Assembly (NCBI GenBank): GCA_947452995.1
Contig: CANGEV010000006.1
Location: 1-64,000 of the forward strand
DNA length: 64,000 bases
Source of the DNA: Chitinophagales bacterium
GTDB taxonomy: Bacteria > Bacteroidota > Bacteroidia > Chitinophagales > CAIODY01
Direction: 5' to 3'
Each line of letters begins with the position of its first letter. Within the stretch, counting starts at the first letter, position 1. Below, piece after piece: positions 1 to 64,000 of this stretch. The position numbers and the translations under genes are program-made. The notes beneath the pieces were generated by a model. It saw nothing but the letters and a program-made list of their open reading frames with translations. It searched no databases and was not told the origin of the DNA.

Positions 1-10
1 AAAAGTGTCT

Positions 11-32
11 TGTCCTGAAAAAAGTGGACAGT
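11..32 (+). repeat. Left terminal inverted repeat of the IS
   Basis: The segment starts TGTCCTGAAAAAAGTGGACA. It matches the reverse complement of the right end at 1255-1277, except for one extra A in the A-run, a G/A difference, and the outermost base. Confidence 0.85.
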
Positions 33-46
33 GGTTTAGGATTTAT

Positions 47-892
47 TTACGAAGCAGCTGCATAAATTTCAGCAGGCACTTTAAGTTTTAACATCCAGTG
101 CGGACGTTTATTATTATAATTTTCCACTGCCTGTGCGACTGCTTTTTGTACCGCCGCAACATTAGCAAAGGTAGCATTTAATTTAAATTCTGCTTTCATG
201 ATACCATTGATTCTTTCTGCAACGGCATTTTGGTAGCAGTTACCTTTATCGGCCATACTGATCTCTGCGCCTTTTTGTGTTAAGAACGTTGTATAATGTG
301 GCGAACAATATTGACTTCCTCTATCCGAGTGATGGATCTTTGGAACGCCCTGTTTTAAGGCCATTTTAATAGCTTTAACACATCCCTCTAACTCCAGACT
401 ATGGTTTGCGTGATAACCTACAATTTTACGACTGTATAGGTCGGTTACAAAGGAGACATACGCAAAGCCTTGCTTCGTCCGGACATAAGTTATATCACTT
501 ACCCAAGCTTGATTCGGATGCTCTATGGCTAAACCTACTAACTTATTGTCGTAGATAGGTAATTGATGTCGACTATCAGTCGTAACAGCATACTTTCTAC
601 GACGTAAAATCAATAGTCGCTCTTCACGTAACAAGCTAAATAAGCGGTCGCGCCCTAAGGTATAGCCTTCCATTTTCAACTGAAGTAAATGGTGTAGTTT
701 TTTACCTCCAACACGTGGTAAATCATATCGAATATGAAGTACCTGCTCTAATGTCTTTTCTTGCTGCTGTTGCTTTCGTTGTTTTGCTACAGATGGTTTA
801 TAGTAGCCACTCCGTGCAAAGCCTACTATCCGACAGCTCGTGTTGACAGGGATACCTAGCGCAAGATTACTAACTACGACTTGTCTTCTACT
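47..892 (-). CDS. IS3-family transposase OrfB (DDE integrase core)
   Basis: This is the catalytic half of the transposase, which cuts and joins the IS ends. The frame is open from the A-run at 892 down to the stop at 47 (281 codons). The first conventional start in frame is TTG at 679, which would give 210 residues. Counted from that start, the DDE triad is D62 (in WVSDITY), D119 (in HHSDRGSQY) and E155 (in NAVAERING), with exactly 35 residues between D119 and E155. The stretch between 892 and 679 encodes the usual basic N-terminal region of IS3 OrfB. It is therefore probably made as an OrfAB fusion of about 397 residues by -1 frameshifting, not from an independent start. The frame contains no internal stop, so the element may still be active. 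Confidence 0.88.
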   Translation of the reverse strand, partial: SRRQVVVSNLALGIPVNTSCRIVGFARSGYYKPSVAKQRKQQQQEKTLEQVLHIRYDLPRVGGKKLHHLLQLKMEGYTLGRDRLFSLLREERLLILRRRKYAVTTDSRHQLPIYDNKLVGLAIEHPNQAWVSDITYVRTKQGFAYVSFVTDLYSRKIVGYHANHSLELEGCVKAIKMALKQGVPKIHHSDRGSQYCSPHYTTFLTQKGAEISMADKGNCYQNAVAERINGIMKAEFKLNATFANVAAVQKAVAQAVENYNNKRPHWMLKLKVPAEIYAAAS

Positions 893-1239
893 TTTTTTTT
901 AGCTTCCTTTTGATCAATGCCATAGATATTACAGGTTACTTCAAACATATGTTTGTACGTAATCTTTTCTACATAAGCGTCTGATAAGGCATTTTTAAGC
1001 TTTTTAATCTCTGCCTCTAAAGCTTTGAGACGGTCTTTTTCATTAGGGGTTTCCACGCGTATTGTTTTTAAAATGAGGGAAGTTTTACCAAATTTACGGA
1101 TCCAACTGTTAATAGTTGCACCTCCTGGGATACCGTAGCGCCTTTGTACCTCTAATTTACTTAAATTACTCGTTTCATACTTGTGAACTACCTCTCGTTT
1201 AAAGGCTTCACTGTAGCGTACATGTTTTCTTTCTTGCAT
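874..1239 (-). CDS. IS3-family OrfA (helix-turn-helix)
   Basis: A 121-residue protein with an N-terminal HTH_Tnp_1-type domain (KREVVHKYETSNLSKLEVQRR followed by SWIRKFG, residues about 14-50). A leucine-zipper-like helix rich in K/E/L covers about residues 65-95. OrfA binds the terminal repeats and, when fused to OrfB by frameshifting, targets the transposase. The last codons read through nine consecutive A (900-892). A slip of one base back at that run joins the frame to orfB. The start ATG at 1239 lies just inside the right terminal repeat, as is usual in this family. Confidence 0.88.
   Translation of the reverse strand: MQERKHVRYSEAFKREVVHKYETSNLSKLEVQRRYGIPGGATINSWIRKFGKTSLILKTIRVETPNEKDRLKALEAEIKKLKNALSDAYVEKITYKHMFEVTCNIYGIDQKEAKKKVEDKS
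892..900 (-). promoter_or_regulatory. Candidate programmed -1 frameshift site
   Basis: Nine consecutive A on the minus strand (A9 then G) lie at the end of orfA. Re-reading base 892 moves ribosomes from the orfA frame (stop at 874-876) into the orfB frame, which is then open to the stop at 47. IS3-family elements commonly shift on A-AAA-AAG-type heptamers. The site is inferred from frame geometry; no stimulatory structure was modelled. Confidence 0.7.
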
Positions 1240-1254
1240 GGTGAAAGGGTTTGT

Positions 1255-1277
1255 ACTGTCTACTTTTTTTCAGGACG
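1255..1277 (-). repeat. Right terminal inverted repeat of the IS
   Basis: On the plus strand it reads ACTGTCTAC, seven T, then CAGGAC. This is the inverted counterpart of the left end and marks where host sequence resumes, at about 1277. Confidence 0.85.
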
Positions 1278-1299
1278 TTACAAGAGTATACAAATACCG

Positions 1300-1734
1300 T
1301 TGACACAAGAGGAAAAGGCTTGCCTACGTAAGCGGAAGATACGTATTGCTGAGGTGGTTCGTCTAACGCAAGCGGAGATTGTTTTACTTTTAGAAGTAAG
1401 TCCGATGCGTGCTAAAGAGATTCATTCCTTTGCTACCTTACAACAACTACCTTCCATCGGCATTCGGTTTGTGGAGGATCTTCATTTTATGGGTATTTAT
1501 TGTTTAGAGGAATTACGGGGTAAGAATCCTGTTGCATTGTTAGATCAATATGAACGTATGAAAGGTGCTTGGTATGATCCGTGTTTGGAAGATCAGTTTC
1601 GCTTAATCGTTTATTTTGCGAATGGTGGTGCGCTAACGAAGCAGTGGTGGGACTTTACCGATGCGCGTAAAGCTTTCCGAATAAAGAATGGTTATCCGCT
1701 CGACCGCCCTAAAATAGGGGCGCATACGCTGTAG
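1300..1734 (+). CDS. Cdd1-like helix-hairpin-helix protein, 5' end displaced by IS
   Basis: The protein resembles the Cdd1 (pathogenicity locus) family of small helix-hairpin-helix proteins. An HhH-like stretch (LQQLPSIGIRFVEDLHFMGI) is followed by the characteristic block YDPCLEDQFRLIVYFANGG and WWDFTDARKAFR. Function in this family is poorly known; the HhH motif suggests nucleic-acid binding. The IS right end lies at about 1277, so the native promoter and probably the native ATG are lost or lie left of the window. The first in-frame candidate after the IS is TTG at 1300. The frame also runs back into the IS, with GTG at 1183 and ATG at 1222, so a hybrid protein could be made. The gene is probably damaged, although the conserved domain is intact. 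Confidence 0.7.
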   Translation: MTQEEKACLRKRKIRIAEVVRLTQAEIVLLLEVSPMRAKEIHSFATLQQLPSIGIRFVEDLHFMGIYCLEELRGKNPVALLDQYERMKGAWYDPCLEDQFRLIVYFANGGALTKQWWDFTDARKAFRIKNGYPLDRPKIGAHTL

Positions 1735-1839
1735 GATGTTTCGTCGCAGGAAGGCACAAACATACGTAAGTGCCTCCTTTGAGCGAATGTCTTTACAGAC
1801 TTTGGAGTAAAAAGTAAAAAGCAACTATATAAGCCACTC

Positions 1840-1871
1840 GATTACATTTCTGTACAAATGTAATCTTTTTT
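1840..1871 (+). terminator. Dyad with T-run after the HhH gene (terminator or operator)
   Basis: Perfect 10-bp arms, GATTACATTT (1840-1849) and AAATGTAATC (1856-1865), with a 6-base spacer that is itself near-symmetric, followed by six T. This fits an intrinsic terminator for the upstream gene. Because it also sits just before the XRE regulator, it could serve as that regulator's operator. Confidence 0.6.
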
Positions 1872-1928
1872 AACAAAGTAGGCATGAATGCTCATCAGCT
1901 CAAAGGAGTATTCCCCCTAATTTGGTGT

Positions 1929-2156
1929 ATGAAAAAGCGAGATGACAAGAAGGAGTTGAAGGATTTTGGTAAACAGGTTCGCGTCTGTCGACAGGAACAG
2001 GCCATGACGCAAAGTGCATTGGCCTATGAAATGGACGTGGAGATTAGCCAAATCAGTCGAATTGAACGCGGATTAATCAATCCCACTTTACTAACTATAA
2101 TCCGATTAGCAAGCGGATTACGGGTGAGCATTAGCAGGTTATTTGATTATGCCTAA
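1929..2156 (+). CDS. XRE-family helix-turn-helix regulator
   Basis: A small DNA-binding protein (75 residues from ATG 1929, or 90 from ATG 1884). The HTH_3/XRE fold covers nearly the whole protein: FGKQVRVCRQEQAMTQSALA, then the recognition helix region VEISQISRIERGLINPT. I prefer 1929 because the family normally starts a few residues before the first helix and the extra residues (hydrophobic, ending in WCM) do not look like XRE sequence. An AAAGGAG lies near 1901 but is too far upstream to decide. It has no partner gene of toxin type. The dyad at 1840-1865 just upstream is a plausible autoregulatory site. Confidence 0.8.
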   Translation: MKKRDDKKELKDFGKQVRVCRQEQAMTQSALAYEMDVEISQISRIERGLINPTLLTIIRLASGLRVSISRLFDYA

Positions 2157-2168
2157 TTGGCTAAACTA

Positions 2169-2198
2169 TTTGCTATTTATGAATAATTAGTACCTTTA
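2169..2198 (+). promoter_or_regulatory. Bacteroidota-type promoter for the 2220 gene
   Basis: TTTG at 2169-2172 and TACCTTTA at 2191-2198 are separated by 18 bases, close to the -33/-7 pattern TTTG...TAnnTTTG. The gene starts 21 bases further on. Confidence 0.5.
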
Positions 2199-2219
2199 GG
2201 TCGATCAAAAAACTAAACC

Positions 2220-2675
2220 ATGGAACACTTACATAATTTTCTTCGTTGGGCTGTATTAATCACCTTAATTGCATCTATCTATCGTGCTTATATTGGTTGG
2301 AAGAAAGGGCAAACGAATGCGAAGTTGGATAATTTATTATCAATACTTACAGTAAGTTTTGCTGACGTACAATTGTTACTAGGATTGGCTTTGTATATGA
2401 CCAAAGGTTGGTTAGGGATGCCGATGGCTGATTCGATGCATAATAATGTAACTCGTTTTTGGAAAGTAGAACATATCACAGGCATGTTGATCGCCATTGT
2501 GTTGTTACACATGGGTCGTGTTTTCTATAAAAAGAAAAACTGGGAAGAAGCTAAGCGTTACCAACGTTGGTTTATGTTCTTCCTAATTGCGTTTGTAATT
2601 ATTATGGCAACTATTCCTTGGCCATTCCGTGAAACTGGTATTGCTCGTGGTTGGTTTCCTGGAATGCCTGCTTAA
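2220..2675 (+). CDS. Conserved four-helix membrane protein
   Basis: A 151-residue integral membrane protein with four predicted helices, at about residues 8-24, 42-61, 88-106 and 119-135. Conserved-looking polar positions include H3 and H6 near the N-terminus, H90 (in VEHITGM) and H102 (in LLHMGRVFYKK). The histidines facing the helices resemble haem-ligating membrane proteins, but this is only a suggestion. I do not recognise a specific function. It lies alone between the XRE gene and a convergent NlpC/P60 gene, whose stop is 3 bases away, and it has its own promoter-like sequence. Confidence 0.75.
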   Translation: MEHLHNFLRWAVLITLIASIYRAYIGWKKGQTNAKLDNLLSILTVSFADVQLLLGLALYMTKGWLGMPMADSMHNNVTRFWKVEHITGMLIAIVLLHMGRVFYKKKNWEEAKRYQRWFMFFLIAFVIIMATIPWPFRETGIARGWFPGMPA

Positions 2676-2678
2676 CAC

Positions 2679-3593
2679 CTAGTGATTCGCATCTAAAGAG
2701 TCGCTATCTGGCTCTTCGATATGCATTGGAATGCTATCGTTTACTGGAGCGATAAAGGTTCCTGGTACTGTTGGCGGCGCACCAAAGCGATAGAAATACG
2801 ATTTATAATATGCCTCATTTAAATTCGAGATAATAACACCTGAATGTGTTGCTGCGTGGGCGAAATAACCATTTTGCAAGTAAATACCAACGTGTGAAAG
2901 GTAACGACCACGAATATTAAAGAAGACCAAATCACCTTCATGCGGCTCTCCTACGACTTGGCGACACTGCGGATATTGTGCTGTTGCACTACGCGCAAGA
3001 TCGACATTATAAATTGCCTTAAAAACACTTTTCACAAAGCCAGCACAATCTGTACCTGTTTTCGCCATCCCACCATAACGATACGGAACGCCGTACCATT
3101 GGTAGACTTGGTTGTATAAGTCTTGATTTTGAATGATGGACAGATTGATGTTACGTTTTGCGAGGAAGGTGTCTCTTAAAGTGATGTCTTTCTCTTGATA
3201 ATTGTAAGGCACATAGGGTTTGCTCGGGTAACGCTTTTTCTTTTTATACGTTGATTTTTTCTTCCCCTTATATGCAGTTTTTCCCTTCGATGTTGGATGA
3301 TGTGCTGTAGCCGCTCCTGGTTTTTTACCAGCAGTAGCGGTTGATTTATGGGCTGTGTTAGTCGAAGTATTTTTGTGTGGTGTACTTGTCTTTTTTGCTG
3401 TGCTGTGTTGTGCTGTATTTCCTTTCGGAGGTGGCTTATGTGGTGAAGAGCTCGTTTTTTTCGGAGCAGGTTTATGTGCTTGTCCGCTTGTTTTTTTGGC
3501 TACCGGCTTTTTTGTTTGTGCATAGCCATTGGAAACCCCTGCGAGGAGCAGCAGCACCAAAACTAAACGAACAAAGTGTTTTTCAAAATTCAT
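2679..3593 (-). CDS. Secreted NlpC/P60 (C40) peptidoglycan hydrolase
   Basis: A cell-wall cysteine peptidase that probably cleaves stem peptides. The signal peptide is residues 1-25 (VRLVLVLLLLAGVSNGYAQ). Residues about 27-125 form a Lys/Pro/Thr/His-rich low-complexity linker with repeated KKT, PHK and AHK motifs, likely wall-binding or a spacer. The NlpC/P60 domain spans about 160-272, with catalytic C183 (TDCAGF), H234 (SHVGIY) and H246 (FAHAATH) in the correct order. The C-terminal 30 residues are acidic and Pro-rich. A -7-like box, TACCTTCG (minus strand), is only 4 bases before the ATG, so the mRNA may be leaderless. The length of the basic linker is unusual for the family. Confidence 0.88.
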   Translation of the reverse strand: MNFEKHFVRLVLVLLLLAGVSNGYAQTKKPVAKKTSGQAHKPAPKKTSSSPHKPPPKGNTAQHSTAKKTSTPHKNTSTNTAHKSTATAGKKPGAATAHHPTSKGKTAYKGKKKSTYKKKKRYPSKPYVPYNYQEKDITLRDTFLAKRNINLSIIQNQDLYNQVYQWYGVPYRYGGMAKTGTDCAGFVKSVFKAIYNVDLARSATAQYPQCRQVVGEPHEGDLVFFNIRGRYLSHVGIYLQNGYFAHAATHSGVIISNLNEAYYKSYFYRFGAPPTVPGTFIAPVNDSIPMHIEEPDSDSLDANH

Positions 3594-3597
3594 GTCG

Positions 3598-3605
3598 CGA
3601 AGGTA
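3598..3605 (-). promoter_or_regulatory. -7 box of the NlpC/P60 gene
   Basis: TACCTTCG on the minus strand, ending 4 bases before the ATG. This implies a very short or absent leader. Confidence 0.45.
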
Positions 3606-3651
3606 CGATTAATCATCGGCAAGTAAATTGATAGAAATCATAATAAAAAAC

Positions 3652-3684
3652 AAACCCCGTCAAGCATTTACGCTGACGGGGTTT
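3652..3684 (-). terminator. Intrinsic terminator, copy 1 of an identical pair
   Basis: The hairpin AAACCCCGTC...GACGGGGTTT has inner AGC/GCT pairing and is followed on the minus strand by TTTTTTATTA. It ends the 3704-5353 gene. The same 33 bases recur at 5456-5488. Confidence 0.85.
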
Positions 3685-3703
3685 GAGATGAAAATATTTA
3701 AAA

Positions 3704-5353
3704 TTATTCCTTAATCCAGCGCGAGATATAATGCATAGTGCCTTTATTCATTTCGATTAAATAAACGCCAGCATTTAGTTCGTTCACTTCAATAGAAGTA
3801 TTGCTAGAGCTTACAGCACCTGTCATTAATTGTTGACCTTGCAAATTAAGGATGCGGTAAGCGCCTCCTATTAATTCTGAAGAATGGTAAACAATTATGT
3901 TTGTAGTTGCAGGATTTGGAGTGATATATAAACCTTTGGTACTAATCGTTTGATTAATGCCTAATACTTTGTTTACAGTAAGAATAGCAGGAGAAGAAGT
4001 GTCGCTACAACTAAAGCCAGTGATTTCGCAACGATAGAAATTGTTCGTCATCCCCACTACTGTATTGGATATAAATAAGCTGTCGTTATTTACACCGGAA
4101 TAATTTCCTCCATTGCTTAGGTTGACAAACCCTGATCCAGTGTTTTCTTGCCATTGGTACGTTGCATTGTTTACATTACTACGCGCCATGAAAAGCGCAT
4201 TGACACCTTCATTTACCGTTTGATTAACGGGCGCCTGCGTGAATGTCAGACAACTTACATGTAAAGGTGCTGCATTAGAAGTATCACCACAAAGTGAACC
4301 TGAAATGACGCAGCGGTAGGTATTATTATGCATCGAAACGAGCGTACCAGTAATAATAAGGGTATCATTATCAGCGCCGGTATAAGCACCACCGTTTGAT
4401 AGATTACTAAAACCACTGCCATTATTTTCTTGCCATTGATACGTTAAACCAGTTTGCGTAGCGCGAACAATATAACGAACAGTTGCTCCGGCAAATACGC
4501 TCGCTGTATTAGGTTGCTGACTTAATCCTGTACACTTTACTGTAAGCGTCGCTGTATTCGATGTTTCAACACAAGAAGTATCTGTAACTACGCAACGATA
4601 GGTATGATTATTCATGGCTTGTGAAGGCGCAGTAATCAATAAAGAATCGTCCGTAGCACCAGTATAGGCACCTCCATTAGAAACATTTGCAAAACCGGTA
4701 CCGGCATTTTCTTGCCATTGGTAGGTAGCAGTTTGACTATTTGAACTGGAGATAAATAAAGCGGAAGCAGCGCCTACAAATAGGTTCTGAGTAGTTGGTT
4801 GGGTTGTGATATTAAGTGGACACGTTTTTTCAGGATAAGTATGATTCCCTGTATAAGTATAGTCGCCTGAATCATCGGTGCCATTCCCATTGCATGCTAG
4901 ACCTGCGAAATAGAACGTCACATTACCTGTTCCTTTAGCTGGAGCGGTCCAATTGAAGGTGAATGTACCAGTTGGTTTTGGTGTTTTTTGAACGACATTC
5001 ACACGACCGCCAGAGCTAGCTGTTTTTGTATAAGTAGCATCTGTTATCACCATTGTACCGGTAGAAACATTAGAAGCATTTAAACTTATAACATCTACGC
5101 CAAAGCAGGTACGACCAGGATAGGTAACAGTAACAGTCATTGTATAAGTTGTCCCTGGTGTATAGCCAATAGCAGGAATGTTAGAACTGATGGCTACAGA
5201 ACCATTTACATTTCCGGCACCATGACAACTTGAGCAAGAAGATTCGCCTGCTCCGCCTGTACGGCCGGCACGACCATTCGAGCTTGCGTCAGTAGATTGC
5301 CAAATAATTAATCCTGCACAAAGGATAAAAAGAGAAGTTAAAATTTTCTTCAT
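3704..5353 (-). CDS. Secreted T9SS protein with CxxCH domain and three Ig-like repeats
   Basis: A large exported protein of 549 residues. The signal peptide is residues 1-23. A short region carries a CxxCH motif (C40, C43, H44; ESSCSSCHGAG) and leads into the beta-rich choice-of-anchor V-like domain (about 50-175). Next come three Ig-like repeats of about 93 residues, each with the signature YQWQEN-G-GF-N-S-GG-Y and a YRC core (about 180-460). The C-terminal 80 residues are a type A sorting domain (YITPNPATTNIIVYH ... VNELNAGVYLIEM ... ISRWIKE), so export should be by the type IX system to the cell surface. The CxxCH motif could bind haem, though one site in a mostly adhesive protein may be structural. 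An adhesin or surface-coat role is likely. Confidence 0.85.
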   Translation of the reverse strand: MKKILTSLFILCAGLIIWQSTDASSNGRAGRTGGAGESSCSSCHGAGNVNGSVAISSNIPAIGYTPGTTYTMTVTVTYPGRTCFGVDVISLNASNVSTGTMVITDATYTKTASSGGRVNVVQKTPKPTGTFTFNWTAPAKGTGNVTFYFAGLACNGNGTDDSGDYTYTGNHTYPEKTCPLNITTQPTTQNLFVGAASALFISSSNSQTATYQWQENAGTGFANVSNGGAYTGATDDSLLITAPSQAMNNHTYRCVVTDTSCVETSNTATLTVKCTGLSQQPNTASVFAGATVRYIVRATQTGLTYQWQENNGSGFSNLSNGGAYTGADNDTLIITGTLVSMHNNTYRCVISGSLCGDTSNAAPLHVSCLTFTQAPVNQTVNEGVNALFMARSNVNNATYQWQENTGSGFVNLSNGGNYSGVNNDSLFISNTVVGMTNNFYRCEITGFSCSDTSSPAILTVNKVLGINQTISTKGLYITPNPATTNIIVYHSSELIGGAYRILNLQGQQLMTGAVSSSNTSIEVNELNAGVYLIEMNKGTMHYISRWIKE

Positions 5354-5455
5354 GAATTAGGTGTTGTTGAACTTGTAAAATACAAATTATGTTTATCTGT
5401 TAAACAAGTAAGGGGTGAAAGCTTAGATTTTATGGATTAAAAGGCAGGAAATAAA

Positions 5456-5488
5456 AAACCCCGTCAAGCATTTACGCTGACGGGGTTT
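5456..5488 (-). terminator. Intrinsic terminator of yebC, copy 2 of an identical pair
   Basis: Base-for-base the same 33-bp hairpin as at 3652-3684. It is followed on the minus strand by a T-rich tract and lies 19 bases after the yebC stop codon. Confidence 0.85.
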
Positions 5489-5506
5489 CTATTAAGAATA
5501 AATAGC

Positions 5507-6220
5507 TTATTTCATGTTGTGGAATACTTGTTGAACGTCGTCATCTGCTTCCAATTTTTCAACTACGGCAAATATTTTTTCTGCGGTCGCTTCGTCTACG
5601 TCTACGAAGTTGTTTGGGATACGTTCTAACTCTGCGCTCACTAAAGGAAGATTGCGTTCTTCAATTGCTTTATTCATCTGGCCGAAGTCGGCGAAGGCAG
5701 TGTAGAAAATGATCAGACCTTCTTCTTCATCGAACATAAATTCTTCGCAACCGAAGTCGATTAATTCGAATTCCAATTCTTCTACGTTTGGAACTTCATT
5801 TTTTAATTTGAAAACGCCTTTACGTTCGAAGACGAAATCAAGAGAGCCAGATTTGCCTAAAGTAACTTCATTACGTGTGAAGATAGCGCGAACGTTAGCA
5901 ACGGTACGATTCGGGTTGTCGGTAGCCGTTTCAACGACGATACCAATACCCGCTGGTCCGATACCTTCATAGACCATTTCTTCATAGTTAGCCGAACCTT
6001 TTTCCGAAGCGCGTTTGATAGCTGCTTCGATATTCGCTTTCGGCATGTTAGCACCTTTCGCGTTTTTAATAATAGTACGCAATTTTGCATTGGAATCTGG
6101 ATCTGGTCCACCTGCCTTTACAGCGATAGCAATTTCCTTTCCAATACGTGTGAACGCCTTACCCAGACGATCCATACGTGCAAATATCTTGTGCTTACGT
6201 TTTTCGAATATACGACCCAT
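5507..6220 (-). CDS. YebC/PmpR-family protein
   Basis: A 237-residue member of the widely conserved YebC/TACO1 family, cytoplasmic proteins linked to translation of difficult sequences and, in some bacteria, to transcriptional control. The N-terminus contains the conserved KRKHKIFARMDRLGKAFTRI, followed by AIKRASEKGSANYEEMVYEG and GPAGIGIVVETATDNPNRT, which are family hallmarks. All three domains appear complete and the length is typical. The N-terminal stretch reads MGRIFEKRK where most bacterial members read MAGHSKWAN; this MGRxFExRK form is the variant I associate with Bacteroidota. It is transcribed alone, with a TATCTTCG box upstream and its own terminator. Confidence 0.92.
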   Translation of the reverse strand: MGRIFEKRKHKIFARMDRLGKAFTRIGKEIAIAVKAGGPDPDSNAKLRTIIKNAKGANMPKANIEAAIKRASEKGSANYEEMVYEGIGPAGIGIVVETATDNPNRTVANVRAIFTRNEVTLGKSGSLDFVFERKGVFKLKNEVPNVEELEFELIDFGCEEFMFDEEEGLIIFYTAFADFGQMNKAIEERNLPLVSAELERIPNNFVDVDEATAEKIFAVVEKLEADDDVQQVFHNMK

Positions 6221-6240
6221 AGTCTTGTTTGATTGAGATG

Positions 6241-6248
6241 CGAAGATA
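6241..6248 (-). promoter_or_regulatory. -7 box of yebC
   Basis: TATCTTCG on the minus strand, about 20 bases before the yebC start codon. Confidence 0.5.
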
Positions 6249-6315
6249 AGAAATAAATAGTGTTTCTGCTAAGGTGACTCTTTTCACTATTACCAAATTT
6301 TTGTATTTTAGCCGT

Positions 6316-6837
6316 GTGAAGCGCCTCGGAATACATACGGGCTTATGGAGTTTAATCTTGTTGATCGCCTTTTTTGCGCTTCAACTAATTCCTGCATTGT
6401 ATCAGCCAATTCATCAATTGATCTTTTTGAAACAACAAGAGGCTCTCTTTAAACTTGACGAAAGAAATCCAAGTTTAGAGTCGTTGAAAATGACACGCGA
6501 AATGTTCTCAAATCTTCAAGAAGAAGAAAAGGAGATTACGTGGAATGGAAAGCGATATGATATTAAATCTATCCAATATCACGATGGGATTGTTGAATTG
6601 ATTATAAAGCATGATAGTTTAGAGACGCAATTAAAAAGTATAGTTAGTATTATTCAAGGACAAAAGAGTGGTGATCCATCTTGCGTCAGTCATTCAGCTT
6701 TTTTTGCATTTTTTCATCAAACGATTGGAACGTATCATTTGATTCAGCCTCATCATACGGAAGAATGCCTATTACTAAGCTCTTTTTATCCTGCGACACA
6801 TAGCATGGTAATTATTGCACCGCCACCGCGAGGCTAA
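6316..6837 (+). CDS. Small membrane-anchored His-rich protein next to a TonB receptor
   Basis: The function is not recognised. From GTG 6316 it is 173 residues; an upstream ATG at 6274 would add 14 residues. One N-terminal hydrophobic segment (GLWSLILLIAFFALQLIPALY) probably anchors it in the inner membrane, leaving a periplasmic tail. The tail contains a charged region and, near the C-terminus, Cys and clustered His (CVSHSAFFAFFHQTIGTYHL, then QPHHTEEC). It ends in APPPRG. Clustered C/H residues, plus the receptor gene starting 82 bases downstream in the same direction, suggest metal sensing or binding linked to uptake, but this is inference. The GTG start is preferred because it places the hydrophobic segment close to the N-terminus. 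Confidence 0.6.
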   Translation: MKRLGIHTGLWSLILLIAFFALQLIPALYQPIHQLIFLKQQEALFKLDERNPSLESLKMTREMFSNLQEEEKEITWNGKRYDIKSIQYHDGIVELIIKHDSLETQLKSIVSIIQGQKSGDPSCVSHSAFFAFFHQTIGTYHLIQPHHTEECLLLSSFYPATHSMVIIAPPPRG

Positions 6838-6918
6838 CCCTCTTCTCTGTTATTTTATTTAACGCTGTTTCGGACACGGCGATTATGGTTTATTGTCCGT
6901 TTTAAACAAAACAAATTT

Positions 6919-9096
6919 ATGAAAAGATATATACTAGCTCTTGGGCTATTAAGCGCTGTTGTAGTTAAGGCGCAAACAACTACAGACACTGTTCAAGTAA
7001 AAGAAATCATCACTTCCGCAACTAAGTTTGCGACTCCGAAAGAGCGTCTTGCACAACAAATTCAAGTGATTGATCAAAAGGAAATGCAAGCCAATAATGC
7101 AATGAATACTGCAGACGTAATGGCCAATACCGGATATGTCGTTGTGCAAAAAAGTCAAGGCGGCGGCGGAAGTCCTATTATTCGTGGCTTTGAAGCAAAT
7201 AAGGTTTTGATTATGGTCGACGGAGTTCGTTTGAACAACGCCATTTTCCGTGGTGGCCACTTGCAAAACGTGCTTCGTGTTGACAATGCTATGTTAGATC
7301 GCGTAGAAGTCCTTTATGGACCTTCTTCTACGCAATATGGCAGCGATGCCTTGGGTGGTGTGATGTCGTTCTATACCAAGAAAGCGGTATTGAATAATAA
7401 GAGTGCCAATGCGATGGTACGTATGGCTACTGCAACTGGCGAACAAGCAGTTCATCTGGATGTCAATACCGGCTTTAAAAAGCTTGCTTTCTTGACAAGC
7501 GTGAGCTATGGCAATTACGGTGATATTCGCATGGGTAGCGACTATCGTTCGATGTTTCCTGGTTTTGGTCAACGTGAATACTATGTAGTGCGTAATGGCA
7601 ATTCAGATAGTATGGTTAAAAACAGCAATCCTCTTGTTCAAGTTGGTTCTGCTTACAAGCAATATGATGTAATGGAAAAAATCATGTTCGCTCAGAACGA
7701 TTATTTAACGCATACATTAAACGTACAGTATTCTAATACGGGTAATGTAAATCGTTATGATCGTTTGACTGAATATAGTGGTGCTAATTTGAAGTATGCG
7801 CAATGGTACTACGGACCAGAAGAACGTTTGTTGGCAAGCTATCGCATGGATTATACGCGTTCAAATAAATTGTTTGATAAAATGAGTTTCATTTTAGCAC
7901 ATCAAGCGATTAACGAGAGCCGTAATAGTCGTAAGTTCAATAAAACATTATTGAAACATCAGAATGAAGCGGTTGCAGTGAATTCCTTTGATATCGATGC
8001 GATGAAGACGATTCATCAGCACGAGATGCATTATGGTGTAGAAGGGTATTTCAATACGGTAAATTCTACAGCGACGTTTGAAAATGTCCTTACAGGGGAA
8101 TCTACAATAGCAGACACGCGCTATCCTAACGGAGGAAGCACGATGAACAATTTAGCTGCTTATGTACAAGATCAAATTACGATTGAAGAAAATAAGTGGT
8201 ATGGAAATGTGGGTGCGCGTTTGACGTCGAATACCTTAACCGCTAAATTCACAGACACTACTTTCTTTAAGTTTCCGTTTAAAGATGTTACACAAAAGAA
8301 TACGGCTTTGTCTGGAACTGCTAGCTTAGTATATCTTCCTTCAAAAGGCAATCGTATTGCCTTGTTGGGTTCTACAGGATTCCGTTCTCCGAATGTAGAT
8401 GATATGACGAAAGTATTCGAAACAGCCCCCGGTTATTTAATTGCGCCGAATCCGACACTACGTCCTGAGTATACGTATAATGCGGAGTTGAGTGCTTCGC
8501 ATATGATTGGAACAGATGGTATGATTGAAGGTGGAGTTTATTACACGTTTATGGATCACGCTTTAGTGGTAGATCGCGGCACCTTAGATGGAAAGGATTC
8601 TGTCATGTATGAAGGTGCGATGACGGCGGTATATACGACGCAAAACAAAGGTCAGGCGATGATTTCAGGTATCTACGCTGCTGCTAAGTTTAACGTTGGT
8701 AAATATGTTGTATTGAGTGGTAATTTTAATAAGTCGCGTGGCCGTATTTTGTCGAGTGGTGTAGAAACGCCATTAGATCATATTGCGCCGATGAGTGCTA
8801 AGTTTGCTGTTGACTATCGTAAAGATAAGTGGAACGCAGGTGTATGGATGTTGATGAATGGCCGTAAGCCTTTGTCGGAGTATTTGTTAAATGCTGAAGA
8901 CAACGAGATGTATGCAACGCCGATGGGAACACCAGCATGGCAGTGTTTGAATGCGCGTTTAGGCTATAATTTCACGAATAAAGTAAGCCTACAATTAGCT
9001 TGTGATAATATCATGGACATGAACTACCGTGTGTTCGCGAGTGGTATCAGTGCTCCGGGACGTAATTTCAAATTGACTTTACGCGCGAGCTTGTAA
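6919..9096 (+). CDS. TonB-dependent outer-membrane receptor
   Basis: A 725-residue receptor driving TonB-powered import across the outer membrane. The signal peptide is residues 1-18. The plug domain (about 28-150) contains the family signatures SPIIRGFEANKVLIMVDGVR and DRVEVLYGPSSTQYGSDALGG. The barrel follows, with the conserved FRSPN and NPTLRPEYTYNAE motifs near residues 490-515, and ends at a beta-strand (FKLTLRASL). It has no CarboxypepD-like N-terminal extension and no SusD partner, so it belongs to the iron, haem, cobalamin or metal-type receptors and not to glycan SusC proteins. The FRxPN/NPxLxPE pair is common in haem-type receptors, but the ligand cannot be fixed from sequence alone. 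It is probably co-expressed with the preceding His-rich protein. Confidence 0.87.
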   Translation: MKRYILALGLLSAVVVKAQTTTDTVQVKEIITSATKFATPKERLAQQIQVIDQKEMQANNAMNTADVMANTGYVVVQKSQGGGGSPIIRGFEANKVLIMVDGVRLNNAIFRGGHLQNVLRVDNAMLDRVEVLYGPSSTQYGSDALGGVMSFYTKKAVLNNKSANAMVRMATATGEQAVHLDVNTGFKKLAFLTSVSYGNYGDIRMGSDYRSMFPGFGQREYYVVRNGNSDSMVKNSNPLVQVGSAYKQYDVMEKIMFAQNDYLTHTLNVQYSNTGNVNRYDRLTEYSGANLKYAQWYYGPEERLLASYRMDYTRSNKLFDKMSFILAHQAINESRNSRKFNKTLLKHQNEAVAVNSFDIDAMKTIHQHEMHYGVEGYFNTVNSTATFENVLTGESTIADTRYPNGGSTMNNLAAYVQDQITIEENKWYGNVGARLTSNTLTAKFTDTTFFKFPFKDVTQKNTALSGTASLVYLPSKGNRIALLGSTGFRSPNVDDMTKVFETAPGYLIAPNPTLRPEYTYNAELSASHMIGTDGMIEGGVYYTFMDHALVVDRGTLDGKDSVMYEGAMTAVYTTQNKGQAMISGIYAAAKFNVGKYVVLSGNFNKSRGRILSSGVETPLDHIAPMSAKFAVDYRKDKWNAGVWMLMNGRKPLSEYLLNAEDNEMYATPMGTPAWQCLNARLGYNFTNKVSLQLACDNIMDMNYRVFASGISAPGRNFKLTLRASL

Positions 9097-9128
9097 GTTT
9101 TTTTAGCGCTCGAAAGTGCTTTTAGAAG

Positions 9129-9165
9129 GAGGTGTAGTGGCATAGGCTGCTACACCTCTTTTTAT
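9129..9165 (+). terminator. Terminator of the TonB receptor gene
   Basis: GAGGTGTAG (9129-9137) pairs with CTACACCTC (9150-9158), followed by TTTTTATT. Confidence 0.85.
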
Positions 9166-9212
9166 TGGGCGAATTGAAAAACTTGATAAAAAATCAATTA
9201 GTATAAATCAAA

Positions 9213-9278
9213 ATGGCAGAAAACTTTTTGGATAATAAAATTGCAAGTTTTCGCGTTCTTACAAGATGCACGAATTAA
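9213..9278 (+). other. 21-codon ORF ending inside a palindrome, possible gene remnant
   Basis: Starts ATGGCAGAAAAC and encodes MAENFLDNKIASF and a few more residues before TAA within the 9259-9294 palindrome. The opening resembles the start of a longer cytoplasmic protein, so this may be a truncated gene start or chance. There is no promoter evidence. Confidence 0.2.
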
Positions 9279-9294
9279 TTCGTGCATCTTGTAA
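9259..9294. repeat. Perfect 36-bp palindrome
   Basis: Each arm is TTACAAGATGCACGAATT, and the two arms meet with no spacer. A further GCG/CGC pairing is possible outside after a small bulge. No T-run follows on either strand, so it does not look like an intrinsic terminator. It lies between the receptor terminator and tRNA-Pro in a gene-free stretch (9097-9467) that holds nothing else certain. Confidence 0.85.
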
Positions 9295-9425
9295 ACGCCC
9301 GGCGCAAAAAAAATAATTTTAGCGTGTTTGAATTTAGGGTTGAAACTACTCTCCTAAGTATTCTTTAGAATATACAAAAAATGAGCTTCGATTGGATGCT
9401 TCGGGTATGACCCAGGATAGGATTA

Positions 9426-9467
9426 AAATAAAAAACCCTTCCAATCATTCGATTAGAAGGGTTTTTG
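9426..9467 (-). terminator. Terminator of tRNA-Pro
   Basis: On the minus strand AAAACCCTTC pairs with GAAGGGTTTT, followed by TTATTTT, immediately after the tRNA. Confidence 0.8.
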
Positions 9468-9540
9468 TCGAGGTGGCCAGGCTCGAACTGACGACCCCCT
9501 GGTCCCAAACCAGGTGCGCTACCAACTGCGCCACACCTCG
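9468..9540 (-). tRNA. tRNA-Pro (TGG anticodon)
   Basis: A 73-base cloverleaf with acceptor stem CGAGGTG/CACCTCG and discriminator A. The D-arm is GCGC-AGTTGGTA-GCGC. Anticodon stem CCTGG/CCAGG carries loop TTTGGGA (anticodon TGG). The T-arm has the loop TTCGAGC. CCA is not encoded. The gene is monocistronic, with promoter boxes upstream and a terminator downstream. Confidence 0.95.
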
Positions 9541-9559
9541 ATCCCTTTTTCAAGGACTG

Positions 9560-9592
9560 CAAAGATAAGAAATTTTTTAAAATCTCTACAAA
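9560..9592 (-). promoter_or_regulatory. Promoter of tRNA-Pro
   Basis: On the minus strand TTTG (9592-9589), then 21 bases, then TATCTTTG (9567-9560), matching the Bacteroidota -33/-7 pattern. The -33 box overlaps the last codons of the dehydrogenase gene. Confidence 0.7.
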
Positions 9593-11025
9593 CTTACGCA
9601 GACATTTTTTGCTTCAGTGAAAAATTCTAGGGCGTGCATTCCGCCTTCGCGCCCTACCCCACTTTGTTTCATGCCTCCGAATGGCGTTCTGAGATCGCGA
9701 ATTAGCCAACAGTTTACCCACAAAATTCCGCTTTCGACCTTATTCGCCACGCGATGTGCCCTGCTAATGTCTTGCGTCCACAAGCTACCTGCTAGTCCGT
9801 ATTCTGTTGCATTGGCGTAGTTAATTGCCTCTTCTTCGGTATCAAAAGGCTGAATCGTTACCACCGGACCGAAGATTTCTTCTTGGTTGGTTCTGCAGTT
9901 TTGATCTAATCCTTCTATAACAGTTGGTGCTATAAACCAACCTTCTTCACAGCGCCCTTCCAACTTGATAGCATTACCGCCCGTAAGCACAGTTCCTCCT
10001 TCTTGCTTGGCTAGCTCGATGCAGCTCAAAATTTTCTCAAAATGTTGCTTCGAAACGATAGCACCCATACGCACCGTATCATCGTGCGGATCGCCCACTT
10101 TAAGCGCTTTTACTTTCTCTGCAAATTCCGTTTTAAATTTTTCATAGACGCTACGATGTACGAGAATTCGGCTACCGCAAAGGCAAATCTGACCTTGGTT
10201 TTCGAAAGAGCTACGTAAAGTAGTTTTCATCATCTTGTCCCAATCGCAATCCGCAAAAATGATATTCGCGTTCTTGCCACCTAATTCGAGGGATAGCTTC
10301 TTAAATAAAGGAGCTGCTTTCGACGCGATATACGCCCCTGTTTTAGTGCCTCCGGTGAAGGAGATTGCTTTAATGTCGCGGTGGTTGATCATGGCATCGC
10401 CCGCTTTTGGTCCGGTACCATGTACGATATTGAAAACGCCAGGAGGGAATCCTGCTTCGATACATAACTGTGATAAGAGAAAAGCCGACATCGGTGTCAC
10501 CTCACTCGGCTTAGCTACTACGCAACAGCCTGCTGCAAGCGCCGGCGCCACTTTCCATGAGAAAAGATAGAGCGGTAAGTTCCACGGAGAAATACAAGTA
10601 ACTACACCAATAGGTTGATGGGTAGTATAATTGATGAAATGCCCATCCATATGATGTGCTTCGTCATGCCATTGTAAAACGGCATTACTGAAGAAGCGGA
10701 AATTTTCGGCAGCGCGAGGGATATCTACGCGCTTTGCAAGCCATAATGGTTTGCCGTTATCCCGACTTTCTGCGGCTGCGAGGGTGTCTAGATTCTTTAG
10801 AATAAGGTCAGAGAGCTTACGTAGAAGGTCGCTGCGTTCGGCGCGTGAAAGGGCTGCCCAAGCAGGGAAGGCCTCTTTAGCAGCTGTTACCGCCATTTGC
10901 ACATCATCGCTATCGCTATCCGGAATTTGTGAATACACTTTGCCGGTAGCGGGTTCTGGATTGTCGAGCCAATTATTATTTAACGGAGCCTGTAAGGCGC
11001 CGTTGATATAGTTGAGGATTTGCAT
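9586..11025 (-). CDS. Aldehyde dehydrogenase, 2-aminomuconic semialdehyde dehydrogenase-like
   Basis: A 479-residue NAD(P)+-dependent aldehyde dehydrogenase. The fold's active residues are visible: N149 (SPWNLP), E248 (LELGGKN) and the nucleophile C281 (NQGQICLCGSR). The cofactor-binding FTGGTKTG is at about 223-230. The sequences NQGQICLCGSRI and WVNCWLIRDLRTPFGGMKQSG are typical of the ALDH8 / 2-aminomuconate or 2-hydroxymuconate semialdehyde dehydrogenase branch, which oxidises semialdehydes in tryptophan (kynurenine) or catechol meta-cleavage. No other gene of these pathways is present in the window, so the exact substrate is inferred. The TATCTTTG box lies 4 bases before the ATG, pointing to a leaderless message. 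Confidence 0.88.
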   Translation of the reverse strand: MQILNYINGALQAPLNNNWLDNPEPATGKVYSQIPDSDSDDVQMAVTAAKEAFPAWAALSRAERSDLLRKLSDLILKNLDTLAAAESRDNGKPLWLAKRVDIPRAAENFRFFSNAVLQWHDEAHHMDGHFINYTTHQPIGVVTCISPWNLPLYLFSWKVAPALAAGCCVVAKPSEVTPMSAFLLSQLCIEAGFPPGVFNIVHGTGPKAGDAMINHRDIKAISFTGGTKTGAYIASKAAPLFKKLSLELGGKNANIIFADCDWDKMMKTTLRSSFENQGQICLCGSRILVHRSVYEKFKTEFAEKVKALKVGDPHDDTVRMGAIVSKQHFEKILSCIELAKQEGGTVLTGGNAIKLEGRCEEGWFIAPTVIEGLDQNCRTNQEEIFGPVVTIQPFDTEEEAINYANATEYGLAGSLWTQDISRAHRVANKVESGILWVNCWLIRDLRTPFGGMKQSGVGREGGMHALEFFTEAKNVCVSL

Positions 11026-11029
11026 GTTA

Positions 11030-11037
11030 CAAAGATA
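11030..11037 (-). promoter_or_regulatory. -7 box of the aldehyde dehydrogenase gene
   Basis: TATCTTTG on the minus strand, 4 bases upstream of the ATG. Confidence 0.6.
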
Positions 11038-11081
11038 AGTTTCACGGTGTAAAATATTTGGATAAAGTAAGAGAGGGGCGT

Positions 11082-11651
11082 TTTCTTGATTACTGCTGCA
11101 TCTCCCTAGTATTAGCTACTGTGTATAACGTTTTAGAGTCAGAGAAAACCCTTTTAGGCATTATACAGGTACAACACGTAAAGAAGAATTAAGAATTGCA
11201 ATCTACTGGAGGTACGTGTAAGAATATTTATTTCATCAATAAAGGATTAGCGCGTATTTATTATTTCCATGGAGGAACGGATGTCACAGATTCTTTCTCT
11301 TATGAAAATGGATGCCTACTTCGCGTTGAAAGTTTGATCACAGGCAAGCCAAGTAAGAAGGCGATTGAAATGATTGAAGACTCGGAAGTGATTTGCATTC
11401 CTTCGGCAGCTTTAAATCAATTAAACGCAAAGTATCCTGATTTGGATAATGTCTTTCGTAGAGTATTTCAAAACTGCTATGTCGACTTGGTGAATCGAAT
11501 TGAAAGTATTCAATTCCATACAGCAGATGAACGTTATGCAGCACTATTGAATGAAAGACCTGATTTATTAAAACGTGCTCCGTTAAAATTCATCGCTTCT
11601 TATTTAGGCATCACCCAAACTAGCTTAAGCAGAATTCGTCACAAGCGTTAA
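11082..11651 (+). pseudogene. Crp/Fnr-family regulator with an internal stop
   Basis: From TTG 11196 the frame encodes 151 residues with a partial cyclic-nucleotide-binding fold (NIYFINKGLARIYYFHGGTD ... YENGCLLRVESLITG). A short C-terminal HTH (FIASYLGITQTSLSRIRHKR) is typical of the compact Bacteroidota Crp/Fnr regulators. About 40 N-terminal residues are missing. The same frame upstream continues the homology (NVLESEKTLL, then VQHVKKN) but is broken by TAA at 11190-11192, directly before ELQSTGGTCKN. No ATG is found further up. I read this as a nonsense-mutated gene. Restart at TTG 11196 could still yield a shortened protein, but it would lack the first strands of the sensor domain. Confidence 0.7.
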
Positions 11652-11783
11652 TTACTTAGCAAATGTAATTGGAACCTTCCCTTACGATTAATTTCCCCCC
11701 AAAGCACGCTCGTAAATTCGTTCGGGCATTTTTTGTTTTAGGAATAACAACCCAAATTGGTTTATCACAAATCTAATTTGTTG

Positions 11784-11805
11784 TTAATTGACCCATGTCA
11801 ATTAA
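11784..11805. promoter_or_regulatory. Operator-like dyad upstream of the XRE gene
   Basis: Perfect 9-bp arms TTAATTGAC and GTCAATTAA separated by CCAT. It lies 59 bases before the XRE start. The right half-site GTCAATTAA recurs after the same gene at 12310-12318. Probable autoregulatory binding site. Confidence 0.6.
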
Positions 11806-11864
11806 TTGCGCATAATTAAGTATATTGTAATTAGCAAAATGCTAAAGATTGAATCAATTAGTCT

Positions 11865-12263
11865 ATGATGAATGAAAAAATGCTCATTAGCGAGATAATA
11901 AGAAAATACCGGCTTCAAAGAGGCTTTAGTCAAGAATTTGTTGCAAAGAAATTAAATTTAACACAACAAGCATATGCTGTTATTGAAAAAAATCCTGAAA
12001 AAGCTTCCTATGCGCGATTAAAAGAAATAAGTGAAATTTTAGATGTTGACTTTGGAGTATTATTAGGGATAATAGAAAGTCCATTTATGAGTCAATCCAC
12101 TACATTTATACCAGAGCTAGGAAAAAATAATGTTTTAGTGAATACTCAGTTGGTATTAAATATTGATAAGTATAGTAATGTTGAAGAACTGGATCAGTTA
12201 GTCACAATTGTAAAGCAGTTGATAAATAAAAATCAATCCAACAGCGAATTTATACAATCCTAA
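11865..12263 (+). CDS. XRE-family regulator with C-terminal extension
   Basis: A 132-residue DNA-binding protein. The N-terminal HTH_3 domain (about 6-62) contains IIRKYRLQRGFSQEFVAKKL and LNLTQQAYAVIEKNPEKASY. A linker with a mixed-charge tail (about 95-132, VEELDQLVTIVKQLIN) is likely helical and could mediate dimerisation. The recognition helix reads TQQAYAVIEKNP, less canonical than usual because the common S-x-I-E reads A-V-I-E. The gene is AT-rich compared with neighbouring housekeeping genes and sits in an island between a decayed regulator and radA, so it may have been acquired. Related dyads lie upstream (11784-11805) and downstream (12302-12318). Confidence 0.8.
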   Translation: MMNEKMLISEIIRKYRLQRGFSQEFVAKKLNLTQQAYAVIEKNPEKASYARLKEISEILDVDFGVLLGIIESPFMSQSTTFIPELGKNNVLVNTQLVLNIDKYSNVEELDQLVTIVKQLINKNQSNSEFIQS

Positions 12264-12569
12264 CCCTTTGTAAAAAACTACTTATTGTTGTTTTATACAA
12301 ATGACAAGTGTCAATTAAGCGAGATCTTTGCTTTGCATTATTAAGGTGGTCAAAACTTAAAAAGCAAACAAACATTGACGCTCTTGTGGTTTGGGATTTG
12401 TTTAAAGGTGATTCATAAATACTTTTCAATCTTTCGGGGGCGTCAATATTTTAAAGACGTGCAATGTATTTCGTTATTGGTATAATTGTTTATTTGATTT
12501 ATAAAATTATCATAATCTTACTAAAACTATAGAAACAACCACACATTCTATGGTTTTCGGTTAACCTCA
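12264..12569. other. Gene-free stretch with inverted GTCAAT motifs
   Basis: No convincing gene. It contains TGAC-AAGT-GTCAATTAA (12302-12318), a degenerate copy of the dyad upstream of the XRE gene. It also holds a wide inverted pair, ATTGACGC (12374-12381) and GCGTCAAT (12440-12447), with 58 bases between the arms. The latter could fold as the stem of a small RNA or mark a remnant element; neither can be proved here. Confidence 0.45.
12302..12318. promoter_or_regulatory. Second copy of the GTCAATTAA dyad
   Basis: TGAC, spacer AAGT, GTCAATTAA: the right arm is identical to the upstream dyad while the left arm keeps only TGAC. It follows the XRE gene by about 40 bases. Confidence 0.4.
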
Positions 12570-12602
12570 AAGTCCTCTTAAATCCTTAAGAGGGCTTTTT
12601 TG
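12570..12602 (+). terminator. Terminator before radA (plus-strand direction)
   Basis: AGTCCTCTTAA and TTAAGAGGGCT form the stem with a short ATCC loop, followed by six T in the plus direction. It insulates the convergent radA gene from plus-strand transcription. Confidence 0.8.
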
Positions 12603-12604
12603 TT

Positions 12605-13972
12605 TTAGAACAGTAAACGATAAACGGATTCAAGTTTGCTTACAGGGATAACTTCAAGGTTGAATCTGCTAAGATCAAGTCCTTTGCTATTATAGGTAGA
12701 GATTACGATTTTCTCGAAGCCTAATTTGTCTGCTTCGGCTATACGTTGATCAATGCGGTTTACAGCCCGAACTTCGCCACTTAATCCGACCTCTCCTACA
12801 AAACACATATTGCTAGGCAAGGGCTTATCTTCAAAGCTGCTGAGCAAGGCACAAGCAACGGCTAAGTCGAGGGCAGGATCTTCGATACGTAATCCGCCTG
12901 CGAGGTTCACAAAAACATCTTTGTTACCGAAGCTGAATCCACCGCGCTTTTCCAAGACTGCCAATAACATGTTCAAGCGCTTTGCATCAAAGCCTGTTGC
13001 CGTACGTTGTGGGGTGCTATAATGACTAGGGCTTACGAGGGCTTGTGTTTCAATGAGCATCGTGCGCATTCCTTCCATCGTGGCAGCAATAGAAATACCA
13101 CTTAAAGGCTCTTCGCGTTGTGTGATTAAAATTTCTGAAGGATTACTTACCTGACGGAGACCGTTTTGTAGCATCTCATAAATGCCCAATTCTGCTGTGG
13201 AGCCAAAACGATTTTTTAGTGTTCTTAAAATGCGATAGGTATAATGTTGATCACCTTCGAATTGTAATACGGTATCCACCATATGTTCGAGTACCTTAGG
13301 ACCCGCAATGGTGCCGTCTTTGGTGATATGACCGATTAAGAATACGGGCACATTGTTTTCTTTCGCATAGCGCTGCCATTCGCCCGTGCATTCACGAATT
13401 TGCGAAACGGAGCCGGGGGTAGATTCAATTAATTCAGAATATAATGTTTGAATGGAATCGATGATGACGATATCAGGAGAGAGTTCGTTTAGGGCCGCGA
13501 AGATGCGTTGCGTGCAGGTTTCGGTCATCACCAATACATCATGATTGGTATGAATTCTATCCGCGCGTAATTTGATTTGCTGTTCGCTTTCTTCGCCGCT
13601 GACATAGACTACAGTGCGACTATTGAGTTGAAGCGCGAGTTGAAGAAAGAGGGTTGATTTACCAATACCAGGTTCACCGGCCACTAATACCAAACTACCG
13701 GGCACAATGCCACCGCCTAATACTCTGTTGAGTTCTGCATCAGGTGTTTGTAAGCGCGATTGTTCACCGGCCTCTACTTCTTTTAAAGGCTTTAAGGACG
13801 GCGTCGCAGCTTTGCTTTGTTTGCCGCTTTTATAATTGAATGGCTTGTCTTCTCGTTCGAGAATTTCTTCGACAACGGTATTCCACTCTCCGCAACCATT
13901 ACACTTACCTACCCACTTCGGATGTGTCGTTCCACAACTCTGACATACAAATGTCGATTTCGTTTTTGCCAT
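12605..13972 (-). CDS. radA: DNA repair protein RadA
   Basis: A RecA-like ATPase that promotes branch migration in recombinational repair. The 455 residues hold three parts: a C4 zinc finger (C10, C13, C24, C27); an ATPase core with Walker A GEPGIGKST (99-107), the DSIQT-type Walker B region (near 172) and the RadA-specific KNRFG motif (253-257); and a Lon-protease-like C-terminal domain (about 290-455). Length and all signatures are typical. The start codon lies one base after the gldB stop, so the two genes are probably co-transcribed from upstream of gldB. Confidence 0.96.
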   Translation of the reverse strand: MAKTKSTFVCQSCGTTHPKWVGKCNGCGEWNTVVEEILEREDKPFNYKSGKQSKAATPSLKPLKEVEAGEQSRLQTPDAELNRVLGGGIVPGSLVLVAGEPGIGKSTLFLQLALQLNSRTVVYVSGEESEQQIKLRADRIHTNHDVLVMTETCTQRIFAALNELSPDIVIIDSIQTLYSELIESTPGSVSQIRECTGEWQRYAKENNVPVFLIGHITKDGTIAGPKVLEHMVDTVLQFEGDQHYTYRILRTLKNRFGSTAELGIYEMLQNGLRQVSNPSEILITQREEPLSGISIAATMEGMRTMLIETQALVSPSHYSTPQRTATGFDAKRLNMLLAVLEKRGGFSFGNKDVFVNLAGGLRIEDPALDLAVACALLSSFEDKPLPSNMCFVGEVGLSGEVRAVNRIDQRIAEADKLGFEKIVISTYNSKGLDLSRFNLEVIPVSKLESVYRLLF

Positions 13973-13973
13973 T

Positions 13974-14996
13974 TTACTGTTTACTTGGTTTATACTTTGA
14001 TCCTTCTAAAATAACGCGCCCATCGGTCATTCGGAACAAATCTTCCAGACTTGTCTTCGGATTCAACTCCATATATTTTTTCACGATCTGCCATCCCACC
14101 CAAACGCCTAACATGCCTGGCGCTTCGGAAGGCATACCCGGTGTTACAGGAGATATATTCATGAAATCGCTGATGACTTGACGATCTGTTTTATAGAGTA
14201 ATTCGTATTTAATCATATACTCCCAAATGCGGTATTCATAGGTTTTACACCATTTGAGTTGATAAGCAGTATAATCCATTTTTATACTATCGGCTGCATC
14301 AGGAAGTACACGATCGAGGTAGTAAAGTATTTTTCCTTCTGCCACCATTTTATCAATTAAGCGATGATGAAACTCATCCTCCGGTACAAAATTCTTCGCA
14401 TAGGCTTTCATAGCAGTAGGTACAATTTTATTCGGCACACAATTTCGTTTGATGAAGTAAGGGATACCGAAATAGTCATAGACAGGGAATTTCGGACCTA
14501 AGAACAAATCTAAACCGATACCTAATACTTCTGGACCATCTGTAAAACAACCAACGCTAAACTCGCTAAAAAAAGTATAGACGGTAGGGGTTTTTGTTTT
14601 TGGAAAATAGTAGTGGTGCATTTGCATAGCCTCTGTCAAAGCAGGCATATAGTCTTGTTCGAAATGCGGGAAATGATTGTTGAGTGTATCGCGCATCGCT
14701 TGCAAATCTTTTTTCTGTAGCACCGCTGTTAGAAACTGAAAGAGGGTTGCACTGTCTTTATTTACCTCATCTGGTAAAATATGTGTGCAATAGAAATTGA
14801 AAAAATTGGGATATTTTTTTTGAACTAGTTGTGGTTGCGAAGCGTGGTTGAATAACTCTTGATCGAAGCGAACTAATTTCAAATCAATCTTCGTTTTTAA
14901 AGCTTCCTTCTTCACTTTTTGATCGGGTGATTGACAAGACAGTACACTTATGAGCGTTAACAAGACCAATCCTAGTGCGAAACGCAGTTTCAACAT
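13974..14996 (-). CDS. gldB: GldB-like gliding-motility lipoprotein
   Basis: A 340-residue lipoprotein. The N-terminal hydrophobic stretch ends in the lipobox V-L-S-C with lipidated C21. The rest matches the GldB family by LVRFDQELF near the start, SEFSVGCFTDGPEVLGIGLDLFLG in the middle and GMLGVWVGWQIVKKYM near the end. GldB is required for gliding in Flavobacterium and is widespread in Bacteroidota, including non-gliders, and its exact biochemical role is unknown. Its gene directly precedes radA with a one-base gap. Homologues are often annotated this way on family similarity alone, so motility itself should not be inferred. Confidence 0.82.
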   Translation of the reverse strand: MLKLRFALGLVLLTLISVLSCQSPDQKVKKEALKTKIDLKLVRFDQELFNHASQPQLVQKKYPNFFNFYCTHILPDEVNKDSATLFQFLTAVLQKKDLQAMRDTLNNHFPHFEQDYMPALTEAMQMHHYYFPKTKTPTVYTFFSEFSVGCFTDGPEVLGIGLDLFLGPKFPVYDYFGIPYFIKRNCVPNKIVPTAMKAYAKNFVPEDEFHHRLIDKMVAEGKILYYLDRVLPDAADSIKMDYTAYQLKWCKTYEYRIWEYMIKYELLYKTDRQVISDFMNISPVTPGMPSEAPGMLGVWVGWQIVKKYMELNPKTSLEDLFRMTDGRVILEGSKYKPSKQ

Positions 14997-15055
14997 TTTC
15001 CTTATATTTATTTAGTAAAAATAACACAATCCAAATTAACCCTTAAAATTAAAAT

Positions 15056-15709
15056 ATGAAAAGACTATTTATCGCTTTGGCATTGCTTGTTTGCACTTCA
15101 TTGGTGAACGCGCAGCCTGTAGAAACAATTACTATGGAAACTCCGAGAATGGGCATTGCCAAAGGTACCGTATTATTAGGTGGTGTTGGAGGTTTTGATT
15201 TCAGTACTGCAAAGGCATATACAAATATGACTTCTGGTACAACGATTAGTGGTCCACGTACGACTACTTTTGCTGCTAATTTTTCACCGAACGTGGGGAT
15301 TTTCTTATTCCGTAATTTTGCGATGGGATTGAAATTACGTGCTGACTATTTCAATACGAAAGTGCAAGGGTATGATAAGACAGTGAATACTATTTTCAAT
15401 GTGGGTCCATTCTTACGTTATTATCATCCATTGTCTCCTAAGTCATTGGTATTTGGAGAGGTACAATATGGTATGGGTAGAACGGTTACAAATGCGGGTT
15501 CAGCAGCTGCAAGTAAAGTGCGTGGTAATGTGTTGAGCTTCGGTCCTGGCTTTACTTATTTGATCAATCCGAACGTTGGTTTGGAAGCCTTATTGACCTA
15601 CGAGAATTTTTCGTCTGTAACAGACATCAACACCAACAATATTAGCAGTAGTGTTTATCGTGGTAACTATGTACGTTTTAATGTTGGTGTTCAAATGTAT
15701 TTGAAGTAA
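15056..15709 (+). CDS. Outer-membrane beta-barrel protein (porin-like)
   Basis: A 217-residue exported protein. The signal peptide is residues 1-19 (LFIALALLVCTSLVNAQ). The mature part consists of alternating amphipathic strands typical of an eight-stranded OmpA/Opa-like barrel, for example TVLLGGVGGFDFST, NVGIFLFRNFAMGLKLRADY and GNYVRFNVGVQMYLK, with the final strand reaching the C-terminus. No ligand can be assigned. It is followed after only six bases by the DUF5916 gene and probably shares its transcript. Confidence 0.78.
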   Translation: MKRLFIALALLVCTSLVNAQPVETITMETPRMGIAKGTVLLGGVGGFDFSTAKAYTNMTSGTTISGPRTTTFAANFSPNVGIFLFRNFAMGLKLRADYFNTKVQGYDKTVNTIFNVGPFLRYYHPLSPKSLVFGEVQYGMGRTVTNAGSAAASKVRGNVLSFGPGFTYLINPNVGLEALLTYENFSSVTDINTNNISSSVYRGNYVRFNVGVQMYLK

Positions 15710-15715
15710 GAGATA

Positions 15716-18169
15716 GTGTTAGTTCGTTTACGTAGTTTTCTTTTTCTTTTATCTCTTTCTGTAAGTCTTACCGTATCGCAAGCGCAAGTAGTTTTGCGTG
15801 ATACGGTAATGAATGCCTTTCGTGTGCCTGCTACACAGATGATGCCGAGGTTGCGTAATCATAGTGAAGACTTATTATGTTGGAAGAATGCGCAGCCTAT
15901 ACATCTCGATTATCAGTTCGAGCCTCGTCCGGGTCATGCACCCTCTGAGCAAACGGAAGTGTATATGTTGTACGACGACAATGCCATCTATTTCATGATG
16001 TATTGTCATGATAAGCATATTGATAGTGTGGAACATCTTATCACGAAACGTGGAAATGTTTTTAAGCAGACCGATAATATCTATGTGTTTTTGGATACCT
16101 ATAAAGATGGTCAGAATGCTTATGGATTCGGTGTTTCCATTGATAATGTACAAGATGATTTGCGCATCACGAATAGAGGTGAAACGCTTGATCCTGAGTG
16201 GGATGCTGTATGGGAGAGTGCGACATTCGTGGTAGCAGATGGTTGGATTGCGGAGATGAAAATTCCATATACGGCGATTCGTTTTCCTGATATAAAGGAA
16301 CAGCATTGGTCGATGGATATGGCACGCGAAATTCGTCGTCGCCGAGAAGTCATCAGCTGGTGTCCTATCCCGCCTGATCAACCCGCTTTTCTACCGAAGA
16401 TGCAAGCTATTGAAGGCGTAAGTGATATTCATAGTCCGCTTCGCCTTTCGATTATACCCTATGCTTCGGCGTATTTGTTTCCGCAGAATAATGGTCTTTC
16501 TTTTCAAAACAAAATAGGAGCCGACTTGAAGCTCGGATTGAGTAAGAGTTTCACAGTGGACATGACCTTGATTCCCGACTTCGGCCAGGTAATCAGTGAT
16601 CAGGTGGTGAAGAATTTAACGGCTTATGAAGTGCAGTATGCTGAACGTCGTCCGTTCTTTCTAGAGGGCGCCGAGTTGTTTGCAAAAAATGATTTGTTCT
16701 ATAGTCGTCGGATTGGTGAGATATCCAATTATCGGTATTATCATCAAACGGATAGTGCTTATCAATTTAAGAATGATGTATCGCAAAGTAATTTGTTGAA
16801 TGCCTTTAAATTGAGTGGTAAAAGTGCGAACAACCTTTCAGTAGGCGTTTTGAACGCTGTTACGCAACAAGTAAAATTACAAGCGATTAGTAGAACTGGT
16901 TCAGAACATGAAGCGATTTATGAGCCTTTTTCGAATTATAATGTGTTGGTAGTAGACAAGACGATTGGCAAAACGAATTCGCATTATGGCTTTATCAATA
17001 CGAGCGTCATACGCGCTGAAAAGGGCTATACCTCGAATGTTACGGGTGCTGATTTAAAATTATTGAGTAAAGATTTTCGCTATCAATTGTATTGGCAAGG
17101 AGATCGAAGTTATACGGATGGTTATTTTAGGGATGTTCGGCAGATGAATGCCGGCTATCGTCAGCGATTGTTGTTGGCGAAGGTGGCGGGTCCTTGGCAG
17201 GGTGGTTATAAGATGGATTTGGTGAGTGATCATTATGAGATGAATGAGATGGGTTATTTGCCGAAGCGAAATTATTTTCATCAACAGTTCATGATTCAGA
17301 AGCAAGTCATTCAGCCAACCAAACACTTTTTAAATAGTGTAAAAGTTTTGGCATATGATGAAGAATACTATTATGCTAGTGGTCGAAATATGTATCGGCA
17401 GCTGACCGGGAAGTTTAAAGCGGATTGGCGCAATTATTTGACGATGGTATTGTATGGCTTTGTTCAGCCCGTTTCTGTGAGAGATTACTATGATCCGCGT
17501 GTGGCAGGGCGTTTCGTGGTATTGCCGGGCAATGAGCAGGTGGGATGTTATTTCTCTTCTGACTATAGAAAGACTTTAGCTTTTGATGTTTCCATAGATT
17601 ATAATCGTTGGGAGCGTAAAGGAACGGAGCGTTTAGATTGGATGATTGCACCGCGTTGGAAGGTAAACCGACGATTATTGATTAATGGATCGAGTAGCTG
17701 GAGTAATGGGAGTAATCAATTAGGCTTTTGTAATTTGGAGTTGGATAAGATTTATTTCGGAGAGCGTAATGTGCAGAATGTCGAGAATATGTTATCTGCG
17801 ATTTATACGATTAGTAACCGCATGAGCGTAAATATGAATGTTCGTCATTATTGGAGTAGTGGAAGATATAGTCGTTATTATGTATTGGAGGAGAATGGAA
17901 ACTTGTCTGTAACGAAGCCGGATTTTAGTGCCGATTATGATTTTAATGCTTGGCAGTTGAATGTGTTCTATAATTGGCAGATAGGACCGGGTCGTTTTGT
18001 AAGTTTTGCTTGGAAGAATTTGATTAATCAAGATAATGCGGGTGAGCGGGATTATTATTTAGAGAACTTGAAGTATACGTTTTCGCAACCTTTGTTAAAT
18101 TCTATTTCGGTGAAGTTGTTGTATTATTTAGATATTGGAAGTAAGGTAAGTGCTAGAAGGCCGATTTAA
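15716..18169 (+). CDS. DUF5916 protein with CBM9-like N-terminal domain
   Basis: An exported protein of 817 residues starting at GTG 15716. The signal peptide ends near residue 23 (VSLTVSQAQ). Residues about 40-240 resemble the carbohydrate-binding family 9-like fold (DDNAIYFMMYCHD, IYVFLDTYKDGQNAYGFGVSID, EMKIPYTAIRF). Residues about 250-817 match DUF5916, rich in alternating strands and presumably an outer-membrane barrel, with the hallmark AERRPFFLEGAELF. Such proteins are common in Bacteroidota and are often near TonB systems, but their function is not established. The GTG start is chosen because it gives a proper signal peptide and a tight 6-base gap from the preceding barrel gene. Confidence 0.85.
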   Translation: MLVRLRSFLFLLSLSVSLTVSQAQVVLRDTVMNAFRVPATQMMPRLRNHSEDLLCWKNAQPIHLDYQFEPRPGHAPSEQTEVYMLYDDNAIYFMMYCHDKHIDSVEHLITKRGNVFKQTDNIYVFLDTYKDGQNAYGFGVSIDNVQDDLRITNRGETLDPEWDAVWESATFVVADGWIAEMKIPYTAIRFPDIKEQHWSMDMAREIRRRREVISWCPIPPDQPAFLPKMQAIEGVSDIHSPLRLSIIPYASAYLFPQNNGLSFQNKIGADLKLGLSKSFTVDMTLIPDFGQVISDQVVKNLTAYEVQYAERRPFFLEGAELFAKNDLFYSRRIGEISNYRYYHQTDSAYQFKNDVSQSNLLNAFKLSGKSANNLSVGVLNAVTQQVKLQAISRTGSEHEAIYEPFSNYNVLVVDKTIGKTNSHYGFINTSVIRAEKGYTSNVTGADLKLLSKDFRYQLYWQGDRSYTDGYFRDVRQMNAGYRQRLLLAKVAGPWQGGYKMDLVSDHYEMNEMGYLPKRNYFHQQFMIQKQVIQPTKHFLNSVKVLAYDEEYYYASGRNMYRQLTGKFKADWRNYLTMVLYGFVQPVSVRDYYDPRVAGRFVVLPGNEQVGCYFSSDYRKTLAFDVSIDYNRWERKGTERLDWMIAPRWKVNRRLLINGSSSWSNGSNQLGFCNLELDKIYFGERNVQNVENMLSAIYTISNRMSVNMNVRHYWSSGRYSRYYVLEENGNLSVTKPDFSADYDFNAWQLNVFYNWQIGPGRFVSFAWKNLINQDNAGERDYYLENLKYTFSQPLLNSISVKLLYYLDIGSKVSARRPI

Positions 18170-18199
18170 TCGAGTCTTTAAAGTTTATTATGAATAATG

Positions 18200-18231
18200 T
18201 TTGGTGTAGTGGATTATTAAACGTATCTTTG
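18200..18231 (+). promoter_or_regulatory. Promoter of initiator tRNA
   Basis: TTTG (18200-18203), 20 bases, TATCTTTG (18224-18231): a textbook Bacteroidota promoter. The tRNA begins 12 bases after the -7 box. Confidence 0.8.
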
Positions 18232-18243
18232 CATTCTTGAAAT

Positions 18244-18316
<73 letters not shown>

Positions 18317-18320
18317 CTAG

Positions 18321-18354
18321 AAAAAGCCATCAGTCGGCAGACTGGTGGCTTTTT
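18321..18354 (+). terminator. Terminator of initiator tRNA
   Basis: AAAAAGCCATCAGTC pairs with GACTGGTGGCTTTTT around a GGCA loop (one G-T pair), with the T-run in the plus direction. Confidence 0.85.
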
Positions 18355-18356
18355 AC

Positions 18357-18620
18357 ATTTATAGCGCGATGAATTGCAAATTCAGGAGCGCGAAGAAATG
18401 TAAAAAGAAAAGAGCGCGTAGCGATCTGAAGCTTTTTCATTGTTAAGCCCCCCTTTGAGGTCCACCGAGCACAGCGAGGTAATCCTGTATTCTAGATTTA
18501 TAGCGCGATGAATTGCAAATTCAGGAGCGCGAAGAAATGTAAAAAGAAAAGAGCGCGTAGCGATCTGAAGCTTTTTCTTGTTAAGCCCCCCCCCTTTGAG
18601 GTCCACCGAGCACAGCGAGG
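18357..18620. repeat. Two direct copies of a ~122-bp non-coding module
   Basis: Copy 1 (18357-18479) and copy 2 (18496-18620) start 139 bases apart. Both begin ATTTATAGCGCGATGAATTG and both end at CCGAGCACAGCGAGG. They are nearly identical; they differ by a short indel after GCTTTTTC, the length of a C-run, and a CGAGG duplication at the end of copy 2. No sensible protein is encoded, and apparent frames across them are artefacts. The stretch 18317-18808 holds these copies, the tRNA terminator, and a short GGTGAA-type repeat near 18625-18660. Confidence 0.85.
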
Positions 18621-18781
18621 CGAGGTAACAGTTAATGGTGAAAATTGAATGGTGAAAGGTTTAAAATGTTTAATGTAGGAATGAACAATGAATAATCGGG
18701 GTTTGGTCGCGAAGTAAGAAGCTTTGAATGTTTTTGATTTCTAGTGTAACTTCAGTTACTAAATGATTTTATGAATTAACG

Positions 18782-18789
18782 TATCTTTG
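18782..18789 (+). promoter_or_regulatory. -7 box of the DUF983 gene
   Basis: TATCTTTG, 19 bases before the ATG at 18809. Confidence 0.6.
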
Positions 18790-18808
18790 CTGCGCAAAAG
18801 TACACAAC

Positions 18809-19213
18809 ATGTCGAAAGCTCCATCTTTAATCCTTTCTGTTCTGAAAACGCAGTGTCCACATTGCCGCGAGGGATATTTATTCAAGCATAATAATCCTTA
18901 CAATCTGTCTAAGCCAATCTTAGATATGCATGACTATTGCCCTGTTTGTAATCAGTTAACAGAAATTGAAACTGGCTTTTGGTGGGGAACGGGCTATGTG
19001 AGTTATGGTCTTTCAATTGCTGTTTCTGTCGCTACTGTTATTGCCTTTTCCTTGTTTGTGGGTTGGAAGGCCGATTATAGCTTTTTGTGGTACCTAATCG
19101 CGAATGCACTCATCCTTGCAATGGCTGTTCCTTATTTAGTTCGATTGTCTCGTACTATCTGGATGTCGTTCTTTGTATACTTCGATCCGAATTGGCGCGA
19201 GCAAAAGAAATAG
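18809..19213 (+). CDS. DUF983 membrane protein with two CxxC pairs
   Basis: A 134-residue protein of the DUF983 family, function unknown. Two zinc-ribbon-like CxxC pairs are visible (CPHC, C16/C19; CPVC, C44/C47) with the conserved REGYLF after the first and ETGFWWGTGYVSYG after the second. Two transmembrane helices follow (about 63-85 and 92-112). The Cys-rich part probably faces the cytoplasm. In related bacteria DUF983 genes are often near cytochrome oxidase genes, but no such genes are here. It is a single gene with its own promoter. Confidence 0.85.
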   Translation: MSKAPSLILSVLKTQCPHCREGYLFKHNNPYNLSKPILDMHDYCPVCNQLTEIETGFWWGTGYVSYGLSIAVSVATVIAFSLFVGWKADYSFLWYLIANALILAMAVPYLVRLSRTIWMSFFVYFDPNWREQKK

Positions 19214-19241
19214 TTAAAAATATCGTATCTTGGAAGGGTCT

Positions 19242-19757
19242 ATGAAAACCACTCTTCTAAGTATTATCTCCTTATTTATAATGGGGACTTTGTCGGCGCA
19301 GACGCTGACTTACTCGGTGAATGCCGTCTCCGGTGCTTATTTTGTCGATAGCAAGGGTTATTCTTTGTCTAGCACTATAGGTGAAATGGCGATGGTTGAA
19401 TCCTTTCAAAATAGTATTGGTGGTCAGAATTATTGGCTTACGCAAGGTTTTCAACAGGCTGATCCTGCGGAATTCAATGCCGTAGCTGATATTACAAGCA
19501 GCGATTGGAATGTATTTCCAAATCCTAATGCAGGAACCTTTTACTTGCAGACTCCAACTGACGTTAACGAAGTTCGTGAAGTGATTATGATTAACGCTTT
19601 AGGGCAACTAATTACACCTACTTTCACAAATGCGAATGGATTAATTCAGATACGTACTAAGAGTCTTGCCGCTGGCGTTTACTTTCTACAAGTAAAAGCA
19701 AAGACGAATAATGGTCAGTCAACTTTATTTACTACTCCTGTTCAACTTTATAATTAA
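19242..19757 (+). CDS. Small secreted protein with T9SS type A sorting domain
   Basis: 171 residues from ATG 19242; a start at 19230 would add four residues before the signal peptide and is less likely. The signal peptide is residues 1-20 (TLLSIISLFIMGTLSAQ). The short mature part includes SLSSTIGEMAMVES and YWLTQGFQQ, a pattern common at the front of Bacteroidota surface proteins. It is followed by the type A sorting domain (WNVFPNPNAGTFYLQ ... VIMINALGQLI ... LAAGVYFLQVKA). The protein is almost all targeting module, so it may be a minimal surface component. It is followed five bases later by the fibre-like gene, suggesting an operon. Confidence 0.82.
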   Translation: MKTTLLSIISLFIMGTLSAQTLTYSVNAVSGAYFVDSKGYSLSSTIGEMAMVESFQNSIGGQNYWLTQGFQQADPAEFNAVADITSSDWNVFPNPNAGTFYLQTPTDVNEVREVIMINALGQLITPTFTNANGLIQIRTKSLAAGVYFLQVKAKTNNGQSTLFTTPVQLYN

Positions 19758-19761
19758 AACA

Positions 19762-22365
19762 ATGAAAACTCGTTTACTTACACTTCTTGTGTTGTTGGCA
19801 CTCACCTTAAGCGTGTCGGCACAAGTACCTCAATCGATGAATTATCAAGCCGTAGCACGTGATGCGAATGGAGTGGTTATGAGTAACCAAAATATTTCTG
19901 TGCAGCTTTCTGTATTGGATGGATCTGCCACAGGAACTGTTTCATATATGGAGCGTCATAATGTGACAACGAATACATTTGGCTTGTTTACTGTTGCTGT
20001 TGGTCAAGGCCAGGCAATGACAGGTACTTTCTCAGCAATTAATTGGGCGAGCGGTTCTAAATGGATGAAGGTTGAAATGGATCCACTCGGAGGAACGAAC
20101 TACGCTACCATGGGTGTTTCACAGCTTTTAAGTGTGCCATACGCTTTGTATGCAGCTAATGGAGGATCTACTTCTGTAAATGTTACACCTAGCATTAGTG
20201 GTAATGGTACAGCTGCAAATCCTTTGAGCATTGCGCAACAGGGTGCTGCCGTAGGTCAGACCTTAATTTGGAATGGAACTGCGTGGATCCCGGGTTCAAT
20301 TACCGGTGCAGATAATTGGGGAACACAATCTGCTATTACGGCAGCGTCTTTAACGGGTAATGGTACAGTTGCATCGCCACTAGATATCGCTTCACAAGGA
20401 GCAAGTAGTGGTCAGGTATTAGGATGGAATGGTAGTGCATGGGCTCCTGTAACCTTAAGTAGTGGAACAGGTGCTGGTGATAATTGGGGTTCGCAAGTGG
20501 CTATCACGACTTCAGCCATTAGTGGTAATGGAACAGCAGCTTCGCCAATCAATCTTGCGTCACAAGGTGCAAGCACAGGACAGGTTTTGAAATGGAATGG
20601 TTCTGCATGGGTGCCGGGTACGGACAATAGCGGTAGCAATTATACTGCAGGAACGGGCATTAGCATCGCAGGAACCGTTATAAATAATACAGGAGATATA
20701 AATCCATTGGATGATATTACGAATACAACAGCCGCGGGTGGCGACTTAACAGGTACTTATCCGAACCCAACCGTTGCGAATATTCAAAATCATCCCGTGT
20801 CGACTACGATGCCTACTTCAGGGCAAGTATTAACGTGGAACGGTGCTGCATGGGCACCTACAACGCCTAGTACAGGAACGAATTATACTGCCGGAACAGG
20901 CATTAGCATTGCCGGTACTGTAATCAGTAATACGGGCGATTTGAGTGCAACAAACGAATTACAGACTTTATCTATCGCAGGTAATCAACTTAGTATTAGT
21001 AGCGGTAATAGCGTTACTTTACCAAGTACAGGTGGTGGATCATATACTGGTGGGACCGGTATTACAATCACGGGTAGTAATGTGATTAATTCTAATTGGA
21101 CTTTATCAGGTGCGGATATTTACAATAACAATACTGGTAACGTAGGCATTGGTGGTATAGCGGCTTCGACAGACAAGTTGTTGGTGACAGCAGGTGCTGT
21201 TAATGGTGGATTGCGTATCAATAAAACAAATGCTAACAATAGCTCTTATGGCTTATGGAGTTTGAATAATTATACCGGGCATAATTCGGTTATTACTTCA
21301 GGCTTTAAAGGAACGACTGTTTATTCAGGTTGGAGTTTTAGCGATCCTGCATTACACGTGAATCAAACAAACGGTAATACCGGGATGATTGTATTGCGTA
21401 AAAAAGGTACTTCTATGATTGCGCCTGGTATAGCAGCGTTGAATGGTGATGGTATTGGCGGTTTCTTTTATACGGCCGATTCTTCAAGTGCAGGAATGGA
21501 TGCGCTTGTAGGGTATTATGATGGTGCTTCTAAATTTGCAGTAGGTGCTCGAGGCCGTTTCCTAGGCTCTTCTAGAGGTTATGGTTTGGAAGGTGATTAT
21601 ACAGGAACTTCTGATACTTCTGGTGGTGTGATAGGATATGGTATTAACAACAGCGGTGCATTAGGCAACTATAATTATGGTGTTGTGGGCGTCTATCACT
21701 TTGCTAATTCCTATGGCGCAGGCGTTTGGGGCGTAGCGGGGGATACAATTTCTATCTTCCCTGGTGGTGGTACAGATTATGGTGTATTTGGTAGCGATCC
21801 GAATGGTTTTGGTTTTGCAGTGTATGGAGATGGTGCTATGGCATGTACGGGAACGAAATCAGCCTCTGTGCCTACCTCACAAGGTAATCAGTTGGTATAT
21901 TCAATTGAAAGTCCAGAAAATTGGTTCGAAGACTTTGGCACTGCTACCTTAGTGAATGGTGTTGCTACTATTAATTTGGATCCTATGTTTATGGAAGTAG
22001 TGGTGATTGATGCGCAACATCCTATGGTGGTTACTGTAACTCCGGAAGGCGATTGCAATGGTGTTTATGTGGTAAAAGGAACCAATAGTTTCCAAATCAA
22101 AGAATTGAATAACGGACATTCGAATGTATCTGTTAGTTACCGTATTACTGCGAAACGTGCGAATTATCAAGATCATCGCTTCGGTAGCGACCCTACCTTT
22201 GGAGCAGGTGATACACGTGCGAAGTTCCATTATGTAAGTCCTCGTCCGATGAATTATAACATGATGGTTGAATTGTCACGTGCAAGAAAAGCTACGCAAC
22301 ATAGCGCAGGTGGTTCAATCGCTCGTCCGGGTAGTCGCGTTAAAGTGTTGGAGGTAAAGCGATAA
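19762..22365 (+). CDS. Large exported repeat protein, fibre-like
   Basis: 867 residues from ATG 19762, which opens on a clear signal peptide (TRLLTLLVLLALTLSVSAQ). The first domain (about 22-145) has the Bacteroidota signature PQSMNYQAVARDANGVVMSN. Residues about 150-400 carry near-exact repeats built on GQVLxWNGSAWxP and YTAGTGISIAGTVI, each with SGNGTAASPL linkers, resembling phage tail-fibre or collagen-like trimeric repeats. The remaining Gly/Ser-rich part and the terminal FEDFGTATLVNGVATINL domain lack a T9SS sorting tail, so outer-surface attachment is unexplained. It follows the 19242 gene by four bases. A structural fibre or adhesin is likely. Confidence 0.75.
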   Translation: MKTRLLTLLVLLALTLSVSAQVPQSMNYQAVARDANGVVMSNQNISVQLSVLDGSATGTVSYMERHNVTTNTFGLFTVAVGQGQAMTGTFSAINWASGSKWMKVEMDPLGGTNYATMGVSQLLSVPYALYAANGGSTSVNVTPSISGNGTAANPLSIAQQGAAVGQTLIWNGTAWIPGSITGADNWGTQSAITAASLTGNGTVASPLDIASQGASSGQVLGWNGSAWAPVTLSSGTGAGDNWGSQVAITTSAISGNGTAASPINLASQGASTGQVLKWNGSAWVPGTDNSGSNYTAGTGISIAGTVINNTGDINPLDDITNTTAAGGDLTGTYPNPTVANIQNHPVSTTMPTSGQVLTWNGAAWAPTTPSTGTNYTAGTGISIAGTVISNTGDLSATNELQTLSIAGNQLSISSGNSVTLPSTGGGSYTGGTGITITGSNVINSNWTLSGADIYNNNTGNVGIGGIAASTDKLLVTAGAVNGGLRINKTNANNSSYGLWSLNNYTGHNSVITSGFKGTTVYSGWSFSDPALHVNQTNGNTGMIVLRKKGTSMIAPGIAALNGDGIGGFFYTADSSSAGMDALVGYYDGASKFAVGARGRFLGSSRGYGLEGDYTGTSDTSGGVIGYGINNSGALGNYNYGVVGVYHFANSYGAGVWGVAGDTISIFPGGGTDYGVFGSDPNGFGFAVYGDGAMACTGTKSASVPTSQGNQLVYSIESPENWFEDFGTATLVNGVATINLDPMFMEVVVIDAQHPMVVTVTPEGDCNGVYVVKGTNSFQIKELNNGHSNVSVSYRITAKRANYQDHRFGSDPTFGAGDTRAKFHYVSPRPMNYNMMVELSRARKATQHSAGGSIARPGSRVKVLEVKR

Positions 22366-22386
22366 AAGTAAAAGGTAGTTGTTGAA

Positions 22387-23409
22387 ATGAAGTATGCTGT
22401 AAAGATTTCTATTGGTCAACCAAGTGATCCAACGCAATGGAATGCACTTGCCACCCTAAATGGAAATTTGATTCAGCATACAAGTACAGCTGTCTTAGAT
22501 CGCTTTTTCAAAAATGAATCCGCATACTTAGAAATTTTGAGTGGAACTACTTTAGTAGGCGCCTATCGATTCAATTATTTTGAATCGAAGCGATTACCTG
22601 CTTTTTTTCGCTCCATTAGTCGCAGCGCAACTTTCTGGGGAGAGGCTATTTATTTACCTAGTGAAGATCGTTTGCTTATTGCACAATTGATTAATACGGC
22701 TATTGACGACTATTTAAGGGATAATAAAATAGTAAAGCTTAAGTATACAAATTACTACGGAGCAGGTATCAGTCCGGAGCTGTTCCATACAGCAGCTGCA
22801 AAGGAATTTTGTATGGCCATTATTGATCTTGAACAGAGTGAAGAGCAGTTGTGGGATCGAGTACACTCCAAGCATCGCAATTCTATTCGTAAGGCTGAGA
22901 AATCGGGTGTTACGATTGCGGTAAGTGAGGATATCGATGCGTTTATTGACTTGATGCGCGTAACGTATGAAGGTCAGGAAGGAAAGAGCGCACCCAATTA
23001 CGATTATATAAAAGCTCAATATTCGTTGTATGCACCACAAGAGAATGCGATTTTGTATATCGCATATCACGAGGGTGTGGCTTATAACGGAGCCATGGTA
23101 ACGCTTTTGGGTGATACAGCTTATTATGCCTTTGCTGGAACGGTTAAGAACCCATGGGCTGCTGGTAACCTAACACAATGGTTTATCCTTAAAGATCTTA
23201 AAGCTAAAGGCTTGAAGAAATATTCTTTGGGCCAAGTAGCGCTAGAGGGCGCATCTAATTTCGGAGATGTTAAATTTATTAGTGGCATCACTACCTTTAA
23301 AATGCGCTTCGGTCCGGATTTGGAAAAGGGCATTTCTACGAATATAATCTTAAGACCTTTTGCTAACAAGATCTGGAATTTATTAGTAAAAATGTTGATG
23401 CGTGGTTAA
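22387..23409 (+). CDS. FemAB/GNAT-like acyltransferase
   Basis: A 340-residue cytoplasmic protein with the paired GNAT folds of the FemAB/lipid II aminoacyltransferase type. The signature stretch is WDRVHSKHRNSIRKAEKSGV, with the basic HRNSIRKA motif seen in FemAB-like proteins. The second half contains YYAFAGTVKNPWAAGNLTQW and FNFGDVK-like YSLGQVALEGASNFGD. Members transfer amino acids to peptidoglycan precursors or modify polysaccharides; the substrate here is unknown. It starts 21 bases after the fibre-like gene. No downstream partner points to peptidoglycan rather than another acceptor. Confidence 0.72.
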   Translation: MKYAVKISIGQPSDPTQWNALATLNGNLIQHTSTAVLDRFFKNESAYLEILSGTTLVGAYRFNYFESKRLPAFFRSISRSATFWGEAIYLPSEDRLLIAQLINTAIDDYLRDNKIVKLKYTNYYGAGISPELFHTAAAKEFCMAIIDLEQSEEQLWDRVHSKHRNSIRKAEKSGVTIAVSEDIDAFIDLMRVTYEGQEGKSAPNYDYIKAQYSLYAPQENAILYIAYHEGVAYNGAMVTLLGDTAYYAFAGTVKNPWAAGNLTQWFILKDLKAKGLKKYSLGQVALEGASNFGDVKFISGITTFKMRFGPDLEKGISTNIILRPFANKIWNLLVKMLMRG

Positions 23410-23457
23410 CATTATAGCTGGTCTGGGATAGGTCTGCGAAAATTGCCCGTATAATCG

Positions 23458-23465
23458 TACTTTTG
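23458..23465 (+). promoter_or_regulatory. -7 box of the LptF/G-like gene
   Basis: TACTTTTG ending 5 bases before the ATG at 23471, implying a leaderless or near-leaderless message. Confidence 0.5.
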
Positions 23466-23470
23466 CACGC

Positions 23471-24907
23471 ATGAAGAAAATTGATCAGCTCATATTGCGC
23501 TCTTTCATACCGCCGTTTTTTGCGACGTTCTTCATTACCTTGTTTGTATTGCTGATGCAGTTCATTTGGAAATACATTGATGATATTGCCGGGAAGGATT
23601 TAGGCTTCATCGTTATAGGAAAGCTGCTATTTTATACTTGTGCGAGCTTGGTACCCATTGCACTTCCGTTAGCCTGTCTTTTGGCTAGTATCATGACTAT
23701 GGGAGCTTTAGGAGAGCATTTTGAGTTGGTAGCTTTTAAATCAGCAGGTATTGGCTTAGGGCGCTTTATGCGAGGTATGATATTTTGTGGAATCGTGATT
23801 TCCATGATTGCATTTTTATTTTCTAATTATCTCATTCCAGTTGCGAATCTTAAAGCGGGTTCTCTACTCTACGATGTACAATCCTCACGCCCAGCCTTGA
23901 ATATCAAAGAAGGTGTTTTTTATAATGGCATAGATGGGTATAGTATTCGCATCGGACATAAAGATCCATCTGGAACGGGTATTCATGATATCATGATTTA
24001 TGATCATACCAGTGGAAGAGGCTGTGATAATGTAATCACAGCACGTGATGGCGAAATGTTTATGACGGAAGATAAACGGTATCTGTCTATCAAATTACTG
24101 CAAGGACATCATTACGAGGAGTTGCCACCGCAAAGTTCTGAACGGCAGGGTGAATTTGTTCGTACCGATTTTGATTCTTATCAGCGCTACTTCGACCTTT
24201 CCGCCTTTACCTTAGAACGGACCAATGAAAGCATGTTTAAGAGTCATTATCAAATGATGAATCTTTCGCAGCTTACCAAAGATATTGATACGTTGAAGAT
24301 GAGTAAAAAACAGACGGGCGATCGACTGTTCGACTATATTTATCGGAGTTTCCAGCCGCAGTTTTTACCGGATAGCAACTTAAAAGTAGTTCAAGCTCCT
24401 GTTGCGAACTTGCCAGCTTATTATGCAGGAACTTTAAAGGATTTAGATCGTAAAAATGCTTTTATAAAGGCAACACCCATCGCTCGTGATATGGAAGCCT
24501 ATGCTTCCAATGCGGTACGTGATAATCAATTCATAGATATCAATATTGCCAAGGAGAATAGCGAATGGCATAAGAAATTCACCTTATCCATTGCTTGCTT
24601 GTTATTGCTTCTTATTGGTGCGCCCCTTGGAGCTATTATTCGCAAAGGAGGATTAGGAATGCCTTTGGTGGTTGCCGTTGTCTTTTTCGTTGTATTTCAC
24701 GTGTTAAACCTCGGTGGCTGGAAAATGGCGGAGGGTATGATACTTCCTGTATGGATAGGCGTCTGGTTACCAATTATCGTTATGACACCCATTGCGATTC
24801 AACTTATACGGATGGCACGCAATGACGCAGCCGTTTTCCGGATAGAAGCCTACCAACAGCTGTTTAGACGTATAGCTCAGCTATTTAGTAAGAAAGAAAC
24901 AAACTGA
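23471..24907 (+). CDS. LptF/LptG-family LPS export permease
   Basis: A 478-residue inner-membrane permease of the YjgP/YjgQ family, part of the machine that extracts lipopolysaccharide from the inner membrane. It has N-terminal helices (about 15-37, 52-80 and 98-122), a large periplasmic domain with the conserved LKAGSLLYDVQ near the start, and three C-terminal helices (about 375-460). In Bacteroidota a single longer protein often serves in place of the separate LptF and LptG. A paralogue or the LptB ATPase is not present here. The downstream ABC transporter 67 bases away has its own promoter-like box, so co-transcription is uncertain. Confidence 0.88.
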   Translation: MKKIDQLILRSFIPPFFATFFITLFVLLMQFIWKYIDDIAGKDLGFIVIGKLLFYTCASLVPIALPLACLLASIMTMGALGEHFELVAFKSAGIGLGRFMRGMIFCGIVISMIAFLFSNYLIPVANLKAGSLLYDVQSSRPALNIKEGVFYNGIDGYSIRIGHKDPSGTGIHDIMIYDHTSGRGCDNVITARDGEMFMTEDKRYLSIKLLQGHHYEELPPQSSERQGEFVRTDFDSYQRYFDLSAFTLERTNESMFKSHYQMMNLSQLTKDIDTLKMSKKQTGDRLFDYIYRSFQPQFLPDSNLKVVQAPVANLPAYYAGTLKDLDRKNAFIKATPIARDMEAYASNAVRDNQFIDINIAKENSEWHKKFTLSIACLLLLLIGAPLGAIIRKGGLGMPLVVAVVFFVVFHVLNLGGWKMAEGMILPVWIGVWLPIIVMTPIAIQLIRMARNDAAVFRIEAYQQLFRRIAQLFSKKETN

Positions 24908-24958
24908 TTCTTTTAGAATTCTTAACGAATATCAATCCGCGCTTCCAAAGCTTCGTTG

Positions 24959-24966
24959 TATCTTCG
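24959..24966 (+). promoter_or_regulatory. -7 box of the ABC exporter gene
   Basis: TATCTTCG, ending 8 bases before the ATG at 24975. Confidence 0.5.
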
Positions 24967-24974
24967 CGCCACCT

Positions 24975-26759
24975 ATGCGTATTTTACTTCATTATCTCCG
25001 TCCTTATCGTTGGCTTGTCTTTTTGACCATGCTATTGGCAACTATCAATACAGGCTTCTCCTTGTGTGATCCAATTATCCTTGGAAAGGTGATTAATTTG
25101 GCGAACGACTTCGCACACAACCCTTCTAAATACAGCTTCGATATTTATTTCAAGAGTTTTTCTTTTGCGAAGCCGGGTGTGATATTCCTTTTATTGTGTT
25201 CGATCAGCGTGGCTATGATTAGTCGTATCGCAAAGAATTTTCAAGATTATGTGTTAAACGTAATCATTCAAAAATTCGGCGCACGTGTCTTCACCGACGG
25301 TTTGCAACATGCCATGAAATTACCATATCAAGAGTTTGAAGATCAACGTAGCGGAGAAACACTTTCTGTCTTGCAAAAAGTGCGCATGGACACTGAAAAG
25401 TTCATGATGAGTTTCATCAATATATTATATGGTGTAATGGTTGGTATCATCTTCGTTATGATATACGCCAGTATCTTCATCCATTGGTCGATTCCAATCG
25501 CGTACTTCGTTGGTATCGCAACATTGACACTCATCACGAATAAGCTGAGTAAGAAGATTAAAACCATCCAAAAGCAAATCGTTGGTCAAACGAATTCACT
25601 TGCGGGAACAACCACTGAATCATTACGCAATATCGAACTTGTAAAGAGTTTGGGCTTAACCAATCAAGAAGTAGAACGCTTGAACAAAAATACCTATAAA
25701 ATACTTGGCTTGGAATTGACCAAGGTAAAGCGTTTGCGTAGTATCAGTTTCGTTCAAGGAACGGTTGTTAATACATTAAGACAAGTTATTATGTTTGTTT
25801 TGATGTGGTTAATTTTTAAAGATAAGATGAATGCTGGTCAGTTAGTAACGATGCAGATCTTCTCCTTCTTTGTATTTGGTCCGCTGCAAGAGATTGGTAA
25901 TATTTTATTGAGCTATCGTGAGGCAGAAGCTTCGTTGAATAATTTTCATGCGTTGATGGAAAAGTCGCCAGAGCAACAACCGGCTTCGGCAAAGCATTTG
26001 GAGCCAGTGAAAGAATTAGCATTCGAAGGGGTAAGCTTTCAACATCGTACTGCGCGTCATAAAGCGATTGATGGAATTAGCTTTGATGCGAAGCAAGGTG
26101 AGACGATAGCCTTTGTTGGACCAAGTGGTTCTGGAAAAACTACCTTGATGAAATTGTTGGTTGGCTTGTATCGCCCATTGGAAGGAACGATTAAGTACAA
26201 TCAATTGTCGCACGATGAAATTTTATACGACGACTTGCGCAATCAAATTGGATTTGTAACGCAAGACACACAGCTTTTCTCTGGTACGATACGTGAGAAT
26301 TTGATGTTCGTTCACCCGGGAGCTACGGATGAAGAATTAAACCGCGTATTACAGCAATCCTCTTGTCAGAATTTATTGTCACGCGCTGAAAATGGCTTGG
26401 AGACGGTAATTGGCGAAGGTGGATTGAAATTATCCGGTGGAGAGAAACAGCGTCTATCGATTGCACGCGCTTTGTTACGTCAGCCGCATTTGTTATTATT
26501 TGACGAGGCAACTTCTGCACTAGATTCTATAACGGAGGAGGAAATCACCAATACCATTCGTAGTATTTCGGAAGGTCGTTCACAAATATGTGTTTTAATT
26601 GCGCACCGCCTAAGTACGATTATGCATGCAGATCGTATTTATGTTTTGGAACGTGGAAAAGTAGTAGAGACTGGTTCACATGAACAGTTGTTGAACGAGA
26701 AAGGCTTGTACTACGCGATGTGGCGTCAACAGATCGGTGAACGTCGTTCAGGAGAGTGA
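24975..26759 (+). CDS. ABC exporter, fused permease and ATPase
   Basis: A 594-residue half-transporter of the MsbA/MDR type. The N-terminal transmembrane domain has six helices (about 15-320). The ATPase domain has Walker A GPSGSGKT (about 382-389), signature LSGGEKQR (about 485-492) and Walker B plus D-loop LLLFDEATSALD (about 505-516). The last histidine region is IAHRLSTI. Substrate cannot be predicted: lipid or drug export is usual. It follows LptF/G, and a lipid substrate would fit that context, but the genes have separate promoter-like boxes. Its 3' end overlaps the convergent GH3 gene by 12 bases. Confidence 0.9.
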   Translation: MRILLHYLRPYRWLVFLTMLLATINTGFSLCDPIILGKVINLANDFAHNPSKYSFDIYFKSFSFAKPGVIFLLLCSISVAMISRIAKNFQDYVLNVIIQKFGARVFTDGLQHAMKLPYQEFEDQRSGETLSVLQKVRMDTEKFMMSFINILYGVMVGIIFVMIYASIFIHWSIPIAYFVGIATLTLITNKLSKKIKTIQKQIVGQTNSLAGTTTESLRNIELVKSLGLTNQEVERLNKNTYKILGLELTKVKRLRSISFVQGTVVNTLRQVIMFVLMWLIFKDKMNAGQLVTMQIFSFFVFGPLQEIGNILLSYREAEASLNNFHALMEKSPEQQPASAKHLEPVKELAFEGVSFQHRTARHKAIDGISFDAKQGETIAFVGPSGSGKTTLMKLLVGLYRPLEGTIKYNQLSHDEILYDDLRNQIGFVTQDTQLFSGTIRENLMFVHPGATDEELNRVLQQSSCQNLLSRAENGLETVIGEGGLKLSGGEKQRLSIARALLRQPHLLLFDEATSALDSITEEEITNTIRSISEGRSQICVLIAHRLSTIMHADRIYVLERGKVVETGSHEQLLNEKGLYYAMWRQQIGERRSGE

Positions 26760-28268
26760 TTGCGCAATCTGCAATAGTTCTTCTACGAATACACGGTCAT
26801 TATTTAAGCGAGGTATTTTGTGCTGTCCGCCGAGCTTTTGTTTGCTGCGCATCCATTGATAAAAAGTATCGGTTGGGACGCTTCGTACAAGGGGCATTCG
26901 CATCCCTAAGTCTTTAGTACGCTTGGCCTCATAGTCGCTATTCACAGCTTTTAAGAAGTTGTCAAGAATCAGTGTGAACGCAAAAAGATCGCTTGGTGTT
27001 TCTTCGAATTCAATCAGCCATTCGTGTGTACCAACCACCGCTCCGTCATTATAAATCGGACAAGCCGTATATTCTCGAATTTTGCTGCCTGTAGCGGTAG
27101 CCGCTCTTGCAATCGCAATATCCGCATTGTTGACCATCAACTCCTCTCCGAAGGTATTGATATAATTCTTCGTCCTTCCCGCTACTTTAATTTTAAACGG
27201 ATGTACAGAAGTGAAGGTAACGGTATCGCCAATTTTGTATCGCCACAAGCCACCATTGGTGCTTATGACCATGGCATAGGTTTTTCCTAATTCTACTTCT
27301 TCCAACTGTAAAGTATTGGGTTGTTCTTGATCGATATCTTCTAGCGGGATAAACTCGTAAAACACGCCATAGTCGAGCATTAAAAGCATATCATCCGCCT
27401 TGGGTTCCATTTGTATTCCAAAGAATCCCTCGCTTGCGTTATATGTCTGATAGAACAAAGTAGGCATTCCCTTAAAGAGCTGCTCGAATTGTTGTCGGTA
27501 AGGGGTAAAGCTCACGCCGCCATGAATGTATAATTCCATCTGTGGCCAAACTTCTTGAATATGCTTTGCGCCCGTTCTTTCAAGGAGTCGCTGTAATAAG
27601 ACCAACGTCCAGGTAGGGACACCAGCTATATGCGTGATATTTTGTGCGATAGTAGTGTCAAGCATACGTTCAATCTTCTCTTCCCAATCTTCCAAAAGTG
27701 CAACCTCTAACTCAGGAGTTCTTAATACATTACCGATCCAAGGCATGTTCTGATTTAAGACAGCAGATAAGTCGCCATAAGCGGATTGTTGATTCAAGGG
27801 ATTTACCTGATGACTTCCTCCCATAACAAGTCCTTTGCCCGTAAATAAGGCACTTTGCGGATGATTATAGCAATATAAAGTCAAAAGGTCTTTGCCTCCT
27901 TTGTAATGACATTCATCCAATGAATCTTGACTGATAGGAATAAATTTAGATTTGTCTGCAGTGGTGCCGCTCGACTTAGCGAACCAGGTAATATCAGAAT
28001 ACCAGAGTATTTGTTGTTCACCTTTCATGGTACGCTCGATGTAGGGCTTTAAGGATTCGTAATCTTGTATGGGTACGCGTTGCTTATAAGCTTTGATCGT
28101 GTCTATTTCATCGTATCGAAATTGTTCGCCCCATTGTGTGTCTTCTGCGAGGTGAATCAACTTCGAAAAAACTTCCTGTTGTGTCGCTATAGGTTCGTCC
28201 ATGAACGACTGAATCTGATCATATCGTTGTTTGAAGTACCAAGAAAGCAAGGAGTTGAAAAAAGACAT
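26748..28268 (-). CDS. GH3-family acyl-amido synthetase-like protein
   Basis: A 506-residue member of the GH3 auxin-responsive promoter family, adenylating enzymes that link amino acids to carboxylic acids. The ATP/acyl-adenylate loop is YSDITWFAKSSGTTADKSKF, and the later conserved parts are EFIPLEDI, YKIGDTVTF and KYxINTFGEEL-like NYINTFGEELM. Bacterial GH3 proteins are common in Bacteroidota but their natural substrates are unknown. It is the second gene of a pair: the permease stop lies 9 bases upstream of this start, so the two are likely co-transcribed. The 3' end overlaps the convergent ABC exporter. Confidence 0.88.
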   Translation of the reverse strand: MSFFNSLLSWYFKQRYDQIQSFMDEPIATQQEVFSKLIHLAEDTQWGEQFRYDEIDTIKAYKQRVPIQDYESLKPYIERTMKGEQQILWYSDITWFAKSSGTTADKSKFIPISQDSLDECHYKGGKDLLTLYCYNHPQSALFTGKGLVMGGSHQVNPLNQQSAYGDLSAVLNQNMPWIGNVLRTPELEVALLEDWEEKIERMLDTTIAQNITHIAGVPTWTLVLLQRLLERTGAKHIQEVWPQMELYIHGGVSFTPYRQQFEQLFKGMPTLFYQTYNASEGFFGIQMEPKADDMLLMLDYGVFYEFIPLEDIDQEQPNTLQLEEVELGKTYAMVISTNGGLWRYKIGDTVTFTSVHPFKIKVAGRTKNYINTFGEELMVNNADIAIARAATATGSKIREYTACPIYNDGAVVGTHEWLIEFEETPSDLFAFTLILDNFLKAVNSDYEAKRTKDLGMRMPLVRSVPTDTFYQWMRSKQKLGGQHKIPRLNNDRVFVEELLQIAQSLS

Positions 28269-28277
28269 AAGGCTAAG

Positions 28278-29567
28278 TTAACGACTTACTTCTAATAATC
28301 GTCTGTCTAAAATCATAGCGAGTAAATCGCTGATGAGATAAGCTAGCCAAGTAAAGAAGGCCACGAGAGTAAAGATACCTATGATGATTGGATAGTCGTG
28401 TGTAGCGATAGCTTCAAAGAGAAGAGTGCCCATGCCTGGGATAGAGAAAATACTTTCGATGATAACGGCTCCGGCAATGGAGGCGGGTACTGCATGTGCC
28501 AAAAGTTGAAGGAGCGGTACGAAGCTCAATGGTAAGGCGTATCGGTAGGCAATCTGTTTTTCGGATACTCCATTCATACGAAGGAAGCTTGCAAAGGGCA
28601 TTTGAAGGGCTTCTTTTACTTTTACTTGGACGGTGCGTGTAACGAAGACGAGATGGGTATAGCCATAGGCGATGATTGGCAAAATGAGATAGGGAATACT
28701 TTGCCAAAAGTGTTGTGCATTAGCTGGTGCTATGCCTGAAGATGGAAAGAGCGCGAAGCTGTCAGGATTCGCAAAGAGAAAGAGCAACAAGGCCGCAACA
28801 AAAAAACTAGGTAATGCAGCTAATACAAATTGAAGCAAGCGTAGAAATTTACTTCGTTTGCTTGTTGGAAAAAGGACTGTATGCACAGCGAGTGGAATAC
28901 TAAATAAATACGCTAGGAGAATGGAAAGCAAGCTTAAGACTAATGTGATTTTCAGGGAAGAGAATATACGTGTTGACACCTTAGCACCGCTACGTAATGA
29001 ACGGCCCATATCTCCGCGGAGGTAGCCTTTGTTTTCTTTTCCATTGCCAAAGAGAAAACGATGAAATTGATTATCTGCATAAAATTGAATGATTGGAATG
29101 TATCGTTTCCAAGGCTGTTTGGCGGCAACGCATGCAGAATAGCAGGCTGCTTCCTTTATTGTTAATTGTTGTCGGGTACTATCTTTTGTTTCGAAGGCTT
29201 CTGCGATTAAGCAATTGACATAGGCTTGTTCGAGTGCTGTCCAATGACCGCTAATTACATTTATTTTGTTTGCTTTTTCGCGAATGCTTTCATCCGCGAT
29301 GCGTTGCAGGGTATCGCAATCTCCCAGTCCGTGTATGGAGAAATAAAATAACGGAAGGTCAAGTCCTTCTTGCTGTCGGATTATTTGACGGAGACGAAAG
29401 TTTTGAATAGGATCGAGGGAGGAATTTTCTGCAGCGTTCAGCTTTTGAGTCAGTGCGTCACCAGGCAAATGTGTTGTTGCGAAAAATATAATTACTACTA
29501 GCAATACCAAACTAGGTATTCCTATTAGAAGCCGTTTGAGTAAAGGTCGAATTAGTTGCCGGAGCAT
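28278..29567 (-). CDS. ABC transporter permease of the OppB/DppB type, orphan
   Basis: A 429-residue inner-membrane permease. The first helix (about 14-33) is followed by a periplasmic segment of about 165 residues that is longer than in typical OppB. The BPD_transp_1 domain then runs from about 200 to 425 with five helices. It carries the EAA-like motif near VKVKEALQMPFASFLRMNGV and SIPGMGTLLFEAI typical of oligopeptide permeases. No OppC, ATPase or binding protein is adjacent. Its nearest partner is the GH3-like gene 9 bases downstream. The -7 box TAACTTCG lies 4 bases from the ATG. Confidence 0.85.
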   Translation of the reverse strand: MLRQLIRPLLKRLLIGIPSLVLLVVIIFFATTHLPGDALTQKLNAAENSSLDPIQNFRLRQIIRQQEGLDLPLFYFSIHGLGDCDTLQRIADESIREKANKINVISGHWTALEQAYVNCLIAEAFETKDSTRQQLTIKEAACYSACVAAKQPWKRYIPIIQFYADNQFHRFLFGNGKENKGYLRGDMGRSLRSGAKVSTRIFSSLKITLVLSLLSILLAYLFSIPLAVHTVLFPTSKRSKFLRLLQFVLAALPSFFVAALLLFLFANPDSFALFPSSGIAPANAQHFWQSIPYLILPIIAYGYTHLVFVTRTVQVKVKEALQMPFASFLRMNGVSEKQIAYRYALPLSFVPLLQLLAHAVPASIAGAVIIESIFSIPGMGTLLFEAIATHDYPIIIGIFTLVAFFTWLAYLISDLLAMILDRRLLEVSR

Positions 29568-29571
29568 GTTT

Positions 29572-29579
29572 CGAAGTTA
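29572..29579 (-). promoter_or_regulatory. -7 box of the OppB-type permease gene
   Basis: TAACTTCG on the minus strand, 4 bases before the ATG at 29567. Confidence 0.4.
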
Positions 29580-29597
29580 AGAAGATGCTTCGATGAT

Positions 29598-29741
29598 TTA
29601 TCTTAAATGTTTTTTAGCGAAATAATTATATAATTCACTCTTTTCATTAAATTCCTTAGGTAGTTTTACAACACCTATAATCTTCTTTAATTTCACAGGT
29701 ATTTTACTATCCTTTTTTACCGTTGTTAAAATCTTTGCCAT
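29598..29741 (-). CDS. 47-residue small protein of unknown function
   Basis: A short frame that starts with ATG at 29741 and encodes MAKILTTVKKDSKIPVKLKK, then IIGVVKLPKEFNEKSELYNY, then FAKKHLR and a stop. It is basic and mixed helical/strand, soluble, without signal peptide. The pattern (strand, GVVKLP, then an amphipathic helix) recalls small antitoxin-like proteins such as DUF2281/VapB types, but there is no adjacent toxin gene and the match is by eye only. A TATTTTTG -7 box 19 bases upstream supports it as a real, independently transcribed gene. Confidence 0.55.
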   Translation of the reverse strand: MAKILTTVKKDSKIPVKLKKIIGVVKLPKEFNEKSELYNYFAKKHLR

Positions 29742-29760
29742 AGGGATGTATTTTATTTTA

Positions 29761-29768
29761 CAAAAATA
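29761..29768 (-). promoter_or_regulatory. -7 box of the 47-residue gene
   Basis: TATTTTTG on the minus strand, 19 bases before the start codon. Confidence 0.5.
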
Positions 29769-29794
29769 CGTAATCGAGTGATAGGTCCAGAAAA

Positions 29795-30904
29795 TTATAA
29801 TAATATTTTATATTGTTTAATTGATTTTGCACCTTGAATTTGAATCATATAGCAACCTGCTGCAAAGCCATTTAAATTTATATGCGGATTCTTAGTGGTC
29901 ATTTGTAATTGTCCATTTACGCTATATACATTAATGGCATTAATAGCTTCTTCCCCTTCAATGCTAAATAGCTTCTCTCCGATTGTATGGAGTGTCCATG
30001 TTTGTTTGGTTTCTGCCAAGGGAGCAATACCATTTACATCGGCACAAGTATGACGGGAAAAGAAATTCCAGATTTCGTCGGAAGCGTTGATGTCCATGTT
30101 GATAGTTCCTAGGCCACCGAGGATACTGCTGGTGCCAGGCCATTGATGACCGCCGCCTGATACCTTGTAGAGTAATACTTCTGTATTGCTATTGCAAGGA
30201 AAGTATTGATAGCTCGTTACGGTAGATAGATCACTCAGATTATTATCGGGAAGATTACTAATGGCGGCCGTCATAGTACAGTTGTTTGCACCAATCCATT
30301 TCTGCATAACATTATCAACGGATTCGTTATTCAAAGCGCCTGCATAAGGAACGATGAAGTCGGAGGTGCCATGTATTTGCATAACGGAACAGAGATGTGA
30401 TGGCACGCAGTTATTATAAATGGAGGTACCCATGGTGCCGCTAACAGAGGCGATCGCAGCGAAGCATTTGCCCGATTCACAGGCCATGCGATAGCTCATG
30501 AAGCCTCCTGCGGAAAAGCCACAGGAGTAGATTCTATTCGTAGCGATAGAATAATGTGTGCATATAGAATCGATGAGTGCATTTAAAAAACCAACATCGT
30601 CTGTGCTGGAAGCGCCTGTCCCACCGAAGTTCCAGTCGTTGTTCAATCCATCGGGATAGACAGCGATGAAGTTGTTGCTTTGCGCAATATTGTTAAATCC
30701 TGTTACACTCATAATACTCGAAGCCGACATGGTAAGTCCGTGCAATACAAGGACGAGTGGTACGGGTGTTGCAGGATTATAGGTAGGCGGGACGTAGGTG
30801 ATGAAGGTACGTGTGCTACCCTTATGTACGAACGCGCCGTTGGATTGCGCATTGCTGTTAAATGCAAAAAAAAGCAAGAGTAAAAAGGAGCAAAGATATT
30901 TCAT
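29795..30904 (-). CDS. Secreted PHB-depolymerase-like esterase with T9SS tail
   Basis: 369 residues from ATG 30904, which opens on a signal peptide (YLCSFLLLLFFAFNSNAQ). The alpha/beta-hydrolase domain matches the PHB depolymerase/feruloyl esterase type. The oxyanion region is VLHGLT; the nucleophile S131 is in GFSAGG, with D182 (HGTSDFIVPY) and H253 (GGGHQWPG) as likely partners. Residues about 300-369 form a type A sorting domain (LFSIEGEEAINAINVYSVNG ... GFAAGCYMIQI). It should therefore be secreted by the type IX system and cleave ester bonds in polymer or plant-cell-wall material; the true substrate is not known. Confidence 0.88.
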   Translation of the reverse strand: MKYLCSFLLLLFFAFNSNAQSNGAFVHKGSTRTFITYVPPTYNPATPVPLVLVLHGLTMSASSIMSVTGFNNIAQSNNFIAVYPDGLNNDWNFGGTGASSTDDVGFLNALIDSICTHYSIATNRIYSCGFSAGGFMSYRMACESGKCFAAIASVSGTMGTSIYNNCVPSHLCSVMQIHGTSDFIVPYAGALNNESVDNVMQKWIGANNCTMTAAISNLPDNNLSDLSTVTSYQYFPCNSNTEVLLYKVSGGGHQWPGTSSILGGLGTINMDINASDEIWNFFSRHTCADVNGIAPLAETKQTWTLHTIGEKLFSIEGEEAINAINVYSVNGQLQMTTKNPHINLNGFAAGCYMIQIQGAKSIKQYKILL

Positions 30905-30968
30905 TGGGAAGGAAGATAGGGGGTACATAAATATAATTAATTATGAATTATGAATTAGGAATTTTGCA

Positions 30969-31425
30969 GGAATGATCCCGATGCAATCGGGAGTGAAGGT
31001 TGAAGGGTGAATGGTGAATGATAATTAACCTTTCACTTTTAACTTTTCACTTTTAACCTTTCCCTTTTCCTATTTATTGCGTTTCGTGAAGATACGCAAC
31101 GGAGCGGGTTAAGGTTAATGGTGAAGGGTGATCCCGATGCAATCGGGAGTGAATGGTGAATGGTGAATGGTGAATGATAATTAACCTTTAACTTTTAACT
31201 TTTCACTTTTAACCTTTCCCTTTTCCTATTTATTGCGTTTCGTGAGAAACGCAACGGAGCGGGTTAAGGTTAATGGTGAAGGGTGATCCCGATGCAATCG
31301 GGAGTGAAGGGTGAATGGTGAATGATAATTAACCTTTAACTTTTCACTTTTCACTTTTAACCTTTCCCTTTTCCCTTTTAACCTTTCCCCCTTTTCACTT
31401 TTAACCTTCCACTATAATAACTCCA
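30969..31425. repeat. Tandem array of ~155-bp units
   Basis: Three units starting at GATCCCGATG (30974, 31130 and 31285; periods 156 and 155), the last one incomplete. Each unit carries a small hairpin (CCCGAT-GCA-ATCGGG), a tract of GTGAA/GGTGAA repeats, the complementary TTTTCACTTTTAACC tracts, and in copies 1 and 2 the GCGTTTC...GAAACGC-type segment (a perfect hairpin in copy 2, disrupted in copy 1). The pyrimidine tract runs straight into the 3' end of deoC, whose stop codon (31401-31403) lies within it. The stretch 30905-31400 holds no gene. Confidence 0.85.
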
Positions 31426-32048
31426 TTCGAAGTCCCTATTCTACTTGCTCCGGCAGCAATATAGGCCTCGGCACTGGAACGGTCGCGGATGCCGCCACTC
31501 GCTTTAATCTGTATATGTTCAGGCAATAGACGACGCATGGTCTTCACTGCCTCCAAATCTGCTCCCTTTGCTGCAAAACCAGTGGAGGTCTTTACGAAGT
31601 CGACATTCGCCTCCGCACATAAACCAATCACGCGTTCCAACTCCTCTTGCGTCAGCATACCTGATTCTACAATCACTTTCAAGACCGCTTCATATTCTAT
31701 GCAAAGTGCTGTAAAACTAAATAGCTCCTCTAGAATCTCTTGATCTTTCCCTTCTTTCAAGGCCCCCCAATTAATCACCATGTCAATTTCTGTAGCACCA
31801 TATTTTAAAGCCTCTTCCGCCTCGAACAATTTCACTGCTGTGCTATGATAACCGTTTGGAAAACCTACAACCGTAGCCAATGCAATGCTGCTACCTTTTA
31901 AAAAGGATTTCGCTGCCGCCACACGATTCGGTGGTACACATACCGCTGCAAAGCTATACGCGATCGCCTCTTCGCATAATTTTTTGATGTCAGCTTCTGT
32001 CGTAGCAGGGTTTAATAGTGTATGATCAATATAGCTAGCTAAATTCAT
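31401..32048 (-). CDS. deoC: Deoxyribose-phosphate aldolase
   Basis: Cleaves 2-deoxyribose 5-phosphate to acetaldehyde and glyceraldehyde 3-phosphate in nucleoside salvage. The TIM-barrel motifs are intact at 215 residues: D89 in TEIDMVINWG, the Schiff-base lysine K153 in FVKTSTGF, and K182 in IKASGG. The start overlaps the cutC stop by four bases (ATGA), so translation is probably coupled. The last codons (VEG, stop) fall in repeat sequence of the adjacent tandem array, suggesting the C-terminus was altered or trimmed by the repeat, although the catalytic part is complete. Confidence 0.95.
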   Translation of the reverse strand: MNLASYIDHTLLNPATTEADIKKLCEEAIAYSFAAVCVPPNRVAAAKSFLKGSSIALATVVGFPNGYHSTAVKLFEAEEALKYGATEIDMVINWGALKEGKDQEILEELFSFTALCIEYEAVLKVIVESGMLTQEELERVIGLCAEANVDFVKTSTGFAAKGADLEAVKTMRRLLPEHIQIKASGGIRDRSSAEAYIAAGASRIGTSNGVIIVEG

Positions 32049-32719
32049 AATAGATTTCCTTTTAATGCTTCCAAAGCATTTTGATATGCGAAGGTATCAT
32101 TTTCGTCGCCAACGGCCGAATGAAAGGCCTTTCCTTTTGTTAAGTTTTGTAATGCTGCAATATTCTCTGCACGCACTCCACCGCCAATCAAAATACAAAA
32201 ATCAGCAGGAGCCACTTCCACAAGTGCTTTCAAGCTGTCTGTAAATTCGATGGCCTTCCCCTCTCCTCCAGATGTTAAGACACCATGATATCCCATATCA
32301 ATTAGTTCCTGTAAAGCCTGTTTTTTGTCGGGCACCGCATCGAAGACACGATGACAATAGATTGTACTCGTCCCGGCCGCTTTTTTAAAACGACGCATCG
32401 CTGCCAGATCAAGCGTATTATCCTGGTTGGCGGCACCGACCACCACACCGTGTGCGCCCATCCTAAGCACCGAATGTATACTCGTTTCATGCGCTTGTAT
32501 CTCCGCTTCGGTAAACATGAAATCTCCTCCACGCGGACGAACTAAGACATGTGTTTTAAAGTCTTGTGCCAAGGCCAAGCGCAGTAATGCTTCCGAAGGC
32601 GTAACACCACCACAGGATAAGTCTTCACACAATTCAATGCGCGCAACCTTCGCAGCTGCCGCAAGCAAAACACTCTGTGCAGAAGGACAGCAAATTTCTA
32701 AAAGGGTTTGCTTTACCAT
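32045..32719 (-). CDS. cutC: CutC family protein
   Basis: A 224-residue TIM-barrel protein of the CutC family, historically linked to copper tolerance, though its role is still unclear. Conserved motifs are LEICCPSAQS, ARIELCEDLSCGGVTPS, VRPRGGDF, VGAANQDNTLDL, YCHRVFDAV and VLTSGGEG. The length is typical. It lies between glycosylasparaginase and deoC. It overlaps deoC by four bases and glycosylasparaginase by seven, making a tight three-gene operon. Confidence 0.93.
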   Translation of the reverse strand: MVKQTLLEICCPSAQSVLLAAAAKVARIELCEDLSCGGVTPSEALLRLALAQDFKTHVLVRPRGGDFMFTEAEIQAHETSIHSVLRMGAHGVVVGAANQDNTLDLAAMRRFKKAAGTSTIYCHRVFDAVPDKKQALQELIDMGYHGVLTSGGEGKAIEFTDSLKALVEVAPADFCILIGGGVRAENIAALQNLTKGKAFHSAVGDENDTFAYQNALEALKGNLL

Positions 32720-33753
32720 AAACTATCTGCCTTGAATACCTGGTTGGCAATACCCTTGCTTTGCACTGAATAGGTAAAGCCTTTCTGCAAGGCAAACGCA
32801 CCATGCTCTCCATTTTTATTGATCGCAATAAATCCTATTTGTTTCTCCTTTAACTTGTCGCCACGCATTTGCAACGCACGCTCTACAGCCATTCTACAAG
32901 CCTTTTCTGGGCTATGCCCAGCGCGCATATATTCCACCACCTGATGGCAGCCTGCTATACGAATCATTTCTTCGCCATGCCCAGTCGCTGTGGCTGCACC
33001 TACCTGATTATCGACATATAATCCCGCACCGATAATAGGCGAATCACCTACGCGGCCGCGCATCTTAAATCCCATTCCCGAAGTCGTACAAGCCCCTGAT
33101 AAACGACCTTTAGCGTCGATAGCCACCATACCGATTGTGTCGTGGTTGAAACTGCCATCATCATAACGGTCTGGCGCAAAGGGACCATGCTGACGATCCT
33201 TGTTAGCACTATTTTCTATATTAATGATGGGATGATATTCTGACTTTTTCAACCAGTCATGATAAGCTTTATCGGCATCCGGAGAAAGCGTTTGTGGCAT
33301 TAGTTCGAAGCCTTGCGCTACGGCAAATTGCTGCGCTCCTTCTCCTACTAACATAACATGTGGTGTCTTTTCCATCACGGCTCGCGCAACAGAAATCGGG
33401 TGTGCGATACGCTCTAAAGCTGCTACCGAACCGATATTATATTGATCATCCATGATAGAGGCGTCGAGTGTTACAATGCCTTCCCGGTCGGGGTTGCCAG
33501 ACAATCCAACACAACAGTTATTTTCTGATTCTGTCACCATCACACCTTGCTCAACAGCGTCGAGTGCATGCCCTTCTGCTTGCGAAAGAACCTTCCAAGC
33601 GGCTTCATTCGCTCGTATGCCAGCATCCCAGGTGGAGATCACCAGCGGACCAAGAAATTCCTTTTTAGGTTTTGGAAGAAAGCTATAAAGCGGACCAAGC
33701 GCAGTGGCTAAGCCTGCGAGGTGAATAAACTGCCGACGATGTAGGGTTTTCAT
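32713..33753 (-). CDS. N4-(beta-N-acetylglucosaminyl)-L-asparaginase
   Basis: A glycosylasparaginase of the Ntn-hydrolase family, which cleaves GlcNAc-Asn from glycoproteins. It is made as a precursor that self-cleaves before the catalytic threonine, here T206 in the conserved HDTIGM. Substrate-binding parts are RGRVGDSPIIGAGLYVDN and ATGHGEEMIRI. The N-terminus (RRQFIHLAGLATALG) looks like a Tat or Sec signal, so the enzyme is probably periplasmic. It is the first gene of the operon with cutC and deoC, which points to amino-sugar or nucleoside scavenging. A weak TAATTTCG -7 box precedes it at 33768-33775. Confidence 0.92.
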   Translation of the reverse strand: MKTLHRRQFIHLAGLATALGPLYSFLPKPKKEFLGPLVISTWDAGIRANEAAWKVLSQAEGHALDAVEQGVMVTESENNCCVGLSGNPDREGIVTLDASIMDDQYNIGSVAALERIAHPISVARAVMEKTPHVMLVGEGAQQFAVAQGFELMPQTLSPDADKAYHDWLKKSEYHPIINIENSANKDRQHGPFAPDRYDDGSFNHDTIGMVAIDAKGRLSGACTTSGMGFKMRGRVGDSPIIGAGLYVDNQVGAATATGHGEEMIRIAGCHQVVEYMRAGHSPEKACRMAVERALQMRGDKLKEKQIGFIAINKNGEHGAFALQKGFTYSVQSKGIANQVFKADSLW

Positions 33754-33767
33754 AGTACTGAATATAG

Positions 33768-33775
33768 CGAAATTA
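33768..33775 (-). promoter_or_regulatory. Candidate -7 box of the glycosylasparaginase operon
   Basis: TAATTTCG on the minus strand, 14 bases before the ATG at 33753. Confidence 0.3.
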
Positions 33776-33809
33776 TTCGACTAAAAAAATAATAAAAATA
33801 ATTAATTCG

Positions 33810-36314
33810 TTAGGCAGTGCTATGTTTCTTGAAAAACCAGATTTTTAAGAGGTCAGCAGTTGTAATGTATAAGAATACAATAGCTAACATGAATAATAAT
33901 TGGAAGGGAGCTAAAGGAACCAATCCAACTTCGCCAGCGAATGACGTGTATGGTAAGCCAATGGTCATTATCAACCCAAGTAAACTAAGCCAGAAAAGAT
34001 AATTACCAGGTTTACTTTTAAAAAAGGAGTGATGCGTTCGTATGATGAAAAGGATAAATAACTCCGTTAAAATGGATTCTACAAACCAGGCTGTTTGAAA
34101 GCTTCCTTCTTTCACTTTTAGAATATAAAGTAAGCATAGGAATGTCATTAAATCGAAGAGTGAACTATGAATACCGAAAATGATCATATAGTTTCGAATC
34201 ATTTTGATATTCCATCTGCCAGGTCGTGAAAGTTGTTCTTGATCGACATTATCGGAGGCGATGGTAAGATAAGGGAAATCGGTAATGAAATTCGTAAGCA
34301 GTATTTGTTTTGGCAACATGGGTAAGAAGGGAAGTAGGAGTGAAGCGATTGCTACGCTAAACATGTTTCCAAAAGTTGATCCTGTATTGATGAAAATATA
34401 TTTTAATGTATTGGCAAAGGTTTTTCTTCCTTCTTGAATTCCATCAAGTAGTACTGATAAGTTCTTTTCCATCACGACAAAATCAGCGGCTTCTTTGGCA
34501 ACATCTACTGCGTTATCGACAGAGATACCTATATCAGCGGCATTGATGGCAGAAACATCGTTGATTCCATCGCCCATATAGGCCACGGTGAAAGACTTGC
34601 GCAAGGCGTTAATTATTCTTTCTTTTTCTTGTGGAGCGACTTCGGCAAAAATATGTGTTTGACGGGCCCTTTGCACAAAGGCTTCTGGACTTATTTCCAT
34701 CATTTCTTTACCAGTCAATACCACAGGATTTTCAATACCTAATTGAATGGCAATCGAACGTGCCACATTTTTATTGTCACCAGTGATAATCTTCAAATCA
34801 ACTTGCAGTGTTTTTAGTTCTTTAATAATGGCGGTGATACCGGCTTTCACCGGGTCTTGTAAAAGGATAAACCCTGCAAAGATTAAGTCTTTTTCATCTG
34901 TCTTATCAATGGCTTCTACGGTAAGTGTTTTGTAGGCAATTGCTAAAGTACGCAGTCCTTTTTCACCATAGGAACTATTTGTTTGCTCTAAATTGGCGCG
35001 ATGTGCTTCGATGCTTTCAATACGACCGTCAGACATTCGTATGTATTTACAAATAGCGAGCGTTTCATTGACAGCCCCTTTGCTGATTAAAAGCTGTGAC
35101 TCGTCCGATTTAACGAGAATACTAAGGCGTTTCCGGATAAAGTCATAGGGTATTTCGGCTAGTTTTTTTGGGATGATTTGGTCATCCATCGGCATATTTT
35201 TTAGCGCTTGATCAATTGGATTTTGATAGCCAGATTCTAAGCTAGCATTCCAGTAGGCCAATGATTTCGCAAAGCTACTCGCCTCTCCTAGGCCATCGAT
35301 AATGCCGTGTATGGCAATCGTTCCTTCTGTGATTGTTCCTGTTTTGTCGGTGCAGAGCAGGTTTACTTCTCCAAGGTTTTGGATGGAAGCTAATTTTTTA
35401 ACGATTACTTTTTTAGCGAGTAGACGTTTTGCCCCTGCGCTCATAGCAATGGTTGTGATGGCAGGAAGTAGTTCTGGGGCCATTCCGATCGCAAGTGCGA
35501 GTGCGAAAAGGGCTGATTCGATGACACTTTTATGATTGAGTAGGTTGACAGTCAAAATAAATACCGACAGCACCAGGGTGATTTTCATGAGGAAAAAGCC
35601 AAAATCGCGAATGCCCTTTTCGAAGCTTGTTTCTACCACCGTGTTGGCGCTATTGACGATACTTCCAAAAATGGTGTCTGTGCCGGTATGTATGATTATA
35701 GCTTTACCACTACCACTGATGACATTGGTGCCTTCCCAAAGGCAGTTCAAGCGCTCACTTAATTCGGTATTGGGATTAAGTTTACCGGCCGCTTTCCGGC
35801 TAGGAAATGATTCTCCGCTCAGACTCGACTCATTAGTGTGCAATTCATTCGATTCGATCAGCAGGCAGTCGGCAGGGATGATATCGCCTGCACGGAGGAG
35901 TATTATATCGCCGGGAACAAGTTCTTTACTTTCTATTTCATTCTCTTTGCCATTTCGAATTACACTTGATTTTCGAGCAATGAGCGATTGCAGTTGTTCA
36001 ACGATTTTGTTCGCATTACGTTCTTGGAAAAAGCTAAGTAAGCCTGTGGAAAGAACAATGAATAGAATGATAAATACATCGGAAGTATCTCCAAGGAAGG
36101 CGGATAATAAGACGGCTCCGACAAGTAGGAGCATGAGCGGACTCTTAAATTGACGAAGAAATAAACGGATATCTTTTTGAAGTGCGCTTATTGTTTTTCG
36201 TTTTCCTACTTGGGAGCGTAAAATTTCTTTGGCTTTCGTATCGTCCAGTCCTTCTGCGCTGGTATTGAGCTGTTGCATTGCAAATGCAGGATCATATTGC
36301 CAAAATCTGTCCAT
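33810..36314 (-). CDS. mgtA: Mg2+-importing P-type ATPase (MgtA/MgtB type)
   Basis: An 834-residue P3B-type ATPase that imports Mg2+ using ATP. The actuator-domain TGES-like motif is LSGESFPS, the phosphorylated aspartate is in LLCTDKTGTITEG (near residue 319), and the hinge is MGDGINDVSAI. Family marks are FFQERNANKIVEQL in the N-terminal half and VDVAKEAADFVVMEKNLSVL. About ten membrane helices are visible. The length is a little shorter than the enterobacterial protein (about 900), mainly at the N-terminus. No Mg-sensing leader could be recognised upstream, and no regulator gene is adjacent. Confidence 0.93.
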   Translation of the reverse strand: MDRFWQYDPAFAMQQLNTSAEGLDDTKAKEILRSQVGKRKTISALQKDIRLFLRQFKSPLMLLLVGAVLLSAFLGDTSDVFIILFIVLSTGLLSFFQERNANKIVEQLQSLIARKSSVIRNGKENEIESKELVPGDIILLRAGDIIPADCLLIESNELHTNESSLSGESFPSRKAAGKLNPNTELSERLNCLWEGTNVISGSGKAIIIHTGTDTIFGSIVNSANTVVETSFEKGIRDFGFFLMKITLVLSVFILTVNLLNHKSVIESALFALALAIGMAPELLPAITTIAMSAGAKRLLAKKVIVKKLASIQNLGEVNLLCTDKTGTITEGTIAIHGIIDGLGEASSFAKSLAYWNASLESGYQNPIDQALKNMPMDDQIIPKKLAEIPYDFIRKRLSILVKSDESQLLISKGAVNETLAICKYIRMSDGRIESIEAHRANLEQTNSSYGEKGLRTLAIAYKTLTVEAIDKTDEKDLIFAGFILLQDPVKAGITAIIKELKTLQVDLKIITGDNKNVARSIAIQLGIENPVVLTGKEMMEISPEAFVQRARQTHIFAEVAPQEKERIINALRKSFTVAYMGDGINDVSAINAADIGISVDNAVDVAKEAADFVVMEKNLSVLLDGIQEGRKTFANTLKYIFINTGSTFGNMFSVAIASLLLPFLPMLPKQILLTNFITDFPYLTIASDNVDQEQLSRPGRWNIKMIRNYMIIFGIHSSLFDLMTFLCLLYILKVKEGSFQTAWFVESILTELFILFIIRTHHSFFKSKPGNYLFWLSLLGLIMTIGLPYTSFAGEVGLVPLAPFQLLFMLAIVFLYITTADLLKIWFFKKHSTA

Positions 36315-36543
36315 AAGTAATGCGGTTTAACAATAGGTAAGGTAAGTTCTTTTATTGAATGGGTCAATGATTTAGCGCAGGCCCAGTTTTCTTTTATCGC
36401 ATTTTAGCACCGGAGGGTGTGGATATTATTTTTTTTGTGAACGTTTTTTGCAAGAATACGATTGGATGCGCATTTGCTGTTTTTATATAGTGTAAACACA
36501 TGTAATATGTAAAAAAGCTAACAAAAAATACTTTCAAAAAAAC

Positions 36544-36573
36544 TTGCATTTTGTAAAATCCTGCCTACCTTCG
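36544..36573 (+). promoter_or_regulatory. Promoter of the sigma-like gene
   Basis: TTG (36544-36546), 19 bases, TACCTTCG (36566-36573). It implies a leader of about 260 bases before the 36839 gene. Confidence 0.5.
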
Positions 36574-36584
36574 TTGTCCTGTTT

Positions 36585-36653
36585 ATGAAGGTTTCAGCCC
36601 CAACATTTTTTTTGCGGTTGTATGAAACAAAAGCGAAGAACTTTCGTAGATAG
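36585..36653 (+). CDS. Possible 22-residue leader ORF
   Basis: ATG lies 12 bases after the promoter box. It encodes MKVSAPTFFLRLYETKAKNF, then RR and a TAG stop. It is basic and not a recognised peptide. It could act as a leader for the sigma-like gene or be chance. Confidence 0.3.
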   Translation: MKVSAPTFFLRLYETKAKNFRR

Positions 36654-36838
36654 TCCCCCCAAAAAACTTATTAAGACAATTTAGTACATCTAAATTCCCC
36701 TAGAATTTTTCGAAACCATGGCTTCGGTCATAGTGTCGACTCTAATTCTGTCACTCTGCTGCCTGCGTTAAAAAAACGCTAGGTGCGGAAAGGGAAGAGG
36801 CATGTCTAAAAAGAAGTAAATAATTAAATCTACATAAC

Positions 36839-37588
36839 ATGAAGCACACAACCACCTCCGCCGCGCCTTCTACTAAGGCAATCCTCGCTAAAATGCCCTC
36901 TTCACTACGTAAAAGTAGTCGTGTAGCGCGTCTTATCGTTAGCTTCAATTCAAACGTCGTCTGTAACGATGTTTCACCTGAGCAGATGGTCCGATTGTTC
37001 TTCCGTTATTTATGTGATTTACATGCCAATACGCTCCTACCTTTCAATAGCTATTCAAACGCACGAGCTGAAGCGTTCGAAGTACTGCATGAATGGGTGA
37101 TCGACGTTTGTCAACGGGCTTACGACCGTAGCTGGTCGCAGTCGCGCAATTCGGAGGAGGTAATGGAATTGGCACATGAGTTTGCCTTTGCAAAAGTAGT
37201 GGAGCGTTTTGATGTGGGCCGTTACCATACCGGAAATGCTGTAGACACCTATATTTCAAGGTGTTTTCGGAATTACTGTATCTCTTTGTACCGTAAGAAG
37301 CATATACAAGTTGTGGATATAGAAAGTGCATATACAGGCTTGGATCCGCGTGACGAACAAGATATGCCGACGTTCTCCCCTGCTTTAATGCAAGATGTAC
37401 GTGCGCATCTTTTACAGGAAGCGGCTGCCTATGTACCCATTTTCGATCTTTATTATGTACAAAATATGGATGTCTTAGATATAGCGCGTAAGTTAGAAAT
37501 AACAGCGAACGCGTGTTATCAACGCATTCATCATCTCAATAAACACCTCGGCCATTTCGGCGATTGGCTGATGGAGTTGGCAGCGTAA
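36839..37588 (+). CDS. Divergent sigma-70-like factor
   Basis: A 249-residue protein with the layout of an extracytoplasmic-function-like sigma factor. A region-2-like stretch near 135-160 reads NAVDTYISRCFRNYCISLYR. The C-terminal region-4-like HTH near 200-235 reads MDVLDIARKLEITANACYQR, followed by IHHLNKHL. The N-terminal 90 residues are not typical and carry a Ser/Thr/Lys-rich start. No anti-sigma gene is next to it. It is preceded by a long leader with a short ORF, an unusual arrangement for a sigma-like gene and possibly a sign of post-transcriptional control. Its targets are unknown. Confidence 0.62.
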   Translation: MKHTTTSAAPSTKAILAKMPSSLRKSSRVARLIVSFNSNVVCNDVSPEQMVRLFFRYLCDLHANTLLPFNSYSNARAEAFEVLHEWVIDVCQRAYDRSWSQSRNSEEVMELAHEFAFAKVVERFDVGRYHTGNAVDTYISRCFRNYCISLYRKKHIQVVDIESAYTGLDPRDEQDMPTFSPALMQDVRAHLLQEAAAYVPIFDLYYVQNMDVLDIARKLEITANACYQRIHHLNKHLGHFGDWLMELAA

Positions 37589-37603
37589 ATACAATTAATG
37601 GTT

Positions 37604-37651
37604 AAAGGTGAAAAGTGAAAAATTTTAATCGATCATTCACTATTCACCTTT
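37604..37651 (+). repeat. GTGAA-type repeat hairpin after the sigma-like gene
   Basis: AAAGGTGAAAAGTGAA pairs with TTCACTATTCACCTTT (15 of 16) around a 16-base AT-rich loop, followed by CCCTTTTC. Terminator-like, and a member of the dispersed GTGAA/GGTTAA repeat family of this genome. Confidence 0.55.
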
Positions 37652-37700
37652 CCCTTTTCAAAGGTTTGTGAAGCACGAAGCATTGAAACTAATTATTCAT

Positions 37701-37708
37701 TATTTTTG
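37701..37708 (+). promoter_or_regulatory. -7 box of the porin gene
   Basis: TATTTTTG, ending 3 bases before the ATG at 37712, which implies a leaderless mRNA. Confidence 0.5.
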
Positions 37709-37711
37709 TGC

Positions 37712-39019
37712 ATGCTTAAATACTTGCTGGCATTCCTTGGCATCGCTCCGATAATAGCCTTTTCACAAACCAAAGATTCCTTCCCTCATACCCCTTTTGC
37801 TGGCGTTGATGCTACTTGGGTCAATGGTCAGAATCGTCAGACAGATTTCCCTTTGCAGTATAAGGATTTTCTAACGGCCGTGGCTTACGTAGATGCCTAT
37901 TATAATTACAACTTCGCCAAGCCGATTGATCATACGCAAACCATTTCCGCTACCATGGGGCGTACCAATGAAGTTACCTTAAACATGGTTTCTCTAGGGA
38001 TTGAATCGAATTACAAAAATACGATTGCGCGTATTTGGTTGCAGACCGGCAACTCCTTACACATCGTCCAAGAGCAAGATCCATCGGTTACATTGGGAAG
38101 AAATACAGGAACTGGGAATACTAAATTCATCCGTGAAGCGGCTACCGGCTATCATTTTAATAAATGGTATGGAATAAATGTCGAAGCCGGAATTTTTATG
38201 TCGTTCATCGGCTTGGAAAGTTATCTCACGCAAGAAAATTGGTGCTATCAACGCGCCATGCCTTGCGAAATGACACCTTTCTATTTTCAAGGCGCACGCA
38301 TACAAATCAATCCCACCAGGCATTTGCAGACACAGGTCTGGTTATTGAATGGTTGGCAGACCTATAACAATTTTCAGAAAGCGCCTGGCCTAGGCAGCTC
38401 TACTTATTATCGCCCGAACGACAATCTGCAGCTGGTGGCGAATTTTTATATGGGCCAAACGACACCAATTGCCAAGTACTGGCGTTTCCACCATGATAAT
38501 AGCGTTAACTGGCGTTATTATCATTCTCAGACAAAGGGCAGCGCTATTGCGCAAGCGGCGCTCAGTTGGAATAATCACTTCGGCTTCGAAAGTTATTTGC
38601 CATTCCCGAATCATACGTTTGATAATTATATGATAGGCACTTCTTTGGCGAATCGTATTTGGTTGAAGGATAAAAAGTCGGCGCTCACCTTAAGAGCTGA
38701 TTATGTTCAAAATCCGGGTATGTATTTGAGTTTTTATCCGGGCACTAATCCGGCAGATTATCAAAATGCGCTGCGTTGGATGGATAAGCCGAGTGTGAAT
38801 GTGTTTCAAGGGGTTGCTTGCTATGACTGGATGCCGAATGACCACTTTACTTTCCGCATCGAATATGGCTACCGCAAGGCGAATCTACCTTATTTCGCGG
38901 GTGCTGGCGGCACAACTTCTGCCAATGGCTATACCACCGACCAAAGCGTGAAGCCTTTTCGAAGTGATTTGCGAAAAACAGAAAATAGAATTACTTTGGC
39001 CGTGAGTACGAGGATTTAA
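37712..39019 (+). CDS. OmpL-like beta-barrel porin
   Basis: 435 residues from ATG 37712. A TTG at 37706 overlaps the -7 box and is rejected. The signal peptide is residues 1-19 (YLLAFLGIAPIIAFSQ). The mature protein is built of amphipathic strands with conserved-looking ATWVNGQNRQTDFPLQ near the start, HFNKWYGINVEAGIFMSFIG in the middle and the final RLTLA-like strand ENRITLAVSTRI at the C-terminus. This matches the putative beta-barrel porin-2 (OmpL-like) family. No gene beside it identifies the transported solute. Confidence 0.82.
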   Translation: MLKYLLAFLGIAPIIAFSQTKDSFPHTPFAGVDATWVNGQNRQTDFPLQYKDFLTAVAYVDAYYNYNFAKPIDHTQTISATMGRTNEVTLNMVSLGIESNYKNTIARIWLQTGNSLHIVQEQDPSVTLGRNTGTGNTKFIREAATGYHFNKWYGINVEAGIFMSFIGLESYLTQENWCYQRAMPCEMTPFYFQGARIQINPTRHLQTQVWLLNGWQTYNNFQKAPGLGSSTYYRPNDNLQLVANFYMGQTTPIAKYWRFHHDNSVNWRYYHSQTKGSAIAQAALSWNNHFGFESYLPFPNHTFDNYMIGTSLANRIWLKDKKSALTLRADYVQNPGMYLSFYPGTNPADYQNALRWMDKPSVNVFQGVACYDWMPNDHFTFRIEYGYRKANLPYFAGAGGTTSANGYTTDQSVKPFRSDLRKTENRITLAVSTRI

Positions 39020-39039
39020 AAGATCTTAAACTTTTAACC

Positions 39040-39471
39040 ATGAAAAAACTATTTCTTCCCCTTCTTTTATTATTCGCTGGTGCTGCTATGGCACAAACAG
39101 AAACCGTCGTTCCACCCCCTCCTGGTCAGGTGGAGCCTGTTCAAGGTAGGAACGATGCTGTTTATACTTATGTCGAACAAATGCCTGAATATCCGGGTGG
39201 TAACGACGCGATGATGGAATTTATTCGTAAAAACTTACGTTATCCTGAAACTGCCAAAGAGACAGGTGTGGAAGGGCGCGTGATCATTCGTTTTGTAGTG
39301 GATGAGTTTGGTGCAATCAGTGATATAAAAATATTGAAAGATATTGGAGCAGGTTGCGGCGCAGAGGCATGCCGTGTTATAAAGATGATGCCGATATGGA
39401 AGCCCGGTAAGCAAAATGGAAAGGCGGTTAAAACCTATTTCACCTTACCCGTTACTTTTCGCTTGAGTTAA
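39040..39471 (+). CDS. TonB C-terminal domain protein with signal peptide
   Basis: A 143-residue periplasmic protein with a signal peptide (residues 1-18) in place of the usual membrane anchor, a Pro-rich spacer (VPPPPGQVEPVQ) and a TonB C-terminal domain (about 55-143). The domain has PEYPGGNDAMMEFIRKNLRY, VEGRVIIRFVVDEFGAISD and MPIWKPGKQNGKAVKTYFTL. Such soluble TonB-C proteins occur in Bacteroidota; without the anchor it cannot transduce energy like TonB itself. It follows the porin by 20 bases and overlaps the convergent TerC gene by 20 bases. Confidence 0.85.
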   Translation: MKKLFLPLLLLFAGAAMAQTETVVPPPPGQVEPVQGRNDAVYTYVEQMPEYPGGNDAMMEFIRKNLRYPETAKETGVEGRVIIRFVVDEFGAISDIKILKDIGAGCGAEACRVIKMMPIWKPGKQNGKAVKTYFTLPVTFRLS

Positions 39472-40237
39472 TCTTTTTTCCTAGTGCAAAACGATCATAA
39501 ATAATCGGTAAGCCAAAGATCACCAAGGTGATTAAAGAACTTCCGATGTCGGTCCATTCATTCTCCATAATATGTGCTAAAGTGCTATTGGGAAAGATGT
39601 TAATACTGCATGAGAGCATTAGTTTCAAGCCTAAAAATAAGATTACATAGTAGGCCGCTCCTTCGAGATGTGGAAAGCGTTCCATCAGATGGATGAAGCC
39701 TTGCGCGACAAACCGCATGGCTAGAATGCCGATGAATACGCCAGTACAGACTAATACGATATTTTTAGAAAATGCTACAGCAGCAAAAACATTGTCGATG
39801 GAGAAGGTCAGATCCATAATTTCTACGGCAGCCACAGTCGCCCAGAAAGAACCAAGTCCTTTTTCGAAGAACTGGTAGAACCTAAAACTTTTGTTTTTTA
39901 ATTCTTTAGATTCTTCTACTTCATTATTTAGTTGCCCCTTTTCTTTACGCCATTTTAGGAAGAGGTAAATTAAATAAGCACCGCCCAAGAGCTTCAACCA
40001 CCATAAACCGATTAAAATGCTTGCAAAGAGCATAGCTAGTCCGCGGAAGATATAGGCGCCCCAAATACCGTAGCGGAGGGCTTTGCGGCGTTCTGCTTCC
40101 CCAAGGCTCATCACCATGGTGGCAAGTGCTGCGGCATTGTCGACTGAAAGAATAGATTCGATCAGAATGAGGTTGCCGATGACAGCGAGGGATGTCCAGG
40201 GGTGACTAAAAATAGGGTCTAAAAGTTCGTTCCACAT
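39452..40237 (-). CDS. TerC-family integral membrane protein
   Basis: A 261-residue protein with about seven helices. The two conserved acidic motifs are ILIESILSVDNAAALATMV (near the start) and EIMDLTFSIDNVFAAVAFS (near the middle). TerC-family proteins are implicated in metal ion handling, notably Mn2+ export, and in tellurite resistance. The metal cannot be set here. No yybP-ykoY type riboswitch was recognised in the short upstream gap. The 3' end overlaps the TonB-C gene on the other strand by 20 bases. Confidence 0.85.
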   Translation of the reverse strand: MWNELLDPIFSHPWTSLAVIGNLILIESILSVDNAAALATMVMSLGEAERRKALRYGIWGAYIFRGLAMLFASILIGLWWLKLLGGAYLIYLFLKWRKEKGQLNNEVEESKELKNKSFRFYQFFEKGLGSFWATVAAVEIMDLTFSIDNVFAAVAFSKNIVLVCTGVFIGILAMRFVAQGFIHLMERFPHLEGAAYYVILFLGLKLMLSCSINIFPNSTLAHIMENEWTDIGSSLITLVIFGLPIIYDRFALGKKINSSEK

Positions 40238-40363
40238 AAGCTAATAACGCTTAAAAATACACCCTTATTGCCAAAGGGAGGAAAAATTTACAGCCTGAAA
40301 TTATAAACAAATGAAAATCAAGCTTTTGGATTTTAAAAAGGCAAGTAAATTATTCGTTAAAAT

Positions 40364-40395
40364 TTTGTGGAAGGAAGAACAAAATCGTATCTTTG
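40364..40395 (+). promoter_or_regulatory. Promoter of rpsA
   Basis: TTTG (40364-40367), 20 bases, TATCTTTG (40388-40395). The first base after it is about 46 bases before the GTG start. Confidence 0.75.
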
Positions 40396-40441
40396 CCGTC
40401 CATTTTTGAAACCCTATTGTTTAACCCTTAAAAAAAATCCT

Positions 40442-42265
40442 GTGTCAGAATTAAACTCACAGAACCCGGCAGCAGCGCATGACGACTTCAATTGGAGTAT
40501 GGACAAGCGTAATGCTACGAATTACACAGCAGATCAAACTGCTAAATTAGCTGAATTGTATGACAGCACTTTCAAAACCATCAACAACGATGAAATCGTG
40601 GTGGGAACGATTGTGGGCATCACGAAAACGGATGCAGTTGTAAACATCGGCTTTAAATCAGACGGACTTGTTTCGTTGAACGAATTCCGCGATATGCCAT
40701 CTATCTCAGTTGGTGAAGAAATCGAGGTTTATGTTGTCAACAAAGAAGATAAATCTGGTCAATTAATCTTGTCTCGTAAGAACGCTAAATTGGCGAAGGC
40801 TTGGGATAAGATTGTTGCAGCGCATCAGAGCGGCGAAATCGTTACTGGTTTGATTACCAGCAAAACGAAAGGCGGCTTGATCGTAGACGTATTCGGATTA
40901 GAAACATTCTTACCTGGTTCGCAAATTGATGTGAAACCAGTTACTGACTACGACGCTTACGTTGGTAAGTCAATGGAATTCAAAGTTGTTAAGATCAACG
41001 AAGTTATCAAAAACGCAGTTGTATCTCACAAAGCGATCATCGAAAGCGATATCGAATCTCAACGTGCCGAAATCATCAGCAAGATGGAAATCGGTCAGGT
41101 ATTGGAAGGAACAATCAAGAACATCACAGATTTCGGTGCATTCATCGACTTGGGTGGTATCGACGGTTTGTTGTACATCACCGATATCTCTTGGGGACGT
41201 ATCAACCACCCTTCAGAGGTGTTGAAGATGAACCAAAAGTTGAACGTAGTAGTTTTAGGCTTCGACGATCACAAAAAACGTATCAGCTTAGGTTTGAAGC
41301 AATTGACTGCTCATCCTTGGGATACATTACCAGAAGAGGTTAAAGAAGGTTCTAAAGTAAAAGGTAAAGTTGTTAATATCGAAGAATACGGTGCGTTCAT
41401 CGAAATCCAAACAGGTATCGAAGGATTGTTACACGTATCTGAATTGAGCTGGAGCAACCAACCAATCAACTCTAAAGAGTTCTTTAAGTTGAACGATGAA
41501 TACGAAGCATTAGTTGTTTCTTTAGATCGTGAGCAACGTAAGATGTCTTTGAGCTTGAAACAATGCACGCCTGATCCTTGGACTTCAATCACTGAGAAGT
41601 ATCCAGTAGCTAGCCGTCATAAAGGTATCGTGAAGAATATCACTAACTATGGTGTATTCGTAGAATTCGAAACTGGTATCGGCGGAATGGTTCACGTAAG
41701 TGACTTGTCTTGGACTAAACGTTACCACCATGCAAATGAATTCACGAAAGTGGGTTCTGAATTGGATGTAGTTGTTTTGGGTATCGACATGGAAAATCGC
41801 AAAATGTCTTTAGGACACAAGCAATTGGAAGAAGATCCTTGGGAAACTTTCGAAACAATCTTCCCTGTGGGTTCAGTTCACGAAGCTACCATCATCAAGA
41901 AAGATGACAAAGGTGCTGTAGTATCATTGCCTTATGGTTTGGAAGGATATGCTCCTGCTAAACATTTGAAGAAAGAAAACGGTAAGACTGCTGAGCAAGA
42001 CGAAACATTGCCATTCATGATTATCGAATTCGAACGTAATGATAAACGTATCGTTGTTTCTCATGCCCGTATCCACGAAGCTGCTAAGCATGAAGCTCGT
42101 GTTGCAGAAGGACAAGAGAAAGCAGCAACAGAGAAGCGTACAAAAGAAACTGTTAAAAACTTGAACGATAAGTCTAAGAAGTCTACTATGGGCGACTTAG
42201 AATCATTGACGAAGTTGAAAGCGGATATGGACGCTAAAGAAGCAGAAGATAAGAAAGGTAAATAA
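40442..42265 (+). CDS. rpsA: 30S ribosomal protein S1
   Basis: A 607-residue S1 protein starting at GTG 40442. An ATG at 40367 is ruled out because the promoter lies downstream of it. S1 carries mRNA to the ribosome. Six S1-type OB domains are seen in order, with repeated GxVxNIxxxGAFVxL patterns such as GTIKNITDFGAFIDLGGIDG and GKVVNIEEYGAFIEIQTGIE. The last domain is degenerate, followed by a Lys/Glu-rich tail. An upstream leader could support autoregulation, as in other bacteria. It ends at a strong terminator. Confidence 0.95.
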   Translation: MSELNSQNPAAAHDDFNWSMDKRNATNYTADQTAKLAELYDSTFKTINNDEIVVGTIVGITKTDAVVNIGFKSDGLVSLNEFRDMPSISVGEEIEVYVVNKEDKSGQLILSRKNAKLAKAWDKIVAAHQSGEIVTGLITSKTKGGLIVDVFGLETFLPGSQIDVKPVTDYDAYVGKSMEFKVVKINEVIKNAVVSHKAIIESDIESQRAEIISKMEIGQVLEGTIKNITDFGAFIDLGGIDGLLYITDISWGRINHPSEVLKMNQKLNVVVLGFDDHKKRISLGLKQLTAHPWDTLPEEVKEGSKVKGKVVNIEEYGAFIEIQTGIEGLLHVSELSWSNQPINSKEFFKLNDEYEALVVSLDREQRKMSLSLKQCTPDPWTSITEKYPVASRHKGIVKNITNYGVFVEFETGIGGMVHVSDLSWTKRYHHANEFTKVGSELDVVVLGIDMENRKMSLGHKQLEEDPWETFETIFPVGSVHEATIIKKDDKGAVVSLPYGLEGYAPAKHLKKENGKTAEQDETLPFMIIEFERNDKRIVVSHARIHEAAKHEARVAEGQEKAATEKRTKETVKNLNDKSKKSTMGDLESLTKLKADMDAKEAEDKKGK

Positions 42266-42285
42266 TCTTTCTTTCTCTTATACTG

Positions 42286-42318
42286 AAAAACGGCTCTGGT
42301 AACGGAGCCGTTTTTTTT
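42286..42318 (+). terminator. Terminator of rpsA
   Basis: AAAAACGGCTC and GAGCCGTTTTT form a G-C rich stem around TGGTAACG, ending in eight T. Confidence 0.9.
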
Positions 42319-42428
42319 ATGCCTTTTATATAGAATTTGTCGATTTTGTTATGGGAATGACCTTATTTGTACGTCCTTTGTAAAACACAACTACAAAAGA
42401 ATCACCTTAGCCTTGTAGGCCCAAATTT

Positions 42429-44249
42429 ATGTGCGGAATTGCTGGTATATTTAATTTCTTTGGTCGCCCGGTAGAATCACTGCCGTTGCAAAATATGCTT
42501 TCCGTGCAGCATCATCGTGGACCTGATGATCAGCATTATTGGATCAATACCAATGCAAGAACCGGCTTGGCGCATAACCGACTTAAGATTATCGACCTCA
42601 GCGAAGCTGCGGCGCAACCAATGCATTATTTAGGTCGTTATACCATCACCTTTAATGGGGAAATTTATAATTATAAAACACTTCGTGCAAATCTAGAAGC
42701 AAAAGGACATCGCTTTGTGTCGAACTCAGATACCGAAGTATTACTGGCCATGTTTGCACAATATGGTAAGGAGTGTGTGAAGCATCTAGATGGAATGTTT
42801 GCATTTGCTATTTGGGATGAAGAAACACAAAGTCTTTTTTGTGCTAGAGACCGTTTTGGCGAAAAACCATTTCATTATTACTATTCCGCGACGCAAGGGC
42901 AGTTCATCTTTGCCTCAGAGATGAAAACAATTTTTGCTTCAGGCTATGTTCCTAAAGAGTTAAATCAACGCATGGTTTACCACTATCTTGCCAATCAAAT
43001 AGTGGAGAACCCCTTCGATTCTTCTGAAACATTTTATGAGAAAATATTTCGACTGGATCAAGGTTGTATAATGACTATTGGTTTGGATGGCTACATGCAA
43101 AAGGAACGTTATTGGAATCTAGCCGATATTAACCCGATTACTATTAGCTTGTCCGATGCTAAAGAAAAGTTCCGCGAACTCTTTAACGAGAGCCTACGCA
43201 CTCGCATGCAAGCCGACGTCCCTGTCGGAGTTTCATTATCTGGTGGTCTTGATTCAAGCGCAATTACCTGTGGCATTCGTTCCTTATTGCCGAATGAAGA
43301 AATAAGAACTTTCTCTGCACGATTTAAAGACGCGGCTTTAGATGAAGGTCATCATATCCAAAAAGTTGTTGATCAAACTGGAGCAGTAGCCTATTCTGTA
43401 ATTCCTGATGAAGAGACACTTCTCAGTGATGTTGAACGTGTATTGTATCACCAAGAAGCTCCTTTCTCTAGTGCTAGTGTTATTGCTCAATGGGAGGTTT
43501 ATAAATTAGCGGCAAAAGCAGGAATGAAAGTGCTTATTGATGGACAAGGTTCTGATGAATATTTAGCCGGCTATAAACACTTTTATGGCACCTATTTTAA
43601 ACAATTATATCGCAGCAATTATAGCCGATATGAGCGTGAATCCGACATTCTTCAACGCGACTTTAACCTAGATTATCATCTTAACTTCCGTCAGAAGTGT
43701 GAAGCTAGTTATCCGTCACTTTTCGCCAATTTACAACAGGCGAAGATGAAGTATTTGGGTAGTAAAAAGGATGCCAATCTCGATAGTCGTTTCATTCGCC
43801 AATATCAAGATCCTAGAATAGTTTTTAAAAATTATACCAGCTTAAAAGAAGCTACACTCGACTTTACCACGCATTACGGCTTACACAAGCTATTGCGCTT
43901 TGCAGATCGTAATTCTATGGGACATTCCATCGAAGTGCGTTTACCCTTTCTCCGTCATCAACTCGTTGAATTTGTTTATAGTTTGCCTTCTGAATTTTTA
44001 ATCCATGAAGGCTGGTCGAAATTTATTTTACGTGAATCGATGAAGGAGCTAATGCCTAACGAAATTACCTGGAGACGCGATAAACTAGGCTTCCAAGCAC
44101 CACAAATCGATTGGTTGAAATCTCCGAAAGTGAGAGCTATTGTGGAAGATGGACGCCGTAATTTAGAGTCGCATCATATCTTGAGGAAAAATGCTAAAGG
44201 GGTTAGTGAATGGGATATTATGATCCTACACCTTTTCATGCGTCAGTAA
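42429..44249 (+). CDS. asnB: Asparagine synthase (glutamine-hydrolysing)
   Basis: A 606-residue type II asparagine synthetase. The nucleophile C2 starts the glutaminase domain (CGIAGIF), whose binding motif RGPDDQHYW and the NGEIYN loop follow. The C-terminal synthetase domain has the PP-loop SLSGGLDSSAITC (near residue 268-280). It produces Asn from Asp and Gln. Members of this family in Bacteroidota are often tied to surface-polysaccharide or peptide biosynthesis, and the next gene, a CMP-sugar synthetase-like protein, is convergent. The length agrees with the family. Confidence 0.93.
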   Translation: MCGIAGIFNFFGRPVESLPLQNMLSVQHHRGPDDQHYWINTNARTGLAHNRLKIIDLSEAAAQPMHYLGRYTITFNGEIYNYKTLRANLEAKGHRFVSNSDTEVLLAMFAQYGKECVKHLDGMFAFAIWDEETQSLFCARDRFGEKPFHYYYSATQGQFIFASEMKTIFASGYVPKELNQRMVYHYLANQIVENPFDSSETFYEKIFRLDQGCIMTIGLDGYMQKERYWNLADINPITISLSDAKEKFRELFNESLRTRMQADVPVGVSLSGGLDSSAITCGIRSLLPNEEIRTFSARFKDAALDEGHHIQKVVDQTGAVAYSVIPDEETLLSDVERVLYHQEAPFSSASVIAQWEVYKLAAKAGMKVLIDGQGSDEYLAGYKHFYGTYFKQLYRSNYSRYERESDILQRDFNLDYHLNFRQKCEASYPSLFANLQQAKMKYLGSKKDANLDSRFIRQYQDPRIVFKNYTSLKEATLDFTTHYGLHKLLRFADRNSMGHSIEVRLPFLRHQLVEFVYSLPSEFLIHEGWSKFILRESMKELMPNEITWRRDKLGFQAPQIDWLKSPKVRAIVEDGRRNLESHHILRKNAKGVSEWDIMILHLFMRQ

Positions 44250-44255
44250 GCTTTA

Positions 44256-44975
44256 CTAGCCTATCCAACCCATTCTTTCTGGTTCGCCACTACTCATGAG
44301 ATATTCCATGAAGTGAAAATCTAATGGCTCGTCCAAGTCGAAACAAGGATGGGGAACCTCATAGGCCATAGATAAATCGTTGATGACAGGCTTTATCGCC
44401 CCATCAAAAAATACTCTTCTGAAAATATAGAACGAAGCATTCATGTCGTATACTTTCGGAGCCGACTGCCGCGTAAGGAATTGACCCGGTTTTACGAGCT
44501 TAACGAAGCCGTCGCCTTTTTCCTCTACCATGTTGAAATAAGGATTGCGATGGGCTTTTGAAACGGAGAAGATATTCATCGCTTCACTGCGTTGCTGTAA
44601 CAGGGTTAAGGCGTTTTCTAAGTCTTTTACGGAGCGAAGCGGACTTGTCACGTCCATATCGATAATGAAATCAAAAGGCTTTACCTGACGGCGTTCGGCG
44701 TGTTCTAAGGCATTCGCTATTACAGGCATTTTACCTGCGGTATCGCTCGCTAAATCTGCCGGTCGACGGTAATTCGTCTCCAAACCCCATTGCGCAGCTA
44801 CTTCTATAATCTGCTCGTCGTCGGTCGATAGCTGAATAATACCATTGTGAAGGGCTGCAAATTTTTGGGCCGTTTCGATGGTATAGGCTATGAGTGGCTT
44901 CCCTGCAATGGATTTGATGTTCTTGCCTGGGATTCCTTTACTGCCGCCGCGGGCACAGATGGTGATGAGTAGCAT
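44256..44975 (-). CDS. CMP-sugar (acylneuraminate) cytidylyltransferase-like protein
   Basis: A 239-residue nucleotidyltransferase of the NeuA/PseF family, which activates nonulosonic acids with CTP. The motif ARGGSKGIPGKNIKSIAGKP sits at residues 8-27. Later motifs include DMDVTSPLRSVKDLENAL and PKVYDMNASFYIFRR. No sialic, legionaminic or pseudaminic acid synthase lies nearby, so it may activate a sugar made elsewhere. Convergent with asnB, with six bases between the stops. Confidence 0.87.
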   Translation of the reverse strand: MLLITICARGGSKGIPGKNIKSIAGKPLIAYTIETAQKFAALHNGIIQLSTDDEQIIEVAAQWGLETNYRRPADLASDTAGKMPVIANALEHAERRQVKPFDFIIDMDVTSPLRSVKDLENALTLLQQRSEAMNIFSVSKAHRNPYFNMVEEKGDGFVKLVKPGQFLTRQSAPKVYDMNASFYIFRRVFFDGAIKPVINDLSMAYEVPHPCFDLDEPLDFHFMEYLMSSGEPERMGWIG

Positions 44976-45071
44976 AGAGTGACAATTTCCGACTACAATA
45001 CTAATGAATGTTGTTGATAGCTACGCCTTTCTGTTTAAGTAATTGCCTTCTTTTTTCAGTGATTTATTACG

Positions 45072-45079
45072 TATCTTCG
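45072..45079 (+). promoter_or_regulatory. -7 box of the PDH E2 gene
   Basis: TATCTTCG, 30 bases before the ATG at 45110. Confidence 0.45.
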
Positions 45080-45109
45080 AACTCACAATTAAGATAAATT
45101 TTTTCCGAT

Positions 45110-46369
45110 ATGGCCGAGATTATTCGCATGCCCCGTATGAGTGATACCATGACTGAAGGTGTTATTGCAGCATGGCACAAAAAAGTAGGTGACAATGTTA
45201 AGAGCGGTGAGCTTTTGGCAGAAGTAGAAACGGACAAAGCAACGATGGAACTAGAATCTTACGAGACTGGTACTTTGTTATATATTGGCGTTGAGCAAGG
45301 TCATGCAGTACCTGTAAATGGCATCTTAGCGATTATCGGTAAGGCAGGTGAAGAATTTCAAAGCTTGTTGAATGAAGCAGCTCCTGTAACAGCGGCGCCT
45401 GCAACGTCTAACGAAACAATGGTAGCAGCAGCAGCACCAGCAGTCGCTGCTCCGGCAGCAACGCCTGCTCCGGCTACACATGATATGACTTCGGAAGGCG
45501 ATCGCATCAAAGCTTCTCCATTAGCAAAGAAAATTGCTGAAGAAAAAGGAATCGATTTGAGCACGATTAAAGGCAGCGCTGAAAATGGTCGTATCGTAAA
45601 ACGTGATTTAGAAAATATTAGTGTAGAAGCGCCACAGGCAGCAGCAGTAGCCGCTCCGATGGCTATGCCTGTTGTGGTGAACGGCCAAGAAAGCTATGAA
45701 GAAGTGAGCGTATCTCAAATGCGTAAAACAATTGCTCGTCGCTTGAGTGAAAGTAATTTCACTGCGCCACATTTCTTCGTTACTTTCGAAGCGAATATGG
45801 GTAAGGCGATGGCATTCCGTAACGAAGCGAATGCGAACTCAACGACTAAAATTTCATTTAACGATATCATGATTAAGGCCGTTGCAATGGCCCTTCGTCA
45901 ACATCCGAAAGCAAATTCAAGCTGGTTGGGTGATAAAATCCGTTACAATCACCATATCCATATCGGAATGGCTGTTGGCATGGATGAAGGTTTAGTAGTG
46001 CCGGTTATCAAATTCGCAGATCAAAAGACCTTAAGTCAATTGGCTGTTGAAGCAAAATCATGGGTTGAAAAGGCGAAGACGAAGAAAATCGCTCCGGCAG
46101 ATATGTCAGGAAATACCTTTACCATCAGTAATATGGGCATGTTCGACGTAGAAAACTTTACGGCGATTATCAACCCTCCTGATGCGTGCATCTTAGCGGT
46201 TGGTAAAATCAAGGAAACACCAATCGTTGAGAACGGTGAAATCAAAGTAGGCCATGTGATGAAAATGACCTTGAGTAGTGATCATCGTGTTGTTGACGGC
46301 AGCATCGCCTCTGCATTCTTGAAATCCTTGAAAGACAATTTGGAGAACCCAATGAAAATGTTGCTCTAA
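45110..46369 (+). CDS. Dihydrolipoamide acetyltransferase, PDH E2
   Basis: A 419-residue E2 of the pyruvate dehydrogenase complex. Order: lipoyl domain (1-80, lipoylated K43 in ETDKATMELES), an Ala/Pro-rich linker, peripheral-subunit-binding domain (about 133-168, KASPLAKKIAEEKGIDLSTI), then the catalytic domain with H391 in SSDHRVVDGS. A branched-chain or 2-oxoglutarate E2 is less likely, because the catalytic domain contains FDVENFTAIINPPD. E1 and E3 are not adjacent. The stop and the ATG of engB overlap by one base (TAATG). Confidence 0.93.
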   Translation: MAEIIRMPRMSDTMTEGVIAAWHKKVGDNVKSGELLAEVETDKATMELESYETGTLLYIGVEQGHAVPVNGILAIIGKAGEEFQSLLNEAAPVTAAPATSNETMVAAAAPAVAAPAATPAPATHDMTSEGDRIKASPLAKKIAEEKGIDLSTIKGSAENGRIVKRDLENISVEAPQAAAVAAPMAMPVVVNGQESYEEVSVSQMRKTIARRLSESNFTAPHFFVTFEANMGKAMAFRNEANANSTTKISFNDIMIKAVAMALRQHPKANSSWLGDKIRYNHHIHIGMAVGMDEGLVVPVIKFADQKTLSQLAVEAKSWVEKAKTKKIAPADMSGNTFTISNMGMFDVENFTAIINPPDACILAVGKIKETPIVENGEIKVGHVMKMTLSSDHRVVDGSIASAFLKSLKDNLENPMKMLL

Positions 46370-46974
46370 TGAGCGATTCCGCGATACGTTTTGCTGAATA
46401 TAAAGGAAGCTATGCCAAGGTAGAAGCCCTTCCAAAAGGACCTATGCCCGAAATCGCATTTGTCGGAAGAAGTAATGTGGGCAAGAGCTCTTTAATCAAT
46501 TTTTTAAGCGGTCGCTTAGGAATGGCGCATACCTCTTCACAGCCGGGAAAGACACAAACCTTCAATTACTATTTGATTAATGAGGAAGTAAACTGGGTAG
46601 ATATGCCTGGTTATGGCTATGCGAAGGTTTCACAGAAGCAAAGGGATGCTTGGCAGAAGGAGATGCAGAAGTACCTGGCAGAACGCGAGCAAATGCGTGT
46701 GGTTTGTCAGTTGATTGATAGTCGTATTAAGCCTCAAAAAATCGATTTAGAATTTACGCATGCTTGTTTAAAGGGAGAGGTGCCTATCGTATTAATTTTT
46801 ACGAAAGGTGACAGAAAAGGGCGAAATGAAGCGAAGTCTAACCAAGCGGCTTATGATCGAGCTTTACGTGAATTTAAATTGAGTGTTCCAAGACAATTTA
46901 TGACTTCTGCTTCTGATAAAACAGGTCGGGAAGAGATTTTGAATTGGATAGAAGAGTTGTTAGCAGAGTCTTAA
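46369..46974 (+). CDS. engB: Ribosome biogenesis GTPase EngB/YsxC
   Basis: A 201-residue GTPase involved in assembly of the 50S subunit. The G-motifs are G1 FVGRSNVGKSSL (33-40), G3 DMPGYG (78-83) and G4 TKGD, with the TRExB family signature SQPGKTQTFNYYL. The stop of the preceding E2 overlaps its start by one base, so it is probably translationally coupled to a metabolic gene, an arrangement worth noting but not rare. Confidence 0.93.
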   Translation: MSDSAIRFAEYKGSYAKVEALPKGPMPEIAFVGRSNVGKSSLINFLSGRLGMAHTSSQPGKTQTFNYYLINEEVNWVDMPGYGYAKVSQKQRDAWQKEMQKYLAEREQMRVVCQLIDSRIKPQKIDLEFTHACLKGEVPIVLIFTKGDRKGRNEAKSNQAAYDRALREFKLSVPRQFMTSASDKTGREEILNWIEELLAES

Positions 46975-47001
46975 AGCGAACAAAAAGCAAATTTTGCTGT
47001 T

Positions 47002-47009
47002 TATCTTTG
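47002..47009 (+). promoter_or_regulatory. -7 box of the peroxiredoxin gene
   Basis: TATCTTTG, 33 bases before the ATG. Confidence 0.6.
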
Positions 47010-47042
47010 CAGCAGATTAAAAAACAATAAAAACAATTTAAT

Positions 47043-47672
47043 ATGTCATTAGTAGGAAGAAAAGCGCCTTTATTTAAGGCTAGCGCCGTTATCAATGGCG
47101 GAGAAATCGTGAACGATTTCACTTTAGAAGATTACAAAGGAAAGAACTATGTTGTTTTATTCTTCTATCCGAAGGATTTCACATTTGTTTGCCCGACAGA
47201 ATTACATGCTTTCCAAGAGAAATTGGCTGAATTCGAAAAGCGTGGTTGCGCAGTAGTAGCTTGTAGCACGGATACTGAGCAGTCGCATTGGGGTTGGTTG
47301 CAATTACCAAAGAACCAAGGCGGTATTCAGGGGATCACGTATCCTATCGTAGCGGATACAAACAAGTTGATCAGCATGGCGTATGATGTGTTGAATGGTG
47401 AATACTTTGCGGATGAGAATGGTAATATGGCTGCAACCGCTGAATTGATCGCGTTCCGTGGATTGTATTTGATCGATAAAGATGGTATTGTTCAACATAT
47501 GTTGATTAACAATTTGCCATTAGGACGTAATGTAGATGAAGCGTTGCGTATGTTGGATGCGTTAATTTTCACAGAAGAAAATGGTGAAGCTTGTCCTGCT
47601 AACTGGGCTGCCGGTAAAGATGGCTTGAACGCTACGCACGATGGTGTTGCCGAGTATTTGGGGAAACACTGA
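47043..47672 (+). CDS. 2-Cys peroxiredoxin (AhpC/Prx1 type)
   Basis: A 209-residue thiol peroxidase. The peroxidatic C50 is in FYPKDFTFVCPTELHAF, and the resolving Cys near residue 184 is in GEACPANW, so it is a typical 2-Cys enzyme. The GGIQGITYPIVAD region matches the Prx1/AhpC class. It removes hydrogen peroxide and organic peroxides using thioredoxin-type reductants. No oxyR-like gene is near. Confidence 0.94.
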   Translation: MSLVGRKAPLFKASAVINGGEIVNDFTLEDYKGKNYVVLFFYPKDFTFVCPTELHAFQEKLAEFEKRGCAVVACSTDTEQSHWGWLQLPKNQGGIQGITYPIVADTNKLISMAYDVLNGEYFADENGNMAATAELIAFRGLYLIDKDGIVQHMLINNLPLGRNVDEALRMLDALIFTEENGEACPANWAAGKDGLNATHDGVAEYLGKH

Positions 47673-47761
47673 AAAGTGAATAATGAATAGTGAAAAGTGA
47701 ATAGTGAAAATGAATAGCTAATAATTCATTTAGAAATTGTTCATGCAATTTCGATAATAAA

Positions 47762-47796
47762 GAAAGGCGTCAGGAGAAGATCTTGGCGCCTTTTTT
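47762..47796 (+). terminator. Terminator between the peroxiredoxin and zapA genes
   Basis: AAAGGCG...CGCCTTTTTT around a partly paired interior. Its T-run reads in the plus direction, so it ends the peroxiredoxin transcript. The stretch 47673-47761 consists mainly of AGTGAATA-type repeats. Confidence 0.65.
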
Positions 47797-47803
47797 AATG
47801 GGC

Positions 47804-48073
47804 TTAGTCGAGTAGATTTAGAATCTTATTTAATTTTTCTTCGACTTTTAGTTTTTCTTCTGGGCTTGAGATTTCATTTTGCGTCATGTGCATGAGCAAA
47901 TACATGGCGAGAAAATCTTGCATATCGCCTTGATAGTTTTCTTTTAGCACGGCGATTTCAGCATTGATTTTTTCTACGGTGTCACGCACAAAGGCTTCAC
48001 TTGCTTCGGTTACGAAGAGCGGATATTCTCGGCCGGCGAGTAATAGTTGAATGGCCTTTTTAGCTTGTTCCAT
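47804..48073 (-). CDS. zapA: Cell division protein ZapA
   Basis: An 89-residue FtsZ-ring stabiliser. A compact N-terminal beta-sheet (IQLLLAGREYPLFV) is followed by a long coiled helix (SEAFVRDTVEKINAEIAVLK ... EKLKVEEKLNKILNLL), as expected for this family. It follows the coiled-coil gene after one base, so the two are co-transcribed. Confidence 0.88.
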   Translation of the reverse strand: MEQAKKAIQLLLAGREYPLFVTEASEAFVRDTVEKINAEIAVLKENYQGDMQDFLAMYLLMHMTQNEISSPEEKLKVEEKLNKILNLLD

Positions 48074-48074
48074 A

Positions 48075-48425
48075 TTAGTCAGTATTCACATCGACGATTT
48101 CTTCCTTCACTTCATTTTGCATGAGGGCGATGCAGCGATCTACTTCTTTAAGGAGCTCGTTGATTTGATATTTCACCTCTTCTTGTTGCTTAGCTTGTTC
48201 GGCGGCTTGTGCATTTTCAGCGCGTAGTTTTTCTATTTCAGCCTCTGCGCTCACGATCGCTTGATTTTGCTGTTGTAGGCTTTGTTCTGCTTCCGTCAGA
48301 CGTAGTTCTAATTCTTCTTTTTCTTGCTCCATAGAGCGCAAAAGCGCCTTTTGTTCGGCCATACGTTCTTGTATAGCGACAATCTTATCCTGAATTTGTT
48401 GGAGAGTAGCGATTGTTTCAGACAT
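48075..48425 (-). CDS. Coiled-coil protein upstream of zapA
   Basis: A 116-residue protein, almost wholly predicted coiled coil (about 8-100), rich in Glu, Gln and Leu (MAEQKALLRSMEQEKEELEL). No catalytic motif. The pairing with zapA in Bacteroidota suggests a ZapB-like division-ring role, though sequence similarity to ZapB is not evident to me. Start at 48425. A weak TATCTTAG box is about 23 bases upstream. Confidence 0.75.
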   Translation of the reverse strand: MSETIATLQQIQDKIVAIQERMAEQKALLRSMEQEKEELELRLTEAEQSLQQQNQAIVSAEAEIEKLRAENAQAAEQAKQQEEVKYQINELLKEVDRCIALMQNEVKEEIVDVNTD

Positions 48426-48592
48426 TATCTTGTGTTTTAAAGGTTAAACTAAGATAATGAGAAAAGATAATTAGGGCGCTTAATTCCAGAATATTAATTA
48501 ATGGAAAGCAGTTTATGTGCTGTTGCGTAATATTAAGTTAACATTTCGGAAAGATTAAGATTAAACGAGGTGGTTTTCTTTGCGTTAAATTA

Positions 48593-51574
48593 ATGAAAAT
48601 GTTACGTTTTAGTAAGATAACGATATTGGTAGTATTTTTTTTAGCATTAGCGCTTGTATCAAAGGGACAGGACAATAATATTGCGGGAAAAGTAGTGGAT
48701 GAGAAAACGGGTCAAGGCATTTTGAACGCTGTTATCACTGTCGATAGTACGCAATTTGGAGCCCTATCCGATTGGAATGGTGATTTTCAAATTTTAGATG
48801 TTCCTGTAGGGGTATATAATTTAACATGTAAATTAGTGGGATACAGGACGAAGCGAATCATAGGCGTTGAGATCAAGAAGGGTCAGGCTGGTGCATTGAA
48901 TATTGCGCTATCGAAGGAAGAAAAGGAATTGGGGACGGTATATATTAATAGTAAATTGAATCAGGAGAGTACGAATGCGTTGCGTATACTACAAAAGAAT
49001 AGCGCGTCTATGGCGGATGGGTTGACAGCAGAAAATATTAAGCGCACGCCAGATAAAAGTACAGCTGATGTTTTGAAAAGAGTAAGTGGTGTAAGTATTC
49101 AGGATAACAAATTTGCGATAGTTCGTGGGCTAAATGAGCGTTACAATATTGCGTACTTAAATGGTTCTCCGTTACCGAGTTCGGAGCCAGATAGAAAAGC
49201 ATTTGCCTTTGATATATTTCCATCTAACATGTTGGATAATATACTCATCTATAAAACTGCCACCCCAGAATTGCCAGGAGAGTTTGCAGGAGGGGTTATC
49301 AATATTAATACAAAAGATATCCCGGAGAATAATTTTCAGCAAATATCAGTAAATGGTTCGTATAATACCTTGACAACATTTAAAGATCAGTATACCTACA
49401 CAGGAGGTAAATTAGATTGGTTAGGAATAGATGATGGTACACGAGCTTTACCTAGCGTAGTTCCTGCTTATGGCACTTTTCCAGTGAAGGTCTTGGATCA
49501 AGCGGCATTAGCTAAAATCTATACAAGTGATTGGCGCATTGAAACAAAACAGGCTGCACCTAATACCAGTTTGCAATACAGTTTAGGACGTTCTTATAAA
49601 TTGAATGGCAAAGGTCGTACCATAGGCTTTGTTTTAGCATTAACGCATAGCAGAAGTTTTAACTATCAGGAGACCAACAGATATTCGTATACAAATAATT
49701 CAACGATTAGCTCAGATACTTCGGCAGCGCAGTTAGATCATGCGTATTTGGATCAGGTGTATTCTTCACAAATACTAGGTGGTGCATTGATGAATGTAGC
49801 CTTAAAATTAAACACACGAAACATCATTAGCTTGAAGTCGCTTTATACGATTAATTCGGACAATCGTTTGGTGCATCGCACAGGGGAGAACAATCCTTTA
49901 GATGTTAATCCGATTTTACTTCGTTCTAATGCACGAATGTTTACGAGTAATCAAATCGCATCCGTTCAGTTGCAGGGAGATCATTATTTACAGCAGTCAA
50001 AAATAAAGGTGCTTTGGAATATGGGTATCAGTAATATTGAACGTGATATTCCAAATGAGCGTCGCAGTGTTTATACGCGTAACAAATACATCAGTGACCC
50101 AAGCGCTCCCAATCCTTTAGATACGCAGTACGTTGCGAATATATCAATGTCAAGTGTTGGACCAGATTATGGAGGCGGGATGTTTTGGTATCATAATCTT
50201 GAAAAAATGAGAAGCGCTAAACTTCAATTGTCAAGAGGTTTTAAGCAAGGGGATTTTCAGGTTGAATTAAAAAGTGGTTTGTCATATCAATATAGAGATA
50301 GAAGTTTTACTGCTCGCCGATTGGGGTATACCAAATATTCAAGTGCAGGTGGCGGGGTTTATTTTTCTGATTCATTGGCTTATTTAGGAGAAGAAGAGAT
50401 ATTCAACACTAATAATATGGGCATGATTAAGCCGGGTGTTGGAGGTTTCAAGTTGGTAGATGATACACGCCCTTCTGATCGCTATACCGCATCATCTACT
50501 CTAACGGCTGGTTTTATTCAAGGCGACTTAAGATGGGAATCTTTGCGTATCATTACAGGAGCTCGCGTAGAGAATTTCCGTCAAACCTTAAATGCACAAC
50601 GTAATAGAAACAGAGCGAATGATATCAAATTAGATACAAGTATTTTAGATGTGTTACCTTCTTTGAATTTGGTTTATACGTTAAATTCTAAAAACAATTT
50701 GCGCGCTTCTTATGCACATACATTGAATCGCCCAGAATATCGTGAGTTAGCACCATTTGCCTTTTACGATTTTAATACACAATTTGTCGTTTCTGGTAAG
50801 GATACATTGAAACGTGCTTTGATACGTAATTATGACTTGCGTTATGAAAGTTTTCCTGGTAAGGGGCAAGTATTTAGCATGGGCGTATTCTATAAGCAGT
50901 TTTTAAATCCTATTGAACAAGTTTCATCCCCGTATGCCGATAAGGAAATCAGCTTTTCGAATATTCCAAACGCTTACACGTATGGTATGGAGCTTGAAAT
51001 GCGTTACTCTCTAAATAGTTTATTTAAAAGCGATACTTTAAAAGGCTTCAAAAACATTATAGCTAGGAATACTATCTTTAGCAACCTTACACTAATTCGT
51101 TCTAGTGTCGACACACGCGATGTTCTGGGCTCTACAGCTGCAAGTCGTCCTTTACAAGGCCAGTCTCCGTATGTTATTAACGCGGGTTGGTTGTATCAGG
51201 ATTTGGAACATAATTTTACTACTTCTTTAGTAGTCAATCGTGTTGGACAACGTATTTTTCTCGTGGGTAATATGAATGATCCAGAGATCTGGGAACGTGC
51301 TCGTACGTTTTTAGATTTGCAAATTGCGAAGCAAATAGGGAAGAAAGTGGAGCTTAAGTTGAATATTCAAAACATATTGGCTCAAAATCAAATTTTCTAT
51401 CAGAACGATAATTATGGCAAGGAAAAAGAGTTAAGTGTTATTTCCAAAACATTTAATAAGGCATTTTATGGGGATGCAGTGAATGAGCTTGGATACCAAG
51501 TTGGTCGCGATAATATTGTTTGGCAATCCAATTTTCCTCGCATAATAACAGTAGGTGTCAATATTAAGTTATAG
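48593..51574 (+). CDS. TonB-dependent receptor with CarboxypepD-like N-terminal domain
   Basis: A 993-residue outer-membrane receptor. The signal peptide is residues 1-25. A CarboxypepD_reg-like domain (about 30-110, IAGKVVDEKTGQGILNAVIT) precedes the plug (DVLKRVSGVSIQDNKFAIVR, GELPGEFAGG-like PELPGEFAGGVININTKDIP), then the barrel with FKNIIARN and a C-terminal strand FPRIITVGVNIKL. No SusD follows; the next gene is a secreted beta-helix protein, a pairing seen in Bacteroidota that may be linked to scavenging. The upstream stretch carries TTAACATTTCGG and TTAAGATTAAAC, which could be regulator half-sites. The ligand is unknown. Confidence 0.87.
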   Translation: MKMLRFSKITILVVFFLALALVSKGQDNNIAGKVVDEKTGQGILNAVITVDSTQFGALSDWNGDFQILDVPVGVYNLTCKLVGYRTKRIIGVEIKKGQAGALNIALSKEEKELGTVYINSKLNQESTNALRILQKNSASMADGLTAENIKRTPDKSTADVLKRVSGVSIQDNKFAIVRGLNERYNIAYLNGSPLPSSEPDRKAFAFDIFPSNMLDNILIYKTATPELPGEFAGGVININTKDIPENNFQQISVNGSYNTLTTFKDQYTYTGGKLDWLGIDDGTRALPSVVPAYGTFPVKVLDQAALAKIYTSDWRIETKQAAPNTSLQYSLGRSYKLNGKGRTIGFVLALTHSRSFNYQETNRYSYTNNSTISSDTSAAQLDHAYLDQVYSSQILGGALMNVALKLNTRNIISLKSLYTINSDNRLVHRTGENNPLDVNPILLRSNARMFTSNQIASVQLQGDHYLQQSKIKVLWNMGISNIERDIPNERRSVYTRNKYISDPSAPNPLDTQYVANISMSSVGPDYGGGMFWYHNLEKMRSAKLQLSRGFKQGDFQVELKSGLSYQYRDRSFTARRLGYTKYSSAGGGVYFSDSLAYLGEEEIFNTNNMGMIKPGVGGFKLVDDTRPSDRYTASSTLTAGFIQGDLRWESLRIITGARVENFRQTLNAQRNRNRANDIKLDTSILDVLPSLNLVYTLNSKNNLRASYAHTLNRPEYRELAPFAFYDFNTQFVVSGKDTLKRALIRNYDLRYESFPGKGQVFSMGVFYKQFLNPIEQVSSPYADKEISFSNIPNAYTYGMELEMRYSLNSLFKSDTLKGFKNIIARNTIFSNLTLIRSSVDTRDVLGSTAASRPLQGQSPYVINAGWLYQDLEHNFTTSLVVNRVGQRIFLVGNMNDPEIWERARTFLDLQIAKQIGKKVELKLNIQNILAQNQIFYQNDNYGKEKELSVISKTFNKAFYGDAVNELGYQVGRDNIVWQSNFPRIITVGVNIKL

Positions 51575-51628
51575 TTACGCATAACTATAGTTTAAGCTTC
51601 ATTAAATATTTTAGTAACATTGGGCTGT

Positions 51629-51636
51629 TATTTTTG
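51629..51636 (+). promoter_or_regulatory. -7 box of the beta-helix gene
   Basis: TATTTTTG (51629-51636), about 15 bases before ATG 51652. This argues against a start at TTG 51634, which lies inside the box. Confidence 0.55.
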
Positions 51637-51651
51637 CATCAAAATAATTTA

Positions 51652-53280
51652 ATGATGAAAAAAATGTTTTCTCTTTTGTTTTTGTTTGCAATTAGTTTAC
51701 AAACAAACGCGCAGCAATTTTTTGACAGTGTTGATTATCGCGGTGCTTTCGCTCCTGCCCCACAAGCTATGTGGACGCAAGGATGGGTAAACTGGGATCC
51801 TCAAAATACAGCCTACGCAGCTCCTACTGATTTTATTACAAGTGATATTAGTGTTAATACAACGTGGACAACTGGTAAAGTATATCTTTTACAAGGTCCG
51901 ATTTTCGTTACCAATAATGCTGAATTGACCATCCAACCAGGAGTAGTTGTTTTAGGTGAAAAGGCTGCAAATGGTGCTGGTTTATTTGTTACTAGAGGAG
52001 CTAAGTTAAATGCAGTAGGAACATCTACACAACCAATCGTTTTCTCTAGCGATCAAGCAGTTGGTCAGCGTAATATTGGTGATTGGGGTGGCGTTATTTT
52101 AATGGGTAATGCGCATGTGAATCAAGCTGGAGGAACTGCTTATGTAGAGGGTTTTGCAAACACAGCTAACACACAATATGGTGGAGGTGCAACTCCTAAC
52201 GATGCAGATAATTCTGGATCTATAGAGTATGTACGAATTGAATTTGGTGGTTATATCTATCAGCCTAACAAAGAAATTAACGGATTAACATTCGGAGGCG
52301 TTGGTTCTGGAACAACGATCGATCATGTTCAGGTTTCATTTACGAATGACGATGCTTTTGAGTGGTTTGGGGGTGCTGTAAATGCACGTCATTTGGTTTC
52401 ATATAGAAACTTAGATGATGATTTCGATACTGATTTTGGTTATAATGGTAATGTACAATTCGGTTTGGTTGTTCGTGATCCAAATATCGCTGATAACCCT
52501 TCTGTATCTACTTCTGAAGGTTTTGAATCTGATAATGATGCTTCTGGTAGTAGTGCTTCACCGTTTACGGCCGCTATCTTTTCAAATATCACGTTAATCG
52601 GACCATATCGCGGTAATACAGCAAATACAATTGCAAGTGGTTTTAGACGCGGCGCGAGAATTCGTCGTAATTCAAAATTAAATGTGTTTAATAGTATTTT
52701 CATGGATTTTCAACGTGGGATTCACATTGATGGTTCTGCATGTGAAGCAAATGCACTTGCCGGAGATATTCATTTTATGAATAATATCGTTGCTGGTTGT
52801 ACGACAGGTAAAGTTTGTGAAGTAAATGCTGGAAGTACATTTGATATTTGGTCATGGTTTGGTGCGTCAAGTAATGATTCATTAGCAAGTACAACGGGTA
52901 TTTTAATTAGTCCGTATAACTTCTTAACTCCAGATTACCGTCCTGATACCTTAGGAATGGCACACGCAGGCGCTTCATTCACTGATTCTTTGTTTACAGG
53001 TAAGATGTTGGAATATGCATTAGGCGTAGAAGAATTTAACCGTAAAGGAGAGTGTAAATTGTTCCCTAACCCAACTTCTGATTATTTGAATATTGTTAAT
53101 ACTACCGGTATTAAATCTATCGCAGTTTATTCAGTGACGGGTCAGTTGATTTTTGCACAAGAAAATATCCAATCAGGTGCGCAATATAGATTAAACGTTG
53201 CTACTTATAACACTGGTGTATATTTCCTTGAGTTGAAGGATAGCAAATCAGCACAATATGTTAAATGGATAAAAGAATAA
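51652..53280 (+). CDS. Secreted beta-helix-like protein with T9SS tail
   Basis: 542 residues from ATG 51652 (51655 also possible). The signal peptide is residues 1-20 (MFSLLFLFAISLQTNAQ). The middle 400 residues are a repeated beta-strand pattern with TIQPGVVVLGE, IEYVRIEFGG, TIDHVQVSFTNDDAFEWFGG and FNSIFMDFQRGIHIDG, resembling a right-handed parallel helix. The C-terminal sorting domain is KLFPNPTSDYLNIVNTTG ... YNTGVYFLELKDS. It follows the TonB receptor by 77 bases. The protein probably sits on the surface and may present a substrate to the receptor, an inference from neighbourhood. Confidence 0.83.
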   Translation: MMKKMFSLLFLFAISLQTNAQQFFDSVDYRGAFAPAPQAMWTQGWVNWDPQNTAYAAPTDFITSDISVNTTWTTGKVYLLQGPIFVTNNAELTIQPGVVVLGEKAANGAGLFVTRGAKLNAVGTSTQPIVFSSDQAVGQRNIGDWGGVILMGNAHVNQAGGTAYVEGFANTANTQYGGGATPNDADNSGSIEYVRIEFGGYIYQPNKEINGLTFGGVGSGTTIDHVQVSFTNDDAFEWFGGAVNARHLVSYRNLDDDFDTDFGYNGNVQFGLVVRDPNIADNPSVSTSEGFESDNDASGSSASPFTAAIFSNITLIGPYRGNTANTIASGFRRGARIRRNSKLNVFNSIFMDFQRGIHIDGSACEANALAGDIHFMNNIVAGCTTGKVCEVNAGSTFDIWSWFGASSNDSLASTTGILISPYNFLTPDYRPDTLGMAHAGASFTDSLFTGKMLEYALGVEEFNRKGECKLFPNPTSDYLNIVNTTGIKSIAVYSVTGQLIFAQENIQSGAQYRLNVATYNTGVYFLELKDSKSAQYVKWIKE

Positions 53281-53303
53281 TTTTATTGTTTGTTTTAGTT
53301 AAT

Positions 53304-53331
53304 AAAAAAGGGAGCCTAAGCTCCCTTTTTT
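53304..53331. terminator. Bidirectional terminator between the beta-helix gene and pheT
   Basis: AAAAAAGGGAGC and GCTCCCTTTTTT with a CTAA loop. The stem is symmetric, with T-runs on both strands. Confidence 0.9.
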
Positions 53332-53332
53332 A

Positions 53333-55756
53333 TTAACTTCTAACGCTAGCATTTAGCTCGTTTTGTAATGCATCTGTCAATCGCTTCATTACACTTTCCA
53401 TCTTGTCATCTGTGAGTGTTTTGCTTTCATCTTGGAAGCGTAAATTGATTGCGTAGCTCTTTTTATTTTCCCCCAATTTTGCATCCATATACACGTCGAA
53501 AAGATCTACCTTTTTCAAAACAGCACCACATTGTTTGTGTGCAATTCGTTCGATATCACTATAGCTTACATTTTTATCGAGCACTAATGCTAAATCGCGC
53601 TGTACAGAAGGAAACTTAGAAACTTCTGTGTACTTAATATTTTGTTTAGAGGCTAATTTAAAAAGTGCCTCCCAGTGAATGCTTGCTGCCCAAACATTCG
53701 TTTTTATACCGAATTTTTTCAAGGTATCAACGCCTACAATTCCTGCTTCTGCGATCAGCATATCTTTTTCCTTCCACACAAATCCTTGTTGCATACATTT
53801 TACTTCGCCGGCTTCCCATGTCACCTTACGTATGCCGCAAGCCGCTGCTACTTGTTGAACAATATTTTTAATGGCGAAGAAATCAAAGGCTTCTGCCTTT
53901 CCTTGCCAATTTGATTCTTTCCACTCACCTGTACCTATCAATTGCCATTGCTCGTGTTCTGCGTAAGCACCTTCTTCCTTTTTGAAATATACTTTACCGA
54001 ATTCAAACCACGACTGATTGCCTTGTTGGCGGTTATTATTATGTGCAATTACCTCCAGGCCACCAAACAATAAATTCTGGCGTAACATGTCGAGTTCTGT
54101 ATTGATACTATTCAAAAGTATAACTGCATCTGGCGCTTCACCGTAATAGGCCGAACGCGTTAATGAATTATTGATCATTTCCATTACTCCGTTAGCTACT
54201 AAAGTTTCAGCCACTTTTTCGCGTAAGCTTAAACGGCGATCAGGCGCTTGAATTGGGATAATCGCTTGTACACTACTTGCCATCGGTATTTTATCCAATC
54301 CATACAAACGCACGACTTCTTCAATGATATCGGCTGCTTCGTGAATATCTGTTTTATGGGAAGGAACACGAAGGTTCCAAATACCATTCTCAATCGTTTC
54401 TAATACGAAGCCTAGACTGCCGAGTAAAGATTCAACCTGTTCGCTAGTCAAGCTAAGTCCGCTACGTTCATTGATTTGAGATAAACGAATACGAATGATT
54501 GTATTCGCAAAACGTTCAGGATGGGTATTTATGATTTCACTGCAAGTTGCTACATGCGCGTATTGTTTTAGTAATGAAGAAGCCTTTGCAATAGCGATTG
54601 GCGCCATTTCTAAGTCGACGCGCTTTTCAAAGTGTAGTGTTGAATCTGTTCTTAATCCTAAGCGGGTGGCCGTTTTGCGGATGATAGATGGTTTGAACCA
54701 AGCAGATTCTAAGAAAATATTTTTGGTCGAATCACTAACGGCAGAAGAATCACCGCCCATTATACCCGCTAGACATAAAGGTTGGGTTGGGTCTGCGATG
54801 AGTAAATCTCCTTTTTCAATTTTCGCTTCGTTAGCATCTAAGGTTTTTAGTGTATAACTGTTGTTGCTAGTATGAATGAGCAAGGTGTTTTGAGCGATTT
54901 TATCCGCATCAAAAGCATGTAATGGTTGCCCACAATCGTGCAACACATAATTAGTGATATCAACAATATTATTAATAGATCGAATACCGATTGCCTGTAG
55001 TCGATTGCTCATCCATTTAGGGGCATTTTCAACTGTTGCAGCGCTGAAGTAGCGACCGCAATAACGTGCGCAGGCTTCGTTATCGAGTACTTGTACTTGA
55101 ATAGGATTTTGAATCGTAACCGTAATTTCTTCTTCTTTATGAAGTGGAAGTAGTGCAGCATTACGTTCAGGATGATGTACTTTAAGGAATGCAACGATTT
55201 CACGGGCAACGCCATAATGACTATAAGCATCACTACGATTAGGTGTTAGTCCGATTTCAAAAATATGATCGATATATACATCCAATAGATTGGCAACAGG
55301 TGTTCCGACAGGTGTTGTGGGATCAAGCACTAGGATGCCTGCATGACTGCTTCCCAATCCTAATTCATCTTCGGCACAAAGCATACCCATGCTTTCTTCG
55401 CCACGAATTTTAGCTTTTTTAAGTGTGATTGGTTCTCCTTCACTTGGGTATAATGTTGTACCTACCAAAGCGGTTGGTACTTTTTGTCCGACAGCGACAT
55501 TCGGTGCTCCGCACACAATATTTAACGGAGTATCTGTTCCGATATTAACAGTAGTCAATTTCAGCTTGTCCGCTTGCGGATGTGGTATACATGTTAAAAC
55601 TTCGCCTACTACTACGCCTTGCAAACCGCCTTTAACGGATTCATAAGCGATTATATCTTCTACTTCTAATCCGACAGCTGTAAGTATTACAGACACTTCC
55701 TCTACTGCAGGAATAGCTTGAACATAGTCGCAGAGCCAATTATAAGAAATTTTCAT
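53333..55756 (-). CDS. pheT: Phenylalanyl-tRNA synthetase beta subunit
   Basis: An 807-residue subunit that pairs with PheS to charge tRNA-Phe. Domains in order: tRNA-binding OB domain (about 40-150, GVVVGEVLTCIPHPQADKLK), B3/B4 editing region (about 210-390), B5 (about 410-480), catalytic-like core with DRRLSLREKVAETLVANGVM, and a C-terminal anticodon-binding FDX-ACB domain (about 715-807, SKFPSVQRDLALVLD). pheS is not nearby, so the subunits are unlinked here. Confidence 0.95.
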   Translation of the reverse strand: MKISYNWLCDYVQAIPAVEEVSVILTAVGLEVEDIIAYESVKGGLQGVVVGEVLTCIPHPQADKLKLTTVNIGTDTPLNIVCGAPNVAVGQKVPTALVGTTLYPSEGEPITLKKAKIRGEESMGMLCAEDELGLGSSHAGILVLDPTTPVGTPVANLLDVYIDHIFEIGLTPNRSDAYSHYGVAREIVAFLKVHHPERNAALLPLHKEEEITVTIQNPIQVQVLDNEACARYCGRYFSAATVENAPKWMSNRLQAIGIRSINNIVDITNYVLHDCGQPLHAFDADKIAQNTLLIHTSNNSYTLKTLDANEAKIEKGDLLIADPTQPLCLAGIMGGDSSAVSDSTKNIFLESAWFKPSIIRKTATRLGLRTDSTLHFEKRVDLEMAPIAIAKASSLLKQYAHVATCSEIINTHPERFANTIIRIRLSQINERSGLSLTSEQVESLLGSLGFVLETIENGIWNLRVPSHKTDIHEAADIIEEVVRLYGLDKIPMASSVQAIIPIQAPDRRLSLREKVAETLVANGVMEMINNSLTRSAYYGEAPDAVILLNSINTELDMLRQNLLFGGLEVIAHNNNRQQGNQSWFEFGKVYFKKEEGAYAEHEQWQLIGTGEWKESNWQGKAEAFDFFAIKNIVQQVAAACGIRKVTWEAGEVKCMQQGFVWKEKDMLIAEAGIVGVDTLKKFGIKTNVWAASIHWEALFKLASKQNIKYTEVSKFPSVQRDLALVLDKNVSYSDIERIAHKQCGAVLKKVDLFDVYMDAKLGENKKSYAINLRFQDESKTLTDDKMESVMKRLTDALQNELNASVRS

Positions 55757-55782
55757 AATAAAAAAGAAAACGATTAAGTCGA

Positions 55783-56826
55783 TTATACTTTAACCTTTAC
55801 GCGAATATTATTTCGGTAGTAGTTAAAGAATAGTAAGACAAGGGAGGTTAATATTAATCCAAGAATTGAGGATACGATAGCATAAACCTTTTTACTTGGA
55901 TGTACGATACGAACAGAGAATTCTGGTTCGTCAATAGTAAGCATCACAGATTTGTCGCGCCCAAGAACCACTTTATTTACTTCAAGCGTAGCAATGGCTT
56001 CGGCATAAATTTTATTTAATATTTCTACATCGCGCGTTAGTTGCATTTGTTGTAAATGTCCACTTGATTTAGTGGAGGTCATGGAAATATCTGTCAGGTG
56101 CGCAAGTTGTGATTCTTTTGCTTGAAGGATAGCATGGATTGAGTCGACGCGGAACTTTGAAATTTGGTAACTTTTAGATTGGTTATCGTTTTGATTTTCG
56201 ATAAAGAAACGATTCATGAAATCTAAAATGCGATTAGAAAGGTCTTTTGAAAAATCAGGATTGGTGCTCGATACTTTCAACTTTACCATTCCGATTTCTT
56301 CATCAAGATTTACAAAAACATTTTTTCTCACTATTTTATCATAGATCGCTTCTAGTAGGCTGTCTTCACTTGGCAGGATATGATGAATGTTTTCTGATTT
56401 AAACAGTTGAGGTGCTTCCTCTTTTTTATGGAGTTTATAGATACGCACATATTGGTCGGCTAGGCAAGTGTTTTTATCACCGCTATTAGACTTTTGCAGC
56501 AAGCAACTTTTAATTGATTGGCGAGAGAGAGAGACACCAATAATAGTTTTGTTATCTGGTTCGAAGGCGCCACTATTTCCTAAGGAGAATCCAAATTGAC
56601 TAGCTAAGGCGAGTGCGGATGATTGAACACCGCCCCAATATTTACCTTTTACACCAAGGGTGGAGTTAATTTCATAAATGGTATCTTTTCTTGCAGCCAT
56701 AAAATAGCCTAGACTACCGAATAGTATAAAGGCTAATAATAGTACCCACCAGTTTTTTTTAGCTAAACGAAAGAAGCCAAATAAACTAGTGATGATATCG
56801 TGAATTGAGAGTTCTTTTTTCTCCAT
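55783..56826 (-). CDS. Wzz/PCP-family polysaccharide chain-length protein
   Basis: A 347-residue inner-membrane protein with two helices (about 29-46 and 315-335) flanking a large coiled-coil periplasmic domain. This is the layout of the polysaccharide co-polymerase family. The N-terminal part IHDIITSLFGFFRLAKKNWW and the C-terminal PEFSVRIVHPSKKVYAIVSS (PxxPxxPxxP-like position) fit. It is likely to set chain length for the surface polysaccharide encoded nearby. A weak TACCTTTA -7 box lies at 56847-56854. Confidence 0.8.
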   Translation of the reverse strand: MEKKELSIHDIITSLFGFFRLAKKNWWVLLLAFILFGSLGYFMAARKDTIYEINSTLGVKGKYWGGVQSSALALASQFGFSLGNSGAFEPDNKTIIGVSLSRQSIKSCLLQKSNSGDKNTCLADQYVRIYKLHKKEEAPQLFKSENIHHILPSEDSLLEAIYDKIVRKNVFVNLDEEIGMVKLKVSSTNPDFSKDLSNRILDFMNRFFIENQNDNQSKSYQISKFRVDSIHAILQAKESQLAHLTDISMTSTKSSGHLQQMQLTRDVEILNKIYAEAIATLEVNKVVLGRDKSVMLTIDEPEFSVRIVHPSKKVYAIVSSILGLILTSLVLLFFNYYRNNIRVKVKV

Positions 56827-56846
56827 TGGGGAAGAATATTGACTGT

Positions 56847-56854
56847 TAAAGGTA
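56847..56854 (-). promoter_or_regulatory. Candidate -7 box of the Wzz-like gene
   Basis: TACCTTTA on the minus strand, 20 bases before the start codon. Confidence 0.3.
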
Positions 56855-56914
56855 CTTAAAAATTCGGGCTTAACGAATAGCTAAACAATAAATTAGGCGA
56901 TCTACGCGTTATAG

Positions 56915-58462
56915 ATGAAAAGCTTGAAAATGTTATCAAAAACGATGAGTGCTGCGGTATTGGGTGTGGATGCTTGGCCGATTACAATTGAAGTAAATTT
57001 GACGGAGGGTTTGGGCTATAATTTAGTTGGCTTGCCGGACAATGCGGTTAAGGAGAGTATGCATCGAATAGAGAGTGCTCTACATGAATGTGGATTTATG
57101 ATGCCGCGTAGAAAGGTCGTCATTAACCTTGCTCCGGCAGACATTCGAAAAGAGGGAAGTGCTTTTGATTTGCCATTAGCGATTTGCTTGTTATCGGTAA
57201 GTGAGCAAATAGGGGCAGTTGATATATCTGACTATTTTATAATGGGCGAATTGTCATTAGATGGAAGTGTTTTGCCGGTTAAGGGAGTTTTGTCGATGGC
57301 ATTACTGGCAAAGAAAATGGGTATGCAGGCTATTTTTGTACCGAAGGAAAATGCTCGCGAGGCAGCTATTGTAAGCGGTTTATCAGTTTATGGTGTTGGT
57401 CATTTGCAAGAATTAGTAGATCATTTTGTAACGGAACCATTAGTAGCGGTACGTGTCGATTTGCAGGAGTTGTTTGACCATCAAGATTCAAATTTTGTGT
57501 ATGATTTTCAGGATGTGAAAGGTCAGGAAGGAATAAAGCGTGCCATGGAGATTGCAGCAGCAGGATCACACAATGCTATACTTATCGGTCCGCCAGGCGC
57601 TGGGAAAACGATGTTAGCGAAGCGGTTGCCTAGTATCCTGCCACCATTAACTTTGGAAGAGGCCTTAGAGACAACGCGTTTGCATAGTGTAGCGGGTAAG
57701 TTGCATGCCAATCAAACTTTAATAACGCAGCGTCCGTATCGTAGTGTTCATCATACAATATCGGATATTGGTTTAGTTGGTGGTGGTGCTCATCCGCAGC
57801 CAGGAGAAATTTCATTAGCGCATCATGGTGTGTTATTTTTGGATGAGTTGCCTGAATTCAAGCGTGTCGTTTTAGAAGTGTTACGTCAGCCTATGGAAGA
57901 GCGTCGGATCACCATTTCACGTGCGCGCTTTAATGTAGAGTTCCCAGCAAATTTTATGTTAGTCAGTGCAATGAACCCATGTCCGTGTGGATATTTTAAT
58001 CATCCAGAGCGTGCGTGTGTTTGTGGCACGACGGTGGTTCAGCGCTATTTGAATCGAATATCAGGACCCTTGATGGATCGTATTGATTTGCATGTAGAGG
58101 TGACGCCTGTGCCATTTAAAGAGCTTGAGTCGAGAGCGCTTGGGGAATCGAGTGCAAGTATACGTGCTCGCGTAATTAAGGCACGGCAAATACAGCAAGT
58201 TCGGTTTAAGGAAAAAGGTATATATGCGAATGCGCAAATGAGTGCTGCGCAGCTGAAGGAGTTTGTTCAGCTAGATGATGCTTGTGCTGGTTTATTACGT
58301 CAGGCGATGCAGCGATTGTCATTAAGTGCGCGCGCGTATGATCGGATTTTGAAAGTGGCGCGTACGATTGCTGATTTAGAAGGGAGTGAAGGAATTCTTC
58401 CGCAGCATATAGCAGAAGCGATTCAGTTTCGGAGTTTAGATCGAGAAAGCTGGGGTGCTTAA
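56915..58462 (+). CDS. YifB-family Mg-chelatase-like ATPase (ComM-like)
   Basis: A 515-residue AAA+ protein related to ComM, a helicase used in natural transformation. The N-terminal lon-like domain ends near 170. The AAA core has Walker A GPPGAGKTM (about 226-233) and Walker B LFLDELPEF (near 310). A C-terminal Mg_chelatase_C domain with the zinc-type CPCGYFNHPERACVCG follows. The start ATG at 56915 gives an N-terminal MKSLKMLSKTM; a start at 56932 is possible. It stands alone between two surface-polysaccharide genes and has a strong terminator. Confidence 0.9.
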   Translation: MKSLKMLSKTMSAAVLGVDAWPITIEVNLTEGLGYNLVGLPDNAVKESMHRIESALHECGFMMPRRKVVINLAPADIRKEGSAFDLPLAICLLSVSEQIGAVDISDYFIMGELSLDGSVLPVKGVLSMALLAKKMGMQAIFVPKENAREAAIVSGLSVYGVGHLQELVDHFVTEPLVAVRVDLQELFDHQDSNFVYDFQDVKGQEGIKRAMEIAAAGSHNAILIGPPGAGKTMLAKRLPSILPPLTLEEALETTRLHSVAGKLHANQTLITQRPYRSVHHTISDIGLVGGGAHPQPGEISLAHHGVLFLDELPEFKRVVLEVLRQPMEERRITISRARFNVEFPANFMLVSAMNPCPCGYFNHPERACVCGTTVVQRYLNRISGPLMDRIDLHVEVTPVPFKELESRALGESSASIRARVIKARQIQQVRFKEKGIYANAQMSAAQLKEFVQLDDACAGLLRQAMQRLSLSARAYDRILKVARTIADLEGSEGILPQHIAEAIQFRSLDRESWGA

Positions 58463-58463
58463 A

Positions 58464-58498
58464 AGGAAAAAGGCCGCGGATGCGGCCTTCCTTTTTTT
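58464..58498 (+). terminator. Terminator of yifB
   Basis: AAGGCCGC and GCGGCCTT form a perfect G-C-rich stem around GGAT, followed by CCTTTTTTT. Confidence 0.9.
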
Positions 58499-58517
58499 GG
58501 TTAAAGTGTGTGTATGG

Positions 58518-59609
58518 TTAGTTGTTGATAAAGGTCTCTATAACGCGTGAAGTGGCTTTGCCATCCCACATTGGAGGAACGTTACCTGTTTTGTAGGTAC
58601 CTGTTTCAATCTGATGGATTAAATTCGTAATAGACTCAAATTCGAGTGAGCAAAGTGTATTAGATCCAGCAGTAACTGTTATAGGGCGTTCTGTATTCGG
58701 ACGTAAAGTGATACATGGTTTTTGTAAGAACGTTGTTTCTTCTTGTATCCCTCCACTGTCTGTTAGTACAAATGTACAATACTTTATTAATTTCTGAAAT
58801 GAGAAATAATCCATTGGTTCAGTAAACACAATTGGAAGTGCTTGAAATTTTTCGGCAAGACCGAATTTTTCCATATTCTGTTTAGTGCGTGGATGTGCAG
58901 GAAAAACAATTTTGTAGCGTTCTGCAATTTTTGAAAAAATAGCGTATAGTTTTTCTAGACCGTCCTTGCTATCGACTGTTGCGGGGCGATGCATGGTTAC
59001 CAAAACAAAGGGATTATCATGGATGTTTAATTCATCCAAGACACTCGAAGTTTCAATTTCTTTTTCGAAGGCGAGCATGGTATCGATCATGGTATTACCC
59101 ACGAAAAAAATTTTTTCTTTTGCTTTTCCTTCTGCAATTAAATTATCGTAGCCGCTTTGTTCGGTTACAAAATATCGATCTGTTATTTCATCTGTAAGGA
59201 TTCGATTGATTTCTTCAGGCATTGTTCTATCGTTAGAACGTAAGCCACTCTCTAAGTGAGCAATTTTAACGCCGCATTTATTAGCAGCTAATGCACCGGC
59301 TAAAGTTGAGGTAACATCTCCTGCAACGATTACCCAATCAGGCTTGTAGGTGCTTATTATGTTTTCTAATCCAACGATAATTTGGCCGAGTTGAGCAGCT
59401 TGTGTTCTATTATCGATTTGCAAGAAATAATCGGGCGTATCTAGTTGGAATTGGTCGAAAAAAATCTTCGACATTTTATCATCATTATGTTGACCAGTAT
59501 GCACAATTTTCAGTTCCATAGTTGGAGCTAATTTTTCTGCTACTTTTTTTAGTTGCGTAATTTTGATAAAATTCGGACGTGTGCCTACAACCGTCAACAA
59601 TTTCTTCAT
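58518..59609 (-). CDS. wecB: UDP-N-acetylglucosamine 2-epimerase (non-hydrolysing)
   Basis: A 363-residue enzyme converting UDP-GlcNAc to UDP-ManNAc for polysaccharide synthesis. The N-terminal motif GTRPNFIKITQLKKV, the central AGDVTSTLAGALAANKCGV and HLESGLRSNDRTMPEEINR, the C-terminal DSGGIQEETTFLQKPCITLR are characteristic. It is the last gene of the minus-strand polysaccharide cluster. The gap to the upstream glycosyltransferase is 29 bases. Confidence 0.95.
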   Translation of the reverse strand: MKKLLTVVGTRPNFIKITQLKKVAEKLAPTMELKIVHTGQHNDDKMSKIFFDQFQLDTPDYFLQIDNRTQAAQLGQIIVGLENIISTYKPDWVIVAGDVTSTLAGALAANKCGVKIAHLESGLRSNDRTMPEEINRILTDEITDRYFVTEQSGYDNLIAEGKAKEKIFFVGNTMIDTMLAFEKEIETSSVLDELNIHDNPFVLVTMHRPATVDSKDGLEKLYAIFSKIAERYKIVFPAHPRTKQNMEKFGLAEKFQALPIVFTEPMDYFSFQKLIKYCTFVLTDSGGIQEETTFLQKPCITLRPNTERPITVTAGSNTLCSLEFESITNLIHQIETGTYKTGNVPPMWDGKATSRVIETFINN

Positions 59610-59638
59610 TGGATAAAGTTACAAAATCCTTTTGGATT

Positions 59639-60886
59639 TTAATCTTTACCTACGATATCTTGCATTTCGTCGATATATTGTAAGGCAAGTACGCTACGGT
59701 CAAAATATTGTTTCGCGAAGCGATAACCGTTTTCCCCCTGTGCCTTAGCGACAGCTGGATTTTCTTTATACCATTTTATTTTTGCTGCGAAGTCTTTTGG
59801 ATTTTCTGGTTCCACAAAAGAGCCTGCCTGAGCTTGTTCTATGAGTTCTCGCGATACTCCGTCGATGGCCATTAGTATTGGTTTTTTACTAGCCATATAG
59901 TCGAATGTTTTATTCGAATAGATAGTTTTAAATGTATCTGCTTTCTTTAGAATGGATGCACCCATATCAGCAGCGAGGATAAATTGAAAAACTTCATTCT
60001 TACTAACGGGCGGCAGAAATAAAATATTGGTTAGTTGTCTTTTTTTTACTTCTTGTTCTAAACTCATTTTTTCCATCCCGCTACCTATGCTAAGTATTAA
60101 GATGTCGGGATCTTGTGCTAGTAGGCTAGCAGTTTCTACTAATTGAATGAGATGATTCGCAATGCCATGTGCACCAACATAAACGATAATAAATTTATTA
60201 TCCCATCCGTGTTTTCTTTTGAATTCGACAGCGTTGAAATTTTGTGCACATTTTTCTGCAATGCTGAAGTCAGCTGCGTTCGGTATAAAGCAAATTTTAT
60301 CAGATGCTATATTCTTTTTTTCTATCAGCGTATTTCTAAATGCAGGAGTAAGGACATTAATTTTCTTTGCATGCTTATAAATTTTCTTTTCCAACCAGTA
60401 AGAAAGTTTTATCACAAAAGCATTTTTTAAGACACCTGTATCAATAGCACTTTCTGGCCATAAGTCGCGTACTTCAAATAAGTAAGGAATACGTTTAAAA
60501 AAGGAAAGCCAATAGGCGGTAATACCTACGAACAAAGGGGGTGAGCTAACAAGGATTAAATCGAATTTTCCTTTTGTTTTGAACAAGCCTGCATAGAATG
60601 CCGAGAACATAAAGGAGAAATAAGCCCAAAGACGCCAAAGGAAATTAGCATTGTATTTATCTGAAACGAAGCATCTAATTATTTGAACGCCATTGTTTAA
60701 TTCTTCCTTGACAAAATATTTGCCTTTGTACTTTTCTGCTTTCAGTCCGGATGCGTAATGTACTGTACCAGCTAAGACAACAATTTCATGCCCTTCTTCA
60801 CGCCACACTTTAGTCATTTCATTAAAGCGGGATCCGCCACCATCTGTAGCGTCCAAGAAAAATTGATGAATAAGCAGAATCCTCAA
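59639..60886 (-). CDS. Family 4 glycosyltransferase (WbuB-like)
   Basis: A 415-residue GT-B enzyme. The N-terminal LLIHQFFLDATDGGGSRFNEM and VVLAGTVHYASG match the WbuB-like group that adds N-acetyl-L-fucosamine-type or other sugars. The C-terminal nucleotide-sugar site KTIYSNKTFDYMASKKPILM contains the typical EX7E-like pattern region. The sugar is not decidable. It follows the heparinase-like gene by seven bases, so the operon is tight. Confidence 0.87.
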   Translation of the reverse strand: MRILLIHQFFLDATDGGGSRFNEMTKVWREEGHEIVVLAGTVHYASGLKAEKYKGKYFVKEELNNGVQIIRCFVSDKYNANFLWRLWAYFSFMFSAFYAGLFKTKGKFDLILVSSPPLFVGITAYWLSFFKRIPYLFEVRDLWPESAIDTGVLKNAFVIKLSYWLEKKIYKHAKKINVLTPAFRNTLIEKKNIASDKICFIPNAADFSIAEKCAQNFNAVEFKRKHGWDNKFIIVYVGAHGIANHLIQLVETASLLAQDPDILILSIGSGMEKMSLEQEVKKRQLTNILFLPPVSKNEVFQFILAADMGASILKKADTFKTIYSNKTFDYMASKKPILMAIDGVSRELIEQAQAGSFVEPENPKDFAAKIKWYKENPAVAKAQGENGYRFAKQYFDRSVLALQYIDEMQDIVGKD

Positions 60887-60893
60887 TGTGCTA

Positions 60894-62804
60894 TTATTTC
60901 AACGCAATGCGTGTAATGATCTTATTTGTTTCACTCGTAAAGATAATACACTTTGACGGCTCTTTTTGCCCATAATGCGAAGAATAGTAGGCGTCTTCTA
61001 TTCTCGGTTTCAAGGCTATTCCATGTGCATCAACGGCAGTTATTTCTATATTTTGAACTGAATCAGTTGCGATATGCCACCTTTGATTTAAAGGTAAATT
61101 TATAGTTTTATTGAAATAATCTTCAACAAGCCATTCAGCTTTCGCTTTCCATTTCGTGATTTTGCGTGTATGTTTAATTCCTTTTTGTAGCTGTTCATAT
61201 ACGTTCACCTTTCCTTCTATTTGTATACAATCGCTTTCCTCTTTTGTATGCAATTGAGCTTGCTTGTTCCAGTGATACCAAATAAATCGTCCACCTTTCA
61301 GCATTTGGTCGTGATTGCCTAGTTGAACTGTATTGTGAGAGGCGGTGCCCATAAAATAACGAATATCCTCCTTGCTTGCATTGTATTTATAAGAGCCGTT
61401 ATCTCGTAAGATATTTTTACCGTTATACCAGATATCGAGATGGAGGTTATCTGCTTGCGCTGGTCGATCTTTATAGGCGCAACATTTTAGGAATGTAAAG
61501 CTATTGTCATCTTGATACATTGCGTAGCCGCCCTGTTGGGTAGTAAAGGATTTAAGTCCAATAGGATCGAGTTTCTTCTCTTTTGGAAGAAAGGCTTTAG
61601 CATTGAAATTACAAAGCCAATAGGCTTCTTCCTGAACCGCTTTATCAGTGAATAGAGGTTCTTTATAGAGTGCTTGATGTAAAGCGTTAAGTGCAGGCCT
61701 ATAATCACGATAGCCTGTATCGCTTAAAGGGAAGAACAGTGCTCCGTCATTCGATCCGTAATTGGGAAGTTCTCCCGTTGTAGGATTGCATTGTGTGTTT
61801 AAGAAATCAAGACTAAGTGCGGCTCGATTGTATAAGGTGTCCGACCATTTTTCATTCTGACGTTCAGCGAGGCTAATTGCAAGCGTCAGAAGTTGTACGA
61901 CAACGCGATGATAATTATTTGCGTATTGTAGGTATGTTCCGTCAGGATAAATTTGATAAGCAATTTCTTCTTCGAAGTATCGTTTGCCGGCAGCCTTTAT
62001 TTTTACGGCAGCCGGAAAGTGAGGAAACATGGAAGCGGCAATATAGAGGAGCAGACTTTCTGTTAGCGCATGATTATTTCTTACGGCTATGCGAGAGAAG
62101 TTGATGTTTTGATATACGTGCATTAGCTGCGCATAAACACTTTGCTCCAATCGTTTCCAAAACTCTTCAGTTATATGTTCATCTGCCTGATAATAATTAA
62201 GTGCCATCAACCAATGTAGGAGGCGTAGTGAAATTTCTTGACTGCAGCGATAATGTGGACCAAGTTCTGGAGGGTTATTTAAGATCCAGTCGTTGATTTC
62301 ATCAATAACTTCTTTTGCATGATTTTCTTGAAAGTGATAGTCGTGTCGAATGATATCTAGCAGGTGTGTGAATCGTGCGCGTTCCCAAACGTATTTGATA
62401 TCTCCTTGTGCTGCGGAATAGTCTGCTATTTTCGACCAATGTGTTTTATTATTGTAAACATAGCCGCTATCTGGGTTTTGATGCCATGGATTATCCGCAT
62501 TTATTTTTTTCCATTCGCTTCGAAAGAAATAGATGGAACCATTTTGGATATTTTCATAGTGGGTTCGTAAAATTTGACTATTATTTCGTTCAAGATTAAA
62601 TGTTCCACGTGTAACAAAAAGCTTTGTGGAATTGTCTTTCAGCCAATTTTTATAGGTCGTTAATTGGCTTAATTTCGAATGAGTGGGTGCGTATAATTGA
62701 ACTGGCAAAAAGATTTTTTTCGCCTCGTATTGCAGACGAAAAAGGGCATAGCGAGCCCCCATATTTCGGAGTAGTTGCCCTATCAAAAACAGCTTTTGTA
62801 TCAT
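60894..62804 (-). CDS. Heparinase II/III-like polysaccharide lyase family protein
   Basis: A 636-residue protein with a helical N-terminal (alpha/alpha) toroid (about 90-380, with RCSQEISLRLLHWLMALNYY and NNHALTESLLLYIAASMFPH) and a beta-sandwich heparinase II/III C-terminal domain (GGYAMYQDDNSFTFLKC, ASHNTVQLGNHDQM). No signal peptide is visible, unusual for a secreted lyase, but common for members inside polysaccharide gene clusters. It may trim or process the nascent polysaccharide in the periplasm or act in its assembly. The start overlaps the oxidoreductase stop by four bases. Confidence 0.85.
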   Translation of the reverse strand: MIQKLFLIGQLLRNMGARYALFRLQYEAKKIFLPVQLYAPTHSKLSQLTTYKNWLKDNSTKLFVTRGTFNLERNNSQILRTHYENIQNGSIYFFRSEWKKINADNPWHQNPDSGYVYNNKTHWSKIADYSAAQGDIKYVWERARFTHLLDIIRHDYHFQENHAKEVIDEINDWILNNPPELGPHYRCSQEISLRLLHWLMALNYYQADEHITEEFWKRLEQSVYAQLMHVYQNINFSRIAVRNNHALTESLLLYIAASMFPHFPAAVKIKAAGKRYFEEEIAYQIYPDGTYLQYANNYHRVVVQLLTLAISLAERQNEKWSDTLYNRAALSLDFLNTQCNPTTGELPNYGSNDGALFFPLSDTGYRDYRPALNALHQALYKEPLFTDKAVQEEAYWLCNFNAKAFLPKEKKLDPIGLKSFTTQQGGYAMYQDDNSFTFLKCCAYKDRPAQADNLHLDIWYNGKNILRDNGSYKYNASKEDIRYFMGTASHNTVQLGNHDQMLKGGRFIWYHWNKQAQLHTKEESDCIQIEGKVNVYEQLQKGIKHTRKITKWKAKAEWLVEDYFNKTINLPLNQRWHIATDSVQNIEITAVDAHGIALKPRIEDAYYSSHYGQKEPSKCIIFTSETNKIITRIALK

Positions 62805-64000
62805 ATAGAAATCCAGCTTCCTTTTTTCAATGATTCGATAGCTGCTAGGCTTGCGCGCGAAGTATTTATAATTTCATCGAAGGGGATTAATGCTGCACCA
62901 CCATGATTCATAAGCGTAGTGAGTTGTTCGAACTGCTTTGCATGACCTTTATCTTGCTTGGTTTTTAACTTGCTGAAGCCCTTTATACCAAAACCCTCTG
63001 TGCTTCTGAAATTATCCATAACAATGGTTTTTTCTTGGAAGTATAGTTCAAGACGTTCTTTTGAATATTGTTTACTACCATTTGCGAAATAGTTGATCAC
63101 GACATTTGAACCGTTCTCATATTGCAGTACGATGCTTGCGTTATCTGTGTTTTCGCTTGGATGTGTACCCAATGAATTCATCATAACCGCTTTCACCTTG
63201 CTGCCTGTAAAGTAAGTTGCTAAATCGATAAAATGACAAGCTTCTCCGATAATCCGTCCGCCACCTACCTGCATATCGTGTACCCAACTATTTGCTGGAA
63301 TAAAGCCTGCATTCATTGTCGCAACCATATTGATTGCTTGTCCGGCAGATAACAGACTTTTTATTTTCTGGCTATGCGGTGAAAATCTTCTATTGAAACC
63401 AACGTGTAATGCTTTGCCAGACTTTTGATAGGCTTGAATGATTCCGTCCAAGCTTTCATTATTTAACGCGAGCGGTTTTTCGACAAATACATTTTTCCCT
63501 GCTTCTAAGGCCTTTTGTACCATGGAAGCATGTAAATTGTGTCGTGTAGTAATGATGAGCGTATCTACCTGTGAATCTGCGAGAGACTCTTCAAAATTTG
63601 TTGAAGAAACTGCTATACCATATTTTTTGGCCATGAGTGATCCGTTCAAGCCATTGAGGCTCACGATACTATGTATCGGAGCATTCAATTTTTTCAGCGC
63701 AGGTAATAAGGTCATTTTAGTAAAATTACCTGAACCAACGATACAGAAGGCTTTTTGGGATGCGGCTTGACTATGATTTGGATAGCGAATGGTTTGACTT
63801 CTATCTACCATCTGTGGATAGCGGAGGATAGACGCGATTGTATTTCTTTTTCCTAAATCACCATAAATTGTTTTGTATTCTTCAAGTGCTACGATTTCCG
63901 AAATTAATTCTTTCAGCTGTAAGTTCCCTTGGGCAGCGGCTTGTAAGATTGTTTCGAAATTTCGCTTCTCTGTCCAACGTACATACGCTAAAGGATAATC
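62801..64000 (-). CDS. Bi-domain oxidoreductase, partial at the right edge
   Basis: The frame is open from the window end to the stop at 62801 (400 codons, 5' end missing). The C-terminal two-thirds are a Gfo/Idh/MocA domain with nucleotide-binding CIVGSGNFTKM, EKPLALNNESLDGII and HVGFNRRFSPHSQ. The segment upstream of an internal ATG at 63811 (DYPLAYVRWTEKRNFETILQ ... YGDLGKRNTIASILRYPQ) matches the C-terminal end of a zinc-type alcohol dehydrogenase domain, so this is the bi-domain ADH/Gfo type common in Bacteroidota polysaccharide clusters and not a stand-alone Gfo protein. It probably supplies a modified sugar for this cluster. Confidence 0.87.
   Translation of the reverse strand, partial: DYPLAYVRWTEKRNFETILQAAAQGNLQLKELISEIVALEEYKTIYGDLGKRNTIASILRYPQMVDRSQTIRYPNHSQAASQKAFCIVGSGNFTKMTLLPALKKLNAPIHSIVSLNGLNGSLMAKKYGIAVSSTNFEESLADSQVDTLIITTRHNLHASMVQKALEAGKNVFVEKPLALNNESLDGIIQAYQKSGKALHVGFNRRFSPHSQKIKSLLSAGQAINMVATMNAGFIPANSWVHDMQVGGGRIIGEACHFIDLATYFTGSKVKAVMMNSLGTHPSENTDNASIVLQYENGSNVVINYFANGSKQYSKERLELYFQEKTIVMDNFRSTEGFGIKGFSKLKTKQDKGHAKQFEQLTTLMNHGGAALIPFDEIINTSRASLAAIESLKKGSWISI

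Follow-up and report, generated by a model that had tools for sequence, protein, structure and literature searches.

The operator of the phage 434 repressor has the form ACAA...TTGT with a spacer of 6. Small XRE regulators that act on themselves and a single neighbour, such as RstR, HipB antitoxins and the controller proteins of restriction-modification systems, carry an HTH_3 domain and have dyads in their own and in a neighbouring promoter, and type I toxin mRNAs such as those of Ibs and TisB combine a hydrophobic ORF of ~20 residues with a terminator in a structured RNA. For HcpR of delta-proteobacteria the FNR-like motif wyTTGACnnnnGTCAArw was predicted (PMC1274295), and the -7 element of Bacteroidetes promoters reads TAnnTTTG (PMC9723704).

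Here we analysed a 64-kb stretch (hereafter the window) of a Bacteroidota genome (G000, 2.54 Mb) with the gene order aldehyde dehydrogenase gene – XRE gene – radA. Our main reading, to which we assign a probability of about 60%, is that a 434-like XRE repressor controls itself and an undescribed RNA that includes a mini-ORF. The small repressor (11865-12263) would bind ACAA-N7-TTGT as a dimer, much like the 434 repressor. A site at 11767-11781 upstream of its own gene would mediate autoregulation, and a site with one mismatch at 12297-12311, just upstream of a -7 box, would place an RNA of ~265 nt with a 22-codon hydrophobic ORF under the same control. Upon loss or inactivation of the repressor, both units would be transcribed. 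The sequence itself shows a recurrent motif, its constant distance to a -7-like box, an RNA structure with compensatory changes and conservation in G002; binding and repression we infer.

The XRE regulator and its chromosomal setting

The XRE-family regulator of 132 aa is encoded on the plus strand at 11865-12263. Pfam detected only a helix-turn-helix (HTH) domain, HTH_3, with E=8e-12 and 45.4 bits against a curated cut-off of 23; NCBIfam scores were far under the family cut-offs. In the alignment its recognition helix, TQQAYAVIEKNPE, starts with TQQ, matching the TQQ of the 434 repressor. This helix and the ACAA/TTGT half-sites at its own promoter suggest a 434-type regulator that shares with the phage protein the HTH fold and, probably, autoregulation. 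Unlike its phage counterpart, the regulator is chromosomal and does not lie in a prophage, and its half-sites are separated by 7 instead of 6 bases. Neither a 14-bp operator with a 6-bp spacer nor a phage-repressor C-terminal domain was found, the peptidase/oligomerisation domain of the 434 repressor being undetected in the XRE protein. The best PDB matches were C.Esp1396I-type controller proteins, SinR and HipB. Such small XRE regulators resemble the protein studied here in domain and dyad arrangement, but the neighbour in this locus is a predicted structured RNA with a mini-ORF and no restriction enzyme or kinase toxin.

The nearest relative carrying the locus, G002 (Chitinophagales bacterium isolate MAG22, JAPJNH010000014.1), shares the synteny, with the XRE gene located between the aldehyde dehydrogenase gene and radA as in the window. 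G001, G003 and G005 have different sequence after radA. RadA is 99% identical between the window and G002, whereas the XRE proteins (11865-12263 in the window; L009/L090) are 45% identical, a difference that points to a rapidly evolving regulator or to an exchange of its alleles. A wider scan for XRE homologues, with one genome per species in 84,980 species, added two further close homologues, L091 and L092. The first-pass annotation had considered a mobile-derived island; this is not supported, as the locus has chromosomal flanks whose synteny extends to G002, and plasmids and phages yielded no relative with the search sensitivity applied. We set a mobile or phage origin aside on these grounds. 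Four distant XRE relatives occur in viral contigs. Elsewhere in the source genome, a paralogous XRE gene with a SQQAYSNLEKNPDN helix (L010, G000:C17:7545-7877) immediately precedes a phospholipase-D-like/DEAD-box helicase gene; this may be a defence locus.

Candidate operators and promoter boxes

ACAA-N7-TTGT occurs a single time in the window, as ACAAATCTAATTTGT at 11767-11781 (O1, predicted XRE operator); the first ATG of the XRE gene follows at a distance of 98 bp. The 3.4-kb locus of G002 likewise has it once, 92 bp before the XRE start, and it precedes the XRE genes of L091 and L092 at -45 and -46, respectively. The motif is present upstream of all four of the closest XRE homologues, which have the recognition helix TQQAY, with a spacer of 7 in every case, compared to 2 of ~101 other XRE genes (L039 and L103; Fisher p=3e-6). 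The chance of an occurrence is ~1% per 250-bp upstream region. Since the motif was first noticed in two of the four loci, strictly independent support comes only from L091 and L092, with a chance of ~1% each. It is missing from the loci of the other QQAY proteins (L010, L093, L035, L036 and L043). The proposed pairing of the TQQAY helix with ACAA-N7-TTGT is testable in four loci. ACAAAT-N3-ATTTGT was discarded as a genome-wide regulon marker because it is too common in G000 (24 matches vs 16 in the control).

A second predicted operator, O2, lies at 12297-12311 (ACAAATGACAAGTGT) and is aligned with ACAAATGTGTAGTGT in G002. Its one mismatch to ACAA-N7-TTGT is at the end, where the final bases are GTGT instead of TTGT. 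The putative -7 box of the RNA unit follows on the plus strand at 12323-12330 (GATCTTTG), matching 5 of the 6 fixed positions of TAnnTTTG; in G002 the corresponding offset holds GATATTTG. In 4 of 6 sites the distance between the operator start and a -7-like box is exactly 26 bases, namely at both downstream sites (window and G002) and at the XRE promoters of L091 and L092. None of 4000 shuffles reached this count, and 4 of 4000 did so when the related downstream site of G002 was left out. At offset 34, the XRE promoters of G002 and L092 have a perfect TATTTTTG. The model is weakest at the window's own XRE promoter, where a good -7 box is lacking at both offsets, 26 and 34; the perfect palindrome discussed below (dyad 1) covers part of the stretch where this box would fall.

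A predicted structured RNA between the XRE gene and radA

That the regulator has no evident partner gene, as noted in the first-pass annotation, is probably wrong: the stretch from the XRE gene to radA holds a predicted RNA/mini-ORF unit with an operator copy at its putative promoter. The predicted unit of 265 nt consists of a long hairpin, the 22-codon ORF, a second hairpin and a terminator. The strand downstream of the putative promoter folds well (z -5.0), and on the minus strand no convincing promoter was found within 12290-12605. Hairpin 1 (74 nt, plus strand, 12374-12447) folds alike in G002 (fold z -4.6 in one species and -5.1 in the other). Its closing stem is formed by the TTGAC/GTCAA pair at 12374/12440, which had been counted as a third pair of palindrome arms; the pair is real, but it is no dyad copy. 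Hairpin 2 (plus strand, 12526-12554) has the invariant loop ACAACCACACA, and the intrinsic terminator (plus strand, 12569-12598) consists of a 13-pair stem followed by a T run. RNAalifold applied to the two sequences identified six pairs that are changed on both sides yet kept, two each in hairpin 1, hairpin 2 and the terminator.

A block of 31 bases in hairpin 1, TTGGGATTTGTTTAAAGGTGATTCATAAATA (12393-12423), is identical in G002. As 25% of the radA third codon positions (112/456) differ between the window and G002, 31 identical bases are unlikely to be neutral. In frame, the block reads WDLFKGDS*, and part of it, AAAGGTGAT, is similar to an extended Shine-Dalgarno word. WDLFKGDS* was rejected as a peptide, since a start codon is lacking in G002 and all bases are identical, and the block was taken to reflect RNA constraint.

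The mini-ORF (plus strand, 12464-12532, ATG to TAG) comprises 22 codons for a hydrophobic sequence, MYFVIGIIVYLIYKIIIILLKL, which in G002 reads MYVIIGVIIYILYKLIKTILGG without any indel. Over the first 16 codons, 7 first, 0 second and 7 third positions differ from G002, as expected of a hydrophobic peptide. A short hydrophobic ORF within a structured mRNA, conserved together with its hairpins in two genomes only, recalls type I toxin mRNAs. Unlike in these, an antisense RNA was not identified here, and the proposed control is transcriptional, by the neighbouring XRE protein. That the RNA is transcribed, that the ORF is translated and that the peptide has any effect is inferred, and our most specific guess is that the RNA or the peptide acts in the manner of type I toxins or stress peptides. 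The corresponding full version of the model, a chromosomal two-part module in which an XRE repressor acts through an N7 variant of the 434-type operator to silence a structured RNA for a 22-residue, toxin- or stress-peptide-like membrane peptide, and whose repressor alleles diverge fast between fixed neighbours, appears rather unlikely as a whole. The locus points to a structured RNA that is undescribed and may encode a membrane peptide.

The Rfam 15 covariance models gave zero matches up to E=1 in 11000-14000, and no convincing relative of the RNA unit was found among ~400 genomes of the order. Ten regions in the order with short blastn matches to the RNA core were inspected and look like chance. 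A covariance-model search of 398 genomes gave matches in four other genomes, but with E values of 0.003-0.1 per genome these are at chance level, and exact searches for the RNA core in viral contigs found nothing. The unit is known from two genomes only, the window's and G002, and because two sequences underlie them, the RNA structure and the ORF are provisional.

The palindromes flanking the XRE gene

Half-sites of the form TTAATTGAC-N4-GTCAATTAA on both sides of the XRE gene had been proposed to form its regulatory sites. The perfect dyad (dyad 1, TTAATTGAC-CCAT-GTCAATTAA) is present upstream of the gene at 11784-11805 with zero mismatches, and so is the partial copy with the identical right arm (dyad 2, ACAAATGAC-AAGT-GTCAATTAA, 12297-12318), whose 3 mismatches are confined to the left arm. 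Shuffled windows contained a mean of 0.13 such dyad matches, and two were reached in 1 of 100. A dyad with 9-bp arms is expected by chance in ~1.8% of sequences with the length and composition of the upstream region, and TGAC-N4-GTCA, which in the 64 kb is found at the two dyad sites only, has a chance of ~0.2% for the downstream region. Both dyads are thus somewhat unlikely by chance, though the dyad itself may have arisen in this way. We consider it quite unlikely that chance dyads in AT-rich intergenic DNA, and downstream a mere terminator with an untranslated remnant between convergent genes and no regulated RNA, account for the whole locus. The low GC content of the region (30%), where a 9-bp-arm dyad has a ~2% chance, the position of the terminator between convergent genes and the restriction of the unit to two genomes are in line with this explanation, but O2 and its -7 box are spaced as in independent loci, and hairpins 1 and 2, with their compensatory changes, lie outside the terminator.

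Genome-wide, the full dyad has one perfect match and one with 2 mismatches (C12:62371). Allowing up to 3 mismatches yielded 7 matches vs 5 for the reversed control, and the inner 18 bp with at most 1 mismatch gave 5 vs 1. The enrichment is therefore only weak. Other near-matches in the genome are mostly within genes. The second near-perfect copy (G000:C12:62371-62392, L002) is intergenic between divergent genes; to one side lies a small hypothetical protein, and to the other a TonB-receptor-like gene together with a putative lipoprotein.

The first-pass annotation had itself named missing conservation of the dyad with the XRE gene as an outcome that would refute its proposal, and this is what was found: the dyad is absent at both places in the syntenic G002 locus and from the two next-closest loci, L091 and L092, and AATTGAC-N4-GTCAATT with at most 1 mismatch has zero matches in the G002 genome. 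The recognition helix of the G002 XRE protein is nearly identical to that of the window, yet the dyad is missing there. The GTCAATTAA dyad was therefore rejected as the conserved XRE operator. The XRE protein might still recognise the two dyads that flank its gene, which would then be its main operators or a further class of site specific to this lineage. The location of the perfect dyad near the promoter and of the partial copy after the gene, their being the sole TGAC-N4-GTCA sites in 64 kb and the distance of about two helical turns between dyad 1 and O1 would fit such binding. We nevertheless judge it unlikely in view of the absence from G002, L091 and L092 and of the poor left arm of dyad 2, where the conserved sequence is ACAAATG...AGTGTC and not GTCAATTAA. 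O1 ends three bases before dyad 1, and O2 and dyad 2 start at the same base (12297), with the downstream operator copy kept in G002. The palindromes are real, but the target of the nearby repressor is probably the neighbouring ACAA-N7-TTGT, which corrects the DNA word that the protein is likely to read. The notion of an autoregulated XRE module is supported with this change, the recurrent operator being located beside or overlapping the dyads.

Dyad 1 contains TTGAC-N4-GTCAA, as do the HcpR/FNR-type sites mentioned above, and a remnant of a Crp/Fnr-family gene (11100-11651) adjoins it. The remnant has an in-frame TAA at 11190-11192, and homologues (188 aa and more) have ~37 N-terminal residues that its open part (11196-11651) is without. 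Of the remnant, just the last ~119 bp have a match in G002, which lacks the dyad, too. With a published FNR-like motif and a broken Crp gene next to it, the idea that a Crp/Fnr-family regulator binds dyad 1, perhaps as a site left over from this gene, is worth keeping, and the joint lack of dyad and gene in G002 agrees with it. It is improbable, however, since the local gene carries the in-frame stop, the 29 other closest Crp homologue loci have no such dyad upstream, and the other near-matches in the genome are mostly inside genes. Unlike at HcpR/FNR-type sites, there is no hcp gene here, and the dyad does not recur at regulator or target promoters of relatives among the closest Crp homologue loci. 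Matches near these homologues are mostly in coding sequence and were rejected as Crp-associated dyads. A site for some other Crp/Fnr regulator is possible, as the closest Crp homologue loci alone were covered. The window contains one further palindrome, a perfect 36-bp dyad with 16-bp arms (TTACAAGATGCACGAA-TTAA-TTCGTGCATCTTGTAA) at 9259-9294, just past a TonB-receptor-like ORF that ends at 9096.
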